A DNA stretch of 64,000 nt from Gammaproteobacteria bacterium (lineage in GTDB: Bacteria > Pseudomonadota > Gammaproteobacteria > Steroidobacterales > Woeseiaceae): the NCBI GenBank assembly GCA_024640305.1, contig JAHEFG010000011.1, positions 1 through 64,000 on the forward strand, written 5' to 3'. Numbering within the stretch: position 1 is the stretch's first letter; each line of letters starts with the position of its first letter. The translations under genes were made by a program, and so were the position numbers. The notes under the pieces were generated by a model, which had not been told where the DNA came from, made no database searches, and saw nothing but the letters and a program-made list of their open reading frames with translations. Shown piece after piece: positions 1 to 64,000 of this stretch.

Positions 1-220
1 CCACCACCATCCAGGCTGTCGTTGCCATCGTCACCGAACAGCATGTCCTCTCCGTCTTCACCGAAAAGTTCATCGTCATTCGGTCCACCGCGGATAACGT
101 CTGCTCCACCACCGCCGTAGATCCTGTCGAAACCGGACTCGCCAAACAGCTCATCGTTGCCGCCGCCACTCATTATCTCGTCGTCGCCGGCACCCAGGTT
201 CGCTATGACCTTGACTGATG
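1..220 (-). repeat. C-terminal RTX nonapeptide repeats (continuing beyond window)
   Basis: The last codons visible encode consecutive glycine/aspartate nonapeptides of the form GGxGxDxLxG, for example GGNDELFGE and GEDGEDMLF. These bind calcium in parallel beta-rolls and typically lie ahead of a type I secretion signal, so the protein probably ends not far beyond the left edge. The distance cannot be seen. Confidence 0.8.
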
Positions 221-3200
221 AATCGAGAAGACTGGCATCGATGACATCGTTGCCTTCGCCGCTGTTAATAACGACAGTATTGATACCCGTAAAGACATTT
301 AGCTTGGATGCTGTTTGATCCACGTTGAATTGATCGGACCAAACGATAACGCCACCACCAAAGGATTCGATATGAACCGTCTCTGCGATATCTTCAAGAT
401 TGCCATTCAATCTTGCTGCGGAATTGGAGCCAACGTTGATCGTTAGCGTGTCGCCGTCCTTCGACGCGAGAATGGCCGGACGGACGAACGGAACTTCAAA
501 TTCAAACAGCGTCAGACGCGCGAATTCAAAGTCCTTCCTGATAGACGTTATCCCGAGGTTCAGTTCGACAAATGCGCGCAGGAAGAGCTCCAGCGCCCCT
601 GACACGTCAAATATTGATATTGGATTGAAGGAATTTGCGGCGAGGTTCAAAGCCAGCTCGCCAATACGAACCTTGGTGTCGTTATTGAGATCGGACAGAT
701 TGAAATTGATCAACGCGGTTATGCCGCCTTCCACGCCAGCTTTAATCAGTCCAAGGTCGATTCCTGCGCCGACCGCGATCGACGCCTGGAACATGGCTTC
801 GACGCGATCCTCTCCAGTGATGGGATCGACATCGTTCAGGAAGAACCCATTTGCGAGATAGGCCGGGTTGCCCGTATCCACGAACTGGTTGAAGCCGAGC
901 GTATCGTAGCCAAAGCCGAGCTGCAGTGCGCCACCGAATTCCCCGGTGAAGAATCCGACCAAAGGCCCAAGAATCGGTATCGATTGCCGATACACAAAAT
1001 TGAATTCGAATTTAGGTAACTCAACCAGGAACAGCGTGACGTCGGGCTGACCAAGAAGCAGCTTAAAGATCGTCTCCGGCTCGAAAATCGTGAATTCAAT
1101 TGAGCCTTCCTGAGTGACCCCCGACGTGAAGCGGCTCGAACTCGACGCGGCCGGTGGATCGAGATTCGGCTCCGGAACCGTAATCGCATTGAAATCCACA
1201 CCGGAAAAATCGTTCAGGTTGCGCAGATCACTCGCCGCACCGAGGTTCAACGATGTGATGCTCAGCGCGTCGTCGAAGAACCCGTCGATGCCATCAAATC
1301 TGTCTGCAAATGCTCCTGGCGAAGCCTCTGCAAGAACCAGGTCGCCGAACGGAATCATAAAGCCGCCACCCTCGGCGCTTGCGTCCTCGACGAGTTCGAC
1401 CAGGAAATACAACTCTTCGATAAAATCGAGTGCCTGGTTAACCTTGGGGCCGTTTTCCGGATCAAAGAGATCCAGCAGATCACGAATACGAACCGTCTTG
1501 CCAAGCAGGTCGGACAATAATGGGATACGGAAATTCAGCAGACCATCCGGCCCAACTAACCAGTCGAGAGGTCCAATAGTGTCGGCTACAACACCCAACA
1601 GCTGCCCGGCGAAACCATCGATAAAGCTGCCCAGATCGAACTCAATATTCGCCAACGCCACTTCCGGCGCCATGACCTCAAAGCCGGTCAACGTGTCGTA
1701 CTGCACTCCCATGTCGACCAATAGGTCGAACTGGAGCGCTGGCAAAATATCACCAATTTCGAATTGCGAGCCAAACAGCTCGACACTGCCCAGGCCACTA
1801 AAGTCGAGGTCACCATGCGCACGCATCTGGAATCCACCCTCTGCCTTGATGGCAAAAGTGTCGGCCAGCGGTTGCGTTACCAATTCCGGAATCGAAAGCC
1901 GTCCGTCGGAACCGCTGTGATCACCGCCCTTCGTATCGCGGAGGTCAATATCGATATCCAGGAATAGTCGACTGATTTCGTCCGTCGTGAACATTCCATC
2001 GGTGTTGAAATCGATGCCGTCGAGCACCTCGAGTTGCAGGAACAAGAGATTGCCCGCAAAGTTCGCGCGCGTGCCGATTGGGCCGAGGTCCGTACCAAGA
2101 TCGAGCGCTATCTCCAGGCTCAACTCCGGATCTGAACTTTGACCAGCGATTGTCTCGTTATTACCGCCGATGCCGTCATCGAAGCCGGATACGAAGTAAA
2201 AACCTTCGTCCAGATTGACACCAAAGCCAAGGTGAAAATCAAAATCGACCGTAATTCGAGGTTCGAGCATGGCCGAGAAATTGAACGCCGGGATACCCAG
2301 ATCGAGATTGATATCTCCACCGAGATCCAGTTCGGCTTCTTTGCCAATGTCGACGTCGAACTGTAATGAGACGGCCTCAAAAATGTTGCTTGTCGACGTG
2401 CCGTCGGCCTTGAGGAAGCGGGTAATCACCAGGTCGGCGTTTGGTCCCCAACTAGTGCTGACGTCGCCGGCCGTGTCTTGAATCCTGGGCGTTTGCAGAA
2501 TATCAAGCGTACTTCCGGGACCAAGGGCATCGACAATCGCTTTCTCAATGAAGTCGATCAATGTCTCAAGACCCACGTCAGATTCACGCAAGGTATTGGC
2601 CAGCGGCTGAAGTACGTCGAGGCGCAAATCCTCGATCACATTCGCAACCGGGTTGTCCGCGAGCAGGTCGCCGATCAACGGCAACTCGAAATCCAGAATC
2701 TCCCCGTTAAGCGTGCCCTGAATCTCCTTGAGCGCGAAATTGAGTCCATCGACTACAGTCGCTGGATCGCTTAGAAGGGTAAACAGGTTCGGTAGCTCGA
2801 GATCCGAAAACGAAAAATCAGGCAAATGAATCTGGAACGCGTTAGCGTCGCCGGCAAACAGACCGGGCAGATCCAGGAAAACACCAAGTTCATTGCCTTG
2901 CAGCGGTTCGAGCGGCGCGGGGTCAGAAATGCCGTCATTTTCACCCGTGTGCGCCATCGTGGCGTCACCCATCGGCACCGGACTACTTTCGAGACCGTAA
3001 AACAGCGGCAGTACTACGGCACCGCCACCCTGGATGTCGGCCTCGACCAGGCCCGGCAATGCGCCGAGCTCCGTCGTGACGCCATTACCATTGAAGCCGA
3101 GAACATAGAGCCTGCCATCGGCAGCCGCGCCTGTCGTATCAAAGGTAAGATCAAAAGTGCCTTCCAGTTCGGCTCTGCCATCCTGCACAAAAATCCCAAG

Positions 3201-6200
3201 CGGCCCAAGTCGCGCCTCGAAATCGAGGTTGTCACCGAAAGCACGCGCATCCGCGTGCAGGAAAGTGTCTTCTGTCCGTATGAAGAAACCGGCATCAGTG
3301 GCGTCGGTCGGGTCGAGATCCAGTCCCAGTGCCAGGTTCAGTGCGAAATTCGCTTCGACACCCAGATCACCGGAACCGCCGAGGCCAACCAGGCTGTTAA
3401 GCGGCGCACCGAGAAGATCGCCTATGCCAACAGAGACAGGTCGAACCAGACTCGTTCCGCCCTTAAGCTCGAGGTCAACTTTCAAGGTTCGGCTTGCGAT
3501 ATCGAAAGAGAGAATGCTGAACGGCATCAGGCTAATGGCCGAGGCCGCATTCAAATGCAGCCCAATACTATCGCCGGCACCAGTAACCGAGATGTCCAGC
3601 GGATTCAGGCTCAGCGATTCCAGTGCCGCGCTGATCTTCAATTGCAACAGATCGCGAAGCTCCTGCGTGGTAAGGCCTTCGGTCTCGGATGCACGTATCG
3701 CTATCAGGGCCTTATTGTTGTCATACGCCAATGTAAAGCTTAGGTCCTCAAGCAGCTCGCCGGTTACCGCTGGAATCGCAAAGCTGAAGTCGCCGCCCGT
3801 GAAGTCGAACGGAGAAATTCCGAAACCCAGTGGATCGGTGAATGACGGCAAGTCGAATACGTCCCGGAACAGTTCCTCAAGGAGTTCGAGGGAGCCGGAC
3901 GGATTTGCGACCAGGTCATTTATAGCCTCGGCGAGCTCGGTTCCTGCATCGAGCAGATCCGACACGTTTGTATCGATCAATGGAATCTCGAAATCGAGCT
4001 CAAAATTCCGCAACTGCTCGGCAACCAACCGCAACATCGCGATAATGTCATCGAAGCTCAGGCTCTTGAGCGAGTCGAGGAAATCATCAAAACCGACCGG
4101 GGGCGTAAACTGAATGTCGACCGTGGGATCGATACTTAGCCAGTCCGCACTCGAAATATTGATCGCCAGCTGACCGAGCGGATCGAAACCGTCTGTAGCC
4201 AGATTATCGACAAGAAAATCACTCAGTCCGGGGAGCGGTGCCGATGGCTCCAGGTTCAGATTGAACGCGAGTCCGCCAGTAAGAGAACCATCGACGATAC
4301 CGGTGTTCAAAGTGTCGGGGTCAAGATCGTCATCGCCGCCGGCACTTGCCGAATCGTAAAGGAATGCAGCTTGTTCAAGCGCTTGGGTGAAGACATCAAC
4401 GGTCAATTTGTTCGTGTCGGCATCGCCATCTGTAACTGTCGGGTTACGCAGAGCCACGCTGAACGCAGCATCGAAGAATCGACCGCTCGGAATATCGCGC
4501 GTGCCAACTGCATCGGCAGTCACCCCAAGAATCCCCAGGGATGCCGACGCGGCGACATCCGTTTCGAACAACTGGACACTCGCCGCGAGGCTGGTATTTT
4601 CGATGAAGAAGTCTGACGCCTTGGCGCGCTTAATTGGCACATCACCCGATTCGAAACCGAGCTCAGTTATGGCCCCATTCGGTAGCGATCCGGCCGTCTC
4701 AGCCGGAATGACCAGACCCAGTGAATCGACGACGCCTTCCATCCCTCGGAGCGCAAAACGATTACCCAGCGGATCGACAAGGAACACCTCGACGGCGTCC
4801 GCAGCAATTGCGGGCAGCGCCACGAGAGTCTCTGGATTATAAGGACTAGCCAGCCCAAGATTGACTGCGATCTGCAACTGGTCCTTGAGATTTTCGAGCG
4901 AAGATGCCGCTTGCGGTGCGAGCGAGACGTCGACAGCAGCCCCGTTAATCAGTAGCTGGAACTCGATCGTATCGTTCGTTTCGCCGTCGAATCGCGTCGG
5001 CGTCCCAGCGAGGCCCATCTCCTGGTAAGACGTATTGCTGAAGTCCATCGTCAGTTCGACGCGACGGCGAAGCTCTTTCGACGGCTGCAGCGAATCAGCC
5101 GATATCGTTCCAGCCCTCGCCGACAGCGCGATTCGACCACCACCGGAATCCACTTGAATTGGTGAGCGCTCGAAGAACCCCAGACGACCACCGGTTTCGA
5201 CTGACGTCACTTCGAAAGTTAACTTGGCGCCGTTGACACCGAATACCACATCGAAATCGTCGAAGCCGGCATCGGCGAGCACCGTGTTTGCGCGTGCCGT
5301 CAGCTTAGTTGCCAATGTGGCCAGGTTCACATCCAGTTCGGCACCGTCCAGGATGTCGTTCAAATTGTCGTCAGTCAGGACACTCGCCATTCGCAAGCGG
5401 CCATCCACAATCTCCGGCCGTCGAATCTCGTAATTCTCCCCGTTGTCCCAAACCTGGCTGTCCGACAACTCGCTCGTAGTCAGCGTCGTTTCCGAAACAG
5501 CCGTGACGATTGCCATCGAACCATCGGATGTATTGATTGCAATGTCACCAACCTGGACGCCGTCATTGTAGAAATTCGTCCCCGTGTCGTTCAAGGTCGT
5601 AGCCGTGCCGGCGGCACTTGTCGCGCCGGCAACAACCTGTTGATCGACCAGCATCATGAACGCTATGTCGTTCATCATCCGCGCCGTGCCGCCGCCGAAA
5701 GTGAAAACGTCCCCACTTGCATTCAGCACCGGATCCGCGTCGCTGCGCAATCCAGTCGCGAGCATTCCCCCGCTTTCGAAACCAAGACTGAATCCCTGGC
5801 TGACGAGCGCTGCGGTGACCGCTTCGGATAGATCCGCAGCGAGATCCGCGAGGCTCTCGTTGTCACTTGTCGCGGCTGCCAGAACGGTCACGTTGGTGAG
5901 CGACCCCAATGCCAATTCGGCAATGGGTAATGCGAAGCCGTTCACCGCCTCGTTAATTAACGTTATTGCCTCAATCGTCGCGTCAGCCGAAAGTTTGCCG
6001 TTCTCGGCTGGGCCAACCAGTGGATCCACGTCATCGGACACAGCTGAGAGCACGCTGAGGGGAGGCAATGGATTCGCGAATGTAATCGTATAGATTCGGT
6101 CGCTGTTTTCTACAACTACGGGGGCGACAGTGACATTATTGCTACCATCGACGATCCCCTCGATAGCTGTGTCGATCTGCGCTGACGTCGCATCCCAATC

Positions 6201-9200
6201 AAGCAGACCCGAGACCTGGATGTCCTCGACCTCTTCGGACGGATCGTTGTCGAACTGCAGCCTGAACTGGCCGCCGTTGGCCGACTGAACAGTCAGGATC
6301 TGGACAGAATTGTCAGTTGCGCCAACCGGAACTTCGACCTTGACCTCGGTTGCGTTACCGGAAAATACCGGTGGCCCGATCTCGAGAGCCTCGTTCGCGT
6401 TCAGGTCTATTCCAAATGTAAAGCCGCCGGAAACATCCACTAGGGCCTGGAAGTCGCCCGTTGTTTCGAATCCTGCAAAATCACCCAAAGATGCATCGAA
6501 AGCGAGGGAGAATGCTCCCATGAGGTCGCTTGCGTCGGTCGTAAGCGACTGTACGTTGATATTGGCAAAAGCACCCTGGAATTCGATCAGGTATACGTTC
6601 GGTGTTTCCGCGTGCGGCGTTACAACGACATCGCCAGGCCCTATTGCGGCCAAGTCATCGATAAGCCTTGTTTGTATCGTGGCTGCGGTCGCCCCTAGCA
6701 GAATCGGATCTGTAAACTCGAGCTGGCCGCTCGTATCCGGGAACGCCAGGCGGAATGTGTCGCCGAGTTCCGGTATTGAAGGCGTGGCAACCCCATTGAT
6801 CGTAAGCTGCTGAACTTCGTTATTAGTCGAGTTAGCCAAGACTGTTGTTTCGATAAGGGCTTCACCGAGCCCGAGCGTGCGCGCGAAATTAAGGCTTATC
6901 TTTATGACGTTATTGTCAGAGTCATAGACAAAGCTTTCTGGCGGCAAACCGAGTGCCGTGGCAAGCGTATCGAACAGCTCCTGGGCCGTGTCGAAATTAA
7001 GGTCCGGCACGCCATCCCCGTCCGCATCCGGTACCAGCGAATCGCCGCTCACGAATAGCGGATCGAGAATCTCTTCTTTGAGCGTCGTCGCAAAATCAAA
7101 CGCATCGCCGAAAGTCTTACCAGTGAACGGTATGGGAGTATCCAGTAACTCACCATTCGACATGACGTTGATCAAAGCGATCAGGCGCTGTATGAGCTGT
7201 ATGACGTCGCCAGGGGAAGTCGTCTGGAAGTTCAGCAACTCTTCAAAATCGAGGCCGGGCGGTTCGACCAGATCGATGTTGGTTGGGTTCGAAATATCAG
7301 GCATCACAACGATCAGCGTAGTCGCGTCCGAGGGGCCCAGCTCGACCGGAATCGTGACCGCGAGAGGTAGCGCTATAACAATCCCACCTTCAAGCACTGG
7401 CGCTGACACGAGATCGAGTGGATCACCCGACAGCGCGCTAGCGATATCCTGTATCGTGATCCGATCCTCGGCGGTTATCGTCGGATCGACGAGCTGAACT
7501 TCGAACCTTAGCGGTGCTGTGATGTCGGGCGTACCGGTCGGGTCAATGAGCTCATTGAAGTCATAGGGACTCGGCGTGGCCAGTGTTGGGTCGAAGCTAT
7601 AGGCCTTACCATCTTCGACGCCAACAGCCAGAAACCCGAGACTCGCGGTCGCATCGAAATCATCGAGGAAGAACTCCGCCTCGGCCGAGATTGATGCGTC
7701 GCGAATAAAGATGTTGTTGAGCAGAGAACCAGCAGTGAACTCCAAGTCACTGAGGGCGATGCCCAGCGTCATGCTGAACACAGCCTTCATATCGAGCGCG
7801 ACTTCGGAACTGACCTCGAAGTCCGCGAGCGCTCCGACGTCGAGCTCGAGATCGATCATGTCCATCAAATCGAAACCGAACTCGGCGTCGATCTGGTAGG
7901 TGAGCTCACCGGTCACGCTGTCGTAGCTAAAACCAAGATCGGATAGAGTCTTAAGTACGTTTCGCGCTTCGATTCCCGGGATGTCGGCGGGATCCTCGAT
8001 CTCATCGAGAGCAATCAAGTCCGTTAACGAGCTAGTCAGAACCGTGGCAAAACTCTGTGCCGTCAGGAAACTCGGCGATGGGCTAAGCTCGAGCGCGCTC
8101 AGAATACGCTGATCAAAGAGCTCAACGACATTCGCAAGCTCGGAGAATGCCGTCTCAAGGAAAGGTATATCGATGTCGATCGCTGCAGCGACGTCTGTGA
8201 TCTGAGTTTTGAGATCACGCAGCGTATCGAGCAGCTCCTGTGGATTGAGCTTCAGGAAATTCAATGCGGCTAATGCATCGGGACCGGCCGCCGACAAGTC
8301 GAAGGTCGTATCCTGAATACCGTCCCACTCAAGCTGGATCGTGGTGTCGAAGACCGTGAAATCGAGGCCGGGCAGCTGCGCGAGCACCTCGAGATTGGCG
8401 CCAAACGTCAGGTCCGGCGTGCCCGGCGTGGCGGGCGCATCAACGCTGAAAGTGACGCCCATGTTGGGCATCTCCTGAACACGAATCTCATCGTTCGCAC
8501 TCGGGTCGACCAGATCAAACTCGAGCTCTACGCCGCTTTCGAGTGCCAATGAAAGCTCGTTGAGCTCAACGGCAAGAAAACCTAACCGGCCGGTTACAGC
8601 CGAGCTGCCTCCGAACCTCAGATTGCTGATGATTATCTCGGGCGTCGCCGGATCAAGCCCGATGAAGAAACCATTGGAATCCATGCCGATCACGAGATCG
8701 AGCGTGATGTCCGCCATTATCTCGACAGCACCGGAAAACTCGATCGCATCCGACAGAGCACCAGCCAGCGACGGAATCTGTGAGACCAGCGCGTCACCCA
8801 GGATCGCCAGGTCTACCAATCCGCTCAACTCTTTGGTCAGTTCAATGTCGTAGGTGAAGTCTTCGAACGGATTGCCCGGGTCATTGTCGGTGAAATTCAC
8901 CGTGCCGGTCGGATCGAGCGCTTGCAACGCGGCCTCTAACGCCGCTGGTCCCTGAGTTATTACGTCGGAGATATTGAACCCGCCCTCTCCAACTTCGAAG
9001 AATCGCTGTAGGAAGCTCGCACCCGAGTTGACCAGAACCAGGCCGTCAGGCGTTTGTCGTACTACGAGACCGGACGGGTCACGTCCGCCCACCGGGTTCT
9101 CCAGTCGAAGCAAGGAACCGCCCAGACCGGAGATTAACGAGGTCGGGCTGATGACGCTAAGATTCTCGCCTTCCAACGACCCTGACGCCGCGTCCCCGGT

Positions 9201-12200
9201 AGACGCAAACATGGCCTGTAGCGCTGCATCGAGCGCCAGCGAGCCGATCGCCACTTCACCCGGCGGCGACGTGATGGTATCGGCAAGCACGATGTCATTG
9301 GTCGTCTCGACACCGAATGGATCCTTGGCCGTGATCGTCCAGGTACTTCCATTGAGCGTGGCTGTTCCGGGCAACAGGCCCAAGCTAATAAGCTCGAGGT
9401 CATCCGTTCCAGCTCCGCCGGTCAGCGTGAAGTCGCCATGAACGAAGATCGGTCCGTTGTTCCGATCGATCTGGAACGTGTCGTCGCCACCGCGACCATC
9501 GATTTCGATATTGCCCACAGCTGACAGATCGACCGTCGCCGATGGCGTGGTACTACCGTCGAAGAAGGTGTCCAGCTGCCAGGGCCGGTCAGCGTCTCGC
9601 GCCAGGCGGATTGTGTCGCCGCCCACGTTATTACCTTCGATATGAAGCGTACTATCGCTGAATAACGTTTCACTTGCGTTCGGAATAGTCCACGCGCCGC
9701 GGCCGAGGGTTCCTGCCAAAAGTAGGTCGTCGTCGCCGCCAACATACTCAATCTCCATCACGATGACATTCGGAAGGCCTTGACCGTACTCTGTCCATTC
9801 TTGGTTTGAAGGTGAGCCTGCGGTCAACGTGACATCGGTTCTAAAGACGCCTCCGAGACCACCCACCAAAACGACCAAAGTGTCATCACCCGCGTCCGCC
9901 GGATCAGATCCAGTACTCTTCTTTACGACTTCGATTGTCCGGATGTCCCCGGACAGGTCTCCGAGGTTTCCGGTAAGCCGAGTCCAATCGAAGTCGATCG
10001 GGGTCGATGCGTCGCTTACAAGTATGCCGTGCCAAACGCCGGTCGCCGTGGCGACAAAAATCTGCTTCCAGTCATCCGGATGAGCCACGATGTCCCTGGG
10101 GCTTCCGTTTGCAGTATTCCAATCCGTCTTGACGAAGGCTTCGCCCATAGGGCCCTGACGGAGAAAGATCTCTTTGCCGTTGGTCGTACCGGCATACGCA
10201 ATATCGGCATTCGGGATCCGGGAACCAGTGCCATCCAAAGTATGGCCGCCGTAAACCAGTGCAGAAATGGAATGCGTATCCAACTCGAATTGTGTGCCAA
10301 TGGGCGGATCGTCGCCATCGGCCGGCTCACCCCAAAGCTCGATATCCGTGTCGGAGTCTATGGGCGAAAAGACGCTGTCCAGATCGAACGAGGGCGGCAG
10401 AAACTCGTATATGAAACGAGTACCAATCATGACCTTCGAAGGATCGGCCTCATTGACCTCCACGCGTGCCGTCCAAGGAGTGATCTGCGTGTCTGCTGTC
10501 GATCCGTTGTTATCGTGATCGAAGGTTTCGAAATCCGATAACGGATCATCGAAGAACCATCCCGTCCCATCGACCTCCAGGTCCATACGCTGATCTTCAT
10601 CAGGGTCCGCGTCGGAAAGGCGAGAGAAATTCCCTAGCTGCTGAGCACTGAAATATAACGTGGTGGAGCTTCCATCGACTGCAACGCGGACTATCTGACC
10701 GTCTCCCGTCTGCACTTCACGCCACAGGCTCGGATTGGAAGTCGACTGAAGCACCGTTCCATTGTCTTGCGCCCCACCAATAATGACGTCGAACACAGGA
10801 TCATATGCGACGGACACAAACTCCATTAGGTTGAGACCGCTGCCGATCATCGATACCCACTGCCTTGTCGGCTCGTTATCCGGATTCACGAGCTTGTAAA
10901 TGCCGCCGTCGTCGACCTGTAGGATGTTTCCATCGCTGTCGAACACCATGTTCCTCGAGTCAGGGTGAGGCGCTGTGTCGTTTGCATTGCCAAGCGTGAT
11001 CGACTCCCATTGGCTGCCGGACGATGCCGTCGCATCGCCTCGGAATAACCGGCCAGTCCATGCATCGTCGGTCCTGACTTCGGAAGTGTCGCCCCCGATA
11101 AAGACTACATTGGGATCCGTTGGATGTGCGACCATCGAGAAGTGCTTTTCTGCCTGCCCGGTCGTATGGACGTCTTCGGGTACATCCATCTCGACCCAAC
11201 TTCCGGGCGACCCTGGACTTGCGAGCCTGAACACCCCGGTAACAAACTCCTTACTCGAATCGTCGGCGTCTAACGCTACGAAAGCTGCATAGACGGGTTC
11301 GTTTAGTCCTCCACTGACGGAGACTCGAACACGAATCGAGTTCGCAACGATGTCCTCATCGATATTTCTTGTAATGTCGGTCCAGGTCGCACCGCCGTCA
11401 TCGCTGCGATATACGCCGTGCCCTATTACCCCGGCGTAAATAATCAGGTTGCTGCCAACTATTTGGGCCGCCATATCTGTAATACCGCCGACGAGCGGTT
11501 CAGCGAAAATTCTGCTGCCCGCTGTGAATTGCACACCTGTGCCGCTGCCCGTCGCCGTGGTTGGCGTCAGTGTGCCGACCAGATCCGCCGTGTCGAACTG
11601 GCCGCGACTGATGAAGCCCCAAGATGCGATGGATCCACCGGGGCCAATACTGGTGACCTCGAATATCGCTTTGACAACCGCGTTGCCGCCAGCGTCAAAC
11701 TCAATCTTGTCGCCTACTGCGTAGCCTGTTCCACTAGAAGTAATAGTAATGACATGCAATAGCACTTCGTCAGTGACGCCGTCACCGTCGTCATCCAGAC
11801 CGTTGTTCGCGATGTTGGATAACTTGGTAAAGGTCGAACCGGAATCTGTGCTTCTATAGAGGCTGTCACCGAGGTCGTCGGTGCTCACGACGACAATGGG
11901 GCCTTTCGCGACGATATCGGTTATTCGCTCGCCCTTGAGCTCTTCTGCGATTACCTCCCAGGTTTCTCCGCCATCTGTAGACTTCAAAACGCCAATTGCG
12001 CGGCCGCCGATATTGTAAAAGCTACTCGTTTTTCCGGTACCCGCGTATATCGTGTTCGGATTGTCTAGATCCAAGGTAATCGTGGATATTGACAGCGTCG
12101 GAAACTGGTCCGTCAGCGCACGCCAGGTAGTGCCACCATCGCTTGTCTTGAAGACGCCACCATTGACGGACGCGATGTAGATGATGTTGGGGTTTGTAGG

Positions 12201-15038
12201 ATGAACGGCAACGTCCTGGATCGCACCCGTTACAACCCGGTCTTCCGCATTCTCACCGAGCAAAGCGGAGCCGCCGATCGAACCTCCAGGCCCCTGCTCC
12301 TGCCACTGCGGAACACCTTTGAGGAATACGACCTGCCCGTCGTAGCCGGTCGATGTCAGCTCATCGCCCGCGAGGACAACCCTCTCGATTGCGTCAACGA
12401 AGGTGTTAGTGTCCGTACCGCTGCTCGTGTTAATGACGAGGTCAGTATTAGTTACCGTAATTGTCGAACCAATGTAGGCGGCGACACCGGATTCATTGAC
12501 CGTGTCTGTTCCCGAGCCGCCCTCGTATGTTTCGGTGCCCCTACCGCCAATGAGCGTATCGTTGTCCCCATCGCCGCGGAGCGTGACTTCACTGTCAAAA
12601 CCCGAAGTGTCGATAATATCGTCGCCGTCTCCTCCCTCGAGGAACATGTCTCTCGATACGGTGTCCCAGAGCGAAAGACCGTTTAAGCGAATGACATCGT
12701 TGCCAGCACCGCCCCTGATGATCAGCGTATCGGTCGGATATGGCGTCGAAGTATCTTCGAAGGTCCCATTGAGACTCCGGATCAGAATATTCCCGGGTAT
12801 TGCCAGGTCGTTCTCGATGAGGATCTGATCGTCAGTCCCGGGCGCCGTAAGCACCACAGTTGCTGGTGCAGTACCAGTGTCGTTCAGTACCGGCTCCATA
12901 CCGGCGTAAGTAATCAGTTTGCCATCGAGATCTATCGTTCCTGCGTCAGGCCCGGTCGCTTCGTAAATTACGGTGTTAAAGTCGCCGCGGGTTACGATCG
13001 TGTCGAAGCCGCCATCACCACCATGGACAATGCCTGCGAGGCTCCCACTTTGTTCGAAGACGAACTCGTCTTCATTGCCCGCCGCTCCGGTCAAGTTTTC
13101 GAAGCCTGCAAACGTGACGCCCGCAACATTGCCAGCACCCACACCATCGATCGTCCAGGTCGAGTCGGACGCCGGTCCGAGCAGGTTGTCGATACCGACA
13201 CCGCCCTCTATCGTTCCCTCTAACGACGCGCCGTCGGCCAGCTCGAACGTATCCGTATCGGCACCACCCTCAAGATCCTCGATACCAGTGAAGCCGATCC
13301 CATCAAGGTCGCCGGCATTGTCACCTGTGACACGCCAGGTATTGTTCTTGTCGGCGCCACGTGCGCGATCGTTGCCGCCACGTCCGGCAAAGCTGCCGGA
13401 TAGGACGCCACCCACCGCAAACAGGAAGGCATCCTGACCGAGACCACCGATCAGATCTTCGATGTCATCGAAGTTAATACCGTTGAGCTGACCCGAATCC
13501 TCTCCATCGACGTTCCAGATGTTAGCGCCATCCGCGCCCGTCAGATTGTCCAGACCCAGGCCGCCCGAGATCAGGCCCGTGACCTGTCCGGCGAGCGTCA
13601 CCGCGAAACTGTCGTCCGCTGTGCCACCCTGTAAGTTCTCGATCTCCTCAAAGGCAACTCCACTAACGTCACCTGAGTTGAGTCCGTCGATGTTCCAAAG
13701 ATTGGATTGATTACCGCCGATCAGGGTGTCGTCGCCACTGCTGCCGACCACCCGGTCAACGTCCGCGAAGTGTTCAGCCCCTGTCGCTGTCGCTGCCTCG
13801 AGATCGACCGTCGCAGCGACCGCGGAACCCGAGTAGTCAAATATGTTCTGGCCAGCGCCGCCTTCGATTGTGCCGCTGATGCTGCCGCCGAGGAACCTGA
13901 AGATATCGCCGTCGTCACCGCCGGTCAGGTTCTCTATATCGGCAAACGCCATCGTGTTGAGCGTGCCGGAATCTGCTCCGGTGATCTCCCAGACATTCGC
14001 GTCGTCCGCCGCCACCAGCGTGTCAGTACCCTGGCCGCCGGATACTTGTCCAGTGATGGCTCCAGCAGTACCTATATTAAAGGTGTCGTCCGCCGATCCG
14101 CCCTGGAGGTTCTCGATGCCGCTGAATGTCACACCATCCACATCGCCGGCATCCGTATCACTAATATTCCAGGTGTTATCGGAATCCGATCCCAGCAAGG
14201 TGTCATCGCCGAGGCCGCCCTGTACATCAATCGCAGCCGCTGCACCTGTGGCGCTATCGTCCACGACAATTGCGTCACCGCTATCGCCGGCAATAAGGCT
14301 GACCGAGTTGCTTGGGCTCGCGAAGCTTACCGGCGAGAAACCACCGGTGCCGGCGCTATCAACTGTAAAGACACTATCTCCAGCCGTTGCATCGTCTGTC
14401 AGCCGGATGCTTTGGCTCAGGCCGGTTGCGTTCGCGAATGCCCGATCCGCCGCCACGCTCTGGTCATTGACTGCCTCAACAGCGTTGTAGCTGATTCTCT
14501 CTGTGGTTGTGCCATCAAAGAAATCCAGGTCGCCCGCACCGAAAGCGTTCGCGTGGTGCGTAGCTGACTCGAACGCGCCATTGATGACGTTTAGCTCATC
14601 CGAGCCCAGGCCACCTTCGAAGGTGATCCCACCGGGCAGCACGAAATTCGCCATATCGACTGTGAGACGGTCGTCCTGATCCGTCCCGACGATGCGCACC
14701 TCGCTCGTCTCTTGCAACAACCTCTGATCAACGACCTCACCGGTTGCATCATTAATGATCTGAATGTATTCGGAGGCTTGATCCAGGCGGACGGTGTACT
14801 CATCGCCGTCGGGTCCGACCATGTCGACTATGAAGGGCGCTAAATCGGCGGACAGCAGATAACGGGGCTCCAGGGGTTCGAGAAGAACCCTCGGGTGGGC
14901 ACTGCGTGGTTCCGTAGCGAATCTGCCCGGCAAACTTCGATGCCTGGAACCTCTGGATTGCCACCACGAAGGTCGGCCCATTCCTCGCACCCTGGACAGA
15001 GTGCGTTCCGCGCTTTCCTCGCCAAACGGATACGCCAT
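1..15038 (-). CDS. Giant LEPR-XLL / RTX-repeat surface protein (C-terminus beyond window)
   Basis: One minus-strand frame is open from an ATG at 15038 to the window edge, giving 5012 codons plus two bases; the true protein is longer. The motif LEPRYLLSA lies at residues 56-64, the N-terminal signature of the LEPR-XLL family of giant bacterial proteins. In order follow six approximately 75-residue repeats with IENLxGG cores (about residues 276-670), an RTX block (about 800-845), a beta-propeller region with Asp-box motifs such as SDGGTTW (about 930-1795), a long region of recurring SLGFL-V-V-DG segments, an EF-hand-like loop (about 4340-4360) and terminal GGxGxD RTX nonapeptides (about 4935-5012). 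The start is the first in-frame ATG after tandem TGA stops near 15140, with GGGGAA upstream. Family knowledge suggests a secreted or surface adhesin-like protein, probably exported by a type I system, but no exporter is in the window. The substrate or ligand is unknown. Confidence 0.9.
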   Translation of the reverse strand, partial: MAYPFGEESAERTLSRVRGMGRPSWWQSRGSRHRSLPGRFATEPRSAHPRVLLEPLEPRYLLSADLAPFIVDMVGPDGDEYTVRLDQASEYIQIINDATGEVVDQRLLQETSEVRIVGTDQDDRLTVDMANFVLPGGITFEGGLGSDELNVINGAFESATHHANAFGAGDLDFFDGTTTERISYNAVEAVNDQSVAADRAFANATGLSQSIRLTDDATAGDSVFTVDSAGTGGFSPVSFASPSNSVSLIAGDSGDAIVVDDSATGAAAAIDVQGGLGDDTLLGSDSDNTWNISDTDAGDVDGVTFSGIENLQGGSADDTFNIGTAGAITGQVSGGQGTDTLVAADDANVWEITGADSGTLNTMAFADIENLTGGDDGDIFRFLGGSISGTIEGGAGQNIFDYSGSAVAATVDLEAATATGAEHFADVDRVVGSSGDDTLIGGNQSNLWNIDGLNSGDVSGVAFEEIENLQGGTADDSFAVTLAGQVTGLISGGLGLDNLTGADGANIWNVDGEDSGQLNGINFDDIEDLIGGLGQDAFLFAVGGVLSGSFAGRGGNDRARGADKNNTWRVTGDNAGDLDGIGFTGIEDLEGGADTDTFELADGASLEGTIEGGVGIDNLLGPASDSTWTIDGVGAGNVAGVTFAGFENLTGAAGNEDEFVFEQSGSLAGIVHGGDGGFDTIVTRGDFNTVIYEATGPDAGTIDLDGKLITYAGMEPVLNDTGTAPATVVLTAPGTDDQILIENDLAIPGNILIRSLNGTFEDTSTPYPTDTLIIRGGAGNDVIRLNGLSLWDTVSRDMFLEGGDGDDIIDTSGFDSEVTLRGDGDNDTLIGGRGTETYEGGSGTDTVNESGVAAYIGSTITVTNTDLVINTSSGTDTNTFVDAIERVVLAGDELTSTGYDGQVVFLKGVPQWQEQGPGGSIGGSALLGENAEDRVVTGAIQDVAVHPTNPNIIYIASVNGGVFKTSDGGTTWRALTDQFPTLSISTITLDLDNPNTIYAGTGKTSSFYNIGGRAIGVLKSTDGGETWEVIAEELKGERITDIVAKGPIVVVSTDDLGDSLYRSTDSGSTFTKLSNIANNGLDDDGDGVTDEVLLHVITITSSGTGYAVGDKIEFDAGGNAVVKAIFEVTSIGPGGSIASWGFISRGQFDTADLVGTLTPTTATGSGTGVQFTAGSRIFAEPLVGGITDMAAQIVGSNLIIYAGVIGHGVYRSDDGGATWTDITRNIDEDIVANSIRVRVSVSGGLNEPVYAAFVALDADDSSKEFVTGVFRLASPGSPGSWVEMDVPEDVHTTGQAEKHFSMVAHPTDPNVVFIGGDTSEVRTDDAWTGRLFRGDATASSGSQWESITLGNANDTAPHPDSRNMVFDSDGNILQVDDGGIYKLVNPDNEPTRQWVSMIGSGLNLMEFVSVAYDPVFDVIIGGAQDNGTVLQSTSNPSLWREVQTGDGQIVRVAVDGSSTTLYFSAQQLGNFSRLSDADPDEDQRMDLEVDGTGWFFDDPLSDFETFDHDNNGSTADTQITPWTARVEVNEADPSKVMIGTRFIYEFLPPSFDLDSVFSPIDSDTDIELWGEPADGDDPPIGTQFELDTHSISALVYGGHTLDGTGSRIPNADIAYAGTTNGKEIFLRQGPMGEAFVKTDWNTANGSPRDIVAHPDDWKQIFVATATGVWHGILVSDASTPIDFDWTRLTGNLGDLSGDIRTIEVVKKSTGSDPADAGDDTLVVLVGGLGGVFRTDVTLTAGSPSNQEWTEYGQGLPNVIVMEIEYVGGDDDLLLAGTLGRGAWTIPNASETLFSDSTLHIEGNNVGGDTIRLARDADRPWQLDTFFDGSTTPSATVDLSAVGNIEIDGRGGDDTFQIDRNNGPIFVHGDFTLTGGAGTDDLELISLGLLPGTATLNGSTWTITAKDPFGVETTNDIVLADTITSPPGEVAIGSLALDAALQAMFASTGDAASGSLEGENLSVISPTSLISGLGGSLLRLENPVGGRDPSGLVVRQTPDGLVLVNSGASFLQRFFEVGEGGFNISDVITQGPAALEAALQALDPTGTVNFTDNDPGNPFEDFTYDIELTKELSGLVDLAILGDALVSQIPSLAGALSDAIEFSGAVEIMADITLDLVIGMDSNGFFIGLDPATPEIIISNLRFGGSSAVTGRLGFLAVELNELSLALESGVELEFDLVDPSANDEIRVQEMPNMGVTFSVDAPATPGTPDLTFGANLEVLAQLPGLDFTVFDTTIQLEWDGIQDTTFDLSAAGPDALAALNFLKLNPQELLDTLRDLKTQITDVAAAIDIDIPFLETAFSELANVVELFDQRILSALELSPSPSFLTAQSFATVLTSSLTDLIALDEIEDPADIPGIEARNVLKTLSDLGFSYDSVTGELTYQIDAEFGFDLMDMIDLELDVGALADFEVSSEVALDMKAVFSMTLGIALSDLEFTAGSLLNNIFIRDASISAEAEFFLDDFDATASLGFLAVGVEDGKAYSFDPTLATPSPYDFNELIDPTGTPDITAPLRFEVQLVDPTITAEDRITIQDIASALSGDPLDLVSAPVLEGGIVIALPLAVTIPVELGPSDATTLIVVMPDISNPTNIDLVEPPGLDFEELLNFQTTSPGDVIQLIQRLIALINVMSNGELLDTPIPFTGKTFGDAFDFATTLKEEILDPLFVSGDSLVPDADGDGVPDLNFDTAQELFDTLATALGLPPESFVYDSDNNVIKISLNFARTLGLGEALIETTVLANSTNNEVQQLTINGVATPSIPELGDTFRLAFPDTSGQLEFTDPILLGATAATIQTRLIDDLAAIGPGDVVVTPHAETPNVYLIEFQGAFANINVQSLTTDASDLMGAFSLAFDASLGDFAGFETTGDFQALVDVSGGFTFGIDLNANEALEIGPPVFSGNATEVKVEVPVGATDNSVQILTVQSANGGQFRLQFDNDPSEEVEDIQVSGLLDWDATSAQIDTAIEGIVDGSNNVTVAPVVVENSDRIYTITFANPLPPLSVLSAVSDDVDPLVGPAENGKLSADATIEAITLINEAVNGFALPIAELALGSLTNVTVLAAATSDNESLADLAADLSEAVTAALVSQGFSLGFESGGMLATGLRSDADPVLNASGDVFTFGGGTARMMNDIAFMMLVDQQVVAGATSAAGTATTLNDTGTNFYNDGVQVGDIAINTSDGSMAIVTAVSETTLTTSELSDSQVWDNGENYEIRRPEIVDGRLRMASVLTDDNLNDILDGAELDVNLATLATKLTARANTVLADAGFDDFDVVFGVNGAKLTFEVTSVETGGRLGFFERSPIQVDSGGGRIALSARAGTISADSLQPSKELRRRVELTMDFSNTSYQEMGLAGTPTRFDGETNDTIEFQLLINGAAVDVSLAPQAASSLENLKDQLQIAVNLGLASPYNPETLVALPAIAADAVEVFLVDPLGNRFALRGMEGVVDSLGLVIPAETAGSLPNGAITELGFESGDVPIKRAKASDFFIENTSLAASVQLFETDVAASASLGILGVTADAVGTRDIPSGRFFDAAFSVALRNPTVTDGDADTNKLTVDVFTQALEQAAFLYDSASAGGDDDLDPDTLNTGIVDGSLTGGLAFNLNLEPSAPLPGLSDFLVDNLATDGFDPLGQLAINISSADWLSIDPTVDIQFTPPVGFDDFLDSLKSLSFDDIIAMLRLVAEQLRNFELDFEIPLIDTNVSDLLDAGTELAEAINDLVANPSGSLELLEELFRDVFDLPSFTDPLGFGISPFDFTGGDFSFAIPAVTGELLEDLSFTLAYDNNKALIAIRASETEGLTTQELRDLLQLKISAALESLSLNPLDISVTGAGDSIGLHLNAASAISLMPFSILSFDIASRTLKVDLELKGGTSLVRPVSVGIGDLLGAPLNSLVGLGGSGDLGVEANFALNLALGLDLDPTDATDAGFFIRTEDTFLHADARAFGDNLDFEARLGPLGIFVQDGRAELEGTFDLTFDTTGAAADGRLYVLGFNGNGVTTELGALPGLVEADIQGGGAVVLPLFYGLESSPVPMGDATMAHTGENDGISDPAPLEPLQGNELGVFLDLPGLFAGDANAFQIHLPDFSFSDLELPNLFTLLSDPATVVDGLNFALKEIQGTLNGEILDFELPLIGDLLADNPVANVIEDLRLDVLQPLANTLRESDVGLETLIDFIEKAIVDALGPGSTLDILQTPRIQDTAGDVSTSWGPNADLVITRFLKADGTSTSNIFEAVSLQFDVDIGKEAELDLGGDINLDLGIPAFNFSAMLEPRITVDFDFHLGFGVNLDEGFYFVSGFDDGIGGNNETIAGQSSDPELSLEIALDLGTDLGPIGTRANFAGNLLFLQLEVLDGIDFNTDGMFTTDEISRLFLDIDIDLRDTKGGDHSGSDGRLSIPELVTQPLADTFAIKAEGGFQMRAHGDLDFSGLGSVELFGSQFEIGDILPALQFDLLVDMGVQYDTLTGFEVMAPEVALANIEFDLGSFIDGFAGQLLGVVADTIGPLDWLVGPDGLLNFRIPLLSDLLGKTVRIRDLLDLFDPENGPKVNQALDFIEELYFLVELVEDASAEGGGFMIPFGDLVLAEASPGAFADRFDGIDGFFDDALSITSLNLGAASDLRNLNDFSGVDFNAITVPEPNLDPPAASSSSRFTSGVTQEGSIEFTIFEPETIFKLLLGQPDVTLFLVELPKFEFNFVYRQSIPILGPLVGFFTGEFGGALQLGFGYDTLGFNQFVDTGNPAYLANGFFLNDVDPITGEDRVEAMFQASIAVGAGIDLGLIKAGVEGGITALINFNLSDLNNDTKVRIGELALNLAANSFNPISIFDVSGALELFLRAFVELNLGITSIRKDFEFARLTLFEFEVPFVRPAILASKDGDTLTINVGSNSAARLNGNLEDIAETVHIESFGGGVIVWSDQFNVDQTASKLNVFTGINTVVINSGEGNDVIDASLLDSSVKVIANLGAGDDEIMSGGGNDELFGESGFDRIYGGGGADVIRGGPNDDELFGEDGEDMLFGDDGNDSLDGG
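9650..12240 (-). other. Asp-box beta-propeller region inside the giant gene
   Basis: Translated motifs TSDGGTTW (about 12130), STDGGETW (about 11970), STDSGSTF (about 11840) and SDDGGATW (about 11390) are Asp-box/BNR motifs, typical of sialidase, sortilin and Ycf48-like propellers. The end of the region has LPNV and GTLGRGAW, which recur in such propellers. Sialidase activity is not implied; propellers of this kind often bind ligands only. Confidence 0.7.
13030..14210 (-). repeat. Six protein-level tandem repeats (W-I-G, IENLxGG type)
   Basis: Six consecutive units of about 75 residues, each with a start like NTWNI or NVWEI, a G-x-V-x-x-V-x-F segment, the core IENLxGG or IEDLxGG, a D-x-F motif and a glycine-rich SGxxxGGxGxD end. 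They are diverged at DNA level and occupy the N-terminal part of the giant gene. A stacked beta-roll structure is likely by analogy with other glycine/aspartate repeats. Confidence 0.75.
14847..14873 (-). other. LEPR-XLL motif coding site
   Basis: Codons 56-64 of the giant protein read LEPRYLLSA, followed by D. This short signature marks the N-terminal region of a family of very large bacterial proteins and is the strongest family assignment available for the gene. Its position near the N-terminus fits the ATG chosen at 15038. Confidence 0.85.
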
Positions 15039-15600
15039 TGTCGCTTCCCCAAGGCCCTGGCGGTCCTTAAGCACAAGGTCGATCGCAGCGTCAGTCGGCC
15101 TGAGCTCGGATCGCTCAACAACCTTATTCTTGTTTCCCCGTGCGCTCTCTCATCATTCTATTTCGCTGCACGCCAGACCAGTCCCGGCGAACGAATGACG
15201 CAGAATTGCACACAAACGCCCCCGCTATTTCACACGAGGGATTCTTCTTAATTTTTATTTCTTAGTAAATAGCTTTATTACTCGACATGTCCTCGCTGCT
15301 GGGACTTCCGATTTTGCGGATACAGTCGGGCGAAACCAGCTAGCGCTGGATTCACTCTTTTTTGTCTATTACTCTGCACATAGACTAACAGCAGCGTTTT
15401 TCTGACGGAAGAAATCGCCTTGCCGAGACTCACGACTTAAGGAACCTCATCCAAATATCTGGATTGAAAATAATCGCTTACGAGCGAGAACTGAGGCCGA
15501 ACCTCACGCAAAGCGGCTTTCGTATTACGAAGGTACTCGCGCAAATGACTCCCCATTATGTTAATTCCAGATACGAAAAGCCCCGCTCGGGTTGGTTGGG
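15039..15600. other. Gene-poor intergenic region upstream of the giant gene
   Basis: About 560 bp between the start of the giant gene and the kinase gene. It contains an AT-rich stretch at about 15248-15285 that could hold the giant gene's promoter (no clear -35/-10 pair seen) and a small inverted repeat CCAGC-TAGC-GCTGG at 15336-15349. A 39- to 60-codon minus-strand open frame near 15437-15619 has no ribosome binding site or recognisable family, so I do not call it. Confidence 0.5.
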
Positions 15601-16521
15601 ATGAGTACACGATTGACACAACGGCAGCTCGAGAATTTTATCTCGACACATCGATTGCCCGATACGTTTTTGAAGCTCATAGAAGATTGTTACTCCCATC
15701 TCGCCGCATGGCTCGTAAAGAAGCGGCAGCCGGGCAAAGCTTTTTTTCTTGGCATCAACGGCGCACAGGGAACAGGCAAGACAACTCTTGCCGCTTATTT
15801 GCAGTTCGCGCTTGAGCAAGGTTGTGGCTGGCGAGTCGCCGTACTGTCAATTGACGATTTCTACTTGACGAAGTCGGAACGAGCGCAACTCGCGGCGAAG
15901 ATTCACCCGCTGTTAGCTACGCGTGGCGTGCCCGGAACCCACGACGTCTATATGCTCAATGACTGCCTGGAACGGCTGAGAGAACTGCAGCCGAATGAGA
16001 CGATGGCGTTGCCGCGCTTCGACAAATCCGTGGATGACCGTGCCAGCCCTGAATCCTGGCCAACAGTCAGCGGACCGATCGACCTGATTATCCTGGAAGG
16101 TTGGTGCGTAGGCAGCGCGCCGCAGTCCAGCGAGGCACTGCGGCAATCGAGCAACGATCTCGAGGAACACCACGACCCGTCCGGAGCCTGGCGACAGTAT
16201 GTCAACGAGCAGCTCGAAGAATCCTATGCCGGGTTATTCGCACAGCTGGACGCGCTGGTTTTTCTGCAGGCCCCGAATCTCGCTGCGGTATACCGATGGC
16301 GCGTGGAACAAGAAGAGAAATTGGTGCCGGTTTCAGGCCGTGACACCACCGGCATAATGAATCGCGATCAAATCGCGGATTTCATGCAACACTTTGAACG
16401 ATTGACCAGAGCAAATATTAAACGTCTGTCTGACACCGCCGACGTTACCTTCGAACTTGATGACAATCATGATTGCATACGCAGCCGTTATACGAGCAGC
16501 GCACCAACCAGCACAAAATAA
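15601..16521 (+). CDS. P-loop kinase, D-glycerate 3-kinase-like
   Basis: Encodes 306 residues with a Walker A loop GAQGTGKTT near residue 50, followed by the phosphoribulokinase/uridine-kinase-like motif DDFYLTKSER, the signature RGVPGTHDV and PRFDKSVDDR. These match the bacterial, yeast and plant D-glycerate 3-kinase family, which phosphorylates glycerate with ATP in the cytoplasm (photorespiration/glyoxylate salvage in plants). I prefer the ATG at 15601 to the TTG three codons earlier; neither has a strong ribosome binding site. The 3' end overlaps the convergent mgtE gene by 34 bp. The family is clear; the exact substrate is inferred. Confidence 0.75.
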   Translation: MSTRLTQRQLENFISTHRLPDTFLKLIEDCYSHLAAWLVKKRQPGKAFFLGINGAQGTGKTTLAAYLQFALEQGCGWRVAVLSIDDFYLTKSERAQLAAKIHPLLATRGVPGTHDVYMLNDCLERLRELQPNETMALPRFDKSVDDRASPESWPTVSGPIDLIILEGWCVGSAPQSSEALRQSSNDLEEHHDPSGAWRQYVNEQLEESYAGLFAQLDALVFLQAPNLAAVYRWRVEQEEKLVPVSGRDTTGIMNRDQIADFMQHFERLTRANIKRLSDTADVTFELDDNHDCIRSRYTSSAPTSTK

Positions 16522-17474
16522 ATGAGCAGGCTCGACACGTCCTGGATGATCGTACAAATAGGACCACTACCGAGAGCCGGGTCCGAGCCGAAGTTCTTAA
16601 AGAGCCATGGCAGGCCGAACCCAACCAGCGCGGAGACCGCGCCACCGGCGAGCACCGCCAGGCCTACGGCCAATGCCAGCATGCCGTCGCCGAATGCCGT
16701 GAACACCAGGGCGAACGAAATCAAACCAAGCGACGTTCCGATCGCGACGCCAATGACAAGTTCATCCTGCAGCAACGCTTTGATCGAAATGTTCTCGGTC
16801 GATAACCCCTGCACAGCGACAGAAACTGCCTGGGTACCGATAGCGCCGGCAATGTAAACCAGTGCAGGCACAAAAAAAGCGACAGTGACATTCGCCGAAA
16901 GTGACTGCTCGAATCCTGCCATCACGAATGTAATAACGGACGACGCAAACAAGCCAAAAACCAGCCACGGGAGACGACGCCGATACCTGTCGAACAGTGG
17001 TGCCTTCAATGCGACTTTTGGCCCTTTCTCGTGAAGCCCCATTCCGGCAAACCGCTGCATGTCTTCCATGTGCTCGGCACGAAGAATGTTGAACAACGCC
17101 TCTGGAGGGACAGCTCCAATCAGACTGCCCTCGTCATCCACAACCGGCACAGCAATCATATTGAGCCGCATGGCCAACACAGCAATCTGCTCCTGGTCAT
17201 CCCCGTGCCGCACGGCCTCGTGCTCCGGTTCCATAATCTCGCCAATCTTGCGGTCACAATCCGCGAGGAGACGATTGACCCGCACGATCCCCTCCAGGTG
17301 GCCTGCGGTATCGGTTACGAAGACCGTGTCCGCACACTCGAAATCATGTCCGCGCAGCGACTCAATGACACTGCTCGCAAGCATATCCGCGTCGGCCCTC
17401 GGAATGCGCGTGACCATATGTGATGCAGCGGTTTCACGTTGCACTTCAGCAATTGTTTCACTCTCATGTGTCAT
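16488..17474 (-). CDS. mgtE: MgtE-family magnesium transporter, short form
   Basis: Encodes 328 residues: a pair of CBS domains (about residues 20-140, including the segment around MVTRIPRADA) followed by five hydrophobic membrane segments typical of the MgtE pore, including the glycine/proline-rich segment PALVYIAGAIGTQ. MgtE transports Mg2+ down the membrane potential and is gated by Mg2+ binding to its cytosolic domains. Typical MgtE proteins have about 450 residues and an N-terminal helical domain; this one lacks that domain. The ATG at 17474 follows AGGAACC at good distance; a longer frame begins at 17513 without such a site. It is convergent with the kinase gene. Confidence 0.8.
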   Translation of the reverse strand: MTHESETIAEVQRETAASHMVTRIPRADADMLASSVIESLRGHDFECADTVFVTDTAGHLEGIVRVNRLLADCDRKIGEIMEPEHEAVRHGDDQEQIAVLAMRLNMIAVPVVDDEGSLIGAVPPEALFNILRAEHMEDMQRFAGMGLHEKGPKVALKAPLFDRYRRRLPWLVFGLFASSVITFVMAGFEQSLSANVTVAFFVPALVYIAGAIGTQAVSVAVQGLSTENISIKALLQDELVIGVAIGTSLGLISFALVFTAFGDGMLALAVGLAVLAGGAVSALVGFGLPWLFKNFGSDPALGSGPICTIIQDVSSLLIYFVLVGALLV

Positions 17475-17530
17475 GGCTATCGGTTCCTGACAATTGCCTG
17501 TCCAAGCCGACATTATCTGCCCATGGCATT

Positions 17531-17562
17531 AAAAAAGCCGCTCTGACTTTCGCAAGAGCGGC
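17531..17562 (-). terminator. Rho-independent terminator of the outer-membrane protein gene
   Basis: The minus strand reads GCCGCTCT, a 10-nt loop, AGAGCGGC and then six T residues. It lies 30 bp after the stop codon of the gene at 17593 and before mgtE. Confidence 0.85.
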
Positions 17563-17592
17563 TTCGCGTGCCAATAAAGATATTTCAGGAAA

Positions 17593-18150
17593 TCAGAAGC
17601 GCCAAAGCGCTCCTACGGAAAGCATGTCAACGGTATCGATATCCGAAATATCGAACACTTCGTACTCCGCTCGAACCTCGACTGAACTGAACGTCAGGCG
17701 AAAACCGAGACCGTATGCTGCATCGCTGCCACTGTCAGAACCCGGCGGCAGATCAGCGATCATTATGTCGGTATCCCAGGAGACGAGCCCCGCCTTCGCA
17801 AAGAACCCAAACAGACCGAAATCCAGACCGGCTACGCCGAAGGCACTGAGCGCTGTCGAATCAAACTCGTACGATTCGCCCAGCACTGTCCCGGATACGG
17901 CACCGAGATCGACATAAGCCGCTTCAATAGCAAAGTCGACAACTGGCATATCAAAAATAAACCCGCCAAAAATTTTCGACGCCGAATCGCTCTCATTAAA
18001 GCCGAGATCGTTAACTTCAACGCCCGCATCGCCGATGCTGGCGCCAAGATAAAAGCCCGAGTCTGCATACGCCGCCGGCGCAAGCAAAGACCCTGCGAGT
18101 ACAGCGAGTACCGCCGCCCTGCGCAGTTTTGTAAATCGTGTGACATTCAT
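17593..18150 (-). CDS. Outer-membrane beta-barrel protein (OmpA/OmpW-like small porin)
   Basis: Encodes 185 residues with a cleavable signal peptide (hydrophobic segment then PAAYADS) and alternating beta strands with Gly and aromatic residues, ending in the terminal motif VGALWRF, whose final Phe is characteristic of barrel proteins inserted by BAM. Its length fits an 8-stranded barrel such as OmpA-transmembrane or OmpW-like proteins. The function (pore, adhesion or structural) cannot be told. The ATG at 18150 is chosen over one nine codons upstream because TTGGAG precedes it at the correct distance. The gene is monocistronic with its own terminator. Confidence 0.75.
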   Translation of the reverse strand: MNVTRFTKLRRAAVLAVLAGSLLAPAAYADSGFYLGASIGDAGVEVNDLGFNESDSASKIFGGFIFDMPVVDFAIEAAYVDLGAVSGTVLGESYEFDSTALSAFGVAGLDFGLFGFFAKAGLVSWDTDIMIADLPPGSDSGSDAAYGLGFRLTFSSVEVRAEYEVFDISDIDTVDMLSVGALWRF

Positions 18151-18165
18151 GACTAAACTCCAAAT

Positions 18166-18183
18166 AACACTGCCCATAGTGTT
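18166..18183 (-). promoter_or_regulatory. Inverted repeat in the leader of the barrel-protein gene
   Basis: AACACT, a 6-nt spacer and AGTGTT form a perfect 6-bp inverted repeat 15 bp upstream of the start, just ahead of the ribosome binding site. It could be an mRNA hairpin or an operator; nothing else supports a function. Confidence 0.35.
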
Positions 18184-18266
18184 GCCAGATTAGTCGATCG
18201 GAGTTATCAGGCTATGACGATCAGTTCACACTTCCGCCGAACGGAGTTCGCAGTTCGACAAGGCGT

Positions 18267-18653
18267 TCAGGGTTTAACAGGTGGCCGGCTGTCAGACATG
18301 AGCCTGTCCAACGTCTTCTGCGCTTTTCCTGGCACGCGAAGGTCATGAACCTCAAGCATCTCGCAGTCATCCTTGACCATTTGCTCGATATCGACCGGAT
18401 AATGCCTGCAGTCATCCGGACGATTGTAATAGATGCGGCAGATGTACTTTTTCTGACCGGGCAGCTTGCGTAGCCAGGGGCACCTGTCCATGGTTTTACC
18501 GGTGACGGGACTAACCCATATCCTGCCATTGCTGACGTAGCTGGCAATTTCCGGGCTGTGGGTTTCCCACCAGTCAATTTCTCTGGCTGTAACGGAGAGA
18601 TTGCCGCCGCCGTAATTCGTGCAACACTTGCCGCATTGATTGCATTCTTTCAT
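18267..18653 (-). CDS. YkgJ-family cysteine-cluster protein
   Basis: Encodes 128 residues starting with the cluster CNQCGKCC (residues 4-11), then a further conserved Cys in CPWL and the segment CRIYYNRPDDCRHYP. This is the CxxCxxCC pattern of the YkgJ/UPF0153 family of putative Zn- or Fe-binding proteins; the biochemical role is not established. The ATG overlaps the stop of the upstream serine-hydrolase gene in ATGA, and AGGGGA lies six bases ahead, so translation is probably coupled. It is the last gene of the four-gene run that begins with the sulfotransferase. Confidence 0.75.
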   Translation of the reverse strand: MKECNQCGKCCTNYGGGNLSVTAREIDWWETHSPEIASYVSNGRIWVSPVTGKTMDRCPWLRKLPGQKKYICRIYYNRPDDCRHYPVDIEQMVKDDCEMLEVHDLRVPGKAQKTLDRLMSDSRPPVKP

Positions 18654-20395
18654 GCGTTTCCCCTGCACATCGGTCGAATGCGGTGCGATTCGCGCACTGC
18701 GTGCAAATAACGGTGAACATTGCCATCACTAAAGTAATAGTAGGCTGTAGCATTGGGCATGAGAACAATATTGATGCCGCCGAACCCTGACATTGTTACT
18801 AACCATATCGGCTGATCGCACCCGATGTACTCGGCGACATTAAAACTCCGAAAACCATTGTTGTACCGAATAGTCTCAAGTTCTGCCTGCATGCCGGGAT
18901 CATCCGGATTGCGTTGCTTGATTGCGTCAAACAATTTGCGGTCGAGCGGATCGGCATCCCGCAGACGACCATCATCCACGCCGATAAATTGTGCAAGCCT
19001 GGCGATGTCATCACGAACGAACGTCAGTCCAAACCCGGAGAGCGGCTGGGCCACTTCATCATTTGTACGACGTGTTTGCATTGCCAACTGACTAAGGCCG
19101 AGAGGACCCCATAGCCTGGCGACGATCAGGTCGTTATAGAAATCTGCCTGATCGCCTTCGATTGACTTAAGACGATTATTAATCGCTGTTCCAGCCAGGT
19201 AGATTGCCCATGTCTGGTAAGACCAATGCTCGCCTGGATCAGATTTTCGCGGAAATTCATTGCAGGCGAAATCGATCTTCGTCGCATGATCTTCTCCCAG
19301 GAAGAACCGACCGGCAATGGCCGCATCTTCATCGGCATGCGGCTCCGGCGAATCATAGTGACCCGTCACGAGATCCAGCGCGTGCTCGACGGTGACCCCC
19401 TCCCAATCGTCACCGCATTCAGGAACATAGTTTTTGATCAACGCAGTCGCGGTACCCGGGTATGCTTTTTCAGCCAGCATCAGCCCGAGCCCGCCAACCA
19501 GAGACTTGGCCGTGGAGTAAGACGGCAGTGCCAACTCATTGCAATACGGAAACTTCCCAAGCGGAGTATCACAGCCGCCAACGTAGTGGACGCCGTCAAT
19601 AATAAATCCGAACACTGACATATCGCCCTGCTCAATTTCCTCAACTGAGCCGAATTCAGAGGGGTCTGCATTGGGGAAGTAATCTGCAAGCAAGTCGATT
19701 GGACGTTGCGGCATCCTGCTCGACCTGTTCGCATTGACCGCGGCGACTGCTTCTGCGCCCCCCTCCACTCCATCAGGCTCGTACTCGGCACGCAGCAACC
19801 CGTGCATTTCAAACTGCAGGTACCCGCATGTCTGACTACTAATCTGAAAGGCGACATTGGAAATATTCCCCGCGTCAGTGAACAAAAAGCTCATCAGGCC
19901 GTTATGAATGCAGTCCTCATTTCGTTCTTTGAGCGCAAATGGCAATGCGACTCGCGAAAAGCCGTTGTCGAATTCTTCGTCCCAGACTTTCCCGGGTAGC
20001 AAGACAAATTCCCACCAATTGTGTGCGTTGCCGATCGGACCCTGGCGCATCGGCACCAGAATGTCACCGTCCTGAACAAATTCGAAGCTGAACGGTGGCA
20101 ACTCCTGCATGCCGAGTCGATCGAGGTCTGCGAAATTCAGTTCGTCGACAATTATCCTGAAGTCATTCGATTGGGAATCAGTCGCAAGAGTCATACGGCC
20201 TGATAAATTGTTGCTTGCCGGCCTGGCGCCAGGCAGAGGAGAAAATTCTGAGAGTACAATTGGCGCGTCGATCGCAACGCCGCTCATTAACAGGTCATAC
20301 GAGAGCATTCTCGAACTTGCATCGGGCGGCCGAGATTCGCCGCAGGAAAGAAGCGACAGTGCCACGCTTGCGAGAATCGCCTTGCTGAAAGTCAT
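18650..20395 (-). CDS. Serine-hydrolase (beta-lactamase/PBP fold) lipoprotein
   Basis: Encodes 581 residues with a lipoprotein signal (LLSC, lipid Cys at residue 18). Residues about 30-230 form an N-terminal domain I do not recognise. The C-terminal half is a class C beta-lactamase/esterase-like serine hydrolase: S-x-x-K motif STAK with Ser294 and Lys297, the Tyr motif in WSYQTW near residue 393, and MSGFGGIN near the end as third motif. Such enzymes hydrolyse esters, amides or peptides in the periplasm. It lies between an MFS transporter gene and ykgJ, so it may process the substrate moved by the neighbouring proteins. The substrate is unknown. Confidence 0.75.
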   Translation of the reverse strand: MTFSKAILASVALSLLSCGESRPPDASSRMLSYDLLMSGVAIDAPIVLSEFSPLPGARPASNNLSGRMTLATDSQSNDFRIIVDELNFADLDRLGMQELPPFSFEFVQDGDILVPMRQGPIGNAHNWWEFVLLPGKVWDEEFDNGFSRVALPFALKERNEDCIHNGLMSFLFTDAGNISNVAFQISSQTCGYLQFEMHGLLRAEYEPDGVEGGAEAVAAVNANRSSRMPQRPIDLLADYFPNADPSEFGSVEEIEQGDMSVFGFIIDGVHYVGGCDTPLGKFPYCNELALPSYSTAKSLVGGLGLMLAEKAYPGTATALIKNYVPECGDDWEGVTVEHALDLVTGHYDSPEPHADEDAAIAGRFFLGEDHATKIDFACNEFPRKSDPGEHWSYQTWAIYLAGTAINNRLKSIEGDQADFYNDLIVARLWGPLGLSQLAMQTRRTNDEVAQPLSGFGLTFVRDDIARLAQFIGVDDGRLRDADPLDRKLFDAIKQRNPDDPGMQAELETIRYNNGFRSFNVAEYIGCDQPIWLVTMSGFGGINIVLMPNATAYYYFSDGNVHRYLHAVRESHRIRPMCRGNA

Positions 20396-20419
20396 TACTG
20401 CGCCTGCCTGGTCGTCGTG

Positions 20420-21601
20420 CTAGTCGCTCGATTCACGATCGAGTGCCCGCGCCGGCAAAATCATAACCAGCACGCATCCGACGAGCGCAATGACCGCTAT
20501 GTTAATCAGCAGACCATAGTTGTTCTGACCAACAACCATCGCCGCAACCGCCGGGCCCGAAGCAAGTCCCATCTTGGATGCGAATCCACCCAGTGCCGCC
20601 ATCTGGCCGGTCGAATCAAATTCGGAACACATGCCGAGCAGGTAGGAAATGACGAACGCCCAGGTAACACCAACCAGCACATTCGACCACCAATAAACAG
20701 ATGTTTCCCAGCCACCCGGCTTCACGTCGCTAAAGTGGAGTAACCAAATGCCAAATGCGGTCAGAATGATGGCTAAACCGACCGGAATAAGGCGACCGAA
20801 CTTTGTCGACATCAAAATGACCAGAATCGAACCGGCAATCGCGACCCAGGCGGCAATGCCAAGTGCACTGCTAATGAAATTCGTTTCCAGCATAGCGTGC
20901 TTGCCAATGCCTATTGCGAACGCATAGATACCCATGTTCGCCGCCTGAAACAAGAACGTTGCTACCAACGCCATCGCTGCCAACTTTTTGTGATTATTGC
21001 GTGAGCTTGCAACGCTCGCCGTTTCCTTCGGTGGGTAATCCGAGATGAAAGGCAACATTAACAAGGTGACAAAACTGAATGTGACGAGCGACAGAAACAG
21101 TGCTGTTGTTCCATATTCAGGCACCAGACCAGGCAGATATATCAATCCAAGGCCGCCCAGGCCGAACTGAATAGTCAGCAGGTATCCAAACGTACGATCC
21201 GCATGAGTCGTCCTCGAAATGACCGCAAATCCGATTCCGACTAACAAACCACCAACACAACCATGAGCAAATCGTGTACCGATTAGTACATTGGCGTTCG
21301 TCACATACATCGACGCGAAATCGAAAGCCATCAGACCGAACAGCAAAACGACAGCAGCAACTCGCCAATTGATACGCTTGACCACGAATACAGCACTAAA
21401 CGCGCCCAACGCAGCACCGTAGACATTGGCAGAGCCCACGAATCCCGCCTCGCGGTTGCTGAAACCCAAACCTTCGATGAGCCCATCGACGAGCGCCGGC
21501 ATGATGTTCACGTAGAACAAGCCTGCGGTCGCCAGAAACGCGAGTAATACGCGGGCGACTTCGCCGTTTGGTGCTGCTACAGGAAAAATATTGTTTCTCA
21601 T
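20420..21601 (-). CDS. Major facilitator superfamily transporter
   Basis: Encodes 393 residues with about twelve hydrophobic segments and a short polar middle loop around residues 195-215, the normal size and layout of an MFS permease of the inner membrane. The substrate cannot be inferred from sequence. It starts 15 bp after the sulfotransferase stop and ends 24 bp before the lipoprotein gene, so these genes are almost certainly cotranscribed. The MFS protein could move a processed compound across the inner membrane after import by the TonB-dependent receptor, or export a sulfated product. Confidence 0.75.
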   Translation of the reverse strand: MRNNIFPVAAPNGEVARVLLAFLATAGLFYVNIMPALVDGLIEGLGFSNREAGFVGSANVYGAALGAFSAVFVVKRINWRVAAVVLLFGLMAFDFASMYVTNANVLIGTRFAHGCVGGLLVGIGFAVISRTTHADRTFGYLLTIQFGLGGLGLIYLPGLVPEYGTTALFLSLVTFSFVTLLMLPFISDYPPKETASVASSRNNHKKLAAMALVATFLFQAANMGIYAFAIGIGKHAMLETNFISSALGIAAWVAIAGSILVILMSTKFGRLIPVGLAIILTAFGIWLLHFSDVKPGGWETSVYWWSNVLVGVTWAFVISYLLGMCSEFDSTGQMAALGGFASKMGLASGPAVAAMVVGQNNYGLLINIAVIALVGCVLVMILPARALDRESSD

Positions 21602-21616
21602 TACTGCACCTGTTCG

Positions 21617-23248
21617 CTACTGAGCTTGTGTATCCTGAAGTATGCCGGCCTGCTGCAATATCTCGGCAACCGGCTGCAATTGTTCTTCGTATTCATGCCA
21701 TTTGCCGACCGAGCTCTTGTATATGGGCCGCCTTATCTGCGCCGTGCTCGCCGTCGTGGACGCTTCCTTGTTTTCGTAAAACTTGAGGCATTGTGCCTGC
21801 CAGTCAAGACCGCATGCGTCAAGCAGCTGCCTGGTCTTCGCCTCGATATCATCCACGAGGTCCTCGTACTGAATCGTATGAATCACTCCGGGAAGGATTG
21901 CGTGCCAGTGCTGCATCAACTGATGGTAAGCCACGTAGTAACGAGCCAGTTCCTCGAGGTCGTAGGAGAATGGATACGCGTCCACAAACAGCTGTTTGTA
22001 AACCGCGTAGCAAGTGTCCATCGGGTGGCGTTGCAGATTGATTATCCTGGCTTTTGGCAGCGAAAGATGAATCAGCCCGACGTACAGGTAATTCAAAGGC
22101 ATTTTGTCAATAAAGCGCGGCGTCTTGCCCGTAAACGGCCGTGTACTATTGATATACGCTTCACCGAGACGTTTGAAGTCCAGCGTCGCCGACGACTGCA
22201 CCATCTCGTCACGCGTCACTTTTTTGTCGATGTTTGCAGCACGCATCATCGTCATCAGCTGCACGGCGAAGTTGTTCAACTCACCCGCCGCAAAAACATC
22301 CGAATGACTCGCAAGGATTCGTTCGACCAGCGTTGTACCGGTCCTCGGCATGCCGAGGATAAAAATCGCTTCGTCGTTGTCGCAACCGTCGCCTGGAGCG
22401 GCAAAAATATCCTTACTGAATGCCCTCTTGATCGCCTCGATCGTTTCCAGGTCGCGCTCAACCTCATACTTCATCAGTTTGCGGCGCCGATCTGAACCGG
22501 TCTTCAGATGCCTGAACGAGCGCTCTGCCTCACCAAGATCCTCCAGTTCCTTCGCAACGCCGTAGCAGACCTGGACTAAACCGCGTTCATCATCGATGCC
22601 GCTGTCCAACAGCTGCTCAAGCTCGGCAACGTGATTACGCTCCGGTGTCTGGCGTCGCAAGTCCGAGCGGATCTTGTAAGACTCGTAATCCTCCGGATCC
22701 AGGCGAATCGCGTTATCATAATTAATCTCCGCGGCTTCCAGTTCGCCGAGCGAGCGCTGCATACACGCGAGGTTGTAATAGTTCCTGGCCTGGTCCGGCT
22801 GCAGCTCAATCGCCTTTTTGTAAAAACCCACTGCCAGTTCGCGTGAACCCAGTTGTGTGTGTAGCAATCCCAATGCCGCACACTGATACGCCGTGCTCAA
22901 CTCGCGAGCTGACAAAGTCTTCACCGTGGCATCGAGTTCCTCGACTCGACCGAGTCGTGCAAGACATTTCGCTTTTTGTAATTGCCAGTCTAATTGTCCG
23001 GGATCTATCAAGACTGCGCGCTCGATCGCTGCGAGAGCTGCAGGCACATTACCCAGCCTCATCATGAGATGGCTCGTTGTATGCCAACCGGACCCAAATT
23101 CCGGGTATTGCCGGTTGAGCTTTTCGCACTCAGCGATGGCTTGTTTGGCGTTGTTTTGTCCTATCAGGTCCCATACGGCGGCCTCCAGAGACTTGGCCGC
23201 TGCGATATTAATTGTGTCGGATTGCCCAGGATTCATATTGGCTAACAT
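21617..23248 (-). CDS. TPR-containing sulfotransferase family protein
   Basis: Encodes about 543 residues. The N-terminal half (about residues 20-250) contains tetratricopeptide repeats with A-x-x-x-x-x-A-I-x-x-x-P patterns; the C-terminal half is a sulfotransferase domain with the PAPS-binding loop ILGMPRTGTTLVERIL (about residues 297-312) and the later motif INLQRHPMDTCYAVYK containing the second PAPS-contact Arg/Ser-like region. Sulfotransferases of this family transfer sulfate from PAPS to a hydroxyl or amino group; acceptor unknown. The open frame reaches upstream to a GTG at 23281, but that lies inside a terminator hairpin, so I take the ATG at 23248 (ATG at 23236 also possible). First gene of a four-gene run. 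Confidence 0.75.
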   Translation of the reverse strand: MLANMNPGQSDTINIAAAKSLEAAVWDLIGQNNAKQAIAECEKLNRQYPEFGSGWHTTSHLMMRLGNVPAALAAIERAVLIDPGQLDWQLQKAKCLARLGRVEELDATVKTLSARELSTAYQCAALGLLHTQLGSRELAVGFYKKAIELQPDQARNYYNLACMQRSLGELEAAEINYDNAIRLDPEDYESYKIRSDLRRQTPERNHVAELEQLLDSGIDDERGLVQVCYGVAKELEDLGEAERSFRHLKTGSDRRRKLMKYEVERDLETIEAIKRAFSKDIFAAPGDGCDNDEAIFILGMPRTGTTLVERILASHSDVFAAGELNNFAVQLMTMMRAANIDKKVTRDEMVQSSATLDFKRLGEAYINSTRPFTGKTPRFIDKMPLNYLYVGLIHLSLPKARIINLQRHPMDTCYAVYKQLFVDAYPFSYDLEELARYYVAYHQLMQHWHAILPGVIHTIQYEDLVDDIEAKTRQLLDACGLDWQAQCLKFYENKEASTTASTAQIRRPIYKSSVGKWHEYEEQLQPVAEILQQAGILQDTQAQ

Positions 23249-23266
23249 ACTAGATACAAAGTGAAC

Positions 23267-23292
23267 AAAAAAACCCGGCACAATGTGCCGGG
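23267..23292 (-). terminator. Rho-independent terminator after the TonB-dependent receptor gene
   Basis: CCCGGCA, loop CAATG, TGCCGGG, then seven T residues on the minus strand. It lies 44 bp after the receptor stop codon and 20 bp before the sulfotransferase start, so it probably lowers rather than eliminates expression of the downstream run unless a promoter lies within the sulfotransferase leader. Confidence 0.9.
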
Positions 23293-23335
23293 CTTCTTGC
23301 GCGTCATAGTAACGATGGTCTAGCCGAGCTTACAG

Positions 23336-25861
23336 CTAGAACCGATAGCCAAACTTCACGCCGATAGTACGCGGCTGCACGATAAACTGCCGATTACTGT
23401 TACCGTACCAGTTCTCGAACACGCCGTTATCGAAGCTCCAGTCAGTCGCTGCAAAGCCACCGGACGCCCCTGCTTCGTCTGTCAGGTTCCTGGCATACAG
23501 CATCGCGCTCCAACTATCAGTATTCAGCGACAATGTTGCATTCAGCAACGTGAACCCATCAAAGGTTTCGTTGACAGGGCTGGCCTGATTTATGAAATTC
23601 TCTGAATCACTTTGATAGTAGGCATTCAGTCCGGCGATAAGGTCCATATCTGAATTGATTGCCCAGCTGTTATCAATGCTGACGCTTAACGTGTCGCTAG
23701 GTGAACCCGGTAAGGTCGACCCTTTAGGCGCGACAACCCCACCTGTCTGCGGGCTGATAAAATCCTTATCCAATTCAGCGCTGACGTGCGTGTAGCCGAC
23801 GCGATAATGGAAACTGTCTGCCAGGCGCCCCTCTAACTCGAGCTCGATGCCCTGCGTTGACGCCTTGTCGCCGTTCGCTGCCACGTAGAATCCATACCAG
23901 GCAGACGTCGTATTCAGCTGCGGGTCGCTCCAGTCGACCTGAAACAGCGACGCGGTATAACGCAAATTATCTCGGCCACCTTTGACACCCACCTCGAAGT
24001 TTCTCACGGAGTCCGATGCAAATGTACGCAGGCTTTCCGCATTGGGTTCTCCAAACGGATCACCATCGTCCGCACTCGGCAAGGATTGCGCCCCACCATG
24101 ACGGTAACCCTCGGAATACGTGCCATACAGCATCGTGGAATCATTCAAGTCCCAGGACGCATTTACTTTCACCAGCACGTCGCTGTCGCTGTCCTTTGAC
24201 TGCGGCGCCATGGGCGAAGTCCAGCCTTCTCCTAACGGGAACCCAAGAATTACATCATTAACGGTTTCGTTATCGAACGCTCGCAAGCCGCCGGTCAAAC
24301 GAAAAGTATCCGAGACGTGATAAGTCACTTCGCCATACAGGGCCGTTTCCTTGTAGCTCGTATCGCGGATATATTCGAAGTCGATCTCCGTCAATTGAAT
24401 ACCCGGGTAGAATATCGCCGGCCAGAAGCCATCACACACGGGATCGGCGGCTGGAATACCGGTATCAACACATGCTCTATGGAAGAGGTTCATCCCGGGG
24501 TTGTGGCTCAACTGGTAGACGCTGTTGTCCTGGTCCATGTAATACGCGCCAACCAGCCAGTCAACCTTGCTATCTGACGCATTCGACACAAGGCGGAATT
24601 CCTGAATGAGGGCTTCATCGTCATACCCGCGTTCTGCGCGCTGTGCCGGACGTGGCCAGCCACCACCATAGAAGTTGAAATTCCAGTCGCGGCCGCCGCT
24701 GGCCCATAATCCACCATTGTCCGACTCACCTACACCTTCGTGATCATAGGTAGAGGTCGTTGACGTAAACGTCGCGAAACCGAGGTCCCATTCGAGATCA
24801 AGGCTGATCAGCTCCGCTTCCCTGGATGATGGTTCAAGCAATACCTGGCCACTATCATCGTCACTGTATTCGAAATACAGCGGATCGCCCGGCAATACGT
24901 AGGGAGCATTAGCGTTATTGCCAAGCGTTGTCGAACGTCGGGCCCCGATCTCGTCATCCTGCATCTGGTAGTTCAGTTGCAGGCTGAATGAATCGGAAGG
25001 TTCTACTCTCAACGACACCTTCGCATAGTCGATTTCTACGTAATCTGCATCCTCCACCGACTCAAAGCAGCCTACATTGGCCAGGATCTGGTCATCAGTG
25101 GCCGACCTGGGATCTACGCAAGTGCCATTAACGTTGACGAGCGGCTCGCGAAAAGAGTTGAGCTGATAAGCGTTTACGTAGTCAATGATGCCGTCGTTAT
25201 CGATTCGGGAGTAGTTCGCACGAATAGCTGCAATCTCGCCGATCGGAATATTGACCATCGCGTCAATCCCGAGATCGCTGCCTTCTGAGCCCGAAACCTG
25301 GCCGTAGTCGAGGTCGAACTTCGCCTCGAACTCCTCAGCACTGGGTTTGTTGCCGATATAGCGCACGGTTCCACCAAGGGACCCCGAGCCATACAGCGTG
25401 CCCTGTGGTCCGCGCAGAACCTCAACACGCTCGATGTCCTTGACCAGGAAATTCGCAAACAACGGCGTATTGTCGTAATACGTTGCAACCGTCGGCACCG
25501 CGTTCAGCATGATGTCGCCGTTCTGACCGTTGTCTACGTTGAGGCCACGAATAACGATGCTGTTGACGGTTCCGCCGTTGCGATATCCGCGATCGACAAC
25601 AGTGATACCGTGCATAGCCCTGAGCACCTCGGTTTGGTTGACGATGTTCTGTCGCTCCAGAGCGTCACCCGAGATGGCGGATATGTTGTATGGGATGTCC
25701 TGCATACTCGTTTCACGTCGAGTTGCCGTGACGATGATCTCCTCAAACAGCCCGGCATCGGAATCGGCCGTCTGGGCGATCGACATCGGCGAAGCACCCG
25801 CGATGGCGGTGCCTATCGCTACCACCAGCGGCTTCCTTGTGAACGTTGTGGTCGTTTTCAT
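23336..25861 (-). CDS. TonB-dependent outer-membrane receptor
   Basis: Encodes 841 residues: signal peptide ending near SIAQTA, a TonB-box-like segment EEIIVTATRRETSMQDIP, an N-terminal plug domain with VEVLRGPQGTLYGSGSLGGT, and a C-terminal 22-strand barrel ending in GVKFGYRF with the terminal Phe. Such receptors import scarce substrates (siderophores, glycans, cofactors and other complexes) across the outer membrane using ExbBD-TonB energy. The sequence is of the broad FecA/CirA-like or glycan-linked type; the ligand cannot be told. The ATG at 25861 begins the canonical signal peptide and follows AGGGGGATA. It is flanked by amidohydrolase and sulfotransferase genes and followed by a strong terminator. 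Confidence 0.9.
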   Translation of the reverse strand: MKTTTTFTRKPLVVAIGTAIAGASPMSIAQTADSDAGLFEEIIVTATRRETSMQDIPYNISAISGDALERQNIVNQTEVLRAMHGITVVDRGYRNGGTVNSIVIRGLNVDNGQNGDIMLNAVPTVATYYDNTPLFANFLVKDIERVEVLRGPQGTLYGSGSLGGTVRYIGNKPSAEEFEAKFDLDYGQVSGSEGSDLGIDAMVNIPIGEIAAIRANYSRIDNDGIIDYVNAYQLNSFREPLVNVNGTCVDPRSATDDQILANVGCFESVEDADYVEIDYAKVSLRVEPSDSFSLQLNYQMQDDEIGARRSTTLGNNANAPYVLPGDPLYFEYSDDDSGQVLLEPSSREAELISLDLEWDLGFATFTSTTSTYDHEGVGESDNGGLWASGGRDWNFNFYGGGWPRPAQRAERGYDDEALIQEFRLVSNASDSKVDWLVGAYYMDQDNSVYQLSHNPGMNLFHRACVDTGIPAADPVCDGFWPAIFYPGIQLTEIDFEYIRDTSYKETALYGEVTYHVSDTFRLTGGLRAFDNETVNDVILGFPLGEGWTSPMAPQSKDSDSDVLVKVNASWDLNDSTMLYGTYSEGYRHGGAQSLPSADDGDPFGEPNAESLRTFASDSVRNFEVGVKGGRDNLRYTASLFQVDWSDPQLNTTSAWYGFYVAANGDKASTQGIELELEGRLADSFHYRVGYTHVSAELDKDFISPQTGGVVAPKGSTLPGSPSDTLSVSIDNSWAINSDMDLIAGLNAYYQSDSENFINQASPVNETFDGFTLLNATLSLNTDSWSAMLYARNLTDEAGASGGFAATDWSFDNGVFENWYGNSNRQFIVQPRTIGVKFGYRF

Positions 25862-25950
25862 GGTCTGTGTATCCCCCTGCTCGTATGAGCGAAATCGCAA
25901 GAACTAAGCTAACCCAGTCACAACAGGTCCCGTAGATCCAGATATGTTAT

Positions 25951-26817
25951 TCATACTGGTCCAGAAGACCCCTTCTTTCGTTCCGCGTGTCGGAGCTCAC
26001 CCAATGCTTTTAGTGCCTCGGAGTCGTAGCCCTGGGTATACGGCGGAAATTGCACCCGACTATCGCGAAAGCTTTTCAACGGCTGCCCAAGGTTGTGCCA
26101 GCCGTTTTTCCGAACTTCATGTAAATTATCTAAATTAATACTTAATGGTATGATTTCTCGGGCTTTTCCTGCCTGATAAATAACCTCACCACCGGGCCCG
26201 GCGATACACGACTGCCCGACACCGAGCGGGCCAGCAACATTGACATCGAAGAACACGAGCTGATGCATCGCCGCATGGGCGCGAATCATCGCTATCTCGG
26301 CATCACGATCGATTGTGCTGGTCAGGCTCGGGTGCAGAATCACCTCCGCACCCATCCACGACATGGTGCGGATGGTCTCCGGGAACCACATGTCGTAGCA
26401 GATTGAAATTCCGAATCGCCCTACGCCGGGCACGTCAAACACGCAGAAGTCCTCACCGGGCGTCACACCGTCCTCATACGGCAGCCACGGAAACAGCTTG
26501 CGGTAACGTGCGACAACCTCGCCGTCCGGCGATATAACTGGCGTGGTGTTATAGATATTCCCGGCGTCCGCTTCGAAAATGGACCCAGGAATCAGCCATA
26601 TCCCGTGTTCGCGGGCGATGGCACGAAACCGGCCTTCGGTTGCGCCGGGCATGGGCTCGGCGCAGGCCTTGTCCGCGCATGCGTTGAGCTCGCCCAATAC
26701 CACCATATCGAGCCACGGAAACCGCACTACCGCGTCTTCGATCTCTGCGAGCATTGCGTCGACGTTATTACCGTTCACAGCTTCGAGTTGCAGGCCCGCA
26801 ATCGCAAAATTTGTCAT
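25951..26817 (-). CDS. Nitrilase-family carbon-nitrogen hydrolase
   Basis: Encodes 288 residues of the nitrilase superfamily with its complete catalytic triad: Glu43 in LGELNACADK, Lys107 in RYRKLFPW and Cys140 in ISICYDMWFPE. These enzymes hydrolyse non-peptide amides, nitriles or carbamoyl groups in the cytoplasm; the aliphatic amidase/N-carbamoyl amidohydrolase branch is plausible but the substrate is not determined. A ribosome binding site AAAGGGG lies seven bases ahead of the ATG. The gene follows the MocR regulator in the same direction with 109 bp between and is likely its target, and precedes the TonB receptor gene. Confidence 0.8.
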   Translation of the reverse strand: MTNFAIAGLQLEAVNGNNVDAMLAEIEDAVVRFPWLDMVVLGELNACADKACAEPMPGATEGRFRAIAREHGIWLIPGSIFEADAGNIYNTTPVISPDGEVVARYRKLFPWLPYEDGVTPGEDFCVFDVPGVGRFGISICYDMWFPETIRTMSWMGAEVILHPSLTSTIDRDAEIAMIRAHAAMHQLVFFDVNVAGPLGVGQSCIAGPGGEVIYQAGKAREIIPLSINLDNLHEVRKNGWHNLGQPLKSFRDSRVQFPPYTQGYDSEALKALGELRHAERKKGSSGPV

Positions 26818-26830
26818 TTGCTACCCCTTT

Positions 26831-26850
26831 CCCAAGTACCGTAACTTGGG
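26831..26850 (-). promoter_or_regulatory. Perfect inverted repeat ahead of the nitrilase-family gene
   Basis: CCCAAGT, a 6-base spacer and ACTTGGG form a perfect 7-bp inverted repeat 14-33 bp upstream of the amidohydrolase start. It could be an operator for the adjacent MocR regulator or a leader hairpin next to the ribosome binding site. No T-run follows, so it is not a terminator. A looser pair ATAGG/CCTAT lies just upstream at about 26864-26886. Confidence 0.4.
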
Positions 26851-26926
26851 ATCGGGTCTTTGGATAGGTCCAGATTCGGATCCTATATTGAGCCAGATGC
26901 CGTCGAACGCTCGGGCCAGACTACCC

Positions 26927-28747
26927 CTAATCGCCCGCTAATCGAATGAAAGCTGAGTCGACGATTTGCTTGTCGGCGTTGAAATACTTGATCTTGTCGC
27001 CGTCGATCACAATGTAATAAGCCGTTTCCTCGCCATATACCCAGCGATCCCATTTGCGGAATAACTGCTCCCCCTCAACTCGCCAACGACCAGTGTCACG
27101 ATCTTCATTTGCGAAGCCGAGCCGACCCTGCATTGTGCCGTCCGGCAGGTGTTCGATCGTGCAAGGCGCCCCGTATACCTCGCGATACAGGATTGTCGCC
27201 CCGGCCATTGTGCGCTGCAATTCATCGCCGATCAGCCAGCTACCGGACGACGTCTCCAGTTGCTCTACCTGGCCTCTTACGAGATCTCGCAGCAGCTTGA
27301 TGAGTTGTTCGACACCGGGCCTGATTTTGCCGTGTGGAAGGCTTGTTACGCCCATGCGAAAACAGTTTTCGGCGTTTTCGGCCACAGCGTAATACTGCTC
27401 GACCGGCTCTATCAGGATACCGTGCTTTTCTGCCTCTCTTGTCAGGTTGCCAACATCGAAGTCCCTGGGTGTGCGTACCCAATACGTTGTGCCCCCCACT
27501 TCAGGTGATATTTCCAGCGGAATTCCGCGCATATTGTTGAGCGCATCACGCAGCGCCATGCGACGCTCACGAAACACCCTCCCGAGACGCATCATCAGCG
27601 CATCGTAGTGCCCAAGCGAAAGGAAATAGGCGGCTGTGCGCTGATTATTGAGCGGTGGGTGGTTGAGTATCTTGCGCCGCAACTGTCGAGCACGCCTGAT
27701 GAAACCAGGGTTGGCGACAATGAAGCCGAGCCTTGCGCCGGGTGCCAATGCATTTGAGAAGCTTGCGATATAGATGACCCGCCCTGCGACATCCATGCTG
27801 CGCAGCGCGGGCAACGGGTGATCCATATAGTTGGTTTCGCACTCGTAGTCATCTTCGACAATCAGGAAATCATCGTCCGCTGCGGCTTGAATCAAAGCCT
27901 GCCTGCGCTCCAGCGACATGGCCACGGCTGTTGGAATCTGGTGGCTGGGCGTAACGTAGACGATGCTGGCGCCCTGCAAATTCTCGTCAACGACCAAGCC
28001 CTGGTCATCGACTTCCTGTGCAACAACATTCGCGCCTCGCAGGTGCAGTAAGTTGCGCATCTCATAATTGCCTGGCTCTTCCATGACCGCACGTGTCGAC
28101 TCGTCTGCCAGGAGTTGGCTGATGATGTAAAGGCTGTTCTGCGTGCCCATCGTGACAAGGATTTCGTCAGATCCGGCCTGAATTCCACGTCGCGTCAGAA
28201 TCTTCGTGCGAATTTCCTCGATCAGCATCGGATCATCGGCATCGCCGCTCCCGGTTGACCAATCCCCAACATCCGCAACGCCCAGGGACAGGCGATTTGC
28301 CTCCCGCCACTCGGTGATGGGGAATAACGTCGCGTCGAATCTGCCGTCGATGAACGGAAACGGGTAATGGCGCCAGTTCGGCTGGCCGTGCTCCTCGTGC
28401 CAGAGGGACGGAATGGCCTTCACGCGTCGCGCCCATGCCTTTGACTCTGCCTGCGCAGCGGGAGATGAGTCACTGCTGTGCCCGACACGAGCCTCGAGCA
28501 TCTCCTGGCTGACGAAAATCCCGCTGCGATTCCGGCTGACGAGGTAGCCATCCGATACGAGTTGCTGGTAGGCCGCGACCACAGTATTCCTGGCCACGTT
28601 GAGTTGCTGGGAGAGCTTTCGGCTCGAGGGCAGCCTCATGCCGGGAGGAAAGGAGCCATTCAGAATGCCGTCAACCAGCTTTTGCCGGATCTGGTTCTGC
28701 AGATTCAGTCGGTTGTCTGCATCAATGTAGATAATCGTATCTTGCAC
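26927..28747 (-). CDS. MocR/PdxR-family regulator with degenerate PLP site and extra C-terminal domain
   Basis: Encodes 606 residues from a GTG start. Residues 1-80 are a GntR-type winged helix (RLPSSRKLSQQLNVARNTV). Residues about 125-490 are a fold-type I aminotransferase domain with TPSHQIPT and VEDDYE. The PLP-lysine motif, normally SFSK, is SFSNALAPG: Asn332 replaces the Schiff-base Lys. Residues about 500-606 form an added domain with GDEL...PDGTMQGRLG...DTGRWRVEGEQL...GDKIKYF, resembling small beta-barrel ligand-sensing modules of DUF995/lipocalin type. MocR proteins (about 450-500 residues) normally activate neighbouring genes in response to PLP or an amine-PLP adduct. Here PLP cannot be covalently held, so the regulator may sense ligand differently, perhaps through the C-terminal domain. 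It probably controls the downstream cluster and possibly the divergent peroxiredoxin gene. Confidence 0.85.
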   Translation of the reverse strand: MQDTIIYIDADNRLNLQNQIRQKLVDGILNGSFPPGMRLPSSRKLSQQLNVARNTVVAAYQQLVSDGYLVSRNRSGIFVSQEMLEARVGHSSDSSPAAQAESKAWARRVKAIPSLWHEEHGQPNWRHYPFPFIDGRFDATLFPITEWREANRLSLGVADVGDWSTGSGDADDPMLIEEIRTKILTRRGIQAGSDEILVTMGTQNSLYIISQLLADESTRAVMEEPGNYEMRNLLHLRGANVVAQEVDDQGLVVDENLQGASIVYVTPSHQIPTAVAMSLERRQALIQAAADDDFLIVEDDYECETNYMDHPLPALRSMDVAGRVIYIASFSNALAPGARLGFIVANPGFIRRARQLRRKILNHPPLNNQRTAAYFLSLGHYDALMMRLGRVFRERRMALRDALNNMRGIPLEISPEVGGTTYWVRTPRDFDVGNLTREAEKHGILIEPVEQYYAVAENAENCFRMGVTSLPHGKIRPGVEQLIKLLRDLVRGQVEQLETSSGSWLIGDELQRTMAGATILYREVYGAPCTIEHLPDGTMQGRLGFANEDRDTGRWRVEGEQLFRKWDRWVYGEETAYYIVIDGDKIKYFNADKQIVDSAFIRLAGD

Positions 28748-28825
28748 TGGATTGCTCTGGTGGAATCCGGCTATAAACTACCGCAGATACCAATAAAAAC
28801 AAAAGTTTCAGTCACGAGGTGAAAG
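28748..28825. promoter_or_regulatory. Divergent promoter region, MocR regulator / peroxiredoxin
   Basis: Seventy-eight bases separate the divergent starts. The plus strand carries a possible -10 box TATAAA near 28774 and a strong ribosome binding site GAGGTG ahead of the peroxiredoxin ATG. Such divergent MocR intergenic regions usually contain the regulator's binding site; I do not see a clear repeat pair. Confidence 0.35.
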
Positions 28826-29311
28826 ATGCTGAAGATAGGATCCAGGGCCCCCGAATTCGTTTTGCAAAGCGATTCGGGTGCCGAAATGTCGTTAACAGAC
28901 CTCCTGGACGATGGCCCGCTCGTTCTTTACTTCTATCCGGCCGATTTCACGCCCGGCTGCACCAAAGAGGCCTGTGCTATCCGGGATATTCACAGCGACC
29001 TGGTCGCTGTCGGCCTGCGAGTCGCTGGCATAAGCCCTCAGGATGTCGATAGCCACGCTCGTTTTCGCGACCAACACCAACTGCCATTCGTTTTGTTGAG
29101 TGACACCGACAAAACAGCGATCAGGATGTATGACGTCGACGGTCCATTCGGCGTGGGCGTTCGGCGAGCGACGTTTCTAATCAGCCAGGATCGGCTGATA
29201 AAGGATGCGGTGACCGCCGATGTCCGCATCGGTAGACACAAAGAATTTATTCAAAAGGCGATCGTCCTTCGCGAAACAGCAGGCATGCGCGGCGACACGA
29301 GAGACCATTAG
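28826..29311 (+). CDS. bcp: PrxQ/Bcp-type thiol peroxidase
   Basis: Encodes 161 residues with the peroxiredoxin motif YPADFTPGCTKEACAIRD, in which Cys45 is the peroxidatic Cys and Cys50 the resolving Cys, the five-residue spacing typical of alpha-type PrxQ/Bcp. It reduces hydroperoxides using thioredoxin. Ribosome binding site GAGGTGAAAG precedes the ATG. It is divergent from the MocR regulator; whether they are functionally linked is unknown. Confidence 0.85.
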   Translation: MLKIGSRAPEFVLQSDSGAEMSLTDLLDDGPLVLYFYPADFTPGCTKEACAIRDIHSDLVAVGLRVAGISPQDVDSHARFRDQHQLPFVLLSDTDKTAIRMYDVDGPFGVGVRRATFLISQDRLIKDAVTADVRIGRHKEFIQKAIVLRETAGMRGDTRDH

Positions 29312-29335
29312 CCGCTCATCGCCACGCTGCGCTGA

Positions 29336-29908
29336 TCAAACGTAGGGCTCGCCAAATCTCAGGCGTATGGTCTTGGTCTTGCCAAACCACGGAATGGATA
29401 CGATGTAGATGTTGTCATACTCGCCTTCGGCGATGCGTGGCACTTTCTTGCTGGCACCCAGATTGGCAATTAGAACCGGCAGCGTATCGCTGTGGCCTAC
29501 AACCAGAATGATCTTGCCTTTGTGCTTCTTCAGGATCTTCTCGAGAATATCGTTGGTGTCCTCGGCATCGTAGGTACGAATCGGCAGGCTCAATGCATCT
29601 GCAAGCGGCTGCGCCGTTTCCTGGGAGCGCTTGAACGGCGTCGCATAGATAGCGTCTATGCCGGCCACCACATCGGCATCGACCAATTGTCGGGTGAGTT
29701 CGGCAACGCGGCGTCTGCCCGCCACGCTGAGTCCCGGGTCGTCCTGGATCTCGACCTTTTCGGCGTGCCGCACAAAAATAATGGTGGTCGTCGCCTGCGA
29801 CTCAAAGAACCATGCCAATCCAATGGCGATGGCTGTATAGATGATTATGACCTGAATACGGCGTTGTCGCCGACGGCGGCGGCGGTCTTTGTCGTTCTGA
29901 TTGCGCAT
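29336..29908 (-). CDS. Membrane-anchored histidine phosphatase
   Basis: Encodes 190 residues. An Arg-rich cytosolic start (RRRRRRQRR) is followed by one membrane segment (residues about 19-35), then a phosphoglycerate-mutase/histidine-phosphatase domain facing the periplasm by the positive-inside rule. The catalytic motif is FVRHAEK, and the second His lies in VVGHSDTLP. Some members act on small phosphate esters or phospho-proteins (SixA-like); substrate unknown. It is the last of three genes in one direction, 34 bp after the previous one. Confidence 0.75.
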   Translation of the reverse strand: MRNQNDKDRRRRRRQRRIQVIIIYTAIAIGLAWFFESQATTTIIFVRHAEKVEIQDDPGLSVAGRRRVAELTRQLVDADVVAGIDAIYATPFKRSQETAQPLADALSLPIRTYDAEDTNDILEKILKKHKGKIILVVGHSDTLPVLIANLGASKKVPRIAEGEYDNIYIVSIPWFGKTKTIRLRFGEPYV

Positions 29909-29942
29909 GGGGTGCGACTTTACGAGGTTTTGAGCAATTTGA

Positions 29943-30242
29943 CTATGTTTCGTCGCGGTCCTTTTGCACCTCGTGAAACTCGCCTTCGATCACGCCATGT
30001 ACAGATGAGCGCGCAGTGCCAGCAGGTTCCGTCGGCGAGTTCTTTTGCAGTTTGCGTTTGAACCACCATACGCGCACGCCAATGATGGCCGCCGTGACTA
30101 GAAAAATGGTACTTAGCGCAACGAACGCAAAGAATCCCAGGACAATGAATACGCCAATCGTCAGGATACCCGCTAAAACCACGAGGACGTTGGCGATCGG
30201 ATTGCCAGCGGGCAAGCCGTTCCTTACATAATACCGTCTCAA
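29943..30242 (-). CDS. Small two-span membrane protein
   Basis: Encodes 99 residues with two closely spaced membrane segments (about residues 18-60), a basic loop WFKRKLQKN and a polar tail. I do not recognise a family. The likely start is the unusual TTG at 30242, preceded by AGGAG at ideal spacing; there is no better ATG. It follows the secreted FDFW protein gene by 8 bp and precedes the phosphatase gene, so the three are likely one transcript. Confidence 0.65.
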   Translation of the reverse strand: MRRYYVRNGLPAGNPIANVLVVLAGILTIGVFIVLGFFAFVALSTIFLVTAAIIGVRVWWFKRKLQKNSPTEPAGTARSSVHGVIEGEFHEVQKDRDET

Positions 30243-30250
30243 TTCAGCTC

Positions 30251-30790
30251 CTAGTCGCTGCTCTTGTCGACAACCTTGCGCGTGTAATAACCGTCGAACC
30301 AGGTTGCCCAGGTTGCGCCATCGTCTGTCGATATTTCAAAGAATTGCCTTACCCTGCCATCTGGCAGCGCTGTCCACAAGCCGCGAAAGGGTTGCGTCGT
30401 TTTATCACCGACCGTGTGGATGGTACCGACGAGCAACATCCCGTCAGCTGTAAGCCCACCACGAATATTGATCTGGCTGCCGTCCCCGCTGTTCCAGATT
30501 TGCACCCATTCTTTATTGGCATGGTCAAAATAGTTGATGCTCATGCCTGTGCCACCACCGGCAGAGGTCCAGTTTTCAATCAGGACGCATCCATTGTGTG
30601 ACTTGGAAATGACGTTACTGCCGGCGAGCTTTCCGGCGGCGCCATGCACATCCCAGTCTCCAACCCAGAAATCAAATTCGTCAAATTGTTTGTTTTCCTG
30701 GCACGGATACTGCCGCGCAGGGGCCTCCGCACAACTTGCGCCAGCCAGAAATAGCAAAGACATAATTATTATTGATATCAATGATTTCAT
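30251..30790 (-). CDS. Secreted FDFWxGxWD-motif protein of unknown function
   Basis: Encodes 179 residues with an N-terminal signal sequence ending near GASCAEA, where the Cys could be lipidated although the lipobox is poor. The conserved motif FDFWVGDWDV near residue 40 and the later GDGSQINIRGG resemble the DUF1579-like/nitrobindin-type small beta-barrels found in many proteobacteria and of unproven function. It is the first gene of a probable three-gene operon with the small membrane protein and the histidine phosphatase. Confidence 0.65.
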   Translation of the reverse strand: MKSLISIIIMSLLFLAGASCAEAPARQYPCQENKQFDEFDFWVGDWDVHGAAGKLAGSNVISKSHNGCVLIENWTSAGGGTGMSINYFDHANKEWVQIWNSGDGSQINIRGGLTADGMLLVGTIHTVGDKTTQPFRGLWTALPDGRVRQFFEISTDDGATWATWFDGYYTRKVVDKSSD

Positions 30791-30902
30791 AGGTTTTTCT
30801 CAAATATTTATTAGATAAATCCGACGCGGTCTTTCTGTTCAGACAGATATATTGTGTTTCGGTTCGTTTGCAAGCACAATTCGCGGCGCAAAAGCCAACG
30901 CC

Positions 30903-30996
<94 letters not shown>

Positions 30997-31012
30997 TCAA
31001 AAGGAATCCTTG

Positions 31013-31672
31013 ATGGCCACAGTTGTCGTGACCGGCTGCAATCGCGGTATCGGTTATCAATTATGCAAACAGCTTTTAGCCCGTGGCGATGAGGTAATCG
31101 GTGTCTGTCGTGGGGACGCTGAAGATCTGCAAAAGCTCGGCGCGAGAATTGTCTCGGGAATCGATGTCAGCGATGGCGCGTCAGTAGCCTCGCTTAAAGA
31201 GGCAATTAGCGATCAGCCGATCGACGTTCTCATCAATAACGCCGGAATACTGCGCAGTGACTCACTTGGCGAACTCAATTATGACGATATGGTCGAACAG
31301 TTCCAGGTCAATACACTGGGCCCATTGCGAGTAACCGAGTCACTCCTCGAGAACCTGTCCAAGGGATCCAAAGTCGCTATCGTTACAAGCCGTGTTGGTT
31401 CAATAGAAGATAACTCCTCAGGCGGATACTACGGTTATCGAGCTTCAAAGACGGCAGTGAACCAGGTTGGCACAAACCTCAAGCATGATTTGCGCCCAAA
31501 GGGTATTGCTGTAGCCCTGTTGCACCCTGGACTCGTCGCTACGGAAATGACCGGCGGCCAGGGAATTTCGCCGGAAAAATCGGCGCAGGGCTTGATTCAG
31601 CGAATTGACGACCTAAATCTGTCAAATACTGGCGGCTTCTGGCATGCCGAGGGCTATGTATTACCCTGGTAG
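31013..31672 (+). CDS. Short-chain dehydrogenase/reductase
   Basis: Encodes 219 residues of the SDR family: nucleotide-binding motif TGCNRGIG (residues 7-14), NNAG near residue 77 and active-site YGYRASK with catalytic Ser in TSRVGS. It is an NAD(P)-dependent oxidoreductase of unknown substrate, similar in size to C-factor/CsgA-like SDRs. The ATG at 31013 has AAAGGA ahead and lies 19 bp after the tRNA; the longer open frame would run through the tRNA and is rejected. Confidence 0.8.
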   Translation: MATVVVTGCNRGIGYQLCKQLLARGDEVIGVCRGDAEDLQKLGARIVSGIDVSDGASVASLKEAISDQPIDVLINNAGILRSDSLGELNYDDMVEQFQVNTLGPLRVTESLLENLSKGSKVAIVTSRVGSIEDNSSGGYYGYRASKTAVNQVGTNLKHDLRPKGIAVALLHPGLVATEMTGGQGISPEKSAQGLIQRIDDLNLSNTGGFWHAEGYVLPW

Positions 31673-31711
31673 TGCTAAGATTCGCAAACTAAACAGCGAG
31701 AGGAAACCTGA

Positions 31712-32401
31712 ATGCAAGAGCAAGTAAATTACCTGGCACCGGTGGCCGACGCATCGGTCGAAGATCGATCGGAGTTCATCTGGAAGTGTTACGCCCATGT
31801 GGTCGGCGCGATCCTGGCGTTCGCAGCAATCGAGGTCTATTTCTTCCAGTCTGGCATTGCAGAAAGAATCGCAATTCCACTGCTCAACAACTGGATGCTT
31901 GTGCTCGGCGCATTCATGCTCGGTGGCTGGGGCGCATCCCATGTCGCGCACCGACTGGAGTCGACCGCGGCGCAATACGCTGCACTGGCGCTCTTCATCG
32001 TACTTGAAGCCATAATTTTCGTGCCAATGCTCTACATTGCCGCTGCAACGCAGCCTGGTGTCATTGACAGCGCTGCAGGCGTAACCATTATCGGCTGCGT
32101 CGCGTTGATTGCTACGGCAATGATCACGCGCAAAGACTTCTCGTTCCTGCGCGGCATGCTTGTCTGGGTGGGTCTGCTGGCAATGGTCGGCATTATTGGC
32201 AGCATCATGTTTGGCTTCCAGCTTGGCACCTGGTTTTCGGTCGCCATGATTGGTTTCGCCGGAGCCGCTGTCCTCTACGACACGTCAAACATCATGCATC
32301 ATTATCCGAAAGACAGGTACGTTGCCGCATCCATGGCACTTTTCGCGTCGATCGCGCTGATGTTCTGGTACATCCTGCGTCTCTTTATGAACCGCGACTA
32401 A
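31712..32401 (+). CDS. Bax inhibitor-1/YccA-family membrane protein
   Basis: Encodes 229 residues with seven hydrophobic segments and the family features of BI-1 proteins, including a conserved Asp in AVLYDTSNIMHHY near the C-terminus. Bacterial members such as YccA modulate FtsH or conduct calcium/protons; the exact role here is open. AGAGGAAACC precedes the ATG and a strong terminator follows. Confidence 0.85.
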   Translation: MQEQVNYLAPVADASVEDRSEFIWKCYAHVVGAILAFAAIEVYFFQSGIAERIAIPLLNNWMLVLGAFMLGGWGASHVAHRLESTAAQYAALALFIVLEAIIFVPMLYIAAATQPGVIDSAAGVTIIGCVALIATAMITRKDFSFLRGMLVWVGLLAMVGIIGSIMFGFQLGTWFSVAMIGFAGAAVLYDTSNIMHHYPKDRYVAASMALFASIALMFWYILRLFMNRD

Positions 32402-32425
32402 GCCCGATTGCAGCATTAGTTTCGA

Positions 32426-32449
32426 GGGCCCGCTTGCGGGCCCTTTTTT
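32426..32449 (+). terminator. Rho-independent terminator after the Bax inhibitor-like gene
   Basis: GGGCCCGC, a two-base loop, GCGGGCCC and six T residues, 25 bp after the stop codon. Confidence 0.9.
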
Positions 32450-32557
32450 GTTGCGCCACGCCTTTCATATCTGCGGCTTTCCCGTATCCAGTCGCAACAA
32501 GCCCTGTGATATTACTCAGGTGTCAGCTGGTAAATGTCGCCAGCTAGGAGAGTCGCT

Positions 32558-35568
<3,011 letters not shown>

Positions 35569-35576
<8 letters not shown>

Positions 35577-35988
35577 GGTTTTCTCTGCGACTGACGAGCC
35601 AGTCCTCGAGGCGCAGACTCCAGCCGCCAAGCCCCGCAGCGGCGATAACCAGCCCGACGACAATGCCTGCAATATCAGCAGCGACATCGAACATCTCAGC
35701 CGAACGGTACGCTACGAGTTGTTGGCAAGCCTCTATGAACAGGCCGAAAAGGATAAGCCCGACACCGATTCTCCAGTACGAGCCAGGTCGATAAAGTCCG
35801 GCAAACCAAACCGCGAGAATGACAAAAGTGATGCAGTGCAACCACTTGTCCGGATTGACAATCCAGGTAGAGACGTCAGGACTGCCGGACCAAAACCAGT
35901 CAGCTGGCAGCAGCGTCGAAGCAATTACGAATAGCAGAAGGAATGCGCTTGCGATTTGCCATCGGCGCACGTAGCGCAATGGAAGCAT
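35569..35988 (-). CDS. VanZ-like membrane protein
   Basis: Encodes 139 residues with four hydrophobic segments and the VanZ-like features DKWLHCITF and FIEACQQ. Its role is unknown; in glycopeptide resistance VanZ homologues give teicoplanin resistance, but most members are unrelated to resistance. It overlaps lolA by one base and rarA by eight, within the ftsK-lolA-vanZ-rarA-serS run. Confidence 0.75.
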
Positions 35989-36638
35989 CAGGGATCCAAT
36001 GTAACGGCAACGGCCGGAGTGCCGACAACATCAACATTTTCGGGCACAACAAAATTAAATCGATCTGCATCGATAGGCAGGTTGACGAGGACCTCGCTAA
36101 GCTCTACCAGTGTTGTTTGCTCAAGATTGTCAAAAAATACCATGCGGTGCAGCGTGCCATCGTAAAACCCGAGCTCGACTCTCTCAAAGCCGCTTTCGGT
36201 ATTTTTGGGAGTCAGTCGTACCCATGTGGTGTCCGCCTCGACATAACTCTCTTCATAAGCGAACTGTTCCAATGCACCTGAAGACCCACCCAGCAGGAGC
36301 GCCGGTGTGTTTGCCAGCGCACTGGACTGCGGCTTGACCGTTACCTGGGCCAGATCAACGTCGTAACTCCAGACATTGAGACCGTCCGCCACCAGCCACT
36401 GCTCATACGGTTCGATATAAGACCAGCGAAATTTCCCGGGACGCTGAATTTCGAGCGTGCCCGTGGTCTTGTCAATGACCTGCCCATCAGCATCCAGAAG
36501 AGCCTGCTTGAAATTGCCCTGAAACGTGACGACGTCCGCAACGAAGTTGTCGACATATTTTCTGCCCACATCCTCGTCGGCACTCTGTGCAAACTGCCCG
36601 ACGAGCAATAGCGCGCACAGGCTCAGTCGTCTCTTCAA
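35988..36638 (-). CDS. lolA: Outer-membrane lipoprotein carrier LolA
   Basis: Encodes 216 residues with a signal peptide ending near FAQSA and the LolA fold: a beta-sheet half-barrel with conserved RPGKFRW, a lipid-binding Arg region and the terminal NVDVVGTPA segment. LolA shuttles lipoproteins from the LolCDE release complex to LolB in the outer membrane. It lies downstream of ftsK in the arrangement common in Gammaproteobacteria. Confidence 0.95.
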   Translation of the reverse strand: MKRRLSLCALLLVGQFAQSADEDVGRKYVDNFVADVVTFQGNFKQALLDADGQVIDKTTGTLEIQRPGKFRWSYIEPYEQWLVADGLNVWSYDVDLAQVTVKPQSSALANTPALLLGGSSGALEQFAYEESYVEADTTWVRLTPKNTESGFERVELGFYDGTLHRMVFFDNLEQTTLVELSEVLVNLPIDADRFNFVVPENVDVVGTPAVAVTLDP

Positions 36639-36648
36639 AATGTAACTC

Positions 36649-38964
36649 CTAGTCGTCGTTGCTCGTCGGTACGAGTATTTCCCGCGATCCGTTCGACTGC
36701 AGCGGCCCTACAAGACCCGCAGCTTCCATCGATTCGACCATCCTGGCCGCGCGGTTATAACCAATTTTCAGGCGCCTCTGAACGCCTGAAATCGAGGCTT
36801 TGCGCGTATCCATCACCACTTGCACAGCCTGGTCGTAAAGCGGATCTTGCTCCGCGTCAGCACCAGCTTGCACCTTGTCGATACCAGTCAGGCTTGGAGT
36901 TGGACTCGTCGGGCCGTCAAGAATTTCATCGAGGTATTGCGGAGACGCCGTTTTCTTGAGGTGCCGGACGACGGCATGGACCTCGTGGTCAGCAACAAAT
37001 GCGCCATGCACACGCGTTGGCACCGATGTGCCGGGTGGCAAATACAGCATGTCGCCATGACCAAGCAGGTTCTCCGCGCCCATCTGGTCGAGGATCGTGC
37101 GCGAATCGACCTTGGCCGACACCTGGAATGCGATGCGGGACGGCACATTCGCCTTGATCAGACCGGTAATTACGTCGACGGAAGGGCGCTGCGTGGCCAG
37201 CAACATGTGTATTCCGGAGGCGCGCGCTTTTTGCGCCAGCCTCGCGATGAGTTCTTCGACCTTCTTGCCAACGATCATCATCATGTCTGCCAGCTCATCG
37301 ATGATAATGACGATATACGGCAGCGGTACCAGCGTTGGATGCTCGACAGGCTTGTCTTCGTCCTCGAGCGGCGGCGGTGTAAAGGTTGGGTCCTTAATGG
37401 GTTCGCCAGCCGCAATAGCTTCTTTGATTTTACGGTTGTAGCCGCCGATATTGCGCACGCCCATTGCCGACATCAGACGGTAGCGCCGATCCATCTCAGC
37501 CACGCACCAGCGCAACGCATTGGCTGCCTCTGACATATCGGTAACTACTGGCGTCAGCAGGTGTGGAATGCCCTCATACACCGACAACTCCAGCATCTTC
37601 GGGTCAACCATAATCAAGCGCACCTGCTCAGGCTGCGTCTTGTACAACAGGCTCAGCACCATTGCGTTAATCGCAACGGATTTGCCCGAACCTGTCGTGC
37701 CGGCAATGAGCAAATGCGGCATGCGCGCCAGATCAGCGACAACGGACTGACCACCAATGTCCTTGCCGAGCGCCAGCGTCAATGGTGAGGATGAATCGTC
37801 ATAAGCGCGCGATTTCAGAATCTCGCCCAAGGTCACCAGTTCACGATTCTCGTTGGGGATCTCTAGGCCGACAAACGACTTGCCCGGTATGACTTCGACG
37901 ACGCGTACGCTTACCACAGACAATGAACGCGCAATGTCCTTCGCGAGATTCGAGATTTGGCTCACTTTCACACCGGGAGCCGGGTCCAGTTCGAACCGCG
38001 TGATGATGGGGCCCGGATGCACGGACTTGACCTCGACATCGACGCCGAAATCCTTGAGCTTTAGCTCAACCAGTCGCGACATCCCCTCCAGCGATTCTTC
38101 CGAATAGCCCTTCGGTTGTACGGGGGGATCGTCGAGCAGCGATAACGGCGGCAACTCACCGGAGTCCGGCGACTCAAACAGCGGTACTTGCCGCTCGCGC
38201 TCGACGCGACCGCTGGTCTCAAGTGCCGGCAGCACCGGTTCGATACGTGGCCGTGAGCGCCCTGCCGTGCGCTTCTTTTCAACCTCGATTATGTCCTTGC
38301 GCACTGCGCTCTGGCGCCGTCCTTCAGCCTTGTCACGTAGTTCGCCAATCTTGAACTGGGCTTTTTCATACCCCAGCAGGCACCAGTGGCCAATGCGATC
38401 CATTACGTTGAACCACGAGATGCCAAGGAACAGTGAGAGCGACGCCACCCAGATGACGAACAACAACGTGCTCGCCCCAAGCAACTTCATCACCGATTGC
38501 AGCCGCAAACCGACGATCTGGCCGATGATGCCGCCAGCTGTCTCATTGAATCCGACCGGCGAAAAATGCAGCGTGGCCAGCGCGCAGCTCGTAACCAGCG
38601 TCGCGACGAAACCGCTGAGCCGCAGCGTGTAATCCATGCGCGTCAGAATTTGTTGCGTCTTCTGTTCGCGATACAGCATCCAGCCGAGATAGACGACCAT
38701 GACTGTGAACAGATAAGCCGGACGGCCGAAAAAATTGAATAGCAGGTCGGCCGCCAGCGCGCCTACGCGGCCGACGCCATTGTTGACGTTGGTACTGCTG
38801 GTCGCCTGGCTGAAACCCGGATCGGCCGCATCGTAAGTAAACAACGCATACCAAAGTATCATCGCCAGGACGCCGAACACGACCAGTGCGCCCTCTCGCA
38901 GTGCGAGAGAGACCTGCGCGGATAAACCCGCTACTGTTTTAGTCTTCTTTTGGGCTCTTGCCAT
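36649..38964 (-). CDS. ftsK: DNA translocase FtsK
   Basis: Encodes 771 residues: N-terminal membrane domain (segments in residues about 25-190), a moderately short linker, a motor domain with Walker A GTTGSGKS and Walker [14 protein letters not shown], and a C-terminal winged-helix gamma domain ([15 protein letters not shown]) that recognises KOPS sequences. FtsK couples septation to chromosome dimer resolution with XerCD. The ATG at 38964 opens the basic segment MARAQKKTK; a frame extension to 39243 enters the divergent trxB and is rejected. It leads the ftsK-lolA-vanZ-rarA-serS run. Confidence 0.97.
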
Positions 38965-39083
38965 ATCTACAGTAAACTGAATGCCATCATTACCAAGCGG
39001 AATACAAACGCCCGCTTCATACCCTTGAAAGATCGACCGCAGGCCGTATTTCGTGGGATCAAGCGGGCAATAGTCGTGCCTGA

Positions 39084-41210
<2,127 letters not shown>

Positions 41211-41214
<4 letters not shown>

Positions 41215-41945
41215 ACGGCATCCCCATAACCTGGCTGAGCGCTTCGGATCCGCCGGAGGCGTTCCCCGATGTGGACGAGGCGCTGGTTGAGCCCGACGGT
41301 CTGCTCGCTGCGGGCGGAGATCTCAGTTCAGAGCGCCTGCTCATGGCGTATCGTCGCGGCATTTTTCCCTGGTATGAAGAAGGCCAGCCGATTCTCTGGT
41401 GGTCACCGAATCCGCGTTGCGTATTGCGCCCTGAGAATTTTCATATTGCAAGACGCCTGCAACGGCAAATCAGACGATCGCCGTGGACTATTTCCTTCAA
41501 CAGCTCTTTCGCAAAGGTCATTCGTGCCTGTGCTGCTGATCGCGCATCGCAAAACGCAACCTGGATAACACCGCAAATGCTGAGTGCATACGAGCGGCTG
41601 CACGATGAGGGATGGGCGCATTCGATAGAAGTCATGGACGGCAGCGAGCTGGTCGGAGGCGTTTACGGCCTGTGTATCGGTAGCGTGTTTTTCGGCGAAT
41701 CGATGTTCAGCGCTCAGGCCAATGCATCAAAAATCGCATTATTTGCCCTGACTAAGCACTTGCTGGCCAATGGCATGCCCCTCATCGATTGCCAGGTTGA
41801 ATCACCACACCTGCTAACCCTGGGAGCCACCATGATGCCCCGTACCGAGTTCGTAAAGACCCTCAACAAAGCATGCGGGCCGGCACTTATGTATCAGGAC
41901 TGGCCGTCCAAAACGACTGAAGCCGCGAAATTACTCGATAAATAG
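41211..41945 (+). CDS. aat: Leucyl/phenylalanyl-tRNA-protein transferase
   Basis: Encodes 244 residues with the family signatures [42 protein letters not shown] and GESMFS. It attaches Leu or Phe to proteins with N-terminal Arg or Lys, making them ClpS-ClpAP substrates. The GTG start overlaps the upstream stop (GTGA). clpA and clpS are encoded just downstream on the opposite strand, uniting the pathway's enzyme, adaptor and unfoldase. Confidence 0.95.
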
Positions 41946-42019
41946 CGACGTGTTGCATTGCAATGGAGCGTCCGTTTCTGCACAATTCGCGTGCCTTATC
42001 GCATAGAGACCAACAGACC

Positions 42020-42238
42020 TTGGCTAAAGAAGAAGCCTTACAGATGGAAGGAGTCGTCACTGAGACGCTCCCCAATACGACCTTTCGGGTAGAGCTCGAG
42101 AATGGTCATATTGTGACCGCGCATATTTCTGGAAAGATGCGCAAGAATTACATCCGCATACTGACCGGTGACAAGGTCACGGTCGAACTCACACCTTACG
42201 ACCTCTCGAAAGGCCGTATCGTCTACCGAGGTCGATGA
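42020..42238 (+). CDS. infA: Translation initiation factor IF-1
   Basis: Encodes exactly 72 residues, the normal IF-1 length, starting at the TTG at 42020 and reading [11 protein letters not shown]; the rest is a typical S1-like OB fold ([18 protein letters not shown]). IF-1 binds the A site of the 30S subunit during initiation. A longer frame from an ATG at 41963 would add 19 residues not present in IF-1, so the TTG is preferred. It is convergent with clpA, with a single base between the stops. Confidence 0.93.
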
Positions 42239-42239
42239 T

Positions 42240-44507
42240 CTAAGGCAGGTGCTCCAACTCCTTGAGCGCCGGTTCCGCATCCAGCTTCAACGTATCGTCC
42301 TTGTCGACGGTAATACGCACGTGCCCTCCGTCCGCGAGACTGCCAAATAGCAACTCCTCGGCGAGCGGCCGTTTGATGTGCTCCTGAATAATTCGCGCCA
42401 TGGGTCTCGCACCCATCTTCGGGTCGTAACCGCGCTGGGCGATCCATTCGCGTGCAGCATCATCAAGTTCGAACGTGACATTGTTGTTATCGAGTTTTGC
42501 TTCGAGCTCGACAACGAGCTTGTCGACGACACGTTTGACTGAAGCGATATCAAGCGACGCAAACTGAATGATCGAATCCAGGCGATTGCGGAATTCCGGA
42601 GAAAATGCCTTGCGAATTATCTCCATGCCATCGCTGCTGTGATCCTGCTGCGTGAATCCTATGGATGCCCGGCTCATTTCCTGGGCACCCGCATTGGTCG
42701 TCATAACAATGATGACGTTGCGGAAGTCGGCCTTACGACCGTTATTGTCGGTCAGCGTGCCATGATCCATGACCTGCAACAGCAGGTTGAAGACTTCGGG
42801 ATGTGCTTTTTCGATTTCATCGAGCAGCACTACCGCATGCGGGTTTTTGGTGACCGCTTCAGTGAGTAAGCCACCCTGATCGAAACCCACGTAACCTGGC
42901 GGCGCGCCAATAAGGCGAGATACGGCGTGCCGCTCCATGTACTCCGACATGTCGAAGCGAATAAGCTCCACACCCATGCACAGCGCAAGTTGGCGAGTCA
43001 CTTCGGTTTTACCTACACCTGTCGGACCCGCAAAAAGAAACGCGCCAATGGGCTTGTCTTCTTCACGTAGCCCCGAACGGGACATCTTGATCGCAGAACC
43101 CAAAGCTTCAATAGCCTGATCCTGACCAAATATTGTTAGCTTGAGATCGCGTTCGAGCGTACGCAAAGCATCTCTATCTGATGACGAAACACTTTTCGCA
43201 GGGATGCGCGCCATTTTCGCGACAACGTTCTCAACCATATCAACCGTTACGCGCTCGCCGCGCTCGGCTTCAGGTTGCAGACGCAGGCTGGCGCCCGCCT
43301 CGTCAATCACATCGATAGCTTTGTCCGGCAATCGCCTGTCATTGATATGGCGCATCGACAATTCCGCCGCGGCCTGCAGCGCGTCCGAATCATATTTGAT
43401 GCCGTGGTGCTCTTCGAACCTGGATTTCAGACCATTCAGAATGGCCACTGTCTCCTCGAGACTCGGTTCCGGCACGTCAACTTTCTGGAAACGGCGCGCG
43501 AGCGCATGGTCTTTCTCAAAAATTCCGCGGTATTCGGAATAGGTTGTGGATCCTATGCAGCGAATTTCGCCGTTAGCCAGTACGGGCTTTATGAGATTAC
43601 TCGCATCCATTACGCCACCAGATGCGGCACCGGCTCCTATAACAGTATGGATTTCGTCGATAAACAGAATTGCGCCAGGGTCTTCGCTGACTTCCGCGAT
43701 TACGCCCTTAAGACGCTTCTCGAAGTCTCCACGATACTTGGTGCCCGCCACTAACGTCCCCATATCGAGCGCATAAATGGTGGAATTGCGCAAAATTTCG
43801 GGGACACGTTCTTCGGTAATCATCCGCGCAAGGCCTTCGGCGAGCGCTGTCTTACCGACGCCGGCATCACCAACGTACAGCGGGTTGTTCTTACGGCGAC
43901 GGCACAAAATCTGCACGGTTCGTTCAATTTCGACTTCACGACCTATCAGCGGGTCGATCTTGCCGTCGATAGCCCGCTGATTCAGATTGGTCGCATATTG
44001 CTGCAGGGGCGACGGCTCCGACTCCGCCTCACTATCGAGCGATGACTCTTGATCATCGCTACCTGACTCACCGGGCACCTGCGGTAAACCGTGTGAAATG
44101 TAATTGATGACGTCGAGCCGCGTAACGTCCTGCAGACCCATCAAATAGACTGCCTGCGACTGCTTTTCGCTGAATATGGCAACCAGGACGTTGGTGCACG
44201 TGACCTCTTTCTTGCCACTCGATTGCACGTGAAAAACTGCGCGTTGTAATACGCGCTGAAAGCCAAGCGTGGGCTGCACGTCTGTATCGTCATCCTGCGC
44301 CAACAGGGGCGTTTGCTCCTCGACGCACTCGGTCAGTTGCCTGCGCAATTCGGGAATGTTCGCATTGCATGCTTTGAGGACTTCATAAACCTTGGGAACC
44401 TCGAGCAAGGCGAGCAACATGTGCTCGACAGTCATGAACTCATGACGTAGGTCACGAGCCTGCTGGAAGGCCTCGTTCAGGCAAAACTCGAGTTCGCTGC
44501 TTAACAT
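42240..44507 (-). CDS. clpA: ATP-dependent Clp protease ATP-binding subunit ClpA
   Basis: Encodes 755 residues: N-terminal Clp repeat domain that binds ClpS, first AAA+ module with [15 protein letters not shown], second AAA+ module with [16 protein letters not shown] and the IGL/IGF-type ClpP-binding loop near ASIGFTQQ. It unfolds substrates for the ClpP protease. It lies 18 bp downstream of clpS in the usual clpS-clpA order. Confidence 0.97.
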
Positions 44508-44525
44508 GTAGCTATCTTAACCTCT

Positions 44526-44855
44526 TCAAGACTCTTCCATTGTGCATAACAATGGATGCTGGTGCTGTTTGGCTATACCCATCACCTGGGCCACTTTGGT
44601 CTCCGCGATTTCGAAATTGAACACACCGCAGACTCCCTTACCTTTCGTATGTACCTCTAACATGACCTGCGTTGCGCGAGTACGTTCCATTCCGAAAACA
44701 GATTCAAGTATATCGACAACGAATTCCATCGGCGTGAAGTCATCGTTAATCAGCACTACGCGGTATAACGGAGGCCGTTTTACTCTTGGGCGCGCCTCTT
44801 CAACTGCAAGGTCGTAGCCATCAGCGCGTTCTTTGTCAGGTCTGTTCTCGCTCAT
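44526..44855 (-). CDS. clpS: ATP-dependent Clp protease adaptor ClpS
   Basis: Encodes 109 residues with the core PPLYRVVLINDDFTPMEFV, in which the N-degron pocket residues Asn-Asp-Asp lie, and VHTKGKGVCGVF. It delivers N-degron substrates to ClpA. The first gene of the clpS-clpA pair. Confidence 0.95.
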   Translation of the reverse strand: MSENRPDKERADGYDLAVEEARPRVKRPPLYRVVLINDDFTPMEFVVDILESVFGMERTRATQVMLEVHTKGKGVCGVFNFEIAETKVAQVMGIAKQHQHPLLCTMEES

Positions 44856-44889
44856 CGGTCCTATTTCAATCTCTTTTTATGCTGGCATA

Positions 44890-45075
44890 TGTCACTAAAT
44901 TGACCCTGCCCGGTTACTGGCGGGTTATTATATATGGGCTCGCGATGTCGATCTCCAAGTCTGATCCACGAGTTTTTTGCAGATCTCGGAAATCGATTCA
45001 CCCGCAAGTGATCGATTAGCCGGGAAATAAGGGCCTATATCCTTGCAAAATATAGGTTTTTTGCCCTTTCGGGCT
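44890..45075 (+). ncRNA. Candidate structured RNA with terminator upstream of gspC
   Basis: A plus-strand stretch without a gene shows a possible promoter (TTGACC at about 44899, TATTAT near 44925, with a long spacer), a 10-bp hairpin AATCGAT(T)CAC / GTGATCGATT at 44991-45017 and, 17 bases later, a rho-independent terminator. It could be a small RNA, or a leader of the gspC operon with premature termination. No homology can be tested here. Confidence 0.4.
45034..45062 (+). terminator. Rho-independent terminator between clpS and gspC
   Basis: CCTATAT, a 9-base loop, ATATAGG and six T residues on the plus strand. No upstream plus-strand protein gene is seen, so it either ends a small RNA or acts within the gspC leader. 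A second small hairpin GCCC-TTTC-GGGC follows at 45063-45074. Confidence 0.8.
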
Positions 45076-45105
45076 TGTTTGCAGCTGTCGTCAACCCGTA
45101 TCATC
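45075..45105 (+). promoter_or_regulatory. Possible sigma-70 promoter of the gspC operon
   Basis: TTGTTT at about 45075 and TATCAT at about 45099 are separated by 18 bases, roughly 60 bp before the gspC start. It lies downstream of the terminator, so it would make gspC independent of transcription from upstream. Confidence 0.35.
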
Positions 45106-45160
45106 TTGGCGCTGCGTTTATAGCTACATCGAGGTTAATAAAAGAAGTCCCCCTTTAATT

Positions 45161-46099
45161 ATGACGAGCGAAGCAAAATGGTCCGATTTCGCAAGCATGG
45201 ACAGCGCGAAGACACTCGCTGCTGTCAATCGCTTCTTGCCGGCATGGGTTAGCCTGCTGCTCGTTGTCGTCATCGCCTGGCAGCTGGCTCGAATTATATG
45301 GATGCTGGTGCCGGGCCCGGCGGCCGGCGACACTATCCAGGCGCCACCTCAGTCGATCTCACTGCAAAACACGGGGGCCGACTCGGCCAACGCCCAGGAT
45401 ATTGCCAACGCCCATATCTTCGGTATTGCCGACAGCGAATCTGAGATGGCGCTGCAACCTGTTGTCGATGAAACAGACAACCTTGCTGACACGCGCCTGT
45501 CCAATTTATCTCTCAAGGGCACAATCGCTTCTTCACCAGCCGAAATGGCTGTCGCCATCATCGCTGACGGCGCCAATGAAGAAAAAGTCTATACGATCGG
45601 CCAGTCAGTCACTTCCGGAGCAACACTGCATGCAGTGTATGCAGACCGCGTCGTCCTCAACGAAAACGGTGTACTTACGAATCTCAAATTGCCGAAAGAC
45701 TTTCCGAAGAGCGCGACAACGGTCACCAGGCGTGCCCCCGTAACACGCAACAGAGCCAGCGCAGATACACAAAGCATCCAGTCTGTTGTCGCCAAAAACG
45801 TCTCGCGGCTGGCCGATGTTATTCGTCCGACGCCGTATTTCGTCAATGGCGAGCAGCAGGGCTATCGAGTGTACCCGGGCCGCAATCGCGAACAATTTGC
45901 ATCACTCGGCTTGCGCCCGGGCGACTTGATCAAAGACATCGATGGTCAGGCGTTATCTGACCCGTCGCAGGCAATGAAGATTTTTCAGTCAATGGACAGC
46001 GCAGATCAGGTGTCTGTCACCGTTGAACGCAATGGACAACCGCAAGTCCTTGTACTCAGCACCAGTCAACTCGACCTTGGGGACGAGACAGAAGAATGA
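45161..46099 (+). CDS. gspC: Type II secretion inner-membrane protein GspC
   Basis: Encodes 312 residues: a short cytosolic N-terminus, one membrane segment (about residues 28-47), a periplasmic HR domain (LSNLSLKGTIASS) and a C-terminal PDZ domain (SLGLRPGDLIKDIDGQ). GspC connects the inner-membrane platform to the secretin GspD. Overlaps gspD by four bases (ATGA). Confidence 0.9.
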   Translation: MTSEAKWSDFASMDSAKTLAAVNRFLPAWVSLLLVVVIAWQLARIIWMLVPGPAAGDTIQAPPQSISLQNTGADSANAQDIANAHIFGIADSESEMALQPVVDETDNLADTRLSNLSLKGTIASSPAEMAVAIIADGANEEKVYTIGQSVTSGATLHAVYADRVVLNENGVLTNLKLPKDFPKSATTVTRRAPVTRNRASADTQSIQSVVAKNVSRLADVIRPTPYFVNGEQQGYRVYPGRNREQFASLGLRPGDLIKDIDGQALSDPSQAMKIFQSMDSADQVSVTVERNGQPQVLVLSTSQLDLGDETEE

Positions 46100-48063
46100 A
46101 TAACAAGCTAGCCACATTATCGAGAGCTCGGCTAATCGTCGCGCTTACTGTCTGCAGCCTACTTGCCCTGCCGTCTGCATGGAGCCAACAGGCTACAGTT
46201 ACGCCCAACTATAAAGAAGCTGACATCCGTCAGATCGTCGAGGCAGTCGGTGAAGTAACGCAAAAAAACTTCATCATTGACCCACGTGTCAATGCCAAAG
46301 TGACGATGTTGTCATCGACACCGATGACGCCGGACGCGTTTTACGAGGCGTTTCTTTCGATCTTGCAGGTGCATGGTTACATCGCCGTAACCTCGGGCGA
46401 CCTCATCAAAATTGTGCCTGACGCAACTGCGCGGCAATACGCCGGCCCGCTTGGCACATTGAGTACTGCCGGTGCGGACGACATCGTTACACAGGTTGTT
46501 CAAGTCAATAATGTCGGCGCGGCGCAACTCGTACCGATTTTGCGGCCACTGATTCCACAGTACGGACACCTTGCTGCCCACCCCGGTTCGAACATGCTCA
46601 TTATTTCGGATCGTGCGGCCAATGTGACTCGAATGATTACGATAGTCCGCCGCATCGATCAGTCCAGCGACGAGGACATCGAGGTAGTGCGGCTCGCGCA
46701 TGCATCGGCTGCAGAGATTGTTCGAATCCTCACAACTCTCGCGCAACAGCCGCGCGCTGATGGCGTGCCGGTTACAACCAGCCTCGTATCCGATGCTCGT
46801 ACAAACAGCGTCCTTATCGGCGGAGACAAAACCGAGAGGCTCCGGCTGCGTGCACTGATCGCGCACCTGGACACGCCGCTTGAAGACGGAGGCGATACGC
46901 AGGTTCGCTACCTGCGTTATTCGGATGCGGAGGAGCTCTCCACAAAACTGCAGACGCATTTTTCGGCTCAATTACAGGCAACTAGCGGGCAGGCAGCGGG
47001 TGGCGGGGCTGCTGAGATGAGTCAGGTAAGCGTTTGGGCCGATACACAAACGAATGCGCTAATCGTAAACGCGCCGCCAAAAATGATGCGATCGTTGATG
47101 CAGATCGTCGACAAACTCGACATCCGGCGTGCACAAGTGCTGGTTGAGGCAATCATCGTCGAAGTCATCGCGGATAAAACGTCGGAGCTCGGCGTAACCT
47201 GGGCTATTGGTGATTCAGGCTCAAATACTCCGGTTGGTGTCACCAATTTTCCTGACTTCGGGCCGGGTATCGTGCAACTTGGTGCAGTCGCTGGCAGTGG
47301 TGGCCAGGTAGATCCAACGTCGCTGATCGGCGAGGGGTTCACGATGGGCCTCGGACGCATCAATGACTCCGGCGTCAGTTTTGGCGCGATCGTTCGAGCA
47401 CTAAATGGCGATGCCGACACGAACATTATTTCAACACCCTCCATCGTTACCACGGACAACGAAGAAGCAACACTCAACGTCGGTCAGGAAGTGCCGTTTG
47501 TCACGGGCTCATATTCGAATACCGGAAATGCCGGTGGCAGTGTTAATCCGTTTCAAACCATTCAGCGTCAGCAAATCGGTGTGAAACTCGCCATTACGCC
47601 GCAAATCAATGAAGGCAATTCGCTGCTGCTCAATATTTCGCAGGAAATCTCGAACATTGCGCAATCCGCGGCCGGTGCAGTCGACCTGATCACCAATCAG
47701 CGCATTATCGAGACAACTGTTATTGTCGACGACGGCGAAATTCTGGTTCTGGGCGGCCTGCTTGAGGATGTTTTGCGCGAAAGTGACCAGCGCGTGCCGG
47801 TGCTCGGGCGAATCCCAATACTCGGAAACCTGTTCCGCAGCCGCAAGACTGACAAAGTCAAAACGAACCTGCTCGTCTTTCTTCGCGCCAAGATTCTTCG
47901 TGACGCATCGCAAACATCGTTCGAGACCAACGCAAAGTACAACCAGATTCGCGACGTCCTGGAAGGCAATCAGGGCTCCGGAGTAGCGTTGATGCCAAGG
48001 CAGGACAGACCTACCCTGCCGCCACTTGAGGGCGAAGAGCAGTCGAACCAAGATGACGAATAA
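46096..48063 (+). CDS. gspD: Type II secretion secretin GspD
   Basis: Encodes 655 residues with a signal peptide ending near AWSQQ, N0 to N3 periplasmic domains (N0 motif [15 protein letters not shown]) and the C-terminal secretin domain with VPFVTGSYS and the conserved GGLLEDV. It forms the outer-membrane channel. Its C-terminal tail is proline-poor and acidic ([10 protein letters not shown]). It overlaps gspE by 11 bases. Confidence 0.95.
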
Positions 48064-49537
48064 CGATCAAGCTGTGACCGGCCGCGCACTACCGTTCTCT
48101 TTCGCCAAACGTCACGGTGTTTTAATTCGCGAAGTTACAGGAGAGACTGCCGACGCCGTCTATCGCCCCGGCGTATCACCCCTGAGTCTTGCAGAGGCAC
48201 GGCGCTTTGCCGGTATCCCGCTGAACCTCTCACGAGTATCGGCTGAAGCCTTCGATGCGCTGCTGCAGGAGTCTTACGAGCAAGGTAGTAACAAGGCCAT
48301 GCACATGGTCGATGGGCTGGACGATGAGTTGGATCTGACACAGGTCGCCCAGGAGTTGCAGGGACCATCAGACCTTCTCGAGAGTGACGATGACGCGCCA
48401 ATTATTCGATTCATCAACGCGGTACTGACCGAGGCCGTCAAGGACAATGCTTCAGACGTTCATATAGAACCCTACGAGAATCGACTCGGTGTTCGTTTCC
48501 GAATTGACGGCGTGCTGCGTGAGGTTCTCGAAACCCGGCGTGCACTTGCCCCTCTGGTTGTGTCCCGTATCAAGGTCATGTCCAAGCTCGACATCGCAGA
48601 AAAACGCCTGCCCCAGGACGGCCGCATTTCCCTGCGCATCGCAGGACGAGCAGTTGACGTGCGTGTATCGACCATGCCATCAGGCCATGGCGAACGAGTT
48701 GTGTTGCGGCTCCTGGATAAGCAAGCCGGTCGACTGGAGCTGACGTCTCTCGGCATGGACGCTGATAGCCAGGCAACAATGGACAACCTCATCCACAAAC
48801 CGCACGGCATTATTCTCGTTACAGGTCCGACAGGCTCTGGTAAGACGACGACGTTGTACGCTGCGCTCGAGCGCATTAACGACAACACGCGCAATATCAT
48901 GACTGTTGAAGATCCGATTGAGTATTTTATCGACGGCATTGGACAAACGCAGGTCAACACGAAAGTCGAAATGACTTTCGCGCGTGGCCTGCGGGCGATT
49001 CTGCGGCAGGATCCTGATGTAGTGATGGTCGGTGAGATTCGAGACCTTGAAACCGCTGAAATTGCGGTGCAAGCAAGTTTGACCGGACACCTCGTGCTAT
49101 CGACGCTGCACACCAATACTGCTTCTGGTGCCGTTACCCGGCTCCGGGATATGGGTGTCGAACCCTTCCTGTTGTCGTCGAGTCTTATCGGCGTGCTTGC
49201 ACAGCGTCTCGTACGTGTGCTCGATGACAAGACCAAAGTGCCACACACAGCGACTGAGTACGAATGCAATATATTGAATGTCGACCCCGCAAACCCGCCA
49301 ACCTTGTATCACCCCGGGGAAGGAACGAATGGCGGCTTCGTCGGACGTACCGGTATTTACGAACTCATTGCCGTCGATGACGAAATGCGTGCAATGATTC
49401 ACAACGGTGTGAGTGAACAGGATCTCGATCGCCATGCCAGAAAATCTGGCCCGAGCATTCGCGCCGACGGCCGTCGCAAAGTTCTCGAAGGAATTACAAC
49501 GCTGGAAGAGTTACTGCGCGTAACTCGAGAGGACTAG
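48053..49537 (+). CDS. gspE: Type II secretion ATPase GspE
   Basis: Encodes 494 residues: N-terminal domains, then the ATPase core with Walker [10 protein letters not shown], Asp box [14 protein letters not shown], His box [14 protein letters not shown] and GRTGIYEL. It powers pseudopilus assembly. The four-cysteine zinc motif found in typical GspE between the His box and GIYE is missing; only one Cys remains in YECNILN. The ATG at 48053 lies inside the end of gspD. This loss may make the protein resemble a PilB/GspE2 variant, yet context is T2SS. Confidence 0.93.
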
Positions 49538-49546
49538 CGCAGCAGC

Positions 49547-50761
49547 ATGGGTGCTTACGAATACGTTGCACTGGATAAAGCCGGCAAAGAGTCCAAAGGA
49601 CTTATTGAGGGTGATACGCCCAGACATGTCCGGCAGGTTCTTCGTGAACGTCACCTGCTGCCCGTGCAGGTCACTGAAGTTGCTAAAAAGGAAGCTCGTC
49701 GACAGCGCAGTTTCTCCTTGCGCAGTGGCATATCATCGGGCGAACTTGCACTGATTACACGCCAGCTGGCATCGCTGTCACAATCAGGTTTGCCGCTTGA
49801 AGAAGCCTTGCTCGCCGTCGGCCAGCAAAATGACCAGCCCCGCACGAAAAGCATCTTGCTCGGTGTGCGCTCCAAGGTAATGGAAGGACACTCTCTCGCG
49901 GACGGATTCGGAGAGTTCCCACAGGCGTTTCCCGAGTTGTATCGGGCCACAGTTGCCGCCGGTGAGCAATCAGGTCACCTGGACATTGTGCTTGAGCGAC
50001 TTGCCGAATATACAGAAGCGCGGCAGACCCTGCGGCAGACCGTTACAAACGCGTTGATCTACCCCATTGTCCTGGTGGTAATGGCGGTCGCAATTATCAG
50101 CTTCATGCTCGCCTCAGTCGTGCCGAAGATTGTCGGGGTTTTCGAAAATACGGGCGGCGAACTACCGGGTCTGACCCGCGGACTCATAGCCAGCAGCGAC
50201 TTTCTGCGCAATCACTGGCTATTGTTGATTATCGGTATTGGTGCACTTGTCTATGCCATATGGCGGCTGCTGCAACAAGACGGTCCGAAACGTCGCTATC
50301 ATCAGTTTTTGTTGAGGATGCCAATTGCCGGCAAGCTGACTCGCGGCATCAACACAGCCCGGTTCACGCGTACCTTGAGTATCCTAGCCGGTAGCGGTGT
50401 GCCTATTCTTGACTCGCTGAAGATCGCGGCGGAAGTAGTCGAAAACCTGCCTATGCGTGATGCGGTCAACGATGCGGCCTTGCGTGTTCGCGAGGGAGCC
50501 TCGATTAGCGGCTCGCTCGCCGAAAGCAAATTATTTCCGCCGATGATGATTCACCTGATCTCAAGTGGCGAAGCTGGCGGACGCCTTGAAGAAATGCTTT
50601 CCCGGGCTGCAAGTAACCAGGAAAGAGAGGTAAATGGCCTCATCGCAACGCTTCTCGGCATCCTGCAACCTTTGCTGATTGTGGCCATGGGCGGCGTCGT
50701 AATGACCATCGTGCTGGCCATTCTCCTGCCTATCTTTGAGATCAATAATCTGATCCGTTAA
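49547..50761 (+). CDS. gspF: Type II secretion inner-membrane platform protein GspF
   Basis: Encodes 404 residues with the GspF/PilC duplication: two cytosolic domains, each with SGLPLEEAL- and GSGVPILDSL-type segments, and three membrane segments (around residues 175, 220 and 375). It anchors the ATPase to the pseudopilus. The gsp genes stop here; gspG-M are not in the next 13 kb. Confidence 0.95.
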   Translation: MGAYEYVALDKAGKESKGLIEGDTPRHVRQVLRERHLLPVQVTEVAKKEARRQRSFSLRSGISSGELALITRQLASLSQSGLPLEEALLAVGQQNDQPRTKSILLGVRSKVMEGHSLADGFGEFPQAFPELYRATVAAGEQSGHLDIVLERLAEYTEARQTLRQTVTNALIYPIVLVVMAVAIISFMLASVVPKIVGVFENTGGELPGLTRGLIASSDFLRNHWLLLIIGIGALVYAIWRLLQQDGPKRRYHQFLLRMPIAGKLTRGINTARFTRTLSILAGSGVPILDSLKIAAEVVENLPMRDAVNDAALRVREGASISGSLAESKLFPPMMIHLISSGEAGGRLEEMLSRAASNQEREVNGLIATLLGILQPLLIVAMGGVVMTIVLAILLPIFEINNLIR

Positions 50762-50905
50762 GCGGTTGACCCAACCCCCGGCAAATCACCTTTCACGAAA
50801 GCAAGAACTATGATCTTGCAGCCCGTTTTCTTTCACGGTATATAGTCAGTGTATAGCTACATGGCCTGTTTTCTGTTGATCTGATTATTGCGCGAGGAAA
50901 TAGCA

Positions 50906-51211
50906 ATGAACGGTGAAATTATTGACGACCTGGATGATGTCGCGGATAACATCGATCTTGATGACGATCTCGATGACGACCTCGATGACGACCTCGATGA
51001 CGATCTCGATGACGATGCTGACGACAACGTTGGTGATATCTCGGTCGAGATCAACGTCGAAGAGCTTGTTGCGAAAATCGAATCCGGTGACGGTGATGAC
51101 GCGGCAAAAAGGAAAGAAATTCACCGTCGTCTGGAAGAGATAAACGAGCGGCGTAGAGAACATGAAGAATTAGACAGTACGTTTAATTTTAATCTCGATG
51201 ACGATCTGTAG
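50906..51211 (+). CDS. Small, highly acidic repeat protein
   Basis: Encodes 101 residues from an ATG with AGGAAATAGCA ahead. Residues about 16-40 are LDDD repeats, coded by four imperfect 12-bp units, giving an extremely negative segment; the middle (VEELVAKIESGDGDDAAKRKE) and the charged KRKEIHRRLEEINERRREHEELD region suggest a helical end. The C-terminal part resembles PA3496-type envelope proteins weakly, but I do not claim the family. It sits after gspF, possibly as a separate gene. Metal or polycation binding is conceivable. Confidence 0.7.
   Translation: MNGEIIDDLDDVADNIDLDDDLDDDLDDDLDDDLDDDADDNVGDISVEINVEELVAKIESGDGDDAAKRKEIHRRLEEINERRREHEELDSTFNFNLDDDL
50957..51018 (+). repeat. 12-bp tandem repeat (LDDD codons)
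   Basis: Four to five imperfect copies of CTCGATGACGAC-type 12-mers, coding LDDD. The unit length is a multiple of three, so copy-number changes would keep the frame. Confidence 0.85.
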
Positions 51212-51219
51212 TTTCTGTC

Positions 51220-51240
51220 GCGGCTAAAGCCGCTATTGTT
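51220..51240. terminator. Possible weak bidirectional terminator
   Basis: GCGGCT-AA-AGCCGC hairpin followed by a T-rich TATTGTT, between the acidic gene's stop and the dnaE2 stop. Weak T-run. Confidence 0.35.
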
Positions 51241-54200
51241 AGCGGAAGTCTCTCGATGTGACCTCCAGATTCCCCAATATATCGGTGTGATCGACTAACT
51301 GTTTTGCGATCACATGAATTACTTCACCCTCTATCTGTAATTCACCCTGCACACCCATTAGCCGTGCATTCAACAGTGTCGCTCGACAGTCTTCAGCGAC
51401 CTGTTTCCACACAATAAGATTTACATGGCCTGTTTCGTCTTCGAGCGTGACGAACGTAACGCCACTTGCCGTACCAGGACGCTGTTTCGTAATGACAAGA
51501 CCAGCAACGCCAAGCACAGTACCACTCACAAGATCCGCCAGGCGTCCGGCCTGCAAATAACGATAGTGATCCAGCCTGTGGCGTAACAGGTGCAACGGGT
51601 GGCGGCCGAGCGTCAAGCCCTGGCTCTGGTAATCAGCCACAATGTCCTGACCCTCGGTCGGTCTTTTCAGCAACGGCGCAGGCTCATAGCGCTGCAACGA
51701 GGACAACAGTGGCGTCGGCTTCTCGACGCCGGCAACCGCCCAACGTGCTCGGTGGCGATGTCCTTCCAGCACTTCGAGTGCGCCCGCCGATGCCAATACA
51801 CCGAGTTCGCGGCGATCGAGCAGGGCTTTTTCAAGAAGCTGCTGAGTGCTGCGGTAACCTCCAGCCCCGCGCTCAGTGACGATGCGTCGACTGGAATCTT
51901 CCGAGAGCCCCTTGACGACTCTGAGCCCGAGTCGCAACACCGCCTGCCCATCTTTTCCAGCCTCAAGCGTACAGTCCCAGCAGCTCTGGTTGATATCAAC
52001 CGAGCGAATCTCGGTGCCGTGCCTTCTAAGGTCCTGCGTCAACTGCGAGGCGGAATAAAAACCCATGGGCTGGCTATTCAGAAGCGCTGCGGTAAATGCA
52101 GCCGGGTGATGACATTTCAGCCACGATGACACGTACACAAGCAATGCAAAGCTCGCTGAATGTGACTCGGGAAAACCGTATTCACCGAAGCCTTCTATTT
52201 GTCGAAATATTTGCCGCGCAAATTCCTCTTTGTAACCACGTTCACGCATACCGCTGATAAGTTTTTCCTCGAACGGGCCCAGACCACCGCGGCGCTTCCA
52301 TGCAGCCATCGCCCGCCTGAGTTGGTCAGCTTCCCCGGGAGTAAAGCCGGCGGCAACGACAGCCAGCTGCATGACCTGTTCCTGGAAGATCGGCACACCC
52401 AGCGTTCGCTGCAATACGCCTTTAACATCCTCACTGGGATAATCCACAGCCTCTTCACCACTGCGCCGGCGCAGATATGGGTGCACCATGTCGCCCTGAA
52501 TCGGGCCCGGACGAATAATGGCAACTTCCACCACGAGGTCGTAGTAGCAACGTGGGCGCAGGCGCGGCAGCATCGCCATCTGTGCGCGCGACTCGATCTG
52601 AAATACGCCCATCGTGTCGCCCTTGCAGATCATGTCATAAACGAGCGGATCCTCGGCAGGCACGGTAGCGAGCGTCAGTTGCTGTCCGTCGAACGCGCGG
52701 ATGAGATCAAAACTGCGACGAATGGCGGTAAGCATACCCAGGCCGAGCACGTCCACCTTGAGCAGCCCGAGATCTTCGAGGTCGGTCTTTTCCCATTGGA
52801 GAACGGTGCGATCCGGCATGGCTGCATTCTCGACCGGTACGAGCTCGGACAATGCCCTGTTCGAAATTACAAAACCGCCAACGTGTTGTGATAAATGCCG
52901 CGGAAAGCCGAGTATTTCGCGTACCAGGTACAAAAGTCGTTTGATAATTGGGCTATCAGGGTCGAGACCCGCTTCGAGAATGCGGCTGTCATCGATGCCC
53001 TGTCCGTCCCACCACTGCATCGAGCGTGCAAGCCGCCCGACCTGTAAGTCGCTCAGCCCAAGTGACTTGCCAACATCCCGTAGCGCGCTGCGTGGCCGGT
53101 AAGTAATAACCGTGGCCGCCAGTGCCGCGCGTTCCCTGCCGTATTTTTCGTAGATGTACTGAATGACCTCTTCACGACGCTCATGCTCGAAGTCGACGTC
53201 AATATCTGGCGGCTCGTTACGTTCTTTCGATATGAAGCGCTCGACAAGCATGGCCATACGACCTGGATCGACCTCTGTGATACCCAGGCAAAAACACACG
53301 GCCGAGTTCGCGGCGGAACCACGTCCCTGGCACAGAATATTTTGCGAACGCGCAAATGCGACGATGTCGTAGACCGTCAGAAAGTAAGGTTCATACTTGA
53401 GGTCAGCAATCAGCCGGAGTTCATGTTCGACAAGTTCGATAACTTTTCGCGGCACACCAGCGGGCCAGCGTCGCCGCATACCCTGCTCTGTCAGGCTGCG
53501 CAGATAACTTGCCGGCGTCTGGCCATCGGGAACGATTTCGTCGGGGTATTCGTAACGCAGTTCGTCGAGTGAAAAATTAATGTTGTCCGCTATACGCACG
53601 GTCTCGGCAAGTAGCTCGCGCGGATAAACATGCTGTAATACTTGCAGAGAGCGCAGGTGTCGTTCGCCGTTCGGGTAAAGTGCAAAACCGGCCTTATCGA
53701 CAGTGACGCCTTCTCGTATTGCCGTTAGCGTGTCCTGTAAAATGCGCCGTGATCGACAATGCATGTGCACATCGCCACAAGCAACGAGCGGTAGCTTGAG
53801 TCGTTGCCCTTCTGCACGAAGTTTTTCCAGCTGCTGACGTTGCCGCCCGTCGGCCAGCAACTCAACGGCAATCCACAAGCGGTCACGAAATGTTTCGCGT
53901 ATCCAGTGATCTTCAACATCGAGCGATAGCGTTGCATCGGGCACCCAGAGCACAACGCAACCGGGTAAGCCCGCTTCGAAGGCAAGACGAGTTATTGCGT
54001 ACGAGCCTTTATCCGCCGCCCGACGGGCTTTCGTCACAAGCTCGCAGAGCGCCGCATACCCCTCGCGATTTTGTGCCAGCGCAACAAGCTTGCGACCACT
54101 TCGTAACTGCAGCTCAGAACCGAAGATGAGTTTTTTAAGACCGTGTTCCTTTGCAGCCGTGTGCGCGCGCACAATGCCCGACATCGAGCACTCATCAGTA

Positions 54201-54316
54201 ATAGCGAGTGCCTCATAGCCGAGTGCGGCAGCCGTTTCTACAAGTTCTTCAGGGTGGGATGCACCGCGCAGGAAGGTGAAATTACTGAGTGCATGCAGTT
54301 CAGCATAGCCACTCAC
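51239..54316 (-). CDS. dnaE2: Error-prone DNA polymerase DnaE2
   Basis: Encodes 1025 residues, normal for DnaE2/ImuC: an N-terminal PHP domain (MSGYAELHALSNFTFLRGAS), a C-family polymerase core with catalytic PPDIDVDF and a C-terminal OB fold ending in the family's TSRDFR. DnaE2 works with ImuA and ImuB in SOS-induced mutagenic translesion synthesis. The start overlaps imuB in ATGA. Last gene of the lexA-imuA-imuB-dnaE2 operon. Confidence 0.95.
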   Translation of the reverse strand: MSGYAELHALSNFTFLRGASHPEELVETAAALGYEALAITDECSMSGIVRAHTAAKEHGLKKLIFGSELQLRSGRKLVALAQNREGYAALCELVTKARRAADKGSYAITRLAFEAGLPGCVVLWVPDATLSLDVEDHWIRETFRDRLWIAVELLADGRQRQQLEKLRAEGQRLKLPLVACGDVHMHCRSRRILQDTLTAIREGVTVDKAGFALYPNGERHLRSLQVLQHVYPRELLAETVRIADNINFSLDELRYEYPDEIVPDGQTPASYLRSLTEQGMRRRWPAGVPRKVIELVEHELRLIADLKYEPYFLTVYDIVAFARSQNILCQGRGSAANSAVCFCLGITEVDPGRMAMLVERFISKERNEPPDIDVDFEHERREEVIQYIYEKYGRERAALAATVITYRPRSALRDVGKSLGLSDLQVGRLARSMQWWDGQGIDDSRILEAGLDPDSPIIKRLLYLVREILGFPRHLSQHVGGFVISNRALSELVPVENAAMPDRTVLQWEKTDLEDLGLLKVDVLGLGMLTAIRRSFDLIRAFDGQQLTLATVPAEDPLVYDMICKGDTMGVFQIESRAQMAMLPRLRPRCYYDLVVEVAIIRPGPIQGDMVHPYLRRRSGEEAVDYPSEDVKGVLQRTLGVPIFQEQVMQLAVVAAGFTPGEADQLRRAMAAWKRRGGLGPFEEKLISGMRERGYKEEFARQIFRQIEGFGEYGFPESHSASFALLVYVSSWLKCHHPAAFTAALLNSQPMGFYSASQLTQDLRRHGTEIRSVDINQSCWDCTLEAGKDGQAVLRLGLRVVKGLSEDSSRRIVTERGAGGYRSTQQLLEKALLDRRELGVLASAGALEVLEGHRHRARWAVAGVEKPTPLLSSLQRYEPAPLLKRPTEGQDIVADYQSQGLTLGRHPLHLLRHRLDHYRYLQAGRLADLVSGTVLGVAGLVITKQRPGTASGVTFVTLEDETGHVNLIVWKQVAEDCRATLLNARLMGVQGELQIEGEVIHVIAKQLVDHTDILGNLEVTSRDFR

Positions 54317-55881
54317 CCGAAGAAGCCGTGCAGATACCAGGTCAGCTCACGACTGCGATTGCGAAACACCCATAAACGCATGCCGTGCGGATTAACCGCT
54401 GTGAAATAGTCGCGTGCGATACCGTCCTCATCCCACCAGCCCGTTTCCAGCCGCTCAGGACCTTCAAGCAACGTCAGGCGTCCCCTGTGCAACGGACAGC
54501 CATGCTCGGCAGCTAACAAGGCAGGTTCGGGTAACATCCACAGGGGCCGCTGCAGACCCTGCCTGAGCAATAAGGTGGCCGTGTCCACCCCGCCCCCGAG
54601 CAGACTGTGCCAGCGCCAGGCGAGTTGTGGCCGATGTTCTGCGATCGTCGTGACACCCGAGACAGACTGGTTGCCAACACGTGCAGCCAGCCGCTCGGCG
54701 AGTTGTGCCATCGAATAGCGCAGCTTTTGCTCCCGGGTTTTGCCATCAAACCTCAGCCGCCCGGACTCGGCACACAAAGCCTGGCTATGGCCGCCGCGCA
54801 AGCGCACCGCGATGACGGGCTCGGGTAATGTCAGTTGTTCGAAACGGATTCGCAGTAAATCGAACCAGTGATCTGCAGACCGCTCCGGCTCGGCGCAACC
54901 CAGTGTTAACTGCGTCGCGGGGCTGCGCAGGTGAAAAAAACTGAATAACACACGTTGTGTACCGAGTTGCCGCGTCAATAGAAAACGTTCAAGCGAAAGT
55001 AACAATTCACGACAGATAACCAGTAACAACTCGCGGTCACTTTGCTCCTCCGTCATCTCATGGTCGGCACAAAAACGTTCAGGCGCCCGCCAACTGGTGC
55101 GCGGATCTGGCAAACGCCCCAATGCCCTATCGAGCTCGATCAATCGTTGTGGCCCGAAACGTCGTGCGAACCCGTCTCTGGGCAAACGCAGGCAATCACC
55201 GACACTCCTGATGCCCATACCAGCAAGGGATTTGCACACCGTGTCGGGCCAGTCAAAACAGCTCAGCGGTAAACTGCGCAACGCACTGCCCAGATTTACC
55301 GGCTCACGAATGCAGGCCCGACGCCGACCCCTTGCAAGCCAGGTCGCCGCAAGCGGTGTTGGCGCGATAGCCAGTAATGCGCTAAAGCCTTGTTCCTCAA
55401 GACCCGCGGCAAGTTTCTGCCGCAAGCACAACAAACCACCGTAAAGCCGTAAACTGCCGGCGATCTCCAGCAGCAAAATATTGCCGCCGGCGAAACAAAC
55501 CACGGATGTAAATTGCTCAAGCCACGTTGCCAGCTGTTCGAGTACCTGTTGTTCGGTAAGCCGGTTGCGTTCCTCAACCCTGAGCGTTGGTAAAAGTGCG
55601 AGTGCCGCATTCGCCGACTGTCCCGGCATGACACCAGCAGCCTCCGCTGCTGGCGAAGCCAGTAACACGCGATGAATGCCTTTCTGTTCCTCAACCACCA
55701 CCCTGGCCTCATCGCCAGTCCCACAAGCCTCGAGTGGCAGGCTCGGCAGGTAGACACAAAACCACAGCCGTTTGGGAACAGTTGCCGTTACAAACTTCGG
55801 TGCTGCCGTTGGCTCCGCAAGCGGCAGCGAACGCTGTCTTAGCAGCCCCTTACTGGAGCGATGGTTACGTGCTGTCGACAT
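54313..55881 (-). CDS. imuB: Y-family polymerase-like protein ImuB
   Basis: Encodes 522 residues of the ImuB group: a Y-family polymerase fold (CVYLPSLPLEA, AVNPHGMRLW) lacking the catalytic acidic triad, which recruits DnaE2 to the beta clamp. The N-terminus contains QRSLPL (residues 16-21), which resembles the QLSLPL clamp-binding hexapeptide. The gene starts three bases after the imuA stop and overlaps dnaE2. Confidence 0.9.
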   Translation of the reverse strand: MSTARNHRSSKGLLRQRSLPLAEPTAAPKFVTATVPKRLWFCVYLPSLPLEACGTGDEARVVVEEQKGIHRVLLASPAAEAAGVMPGQSANAALALLPTLRVEERNRLTEQQVLEQLATWLEQFTSVVCFAGGNILLLEIAGSLRLYGGLLCLRQKLAAGLEEQGFSALLAIAPTPLAATWLARGRRRACIREPVNLGSALRSLPLSCFDWPDTVCKSLAGMGIRSVGDCLRLPRDGFARRFGPQRLIELDRALGRLPDPRTSWRAPERFCADHEMTEEQSDRELLLVICRELLLSLERFLLTRQLGTQRVLFSFFHLRSPATQLTLGCAEPERSADHWFDLLRIRFEQLTLPEPVIAVRLRGGHSQALCAESGRLRFDGKTREQKLRYSMAQLAERLAARVGNQSVSGVTTIAEHRPQLAWRWHSLLGGGVDTATLLLRQGLQRPLWMLPEPALLAAEHGCPLHRGRLTLLEGPERLETGWWDEDGIARDYFTAVNPHGMRLWVFRNRSRELTWYLHGFFG

Positions 55882-55884
55882 ACG

Positions 55885-56526
55885 CTAGAGCACATCATGC
55901 AACACAGCCGGTCGACCGCCACGGCTCTTCAAAATGGAAAGACGCGTGCCTGCGGCACTCGATTGCAACTCAATACGCAGCGCCGCAGCAGAAGCTTCGT
56001 TGCGAACAGCGGCAGGGCGAAATGCGATAGCCCAGCTGCCGCCCTTTTCCGCTGCCAGTTGCAAACGCCGGCCGGCCTGGTCGTCGAGCGCTTCGGGCCA
56101 TAGCAATACGGCGGCACAGGTACCCGACGCCAGCGCCTGTTCGGCCGACCAGAGCATTTCGCTGTCATTCTTCGGCCGCACTATAAGCATCCGTGACAGA
56201 TCTACGCCCCATTGCTGTAACGCGGGCGGGTACGGTTGAAACGGTGGTGCCACCCAGGCTATCCAGCCAGGCTCGAGGAAGTCTGCACTGCTATCTTCGG
56301 CACTGAGTTGCGCCAGTGCCGGCATCAGCAAGCGCAGCTCGCCGATACCGTATTGCTCGATAAGAATTTCAGTTAAGGCACATCGTGGCCAGCCGCCGCC
56401 GGGAAGGTGGCGATCGAGCGCCTCGTAGCCACTTGCCAACCCCGTGCTTGCATGTACCGGGTTATGCCCACGCCAGACACGTGGGTTCTCAAGCAGTTTG
56501 TCGAGGGAGGTTGAATCACGCTGCAT
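55885..56526 (-). CDS. imuA: SOS mutagenesis protein ImuA (SulA/RecA-like)
   Basis: Encodes 213 residues. It is of the ImuA/SulA-like family: segments ASGYEALDRHLPGGGWPRCALTEI and GELRLLMPAL resemble the RecA-like fold without a Walker A consensus. In Pseudomonas and relatives, lexA2/imuA-imuB-dnaE2 form a mutasome. An alternative GTG start lies at 56544, one base after the lexA stop; the ATG at 56526 is preferred but not certain. Confidence 0.8.
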   Translation of the reverse strand: MQRDSTSLDKLLENPRVWRGHNPVHASTGLASGYEALDRHLPGGGWPRCALTEILIEQYGIGELRLLMPALAQLSAEDSSADFLEPGWIAWVAPPFQPYPPALQQWGVDLSRMLIVRPKNDSEMLWSAEQALASGTCAAVLLWPEALDDQAGRRLQLAAEKGGSWAIAFRPAAVRNEASAAALRIELQSSAAGTRLSILKSRGGRPAVLHDVL

Positions 56527-56544
56527 CGCATAAACGCCCAGCAC

Positions 56545-57162
56545 CTAGTGCCGTGGCATACCATCACGGATAACGCCAACGACAACACCCTCGATGACCA
56601 TCATCTGCTCCGTGAGGTCGACCTTTATCGTGTCGAAGTCTTCGTTCTCAGGCAGCAACTTAACAATCGAGCCCTTCTGGCTATAACGCTTAACAGTGAC
56701 TTCATCGTCGAGTCGGGCAACAACAATCTGCCGGCTGCGAACTTCGGGTGTGCGATGCACCGCTACGAGATCGCCATCAAGAATACCGGCATTTTTCATA
56801 CTCATGCCATGCACCCGTAACAGGTAATGCGGTTTTGGACGAAACAACTGGGGATCGATCCTGTAATGCGTTTCGATGTGTTCCTCGGCGAGGATAGGAC
56901 TACCGGCCGCAACCCGACCAACCAGCGGCAAACCTATTTGGTCACGTAGTGAGTCCTTAAGCTGGATACCACGCGACGCACCGGGTACGAGCTCAAGTAC
57001 GCCCTTCTTCTGCAACGCACGTAAATGTTCTTCAGCTGCATTAGCCGACTTGAAACCAAGCTCGCGAGCGATCTCGGCACGCGTCGGTGGCATGCCGGTT
57101 TCGGCGATAAAGTCTTGAATCATCTCGAGAATTTGTGATTGTCTGGGGGTCAGTTGGCGCAT
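56545..57162 (-). CDS. lexA: SOS repressor LexA
   Basis: Encodes 205 residues: N-terminal winged helix ([15 protein letters not shown]) and C-terminal S24 peptidase domain with cleavage site Ala86-Gly87, catalytic Ser121 (HGMSMK) and Lys158. It represses the SOS regulon and self-cleaves on RecA filaments. AGGACTGTTTAA precedes the ATG. It autoregulates through the LexA boxes upstream and also controls imuA-imuB-dnaE2 downstream in its operon. Confidence 0.97.
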
Positions 57163-57172
57163 TTAAACAGTC

Positions 57173-57188
57173 CTGTATATATTCACAG
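57173..57188 (-). promoter_or_regulatory. LexA box 1 (perfect)
   Basis: CTGT-N8-ACAG with an AT-rich centre (CTGTGAATATATACAG on the minus strand), ending 11 bp before lexA. It matches the gammaproteobacterial SOS consensus perfectly. Confidence 0.93.
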
Positions 57189-57191
57189 TGC

Positions 57192-57207
57192 ATGTGATTA
57201 TATACAG
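57192..57207 (-). promoter_or_regulatory. LexA box 2 (one mismatch)
   Basis: CTGT-N8-ACAT on the minus strand (CTGTATATAATCACAT), with a 3-bp gap to box 1. It differs from the consensus in the last base and continues upstream with TAC. Paired boxes suggest cooperative, tight repression. Confidence 0.75.
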
Positions 57208-57329
57208 TACTGCGATCAGTGCAAGCACAACGAACAACAGCTGCATGGAAAATTGTATTGAGAATGACTTGCATCGCGACTAATCTGTCGCCGGTCAACG
57301 ACAAACTGCAATAAAAACAGTGATTTTCA

Positions 57330-57358
57330 TTGCGACGGCGCGCAGATTGGGAAATAAT
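57330..57358 (+). promoter_or_regulatory. Sigma-70 promoter of the lpp-like gene
   Basis: -35 TTGCGA at 57330-57335 and -10 AATAAT at 57353-57358 with the ideal 17-bp spacer, 35 bp before the start codon. A strong promoter fits an abundant lipoprotein. Confidence 0.6.
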
Positions 57359-57393
57359 GCGCCTGCAGTTATATCCCTACAGAGGAACTTTGG

Positions 57394-57690
57394 ATGATGA
57401 ACAAGACTGGACTTAAAATAAGTGCATTGCTGCTCGTTGGCGCACTCGCTACAGGCTGTGTAAACACAGCAGAAATCGAAGCAACGGCTAACCGCGCCGC
57501 TGCTGATGCAGCTGCTGCTGCATCTGCTGCTGAGGCTGCTCGTGCCTCTGCTGATCGCGCTGCTCAGGCTGCAGCTGCTGCTCAGAGCACAGCTGATCAG
57601 GCACTCTCAGCCGCTACAGAAGCTCAGGCTTGCTGCGAAGCAAACCGCGAGAGCATGGAACGCATGTTCCAGAAGTCGATGTCGAAGTAA
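57394..57690 (+). CDS. lpp: Lpp-like alanine-zipper outer-membrane lipoprotein
   Basis: Encodes 98 residues: lipoprotein signal LATGC, then a long Ala-rich helix with heptad-like AAADAAAAASAAEAARASADRAA segments (an alanine zipper, as in Lpp/OprI) and a C-terminal Lys in SMSK, where Lpp is linked to peptidoglycan. Two Cys (CCEAN) sit near the end, unusual for Lpp. AGGAACTTTGG precedes the ATG. The convergent gene encodes an L,D-transpeptidase, the enzyme class that makes the Lpp-peptidoglycan bond. Confidence 0.8.
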   Translation: MMNKTGLKISALLLVGALATGCVNTAEIEATANRAAADAAAAASAAEAARASADRAAQAAAAAQSTADQALSAATEAQACCEANRESMERMFQKSMSK

Positions 57691-57706
57691 CATAGACTAA
57701 GAACTT

Positions 57707-58726
57707 CTATTGAGACGCCGCGCTTGTCGCGGCGTTTTTTATTCCCTGCCCGACGGCCGTTGGGATGCCATCAGAACGAGCGACGATTTGCTCGGCAAGA
57801 TACCAGTCCAGTCGCCCGGCACGCACACCTGTCACGGCGATGAACTGTTCCGTCACGTACGTGAGCGGATCTTTGCCAGCGACTTCGACAGACACGGGCG
57901 CGTCCGTCTCATCGACAACGACTCCATCCCGGGTCGGCTCATCGACCGTCGGTGCTGCCATTTCCAGGATCGGGTGAACTTCCATCACAAGCTCATTGCC
58001 ACTCCAGCCTATCTTGACGGGTTCGTTGATAATCCGCACAACAGTGTTAGTAGCGATCTGGCCAAACAGGTACTTGATATCTTCCGGGAACATGCGCACA
58101 CAACCATGTGTGACACGCATGCCGACACCAGCTGGCCGATTCGTGCTGTGAATCAGGTACCCCGGCAAACCCAGGCGCATAGCAAACTCACCGAGCGGGT
58201 TATTCGGCCCGGGCGGTACAATACGTGGCAACGGATTGCCGTCTGCCGCATGCTCGTCGAGTACTGACTGTGGCACATACCAACTGGGGTTACGCACCTT
58301 GGAAATAACCTTGGTCAGCCCCAGCGGCGTTTCCCAATCCATGCGGCCGATGCTGATCGGATACGTCATGACGTACGCCGGTTCACCCTCCTCCGGTTCG
58401 GGAAAATAGTAAAGACGGTATTCAGCAAGGTTTAGCACCACGCCAGAGCGTATCCCGGCCGGTAATACGAAACGCGTCGGCAGAATTACCTCGGTACCTT
58501 CACCAGGAACCCAGACATTGACGCCGGGGTTAGCTCGCACGATGTCCTGATAACCGAGCCCGTGGCTGCGCGCTATATCGACAAGCGTATCTTCGTGACG
58601 CGCGGTTACGGTCGACACCGCACCGATTACGTCATAGCCTTCCGGCGGTAACTCATAAATCTCCGCGCGCGAAATATTTACGACAACGGCGCAGATGAGC
58701 ACTACGACCAGGGCTGGCTGTCTCAC
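57707..58726 (-). CDS. L,D-transpeptidase (YkuD/ErfK type) with LysM-like domain
   Basis: Encodes 339 residues from a GTG start with a signal peptide, a LysM-like segment (EDTLVDIARSHGLGYQDIVRANPGVN, described by positions about 45-70) and the YkuD catalytic domain with HSTNRPAGVGMRVTHGCVRM, whose Cys lies in HGCVRM. It forms L,D cross-links or anchors Lpp to peptidoglycan. Its C-terminal end overlaps the lpp terminator, and its start overlaps the gst stop (GTGA). Confidence 0.85.
   Translation of the reverse strand: MRQPALVVVLICAVVVNISRAEIYELPPEGYDVIGAVSTVTARHEDTLVDIARSHGLGYQDIVRANPGVNVWVPGEGTEVILPTRFVLPAGIRSGVVLNLAEYRLYYFPEPEEGEPAYVMTYPISIGRMDWETPLGLTKVISKVRNPSWYVPQSVLDEHAADGNPLPRIVPPGPNNPLGEFAMRLGLPGYLIHSTNRPAGVGMRVTHGCVRMFPEDIKYLFGQIATNTVVRIINEPVKIGWSGNELVMEVHPILEMAAPTVDEPTRDGVVVDETDAPVSVEVAGKDPLTYVTEQFIAVTGVRAGRLDWYLAEQIVARSDGIPTAVGQGIKNAATSAASQ
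57715..57740 (+). terminator. Rho-independent terminator of the lpp-like gene
   Basis: ACGCCGCG, loop CTTGT, CGCGGCGT and a T-run on the plus strand, 25 bp after the stop codon. It lies within the last codons of the convergent L,D-transpeptidase gene. Confidence 0.9.
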
Positions 58727-59379
58727 TGACCGGCCTCATCCGCGCCAATCACTTCGGTTTCGCATTCGGCTGCAGCAAGCCATTCCTGCATCGCCTCACT
58801 TTCGAGCACGCGCTGTGGGTAAAAACCCGCGGAATCCGGCAGGTTGATACCGTAAGTGCGAAAGCGCAGCACGACAGGCGCAAACATGGCATCGGCAATT
58901 GTGAAGTGACCGAACAACCAGCCATTGTCGCCGCTGAAACGACGGTGACAATCAGACCAGATCGCAATAATACGGTCGATATCGTGGGCCAGTTCATCCG
59001 GAAGATGAACCTTGCGACCCATCGCGCGGCAATTCATGGGCATGCCTTCCCTGAGGTCGAGAAAACCCGCATGCATCTCGGCACTGATGCTGCGCGCGTG
59101 CGCACGCAGACCAGCGTCTTCCGGCCAAAGATTTTTATCTGGCCAGCGCTCCGCGATTGTTTCACTGATCGCGAGCGTATCCCAAATTGTCGTATCGCCA
59201 ATTTGCAGGATAGGAACGGTTCTGCCCGCCTCGAACTCCGCTATTTCATGCGCTGTCGTTTCTGTATCAAGCAGGATTCTGTGTTCATCGAAATCGATAC
59301 CGGCTTCTTTCAGCAAGAGCCACGCCCGCAGAGACCAGGATGAGTAATTCTTATTTCCGATAATGAGCTTAGGTTTCAT
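58723..59379 (-). CDS. Glutathione S-transferase
   Basis: Encodes 218 residues: N-terminal thioredoxin-fold (IIGNKNYSSWSLRAWLLLKE, with Ser in the SSWS motif as activating residue) and all-helical C-terminal domain. Members of this type (YfcF/YfcG-like or maleylacetoacetate isomerase-like) conjugate or reduce with glutathione; substrate unknown. The ATG at 59379 begins the fold. It overlaps the L,D-transpeptidase gene. Confidence 0.85.
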   Translation of the reverse strand: MKPKLIIGNKNYSSWSLRAWLLLKEAGIDFDEHRILLDTETTAHEIAEFEAGRTVPILQIGDTTIWDTLAISETIAERWPDKNLWPEDAGLRAHARSISAEMHAGFLDLREGMPMNCRAMGRKVHLPDELAHDIDRIIAIWSDCHRRFSGDNGWLFGHFTIADAMFAPVVLRFRTYGINLPDSAGFYPQRVLESEAMQEWLAAAECETEVIGADEAGQ

Positions 59380-59527
59380 GTCCGTGCTTCTGTTTGCCAC
59401 GCTGTATGGTAAACCATTGATACGTCTCGCGTCGTGCACCAATTGGAATTTTGATCGGTTCTGCGATTGACCCTGTGGCGATCGCTCGGTAGCCTGTTGA
59501 GTCCTCACCAGCTAACTGGCGCACGCC

Positions 59528-60079
59528 ATGGGTCTAAAACTTTCATTTGAACTCAGCGATCGCGACTTGCTCTACTTTCGGCGGGCACTTAAGCAATCAC
59601 GAGATGCAGTTCGCGATGCCGAGGAACAAGAGATTGTCGGCGCAGTTCTGCATGTTCTTGAAGAAATTCGCGGCAACGAGCCATTACCCGACTTCGTCGC
59701 AGAGCGTATTCCGCAACTGGAAACGTTAATTCAAATGCTTGCTGATGACGAATGGCAACTGCCGGGAACAGATCGCGAACGCCTGCTCGCAATGTTCGTC
59801 TATTTCAGTGACCCGGAAGACGTCTTGCCCGACGACATTCCTGTCATCGGCTACCTTGACGACGTTATTATCATCGAACTTGTTACTCGCGAACTGAGTC
59901 ATGTTCGCGATGCCTATGATGATTTCTGCGAATTTCGCCGCGAGTTTGATGAGGAACATGGCACAAGTATTGACGGCGCCATTCGTCGCGATCGCCTGGA
60001 TCGAAAACGACAGGAACTTCATCAGCGCATGCAGCGCCGCACTAAACAAATGAGTAAATTCGGGCTCTGGGAAAGTTGA
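59528..60079 (+). CDS. YkvA-like (DUF1232) protein
   Basis: Encodes 183 residues. The motif YFSDPEDVLPDDIPVIGYLDDV matches the DUF1232/YkvA segment D-P-x-D-x-(I/L)-P-D-x-(I/L)-P-x-(I/L)-G-(Y/L)-x-D-D, here with no membrane segments, so it is a soluble or peripheral member. The rest is charged and helical. Its function is unknown. It is on the plus strand, convergent with fabH. Confidence 0.65.
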   Translation: MGLKLSFELSDRDLLYFRRALKQSRDAVRDAEEQEIVGAVLHVLEEIRGNEPLPDFVAERIPQLETLIQMLADDEWQLPGTDRERLLAMFVYFSDPEDVLPDDIPVIGYLDDVIIIELVTRELSHVRDAYDDFCEFRREFDEEHGTSIDGAIRRDRLDRKRQELHQRMQRRTKQMSKFGLWES

Positions 60080-60094
60080 GTTTTCGGGCTCTGA

Positions 60095-61063
60095 TTACAT
60101 ACGCATCAGCACGGAGCCCCAGGTAAAACCACCGCCAAACGCTTCCATCAAGACCAGTTGTCCGGGTTTGACTCGACCGTCACGCCGACCAACATCCAGC
60201 GCCATTGGCACCGAAGCGGCCGATGTATTGCCGTGATCCTGCACCGTAAGAATGACCTTCTCCATTGGCAGATTCAGTCGTTTCGCCGTCGCCTGGATAA
60301 TGCGCAGGTTTGCCTGGTGCGGAATAAGCCAGTCTAATTCGGATTGCTCGACCCCGGCTTTGTGTAAAACCTCGGTGGCAACGTTGCCCAGCGTCTTGAC
60401 AGCGACCTTGAAGACCTCATTACCAACCATCGTGATGGCAGCCTCGTCGGTACCGGCCTTATGCAACTCTTTGGATGCACCCACCGGGTAGTAGAGCAAT
60501 TCTTTATATTGCCCATCCGCTCCAAGGTGAGTCGCCAGAATCCCCGCTTCGTCTGACGGCTTAACGATGACTGCGCCAGCACCGTCACCGAACAACACGC
60601 AGGTATTGCGATCCGTCCAGTCGACAATCTTGGTGATGCACTCTGCACCGATAACCAGCGCGCATTTTGCTTCACCTGCTTTTATGAACTTGTCGGCGGT
60701 CGTTAACGCATAAATAAAACTGGTGCACGCCGCTTCCATGCCGATGGCAGGACAGGGAGGAATACCCAAACGGTGTTGCACGAGCGTGGCGGCGTTTGGA
60801 AAAATCAGATCGGGAGTCGTTGTGCCGACAAGCACCATGTCGATATCAGTGACATCAATACCTGCATCTTCAATGGCGACCTTCGCTGCCTCAACACACA
60901 TATCCGAGGTGGTTTGATCGTCTGCCACTGCATGTCGGCGTTCGACACCGGTGCGAGTTCGAATCCACTCGTCACTGGTATCGACCATCTTTTCAAGGTC
61001 GAAATTCGTTAGAACTTTCTCTGGCAGGTAGCGTCCGGTGCCAACAATTCTTGAGTATTTCAT
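60095..61063 (-). CDS. fabH: Beta-ketoacyl-ACP synthase III
   Basis: Encodes 322 residues with the Cys-His-Asn triad Cys113 (EAACTSF), His249 (PHQANL) and Asn279 (DHGNTS). It condenses acetyl-CoA with malonyl-ACP to start fatty-acid synthesis. Overlaps plsX by four bases (ATGA). Confidence 0.97.
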   Translation of the reverse strand: MKYSRIVGTGRYLPEKVLTNFDLEKMVDTSDEWIRTRTGVERRHAVADDQTTSDMCVEAAKVAIEDAGIDVTDIDMVLVGTTTPDLIFPNAATLVQHRLGIPPCPAIGMEAACTSFIYALTTADKFIKAGEAKCALVIGAECITKIVDWTDRNTCVLFGDGAGAVIVKPSDEAGILATHLGADGQYKELLYYPVGASKELHKAGTDEAAITMVGNEVFKVAVKTLGNVATEVLHKAGVEQSELDWLIPHQANLRIIQATAKRLNLPMEKVILTVQDHGNTSAASVPMALDVGRRDGRVKPGQLVLMEAFGGGFTWGSVLMRM

Positions 61064-62070
61064 GCGGCTTCCTGTTGCAGTAGCTTACCGATTTGTTGCG
61101 GTACCTGGTTCCGTACTTCAACAATTGCCGTATGGATAGCGTGTTCGAAAGCAAACGAGTCTGCGCTACCGTGGCTCTTGATAACGATACCATTAAGGCC
61201 AACCAGAGTCGCACCGTTGTATTTTCTCGGGTCCATGCGGCCACTCAGGTGTTTCAATACCGGGCGGGCAAGCAATGCCTGCAATTTTGCGAAAGCATTT
61301 CTCGTAAAGGCACGTTTCAGATAATGCGCGGCGAGACCAACTGTTCCTTCCATCGTCTTCAAAGCAACATTACCGGTGAATCCATCTGTCACCACAACGT
61401 CAGCCTTGCCTGAGAACAACTCACTGCCCTCTATGAAACCAACGTAGTTGAGCGTGCTGTTGCCGATCATCGTTGCGGCATCTTTGACCGTGCCACTTCC
61501 CTTGGTGTCTTCGGCGCCAATGTTGAGTAATGCAACGCGCGGGTTTTCGATGCCGGTGATGTCGTGCGTCACGATGGAACCCATGACAGCAAATTGAAAC
61601 AAGTGCTCGGCAGTACACGATGTGTTTGCGCCAAGATCGAGCATGTGCAGCGTGCCGCCCTTGGCGGGCAGCTCCGTAATAATTGCGGGCCGGTCGATAC
61701 CCGGGAGCATCTTCAAAACAAATTTTGCCGTAGCCATCAGTGCGCCCGTATTTCCTGCGCTGACGCATGCGGCCGCTTTGCCGTCTTTTACGAGATCAAT
61801 CGCCACTCGCATCGACGAATCTTTTTTCTTACGCATCGCGTCGACGGGCGAATCGGACATTTCCACAACTTCGCTGGCGTGTACGATGGACAGGCGCTGC
61901 TCATCGCCAATGATGCGCGTTACATGCCCTTGTAGTTCTTCGCGGTCACCAACAAGCAATAACTTAATGTTGGTATGTTCACTCAAAGCCTTGTGCGCCG
62001 CACGCACGACGACCTCGGCACCGAGGTCACCGCTCATTGCATCAAGTGAGATGGTTGAGTGTGTTGCCAC
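61060..62070 (-). CDS. plsX: Phosphate acyltransferase PlsX
   Basis: Encodes 336 residues with the PlsX signature SLDAMSGDLGAEVVV and GNTGALMATAKFVLK. It makes acyl-phosphate from acyl-ACP for phospholipid synthesis. The start is a GTG at 62070. It is part of the rpmF-plsX-fabH run. Confidence 0.96.
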   Translation of the reverse strand: MATHSTISLDAMSGDLGAEVVVRAAHKALSEHTNIKLLLVGDREELQGHVTRIIGDEQRLSIVHASEVVEMSDSPVDAMRKKKDSSMRVAIDLVKDGKAAACVSAGNTGALMATAKFVLKMLPGIDRPAIITELPAKGGTLHMLDLGANTSCTAEHLFQFAVMGSIVTHDITGIENPRVALLNIGAEDTKGSGTVKDAATMIGNSTLNYVGFIEGSELFSGKADVVVTDGFTGNVALKTMEGTVGLAAHYLKRAFTRNAFAKLQALLARPVLKHLSGRMDPRKYNGATLVGLNGIVIKSHGSADSFAFEHAIHTAIVEVRNQVPQQIGKLLQQEAA

Positions 62071-62115
62071 GAATAATCGGGCCGTCAGCTACAGCGGCCG
62101 GATAATGCGGTGAAC

Positions 62116-62313
62116 TTACTCGTGGTCTTCTTCTGGGACTTCCGGCTGAGCAACAACCTGCACGCCGCGGTAGAAACCGTCGGGCGAAACACGGTGGCGC
62201 AAATGCGTCTCACCCGAAGTCGGGTCAACGGACACTGCCGGTTTTTTAATCTTGTCATGCGAACGTCGGGAACCTCGCGTTGCTGGGGTCCTGCGACTTT
62301 TTTGAACGGCCAT
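62116..62313 (-). CDS. rpmF: 50S ribosomal protein L32
   Basis: Encodes 65 residues, basic, [19 protein letters not shown] typical of L32; the C-terminus is [21 protein letters not shown] precedes the ATG. Zinc-binding Cys pairs are absent (the Cys-less form). Confidence 0.95.
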
Positions 62314-62356
62314 AATCTTCTCCAGTCTCGATGACGTTTCTGCGCCATCATAGAAT

Positions 62357-62911
62357 TCAGTCTTTCTGTTGCATTTGCGACTTCAACATCGCAAACGGTC
62401 GTGTTGTCTCTGTTGCTTCCTCTGCAAGTGCAGCAGGTTGTTTGCACACCGCGTCATCAACATGCATTGCCGCGAGCGGTATGGCCATGATCAGCACCTC
62501 TTCAAGCAGATCAAGTGGCCGCAATGTATCCTCATCCAGCTCCCAAAATTCGTAGTGCTCGTCGTCGGCAGCGTTCGCGACGTCACCACCAAGTATCAAC
62601 CGAAGCTCCACCTCAAGCGGTATTTCAACCACTCCCAGACAGCGCTGACACACTGCAGGGATCGTCACGCTGACCTGCCCTTCCAGCGTCGGCAAATCGT
62701 CCTGCGCAGCAGCAAATCCGAACGCTAACTGCCCCGCCACGGGCGACTCGCGCCAGTCGAGCGGCAGTTTATCAGCATTCAGCGTCTCGAGATCCTTTCG
62801 AACAATTTCGGTCAATTGCTCCAGATCAGCAACTTTCCCAGTAATTTCAATAACTTGACCGATTGCCGCCAGTTCGGCCGGCGTGTGCCGATCTCGCAGC
62901 AGATTGTCCAT
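62357..62911 (-). CDS. yceD: YceD/DUF177-family protein
   Basis: Encodes 184 residues with the CQRCLG motif and an acidic C-terminal half ([23 protein letters not shown]), as in YceD. YceD is linked to 23S rRNA accumulation in other species and is usually cotranscribed with rpmF, as here. Confidence 0.85.
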
Positions 62912-63028
62912 AGCGCGCGCATGATAAGTACCTGATGGGCTACTGTCAAAGTGTGCGGCCGGGAAATTATCGGATCCGCCACAAAATGTAGGTACACTTT
63001 AGTTTTCCAGCCTCAAGTATTTGATTTT

Positions 63029-63622
63029 ATGCAGAATCCTTCAGCACCGACGATCGTTCTGGCATCGGCATCTGCGTACCGCCGCGGCCTGCTCGACCGA
63101 TTCCTCGATTCTTATGAAACGGTGTCGCCGGATATCGACGAAAGTAACGATTTGCAACTGAGCCCAAAAGAACTGGCGCAGCACCTGGCCCGAAAGAAAG
63201 CCGAAACTGTGTCAATGAACGCGCGTAATTCGCTAATAATCGGCGCGGATCAGCTGGCGGCGCTTGACGATCAAATACTGGGCAAGCCTGGCAGCCACCA
63301 GAAAGCTGTTGAACAGCTTCTGGCCGCCTCCGGTCAGTCCGTCACATTCTGGACGGCCGTTTGCATACTCGACCCGGTTGGTCGTGCGCGTTACGAGCAT
63401 GTCGATGAGACGAAAGTGCAATTCCGCCAATTCGACAGACGACTGGCAGAGTCTTATCTACGCCACGATGAACCGTACGACTGTGCCGGCAGTTTCAAGA
63501 TCGAGGGTGCCGGTTTCGTTTTGTTTGAATCGGTCAGAACCGATGACCCCACAGCGCTTATCGGTCTGCCCATGATTTGGGTTTCCGACGTGCTGCTCGA
63601 GCTTGGCTACCTGGTTCAGTAG
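63029..63622 (+). CDS. maf: Maf-family nucleotide pyrophosphatase, YceF subfamily
   Basis: Encodes 197 residues with ILASASAYRRGLLDRF and IIGADQLAALDD; the DQ pair is characteristic of the YceF subfamily, which hydrolyses m7GTP. It also has FEGAGFVLF-like segment near the C-terminus. The ATG at 63029 gives the standard N-terminus. It diverges from yceD and its end overlaps convergent rluC by 65 bp. Confidence 0.85.
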   Translation: MQNPSAPTIVLASASAYRRGLLDRFLDSYETVSPDIDESNDLQLSPKELAQHLARKKAETVSMNARNSLIIGADQLAALDDQILGKPGSHQKAVEQLLAASGQSVTFWTAVCILDPVGRARYEHVDETKVQFRQFDRRLAESYLRHDEPYDCAGSFKIEGAGFVLFESVRTDDPTALIGLPMIWVSDVLLELGYLVQ

Positions 63623-64000
63623 CTCTGTCGCGACGCGCCTCTATTACTCCCTTGGTCAGAAATCGCTCCAGATCATCCGCCAGCGGCGCCGTGAAGTGCA
63701 GCTCGTTGCCGCTGTCATCAGGAAACGCGATCGATTGTGCGTGCAGGAACAAGCGCTTCAAGCCAAATTTTCTTACGCGCCGATTGTCTTCCTCGTCGCC
63801 GTAACGCTCATCGCCAGCTATAGGGTGCTGCATCGACTGCAGGTGCACTCGGATCTGGTGGGTTCGTCCGGTTTTTGGCGCGCATTGCAGCAAGCTGTAC
63901 TTGCCGAAGGTCCGAGATAGCTGCACTCGAGTCTGTGCCGGCTTGCCGCCACTGCTGACGACGACATGCCGCTCTCCGTTCCGGCGATTTTGCACAAGCA
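63558..64000 (-). CDS. rluC: 23S rRNA pseudouridine synthase RluC (partial, 5' end beyond window)
   Basis: The C-terminal part of RluC/RluD-type synthase: TGRTHQIRVH, the family's conserved basic-domain segment, and HPIAGDERYG. The catalytic Asp lies upstream outside the window. RluC modifies 23S rRNA positions 955, 2504 and 2580 in E. coli. The 3' end overlaps maf by 65 bp. Confidence 0.85.
   Translation of the reverse strand, partial: LVQNRRNGERHVVVSSGGKPAQTRVQLSRTFGKYSLLQCAPKTGRTHQIRVHLQSMQHPIAGDERYGDEEDNRRVRKFGLKRLFLHAQSIAFPDDSGNELHFTAPLADDLERFLTKGVIEARRDRATEPGSQARAARRKPKSWADR

Follow-up and report, generated by a model that had tools for sequence, protein, structure and literature searches.

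The window (the whole stretch of DNA that was analysed, 64,000 nucleotides) encodes a MocR-type transcription regulator in which the Schiff-base lysine is replaced by asparagine. The subfamily of MocRs to which it belongs is marked out by an additional C-terminal domain of about 110 aa, and sequence trees show at least 11 changes of this lysine within it, with Asn, Arg, Gln, His, or Ala in its place. The computed results are the lysine loss and its recurrence, one gain of the extension on the trees, purifying selection, and conservation of the operon and of the 23-bp repeats. The explanation to which we give slightly better than even chances is that a working DNA-binding MocR-type regulator has abandoned the PLP aldimine: the subfamily would have acquired a lipocalin/calycin-like C-terminal domain once, this gain would have rendered covalent PLP dispensable, the lysine would afterwards have been lost repeatedly, and sensing would now be mainly C-terminal. 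The features concerned are the following.

26927–28747 (−), MocR-type regulator without the lysine, 606 aa, GTG start (ORF; Pfam GntR and Aminotran_1_2; GabR the best PDB match)
28511–28699 (−), winged-HTH GntR DNA-binding domain, residues 17–79 (PF00392, E 1.4e-16)
27308–28339 (−), aminotransferase-like class I/II domain, residues 137–480 (PF00155, E 5.6e-11)
27752–27754 (−), codon 332 (AAT, Asn), aligned with the PLP-binding Lys312 of GabR (codon reading, phmmer alignment)
26930–27280 (−), C-terminal extension domain, residues 490–606 (predicted helix and eight-strand beta meander, lipocalin/calycin-like)
26864–26922 (−), probable operator consisting of three direct repeats (CTGGCCC, CTGGCTC, and CTGGACC) with 23-bp spacing, in the gap that separates the regulator from the amidase gene
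25951–26817 (−), carbon-nitrogen hydrolase (nitrilase family; amidase), 288 aa, next downstream of the regulator (PF00795; 59 of 74 loci)
23336–25900 (−), TonB-dependent receptor, 854 aa (PF00593 and PF07715; 57 of 74 loci)
21617–23281 (−), TPR and sulfotransferase protein, 554 aa (PF13469, E 1.4e-48; 47 of 74 loci)
20420–21601 (−), MFS transporter, 393 aa (PF07690; 18 of 74 loci)
18650–20395 (−), serine hydrolase of the beta-lactamase fold family, 581 aa (PF00144, E 2.5e-7; 39 of 74 loci)

The earlier note had read SFSN in place of SFSK in this protein, with TPSHQ and VEDDY retained. Both readings were confirmed: codon 332 is AAT in the coding sense (ATT on the + strand), the ORF of 606 aa is intact, and the two retained motifs were located at residues 266–270 and 297–301, respectively. 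The alignment with GabR of Bacillus subtilis, which the note had suggested as a check, was made using phmmer (4n0b, E 7e-43) and placed Asn332 opposite Lys312 with the motif ungapped; GabR is also the closest solved structure by sequence. As the Schiff-base lysine is truly lost, chemistry rules out an internal aldimine at this position, as the note had argued. The N-terminal GntR-type winged HTH and the C-terminal fold type I aminotransferase-like domain expected of a MocR are both present, and the conserved Schiff-base lysine is replaced by Asn332. The protein is of MocR descent by the tree, yet by its sequence it is no PLP-aldimine MocR. Another lysine in the Schiff-base role was looked for in the alignment, and in no column did the share of Lys in 18 Lys-less pocket proteins exceed that in 68 Lys-bearing ones by over 25 percentage points, a comparison made on alignment columns. 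A 3D model of the protein reached a pLDDT of 85.

Family members were collected at E ≤ 1e-40 from 18 of 99 related genomes, at E ≤ 1e-90 from 16 of 73 genomes of the genus and 48 of 396 genomes of the order, and from the top 80 among 555 related stretches on named genome contigs. The named matches include Woeseiaceae MAGs, Luminiphilus, Haliea, Parahaliea, Colwellia, Glaciecola, and Caulobacter, and the window's own genome has one copy. Site 332 was Lys in 68 of 86 non-duplicate pocket-bearing proteins, Asn in 7, Arg in 7, Gln in 2, His in 1, and Ala in 1; L042 and L048, cut at contig ends, were counted as family by tree position. When six pocket-less proteins were included, 24 of the 92 proteins of the extension family lacked the lysine. 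Six further proteins, from five assemblies besides that of the window, among them Luminiphilus syltensis NOR5-1B, also have Asn at site 332 (AAT or AAC), and this recurrence, together with at least 11 changes on the tree, indicates that Asn332 is more than chance. Two regulator paralogues were present in each of two genomes, both with Asn in G057 (L007 and L022) and both with Lys in G007 (L006 and L023). A broken regulator copy (L020/L027) was found on contig C185 of genome G013, with pieces in different frames, one of which has an internal TAA.

A careful tree was constructed for 106 proteins with column 332 excluded. The 15 extension-free relatives formed one side of a branch with a support of 100/100, and the Lys/non-Lys state gave 11 changes and 11 independent pairs on supported branches. 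Quick trees likewise gave 11 changes, and the extension state changed once, which places a single gain of the C-terminal domain on the trees. The changes were read as losses, since the outgroup and most members have Lys; under parsimony some reversals to Lys are possible, notably near the window. The note had asked whether close homologues share Asn: six other family proteins and the neighbouring clade (AAT/AAC) have Asn, but the closest relatives of the window regulator, L030 and L031 (75% identical), have Lys (AAA).

Among MocRs lacking the extension, 14 of the same order and L019 all had Tyr227, Asp299, Lys332, Arg339, and Arg464. Because the 15 sister MocRs alone were judged too few for a rate comparison, 62 MocRs without the extension were used as controls, comprising 47 matches to the PdxR profile or outgroup matches and the 15 sisters. 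L153 and L156 (family members) and L208 (extension-bearing) were dropped, and a profile of the extension matched none of the 62 controls. Lys was present in 62 of 62 controls, with 0 losses over a tree length of 49.8, compared with 11 changes over 36.2 in the family; at the family's rate, the longer control tree would be expected to show approximately 15 losses, and the controls, being mostly collected by the PdxR profile, are mildly biased towards Lys. With L208 included (n = 63), Asp at 279 was found in 63 and an aromatic residue at 205 in 62.

The Lys-less members remain under purifying selection. The dN/dS of the aminotransferase domain in Lys-less pairs was 0.044 (L033/L042), 0.053 (L034/L041), 0.088 (L107/L108), 0.100 (L109/L117), and 0.109 (L088/L096). 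Three pairs from the pocket-less clade gave 0.13–0.35 for the aminotransferase domain and lower values, 0.06–0.22, for the C-terminal domain. All these ratios are rough, because some of the dS values approach saturation.

The PLP pocket was mapped beyond the lysine using the phmmer alignment and Table 2 of PMC6917764, which lists the GabR active site. The window regulator shares with GabR, in which PLP and GABA form an external aldimine, the winged HTH, the aminotransferase-like domain, and the residues Asp299, Tyr301, and Arg339 (GabR Asp279, Tyr281, and Arg319). It differs in Asn332 for Lys312, Asn227 for Tyr205, Ile271 for Phe250, the extra C-terminal domain, and neighbouring genes without gabT or gabD. 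Arg464 is also retained; it was equated with GabR Arg430 by the FRMG motif, as the phmmer alignment does not extend to it, and only 34 of 63 controls have Arg at the aligned site. In the 18 Lys-less pocket proteins, Asp299 was kept in 17, Arg339 in 14, and Arg464 in all 18, while the stacking aromatic residue at the GabR Tyr205 position was absent in 17. Loss of the stacking Tyr is not typical of the whole family, an idea dropped because Tyr stands at 227 in 35 of 84 proteins. Aromatic loss at 227 was associated with Lys loss in raw counts (Fisher p 1.5e-4); however, on independent pairs a mean of 1.2 of 8 agreed and the others showed no difference, so the association is only a trend.

In a clade of six extension-bearing proteins (L123, L125, L133, L135, L136, and L140), no recognisable PLP site is left: the TPSHQ motif is missing, as are the Asp, the Lys, and the two Arg residues. 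As its sister L109/L117 already has Arg for the lysine and Gln for the phosphate Arg, the sequences suggest that the PLP site decayed stepwise. An Alteromonadales-like clade (e.g., L078, L079, L094, and L104) keeps Lys332 and the aromatic residue at 227, with Gln replacing the phosphate-binding Arg339 in 16 of 16 rows.

In Pfam, the C-terminal domain of the window regulator matched nothing at E values up to 5, and in six relatives no match was better than E 0.1; a PDB sequence search gave no convincing match. The AlphaFold2 model of the domain (pLDDT 94) consists of a helix and eight beta strands. With Foldseek, the best match had an E of 6e-3 and a TM of about 0.5, with none below E 0.001; the top matches included the lipocalin-like Bla g 4, NlpE, YedD, UnaG, and FABP, along with unrelated carboxylase chains.

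The operon adjoining the regulator was followed across 88 stretches, of which 74 were non-duplicate with a called regulator ORF, by tblastn of the window's operon proteins; the counts given in the feature lines are lowered by short contigs. The operon was found beside regulators with or without Lys. All six operon proteins were matched by tblastn at five of the six pocket-less regulators, and the sixth, at a contig start, lacked the amidase only. None of six extension-free sister loci had an amidase, MFS, or serine hydrolase gene, and a TonB-receptor piece and a TPR-sulfotransferase gene were nearby in two of them (L217 and L219). No paper on a MocR with TonB, sulfotransferase, or nitrilase genes was found in the open-access literature.

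The gene set at 18650–26817 (−) is conserved across gamma- and alphaproteobacteria, and its association with GABA genes in some genomes offers a lead. Genes of the GABA transaminase family, the succinate-semialdehyde dehydrogenase family, or both were near 14 family loci, all Lys-bearing (gene identity was set in L073 by TIGR00700 and TIGR01780, above cut-off), and both were absent among the neighbours scanned in the window.

The three 23-bp-spaced repeats in the window, at 26919, 26896, and 26873, are probably the operator. CTGG repeats with this spacing were found in the regulator–amidase gap at 46 of 74 loci (34 of 58 with Lys and 12 of 16 without), or at 45 of 73 and 11 of 15 Lys-less loci when L046/L113, the same region, were counted once. 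In 200 shuffles, no distance reached more than 3 loci. The Lys-less loci without a repeat pair were L043, L076, L033, and L034 (4 of 16). TauR of Rhodobacter capsulatus has a direct-repeat operator, and the TauR box CTGGACYTAA given in a passage of PMC5320631 resembles CTGGACCTAT of the window; the comparison covered the operator box, and taurine genes were absent among the window neighbours scanned.

Under the preferred explanation, the dimer would still bind the 23-bp repeats and control the amidase/TonB-receptor/sulfotransferase operon, the aminotransferase domain would also serve as a dimer scaffold, and the signal would be read mainly by the C-terminal domain. Engineered mutants bear on this. 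EnuR Lys302His is described in PMC8739950 as not binding PLP and as a constitutive repressor with no response, and MpaR Lys314Ala is described as having abolished reporter activity; the lysine loss of the family is natural and repeated, and His occurs naturally in L046/L113. As these mutants are unresponsive, and as the family keeps its operon, the selection, and mostly the operator candidate, the signal must be read otherwise. The C-terminal domain is the likeliest main sensor, as this domain, with its operon, separates the family from MocRs showing no loss; against it, the support for a sensor role is the domain's conservation and fold matches that are weak. As the extension and the operon go hand in hand, the tree does not separate their links with the lysine loss, and with the extension gained only once, its link to the loss is a single event.

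The lysine still matters in most lineages, as 68 of 86 pocket-bearing members keep it. Asp299, Arg339, and Arg464 in the window regulator suggest that its pocket still holds something, probably a carboxylate-bearing ligand and possibly, by analogy, non-covalent PLP, PMP, or a PLP-amino acid adduct. The near-complete retention of Asp299 and Arg464 in Lys-less pocket proteins likewise indicates that the pocket is still useful, and sensing need not have wholly moved. The earlier note had proposed sensing without PLP chemistry or non-covalent PLP binding, and either fits the data; beyond it are the subfamily with its extra domain, the at least 11 changes, the pocket-less clade, Asn227, and the persisting operon with mostly an operator candidate.

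The best-surviving alternative, which we consider unlikely but worth serious attention, is that the B6 site is still the main sensor, binding PMP, or PLP already joined to an amino acid as a Schiff base, non-covalently, with the C-terminal domain as an accessory. The retained pocket residues and the strong purifying selection on the aminotransferase domain would agree with it, and a precedent is described in PMC8987622 for the 3-dehydratases ColD, E1, and SpnQ, fold type I proteins in which His replaces the catalytic Lys and PMP is the cofactor; these share the replacement with the family but are PMP-using enzymes, not transcription regulators. However, the stacking aromatic residue is missing in all but one of the Lys-less pocket proteins, EnuR Lys302His gives no response, and the pocket-less clade retains the same operon, so that no B6 site is needed for reading the signal. 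Less probable still, and in our judgement distinctly so, is that lysine loss leaves an uninducible constitutive repressor or passive binder, with sensing gone and the operon kept for basal use. The EnuR and MpaR mutants behave in this manner, but the regulator, operon, and mostly the repeats are kept through at least 11 changes with dN/dS of 0.04–0.11, and genome G057 retains two Asn copies. An artefact of sequencing or assembly, or gene decay, in this metagenome-assembled genome was rejected as very improbable. In its favour, a single base change would make the Asn codon one for Lys, AAA is the codon of the nearest relatives, and the window genome is a 78%-complete assembly; against it, the ORF is intact, Asn recurs in other assemblies, and purifying selection persists.

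A broader reading than the preferred one is that the whole subfamily moved sensing from the PLP–lysine aldimine to the calycin-like domain, while the aminotransferase domain decayed in stages to a scaffold, with loss first of the stacking Tyr, next of the Lys, then of the phosphate Arg, and finally of every PLP residue; we consider it tentatively, at a little under even. If true, a B6-dependent regulator turned B6-independent in front of the same operon. Asp279 and Lys312 are said in a passage of PMC6677901 to be conserved across all MocR clusters, with an aromatic residue at 205 seemingly required, and the Schiff-base lysine is said in PMC2018728 to be conserved in all MocR-like regulators, which are described as PLP-dependent. 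The family departs from these statements repeatedly, at Lys312 and at position 205, with the operon kept. In the open-access literature, we found no account of this family or of a MocR with the catalytic lysine replaced, and an earlier mention elsewhere is possible. With this natural series from an intact to an absent PLP site, the way in which a sensor comes to dispense with its cofactor once it has gained a domain is open to direct test.

Automatic annotation would label the window regulator PdxR, as it scores 338 against the cut-off of 320 of the PdxR model (NCBIfam NF052282), and this naming should be treated with caution. It differs from PdxR in lacking the PLP lysine and in having the extra domain, and no vitamin B6 biosynthesis genes were found among the eight neighbouring genes scanned at the locus.

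The C-terminal domain was found in 60 related genomes only in these regulators (nine places in eight genomes), and a search of 369 genomes of the class gave four further genomes with distant copies (E 4e-8 to 7e-4). Two loci, L177:325-1818 and L180:226-1827, encode class III adenylate/guanylate cyclases with a membrane-helix-like stretch followed by two apparent tandem distant copies of the domain, an arrangement suggesting that it is a reusable sensor module. Small proteins with a signal-peptide-like start, a weak match to the C-terminal domain, and no convincing Pfam family are encoded at L178:1378-1869 and in L179 (a 170-aa ORF on the − strand).
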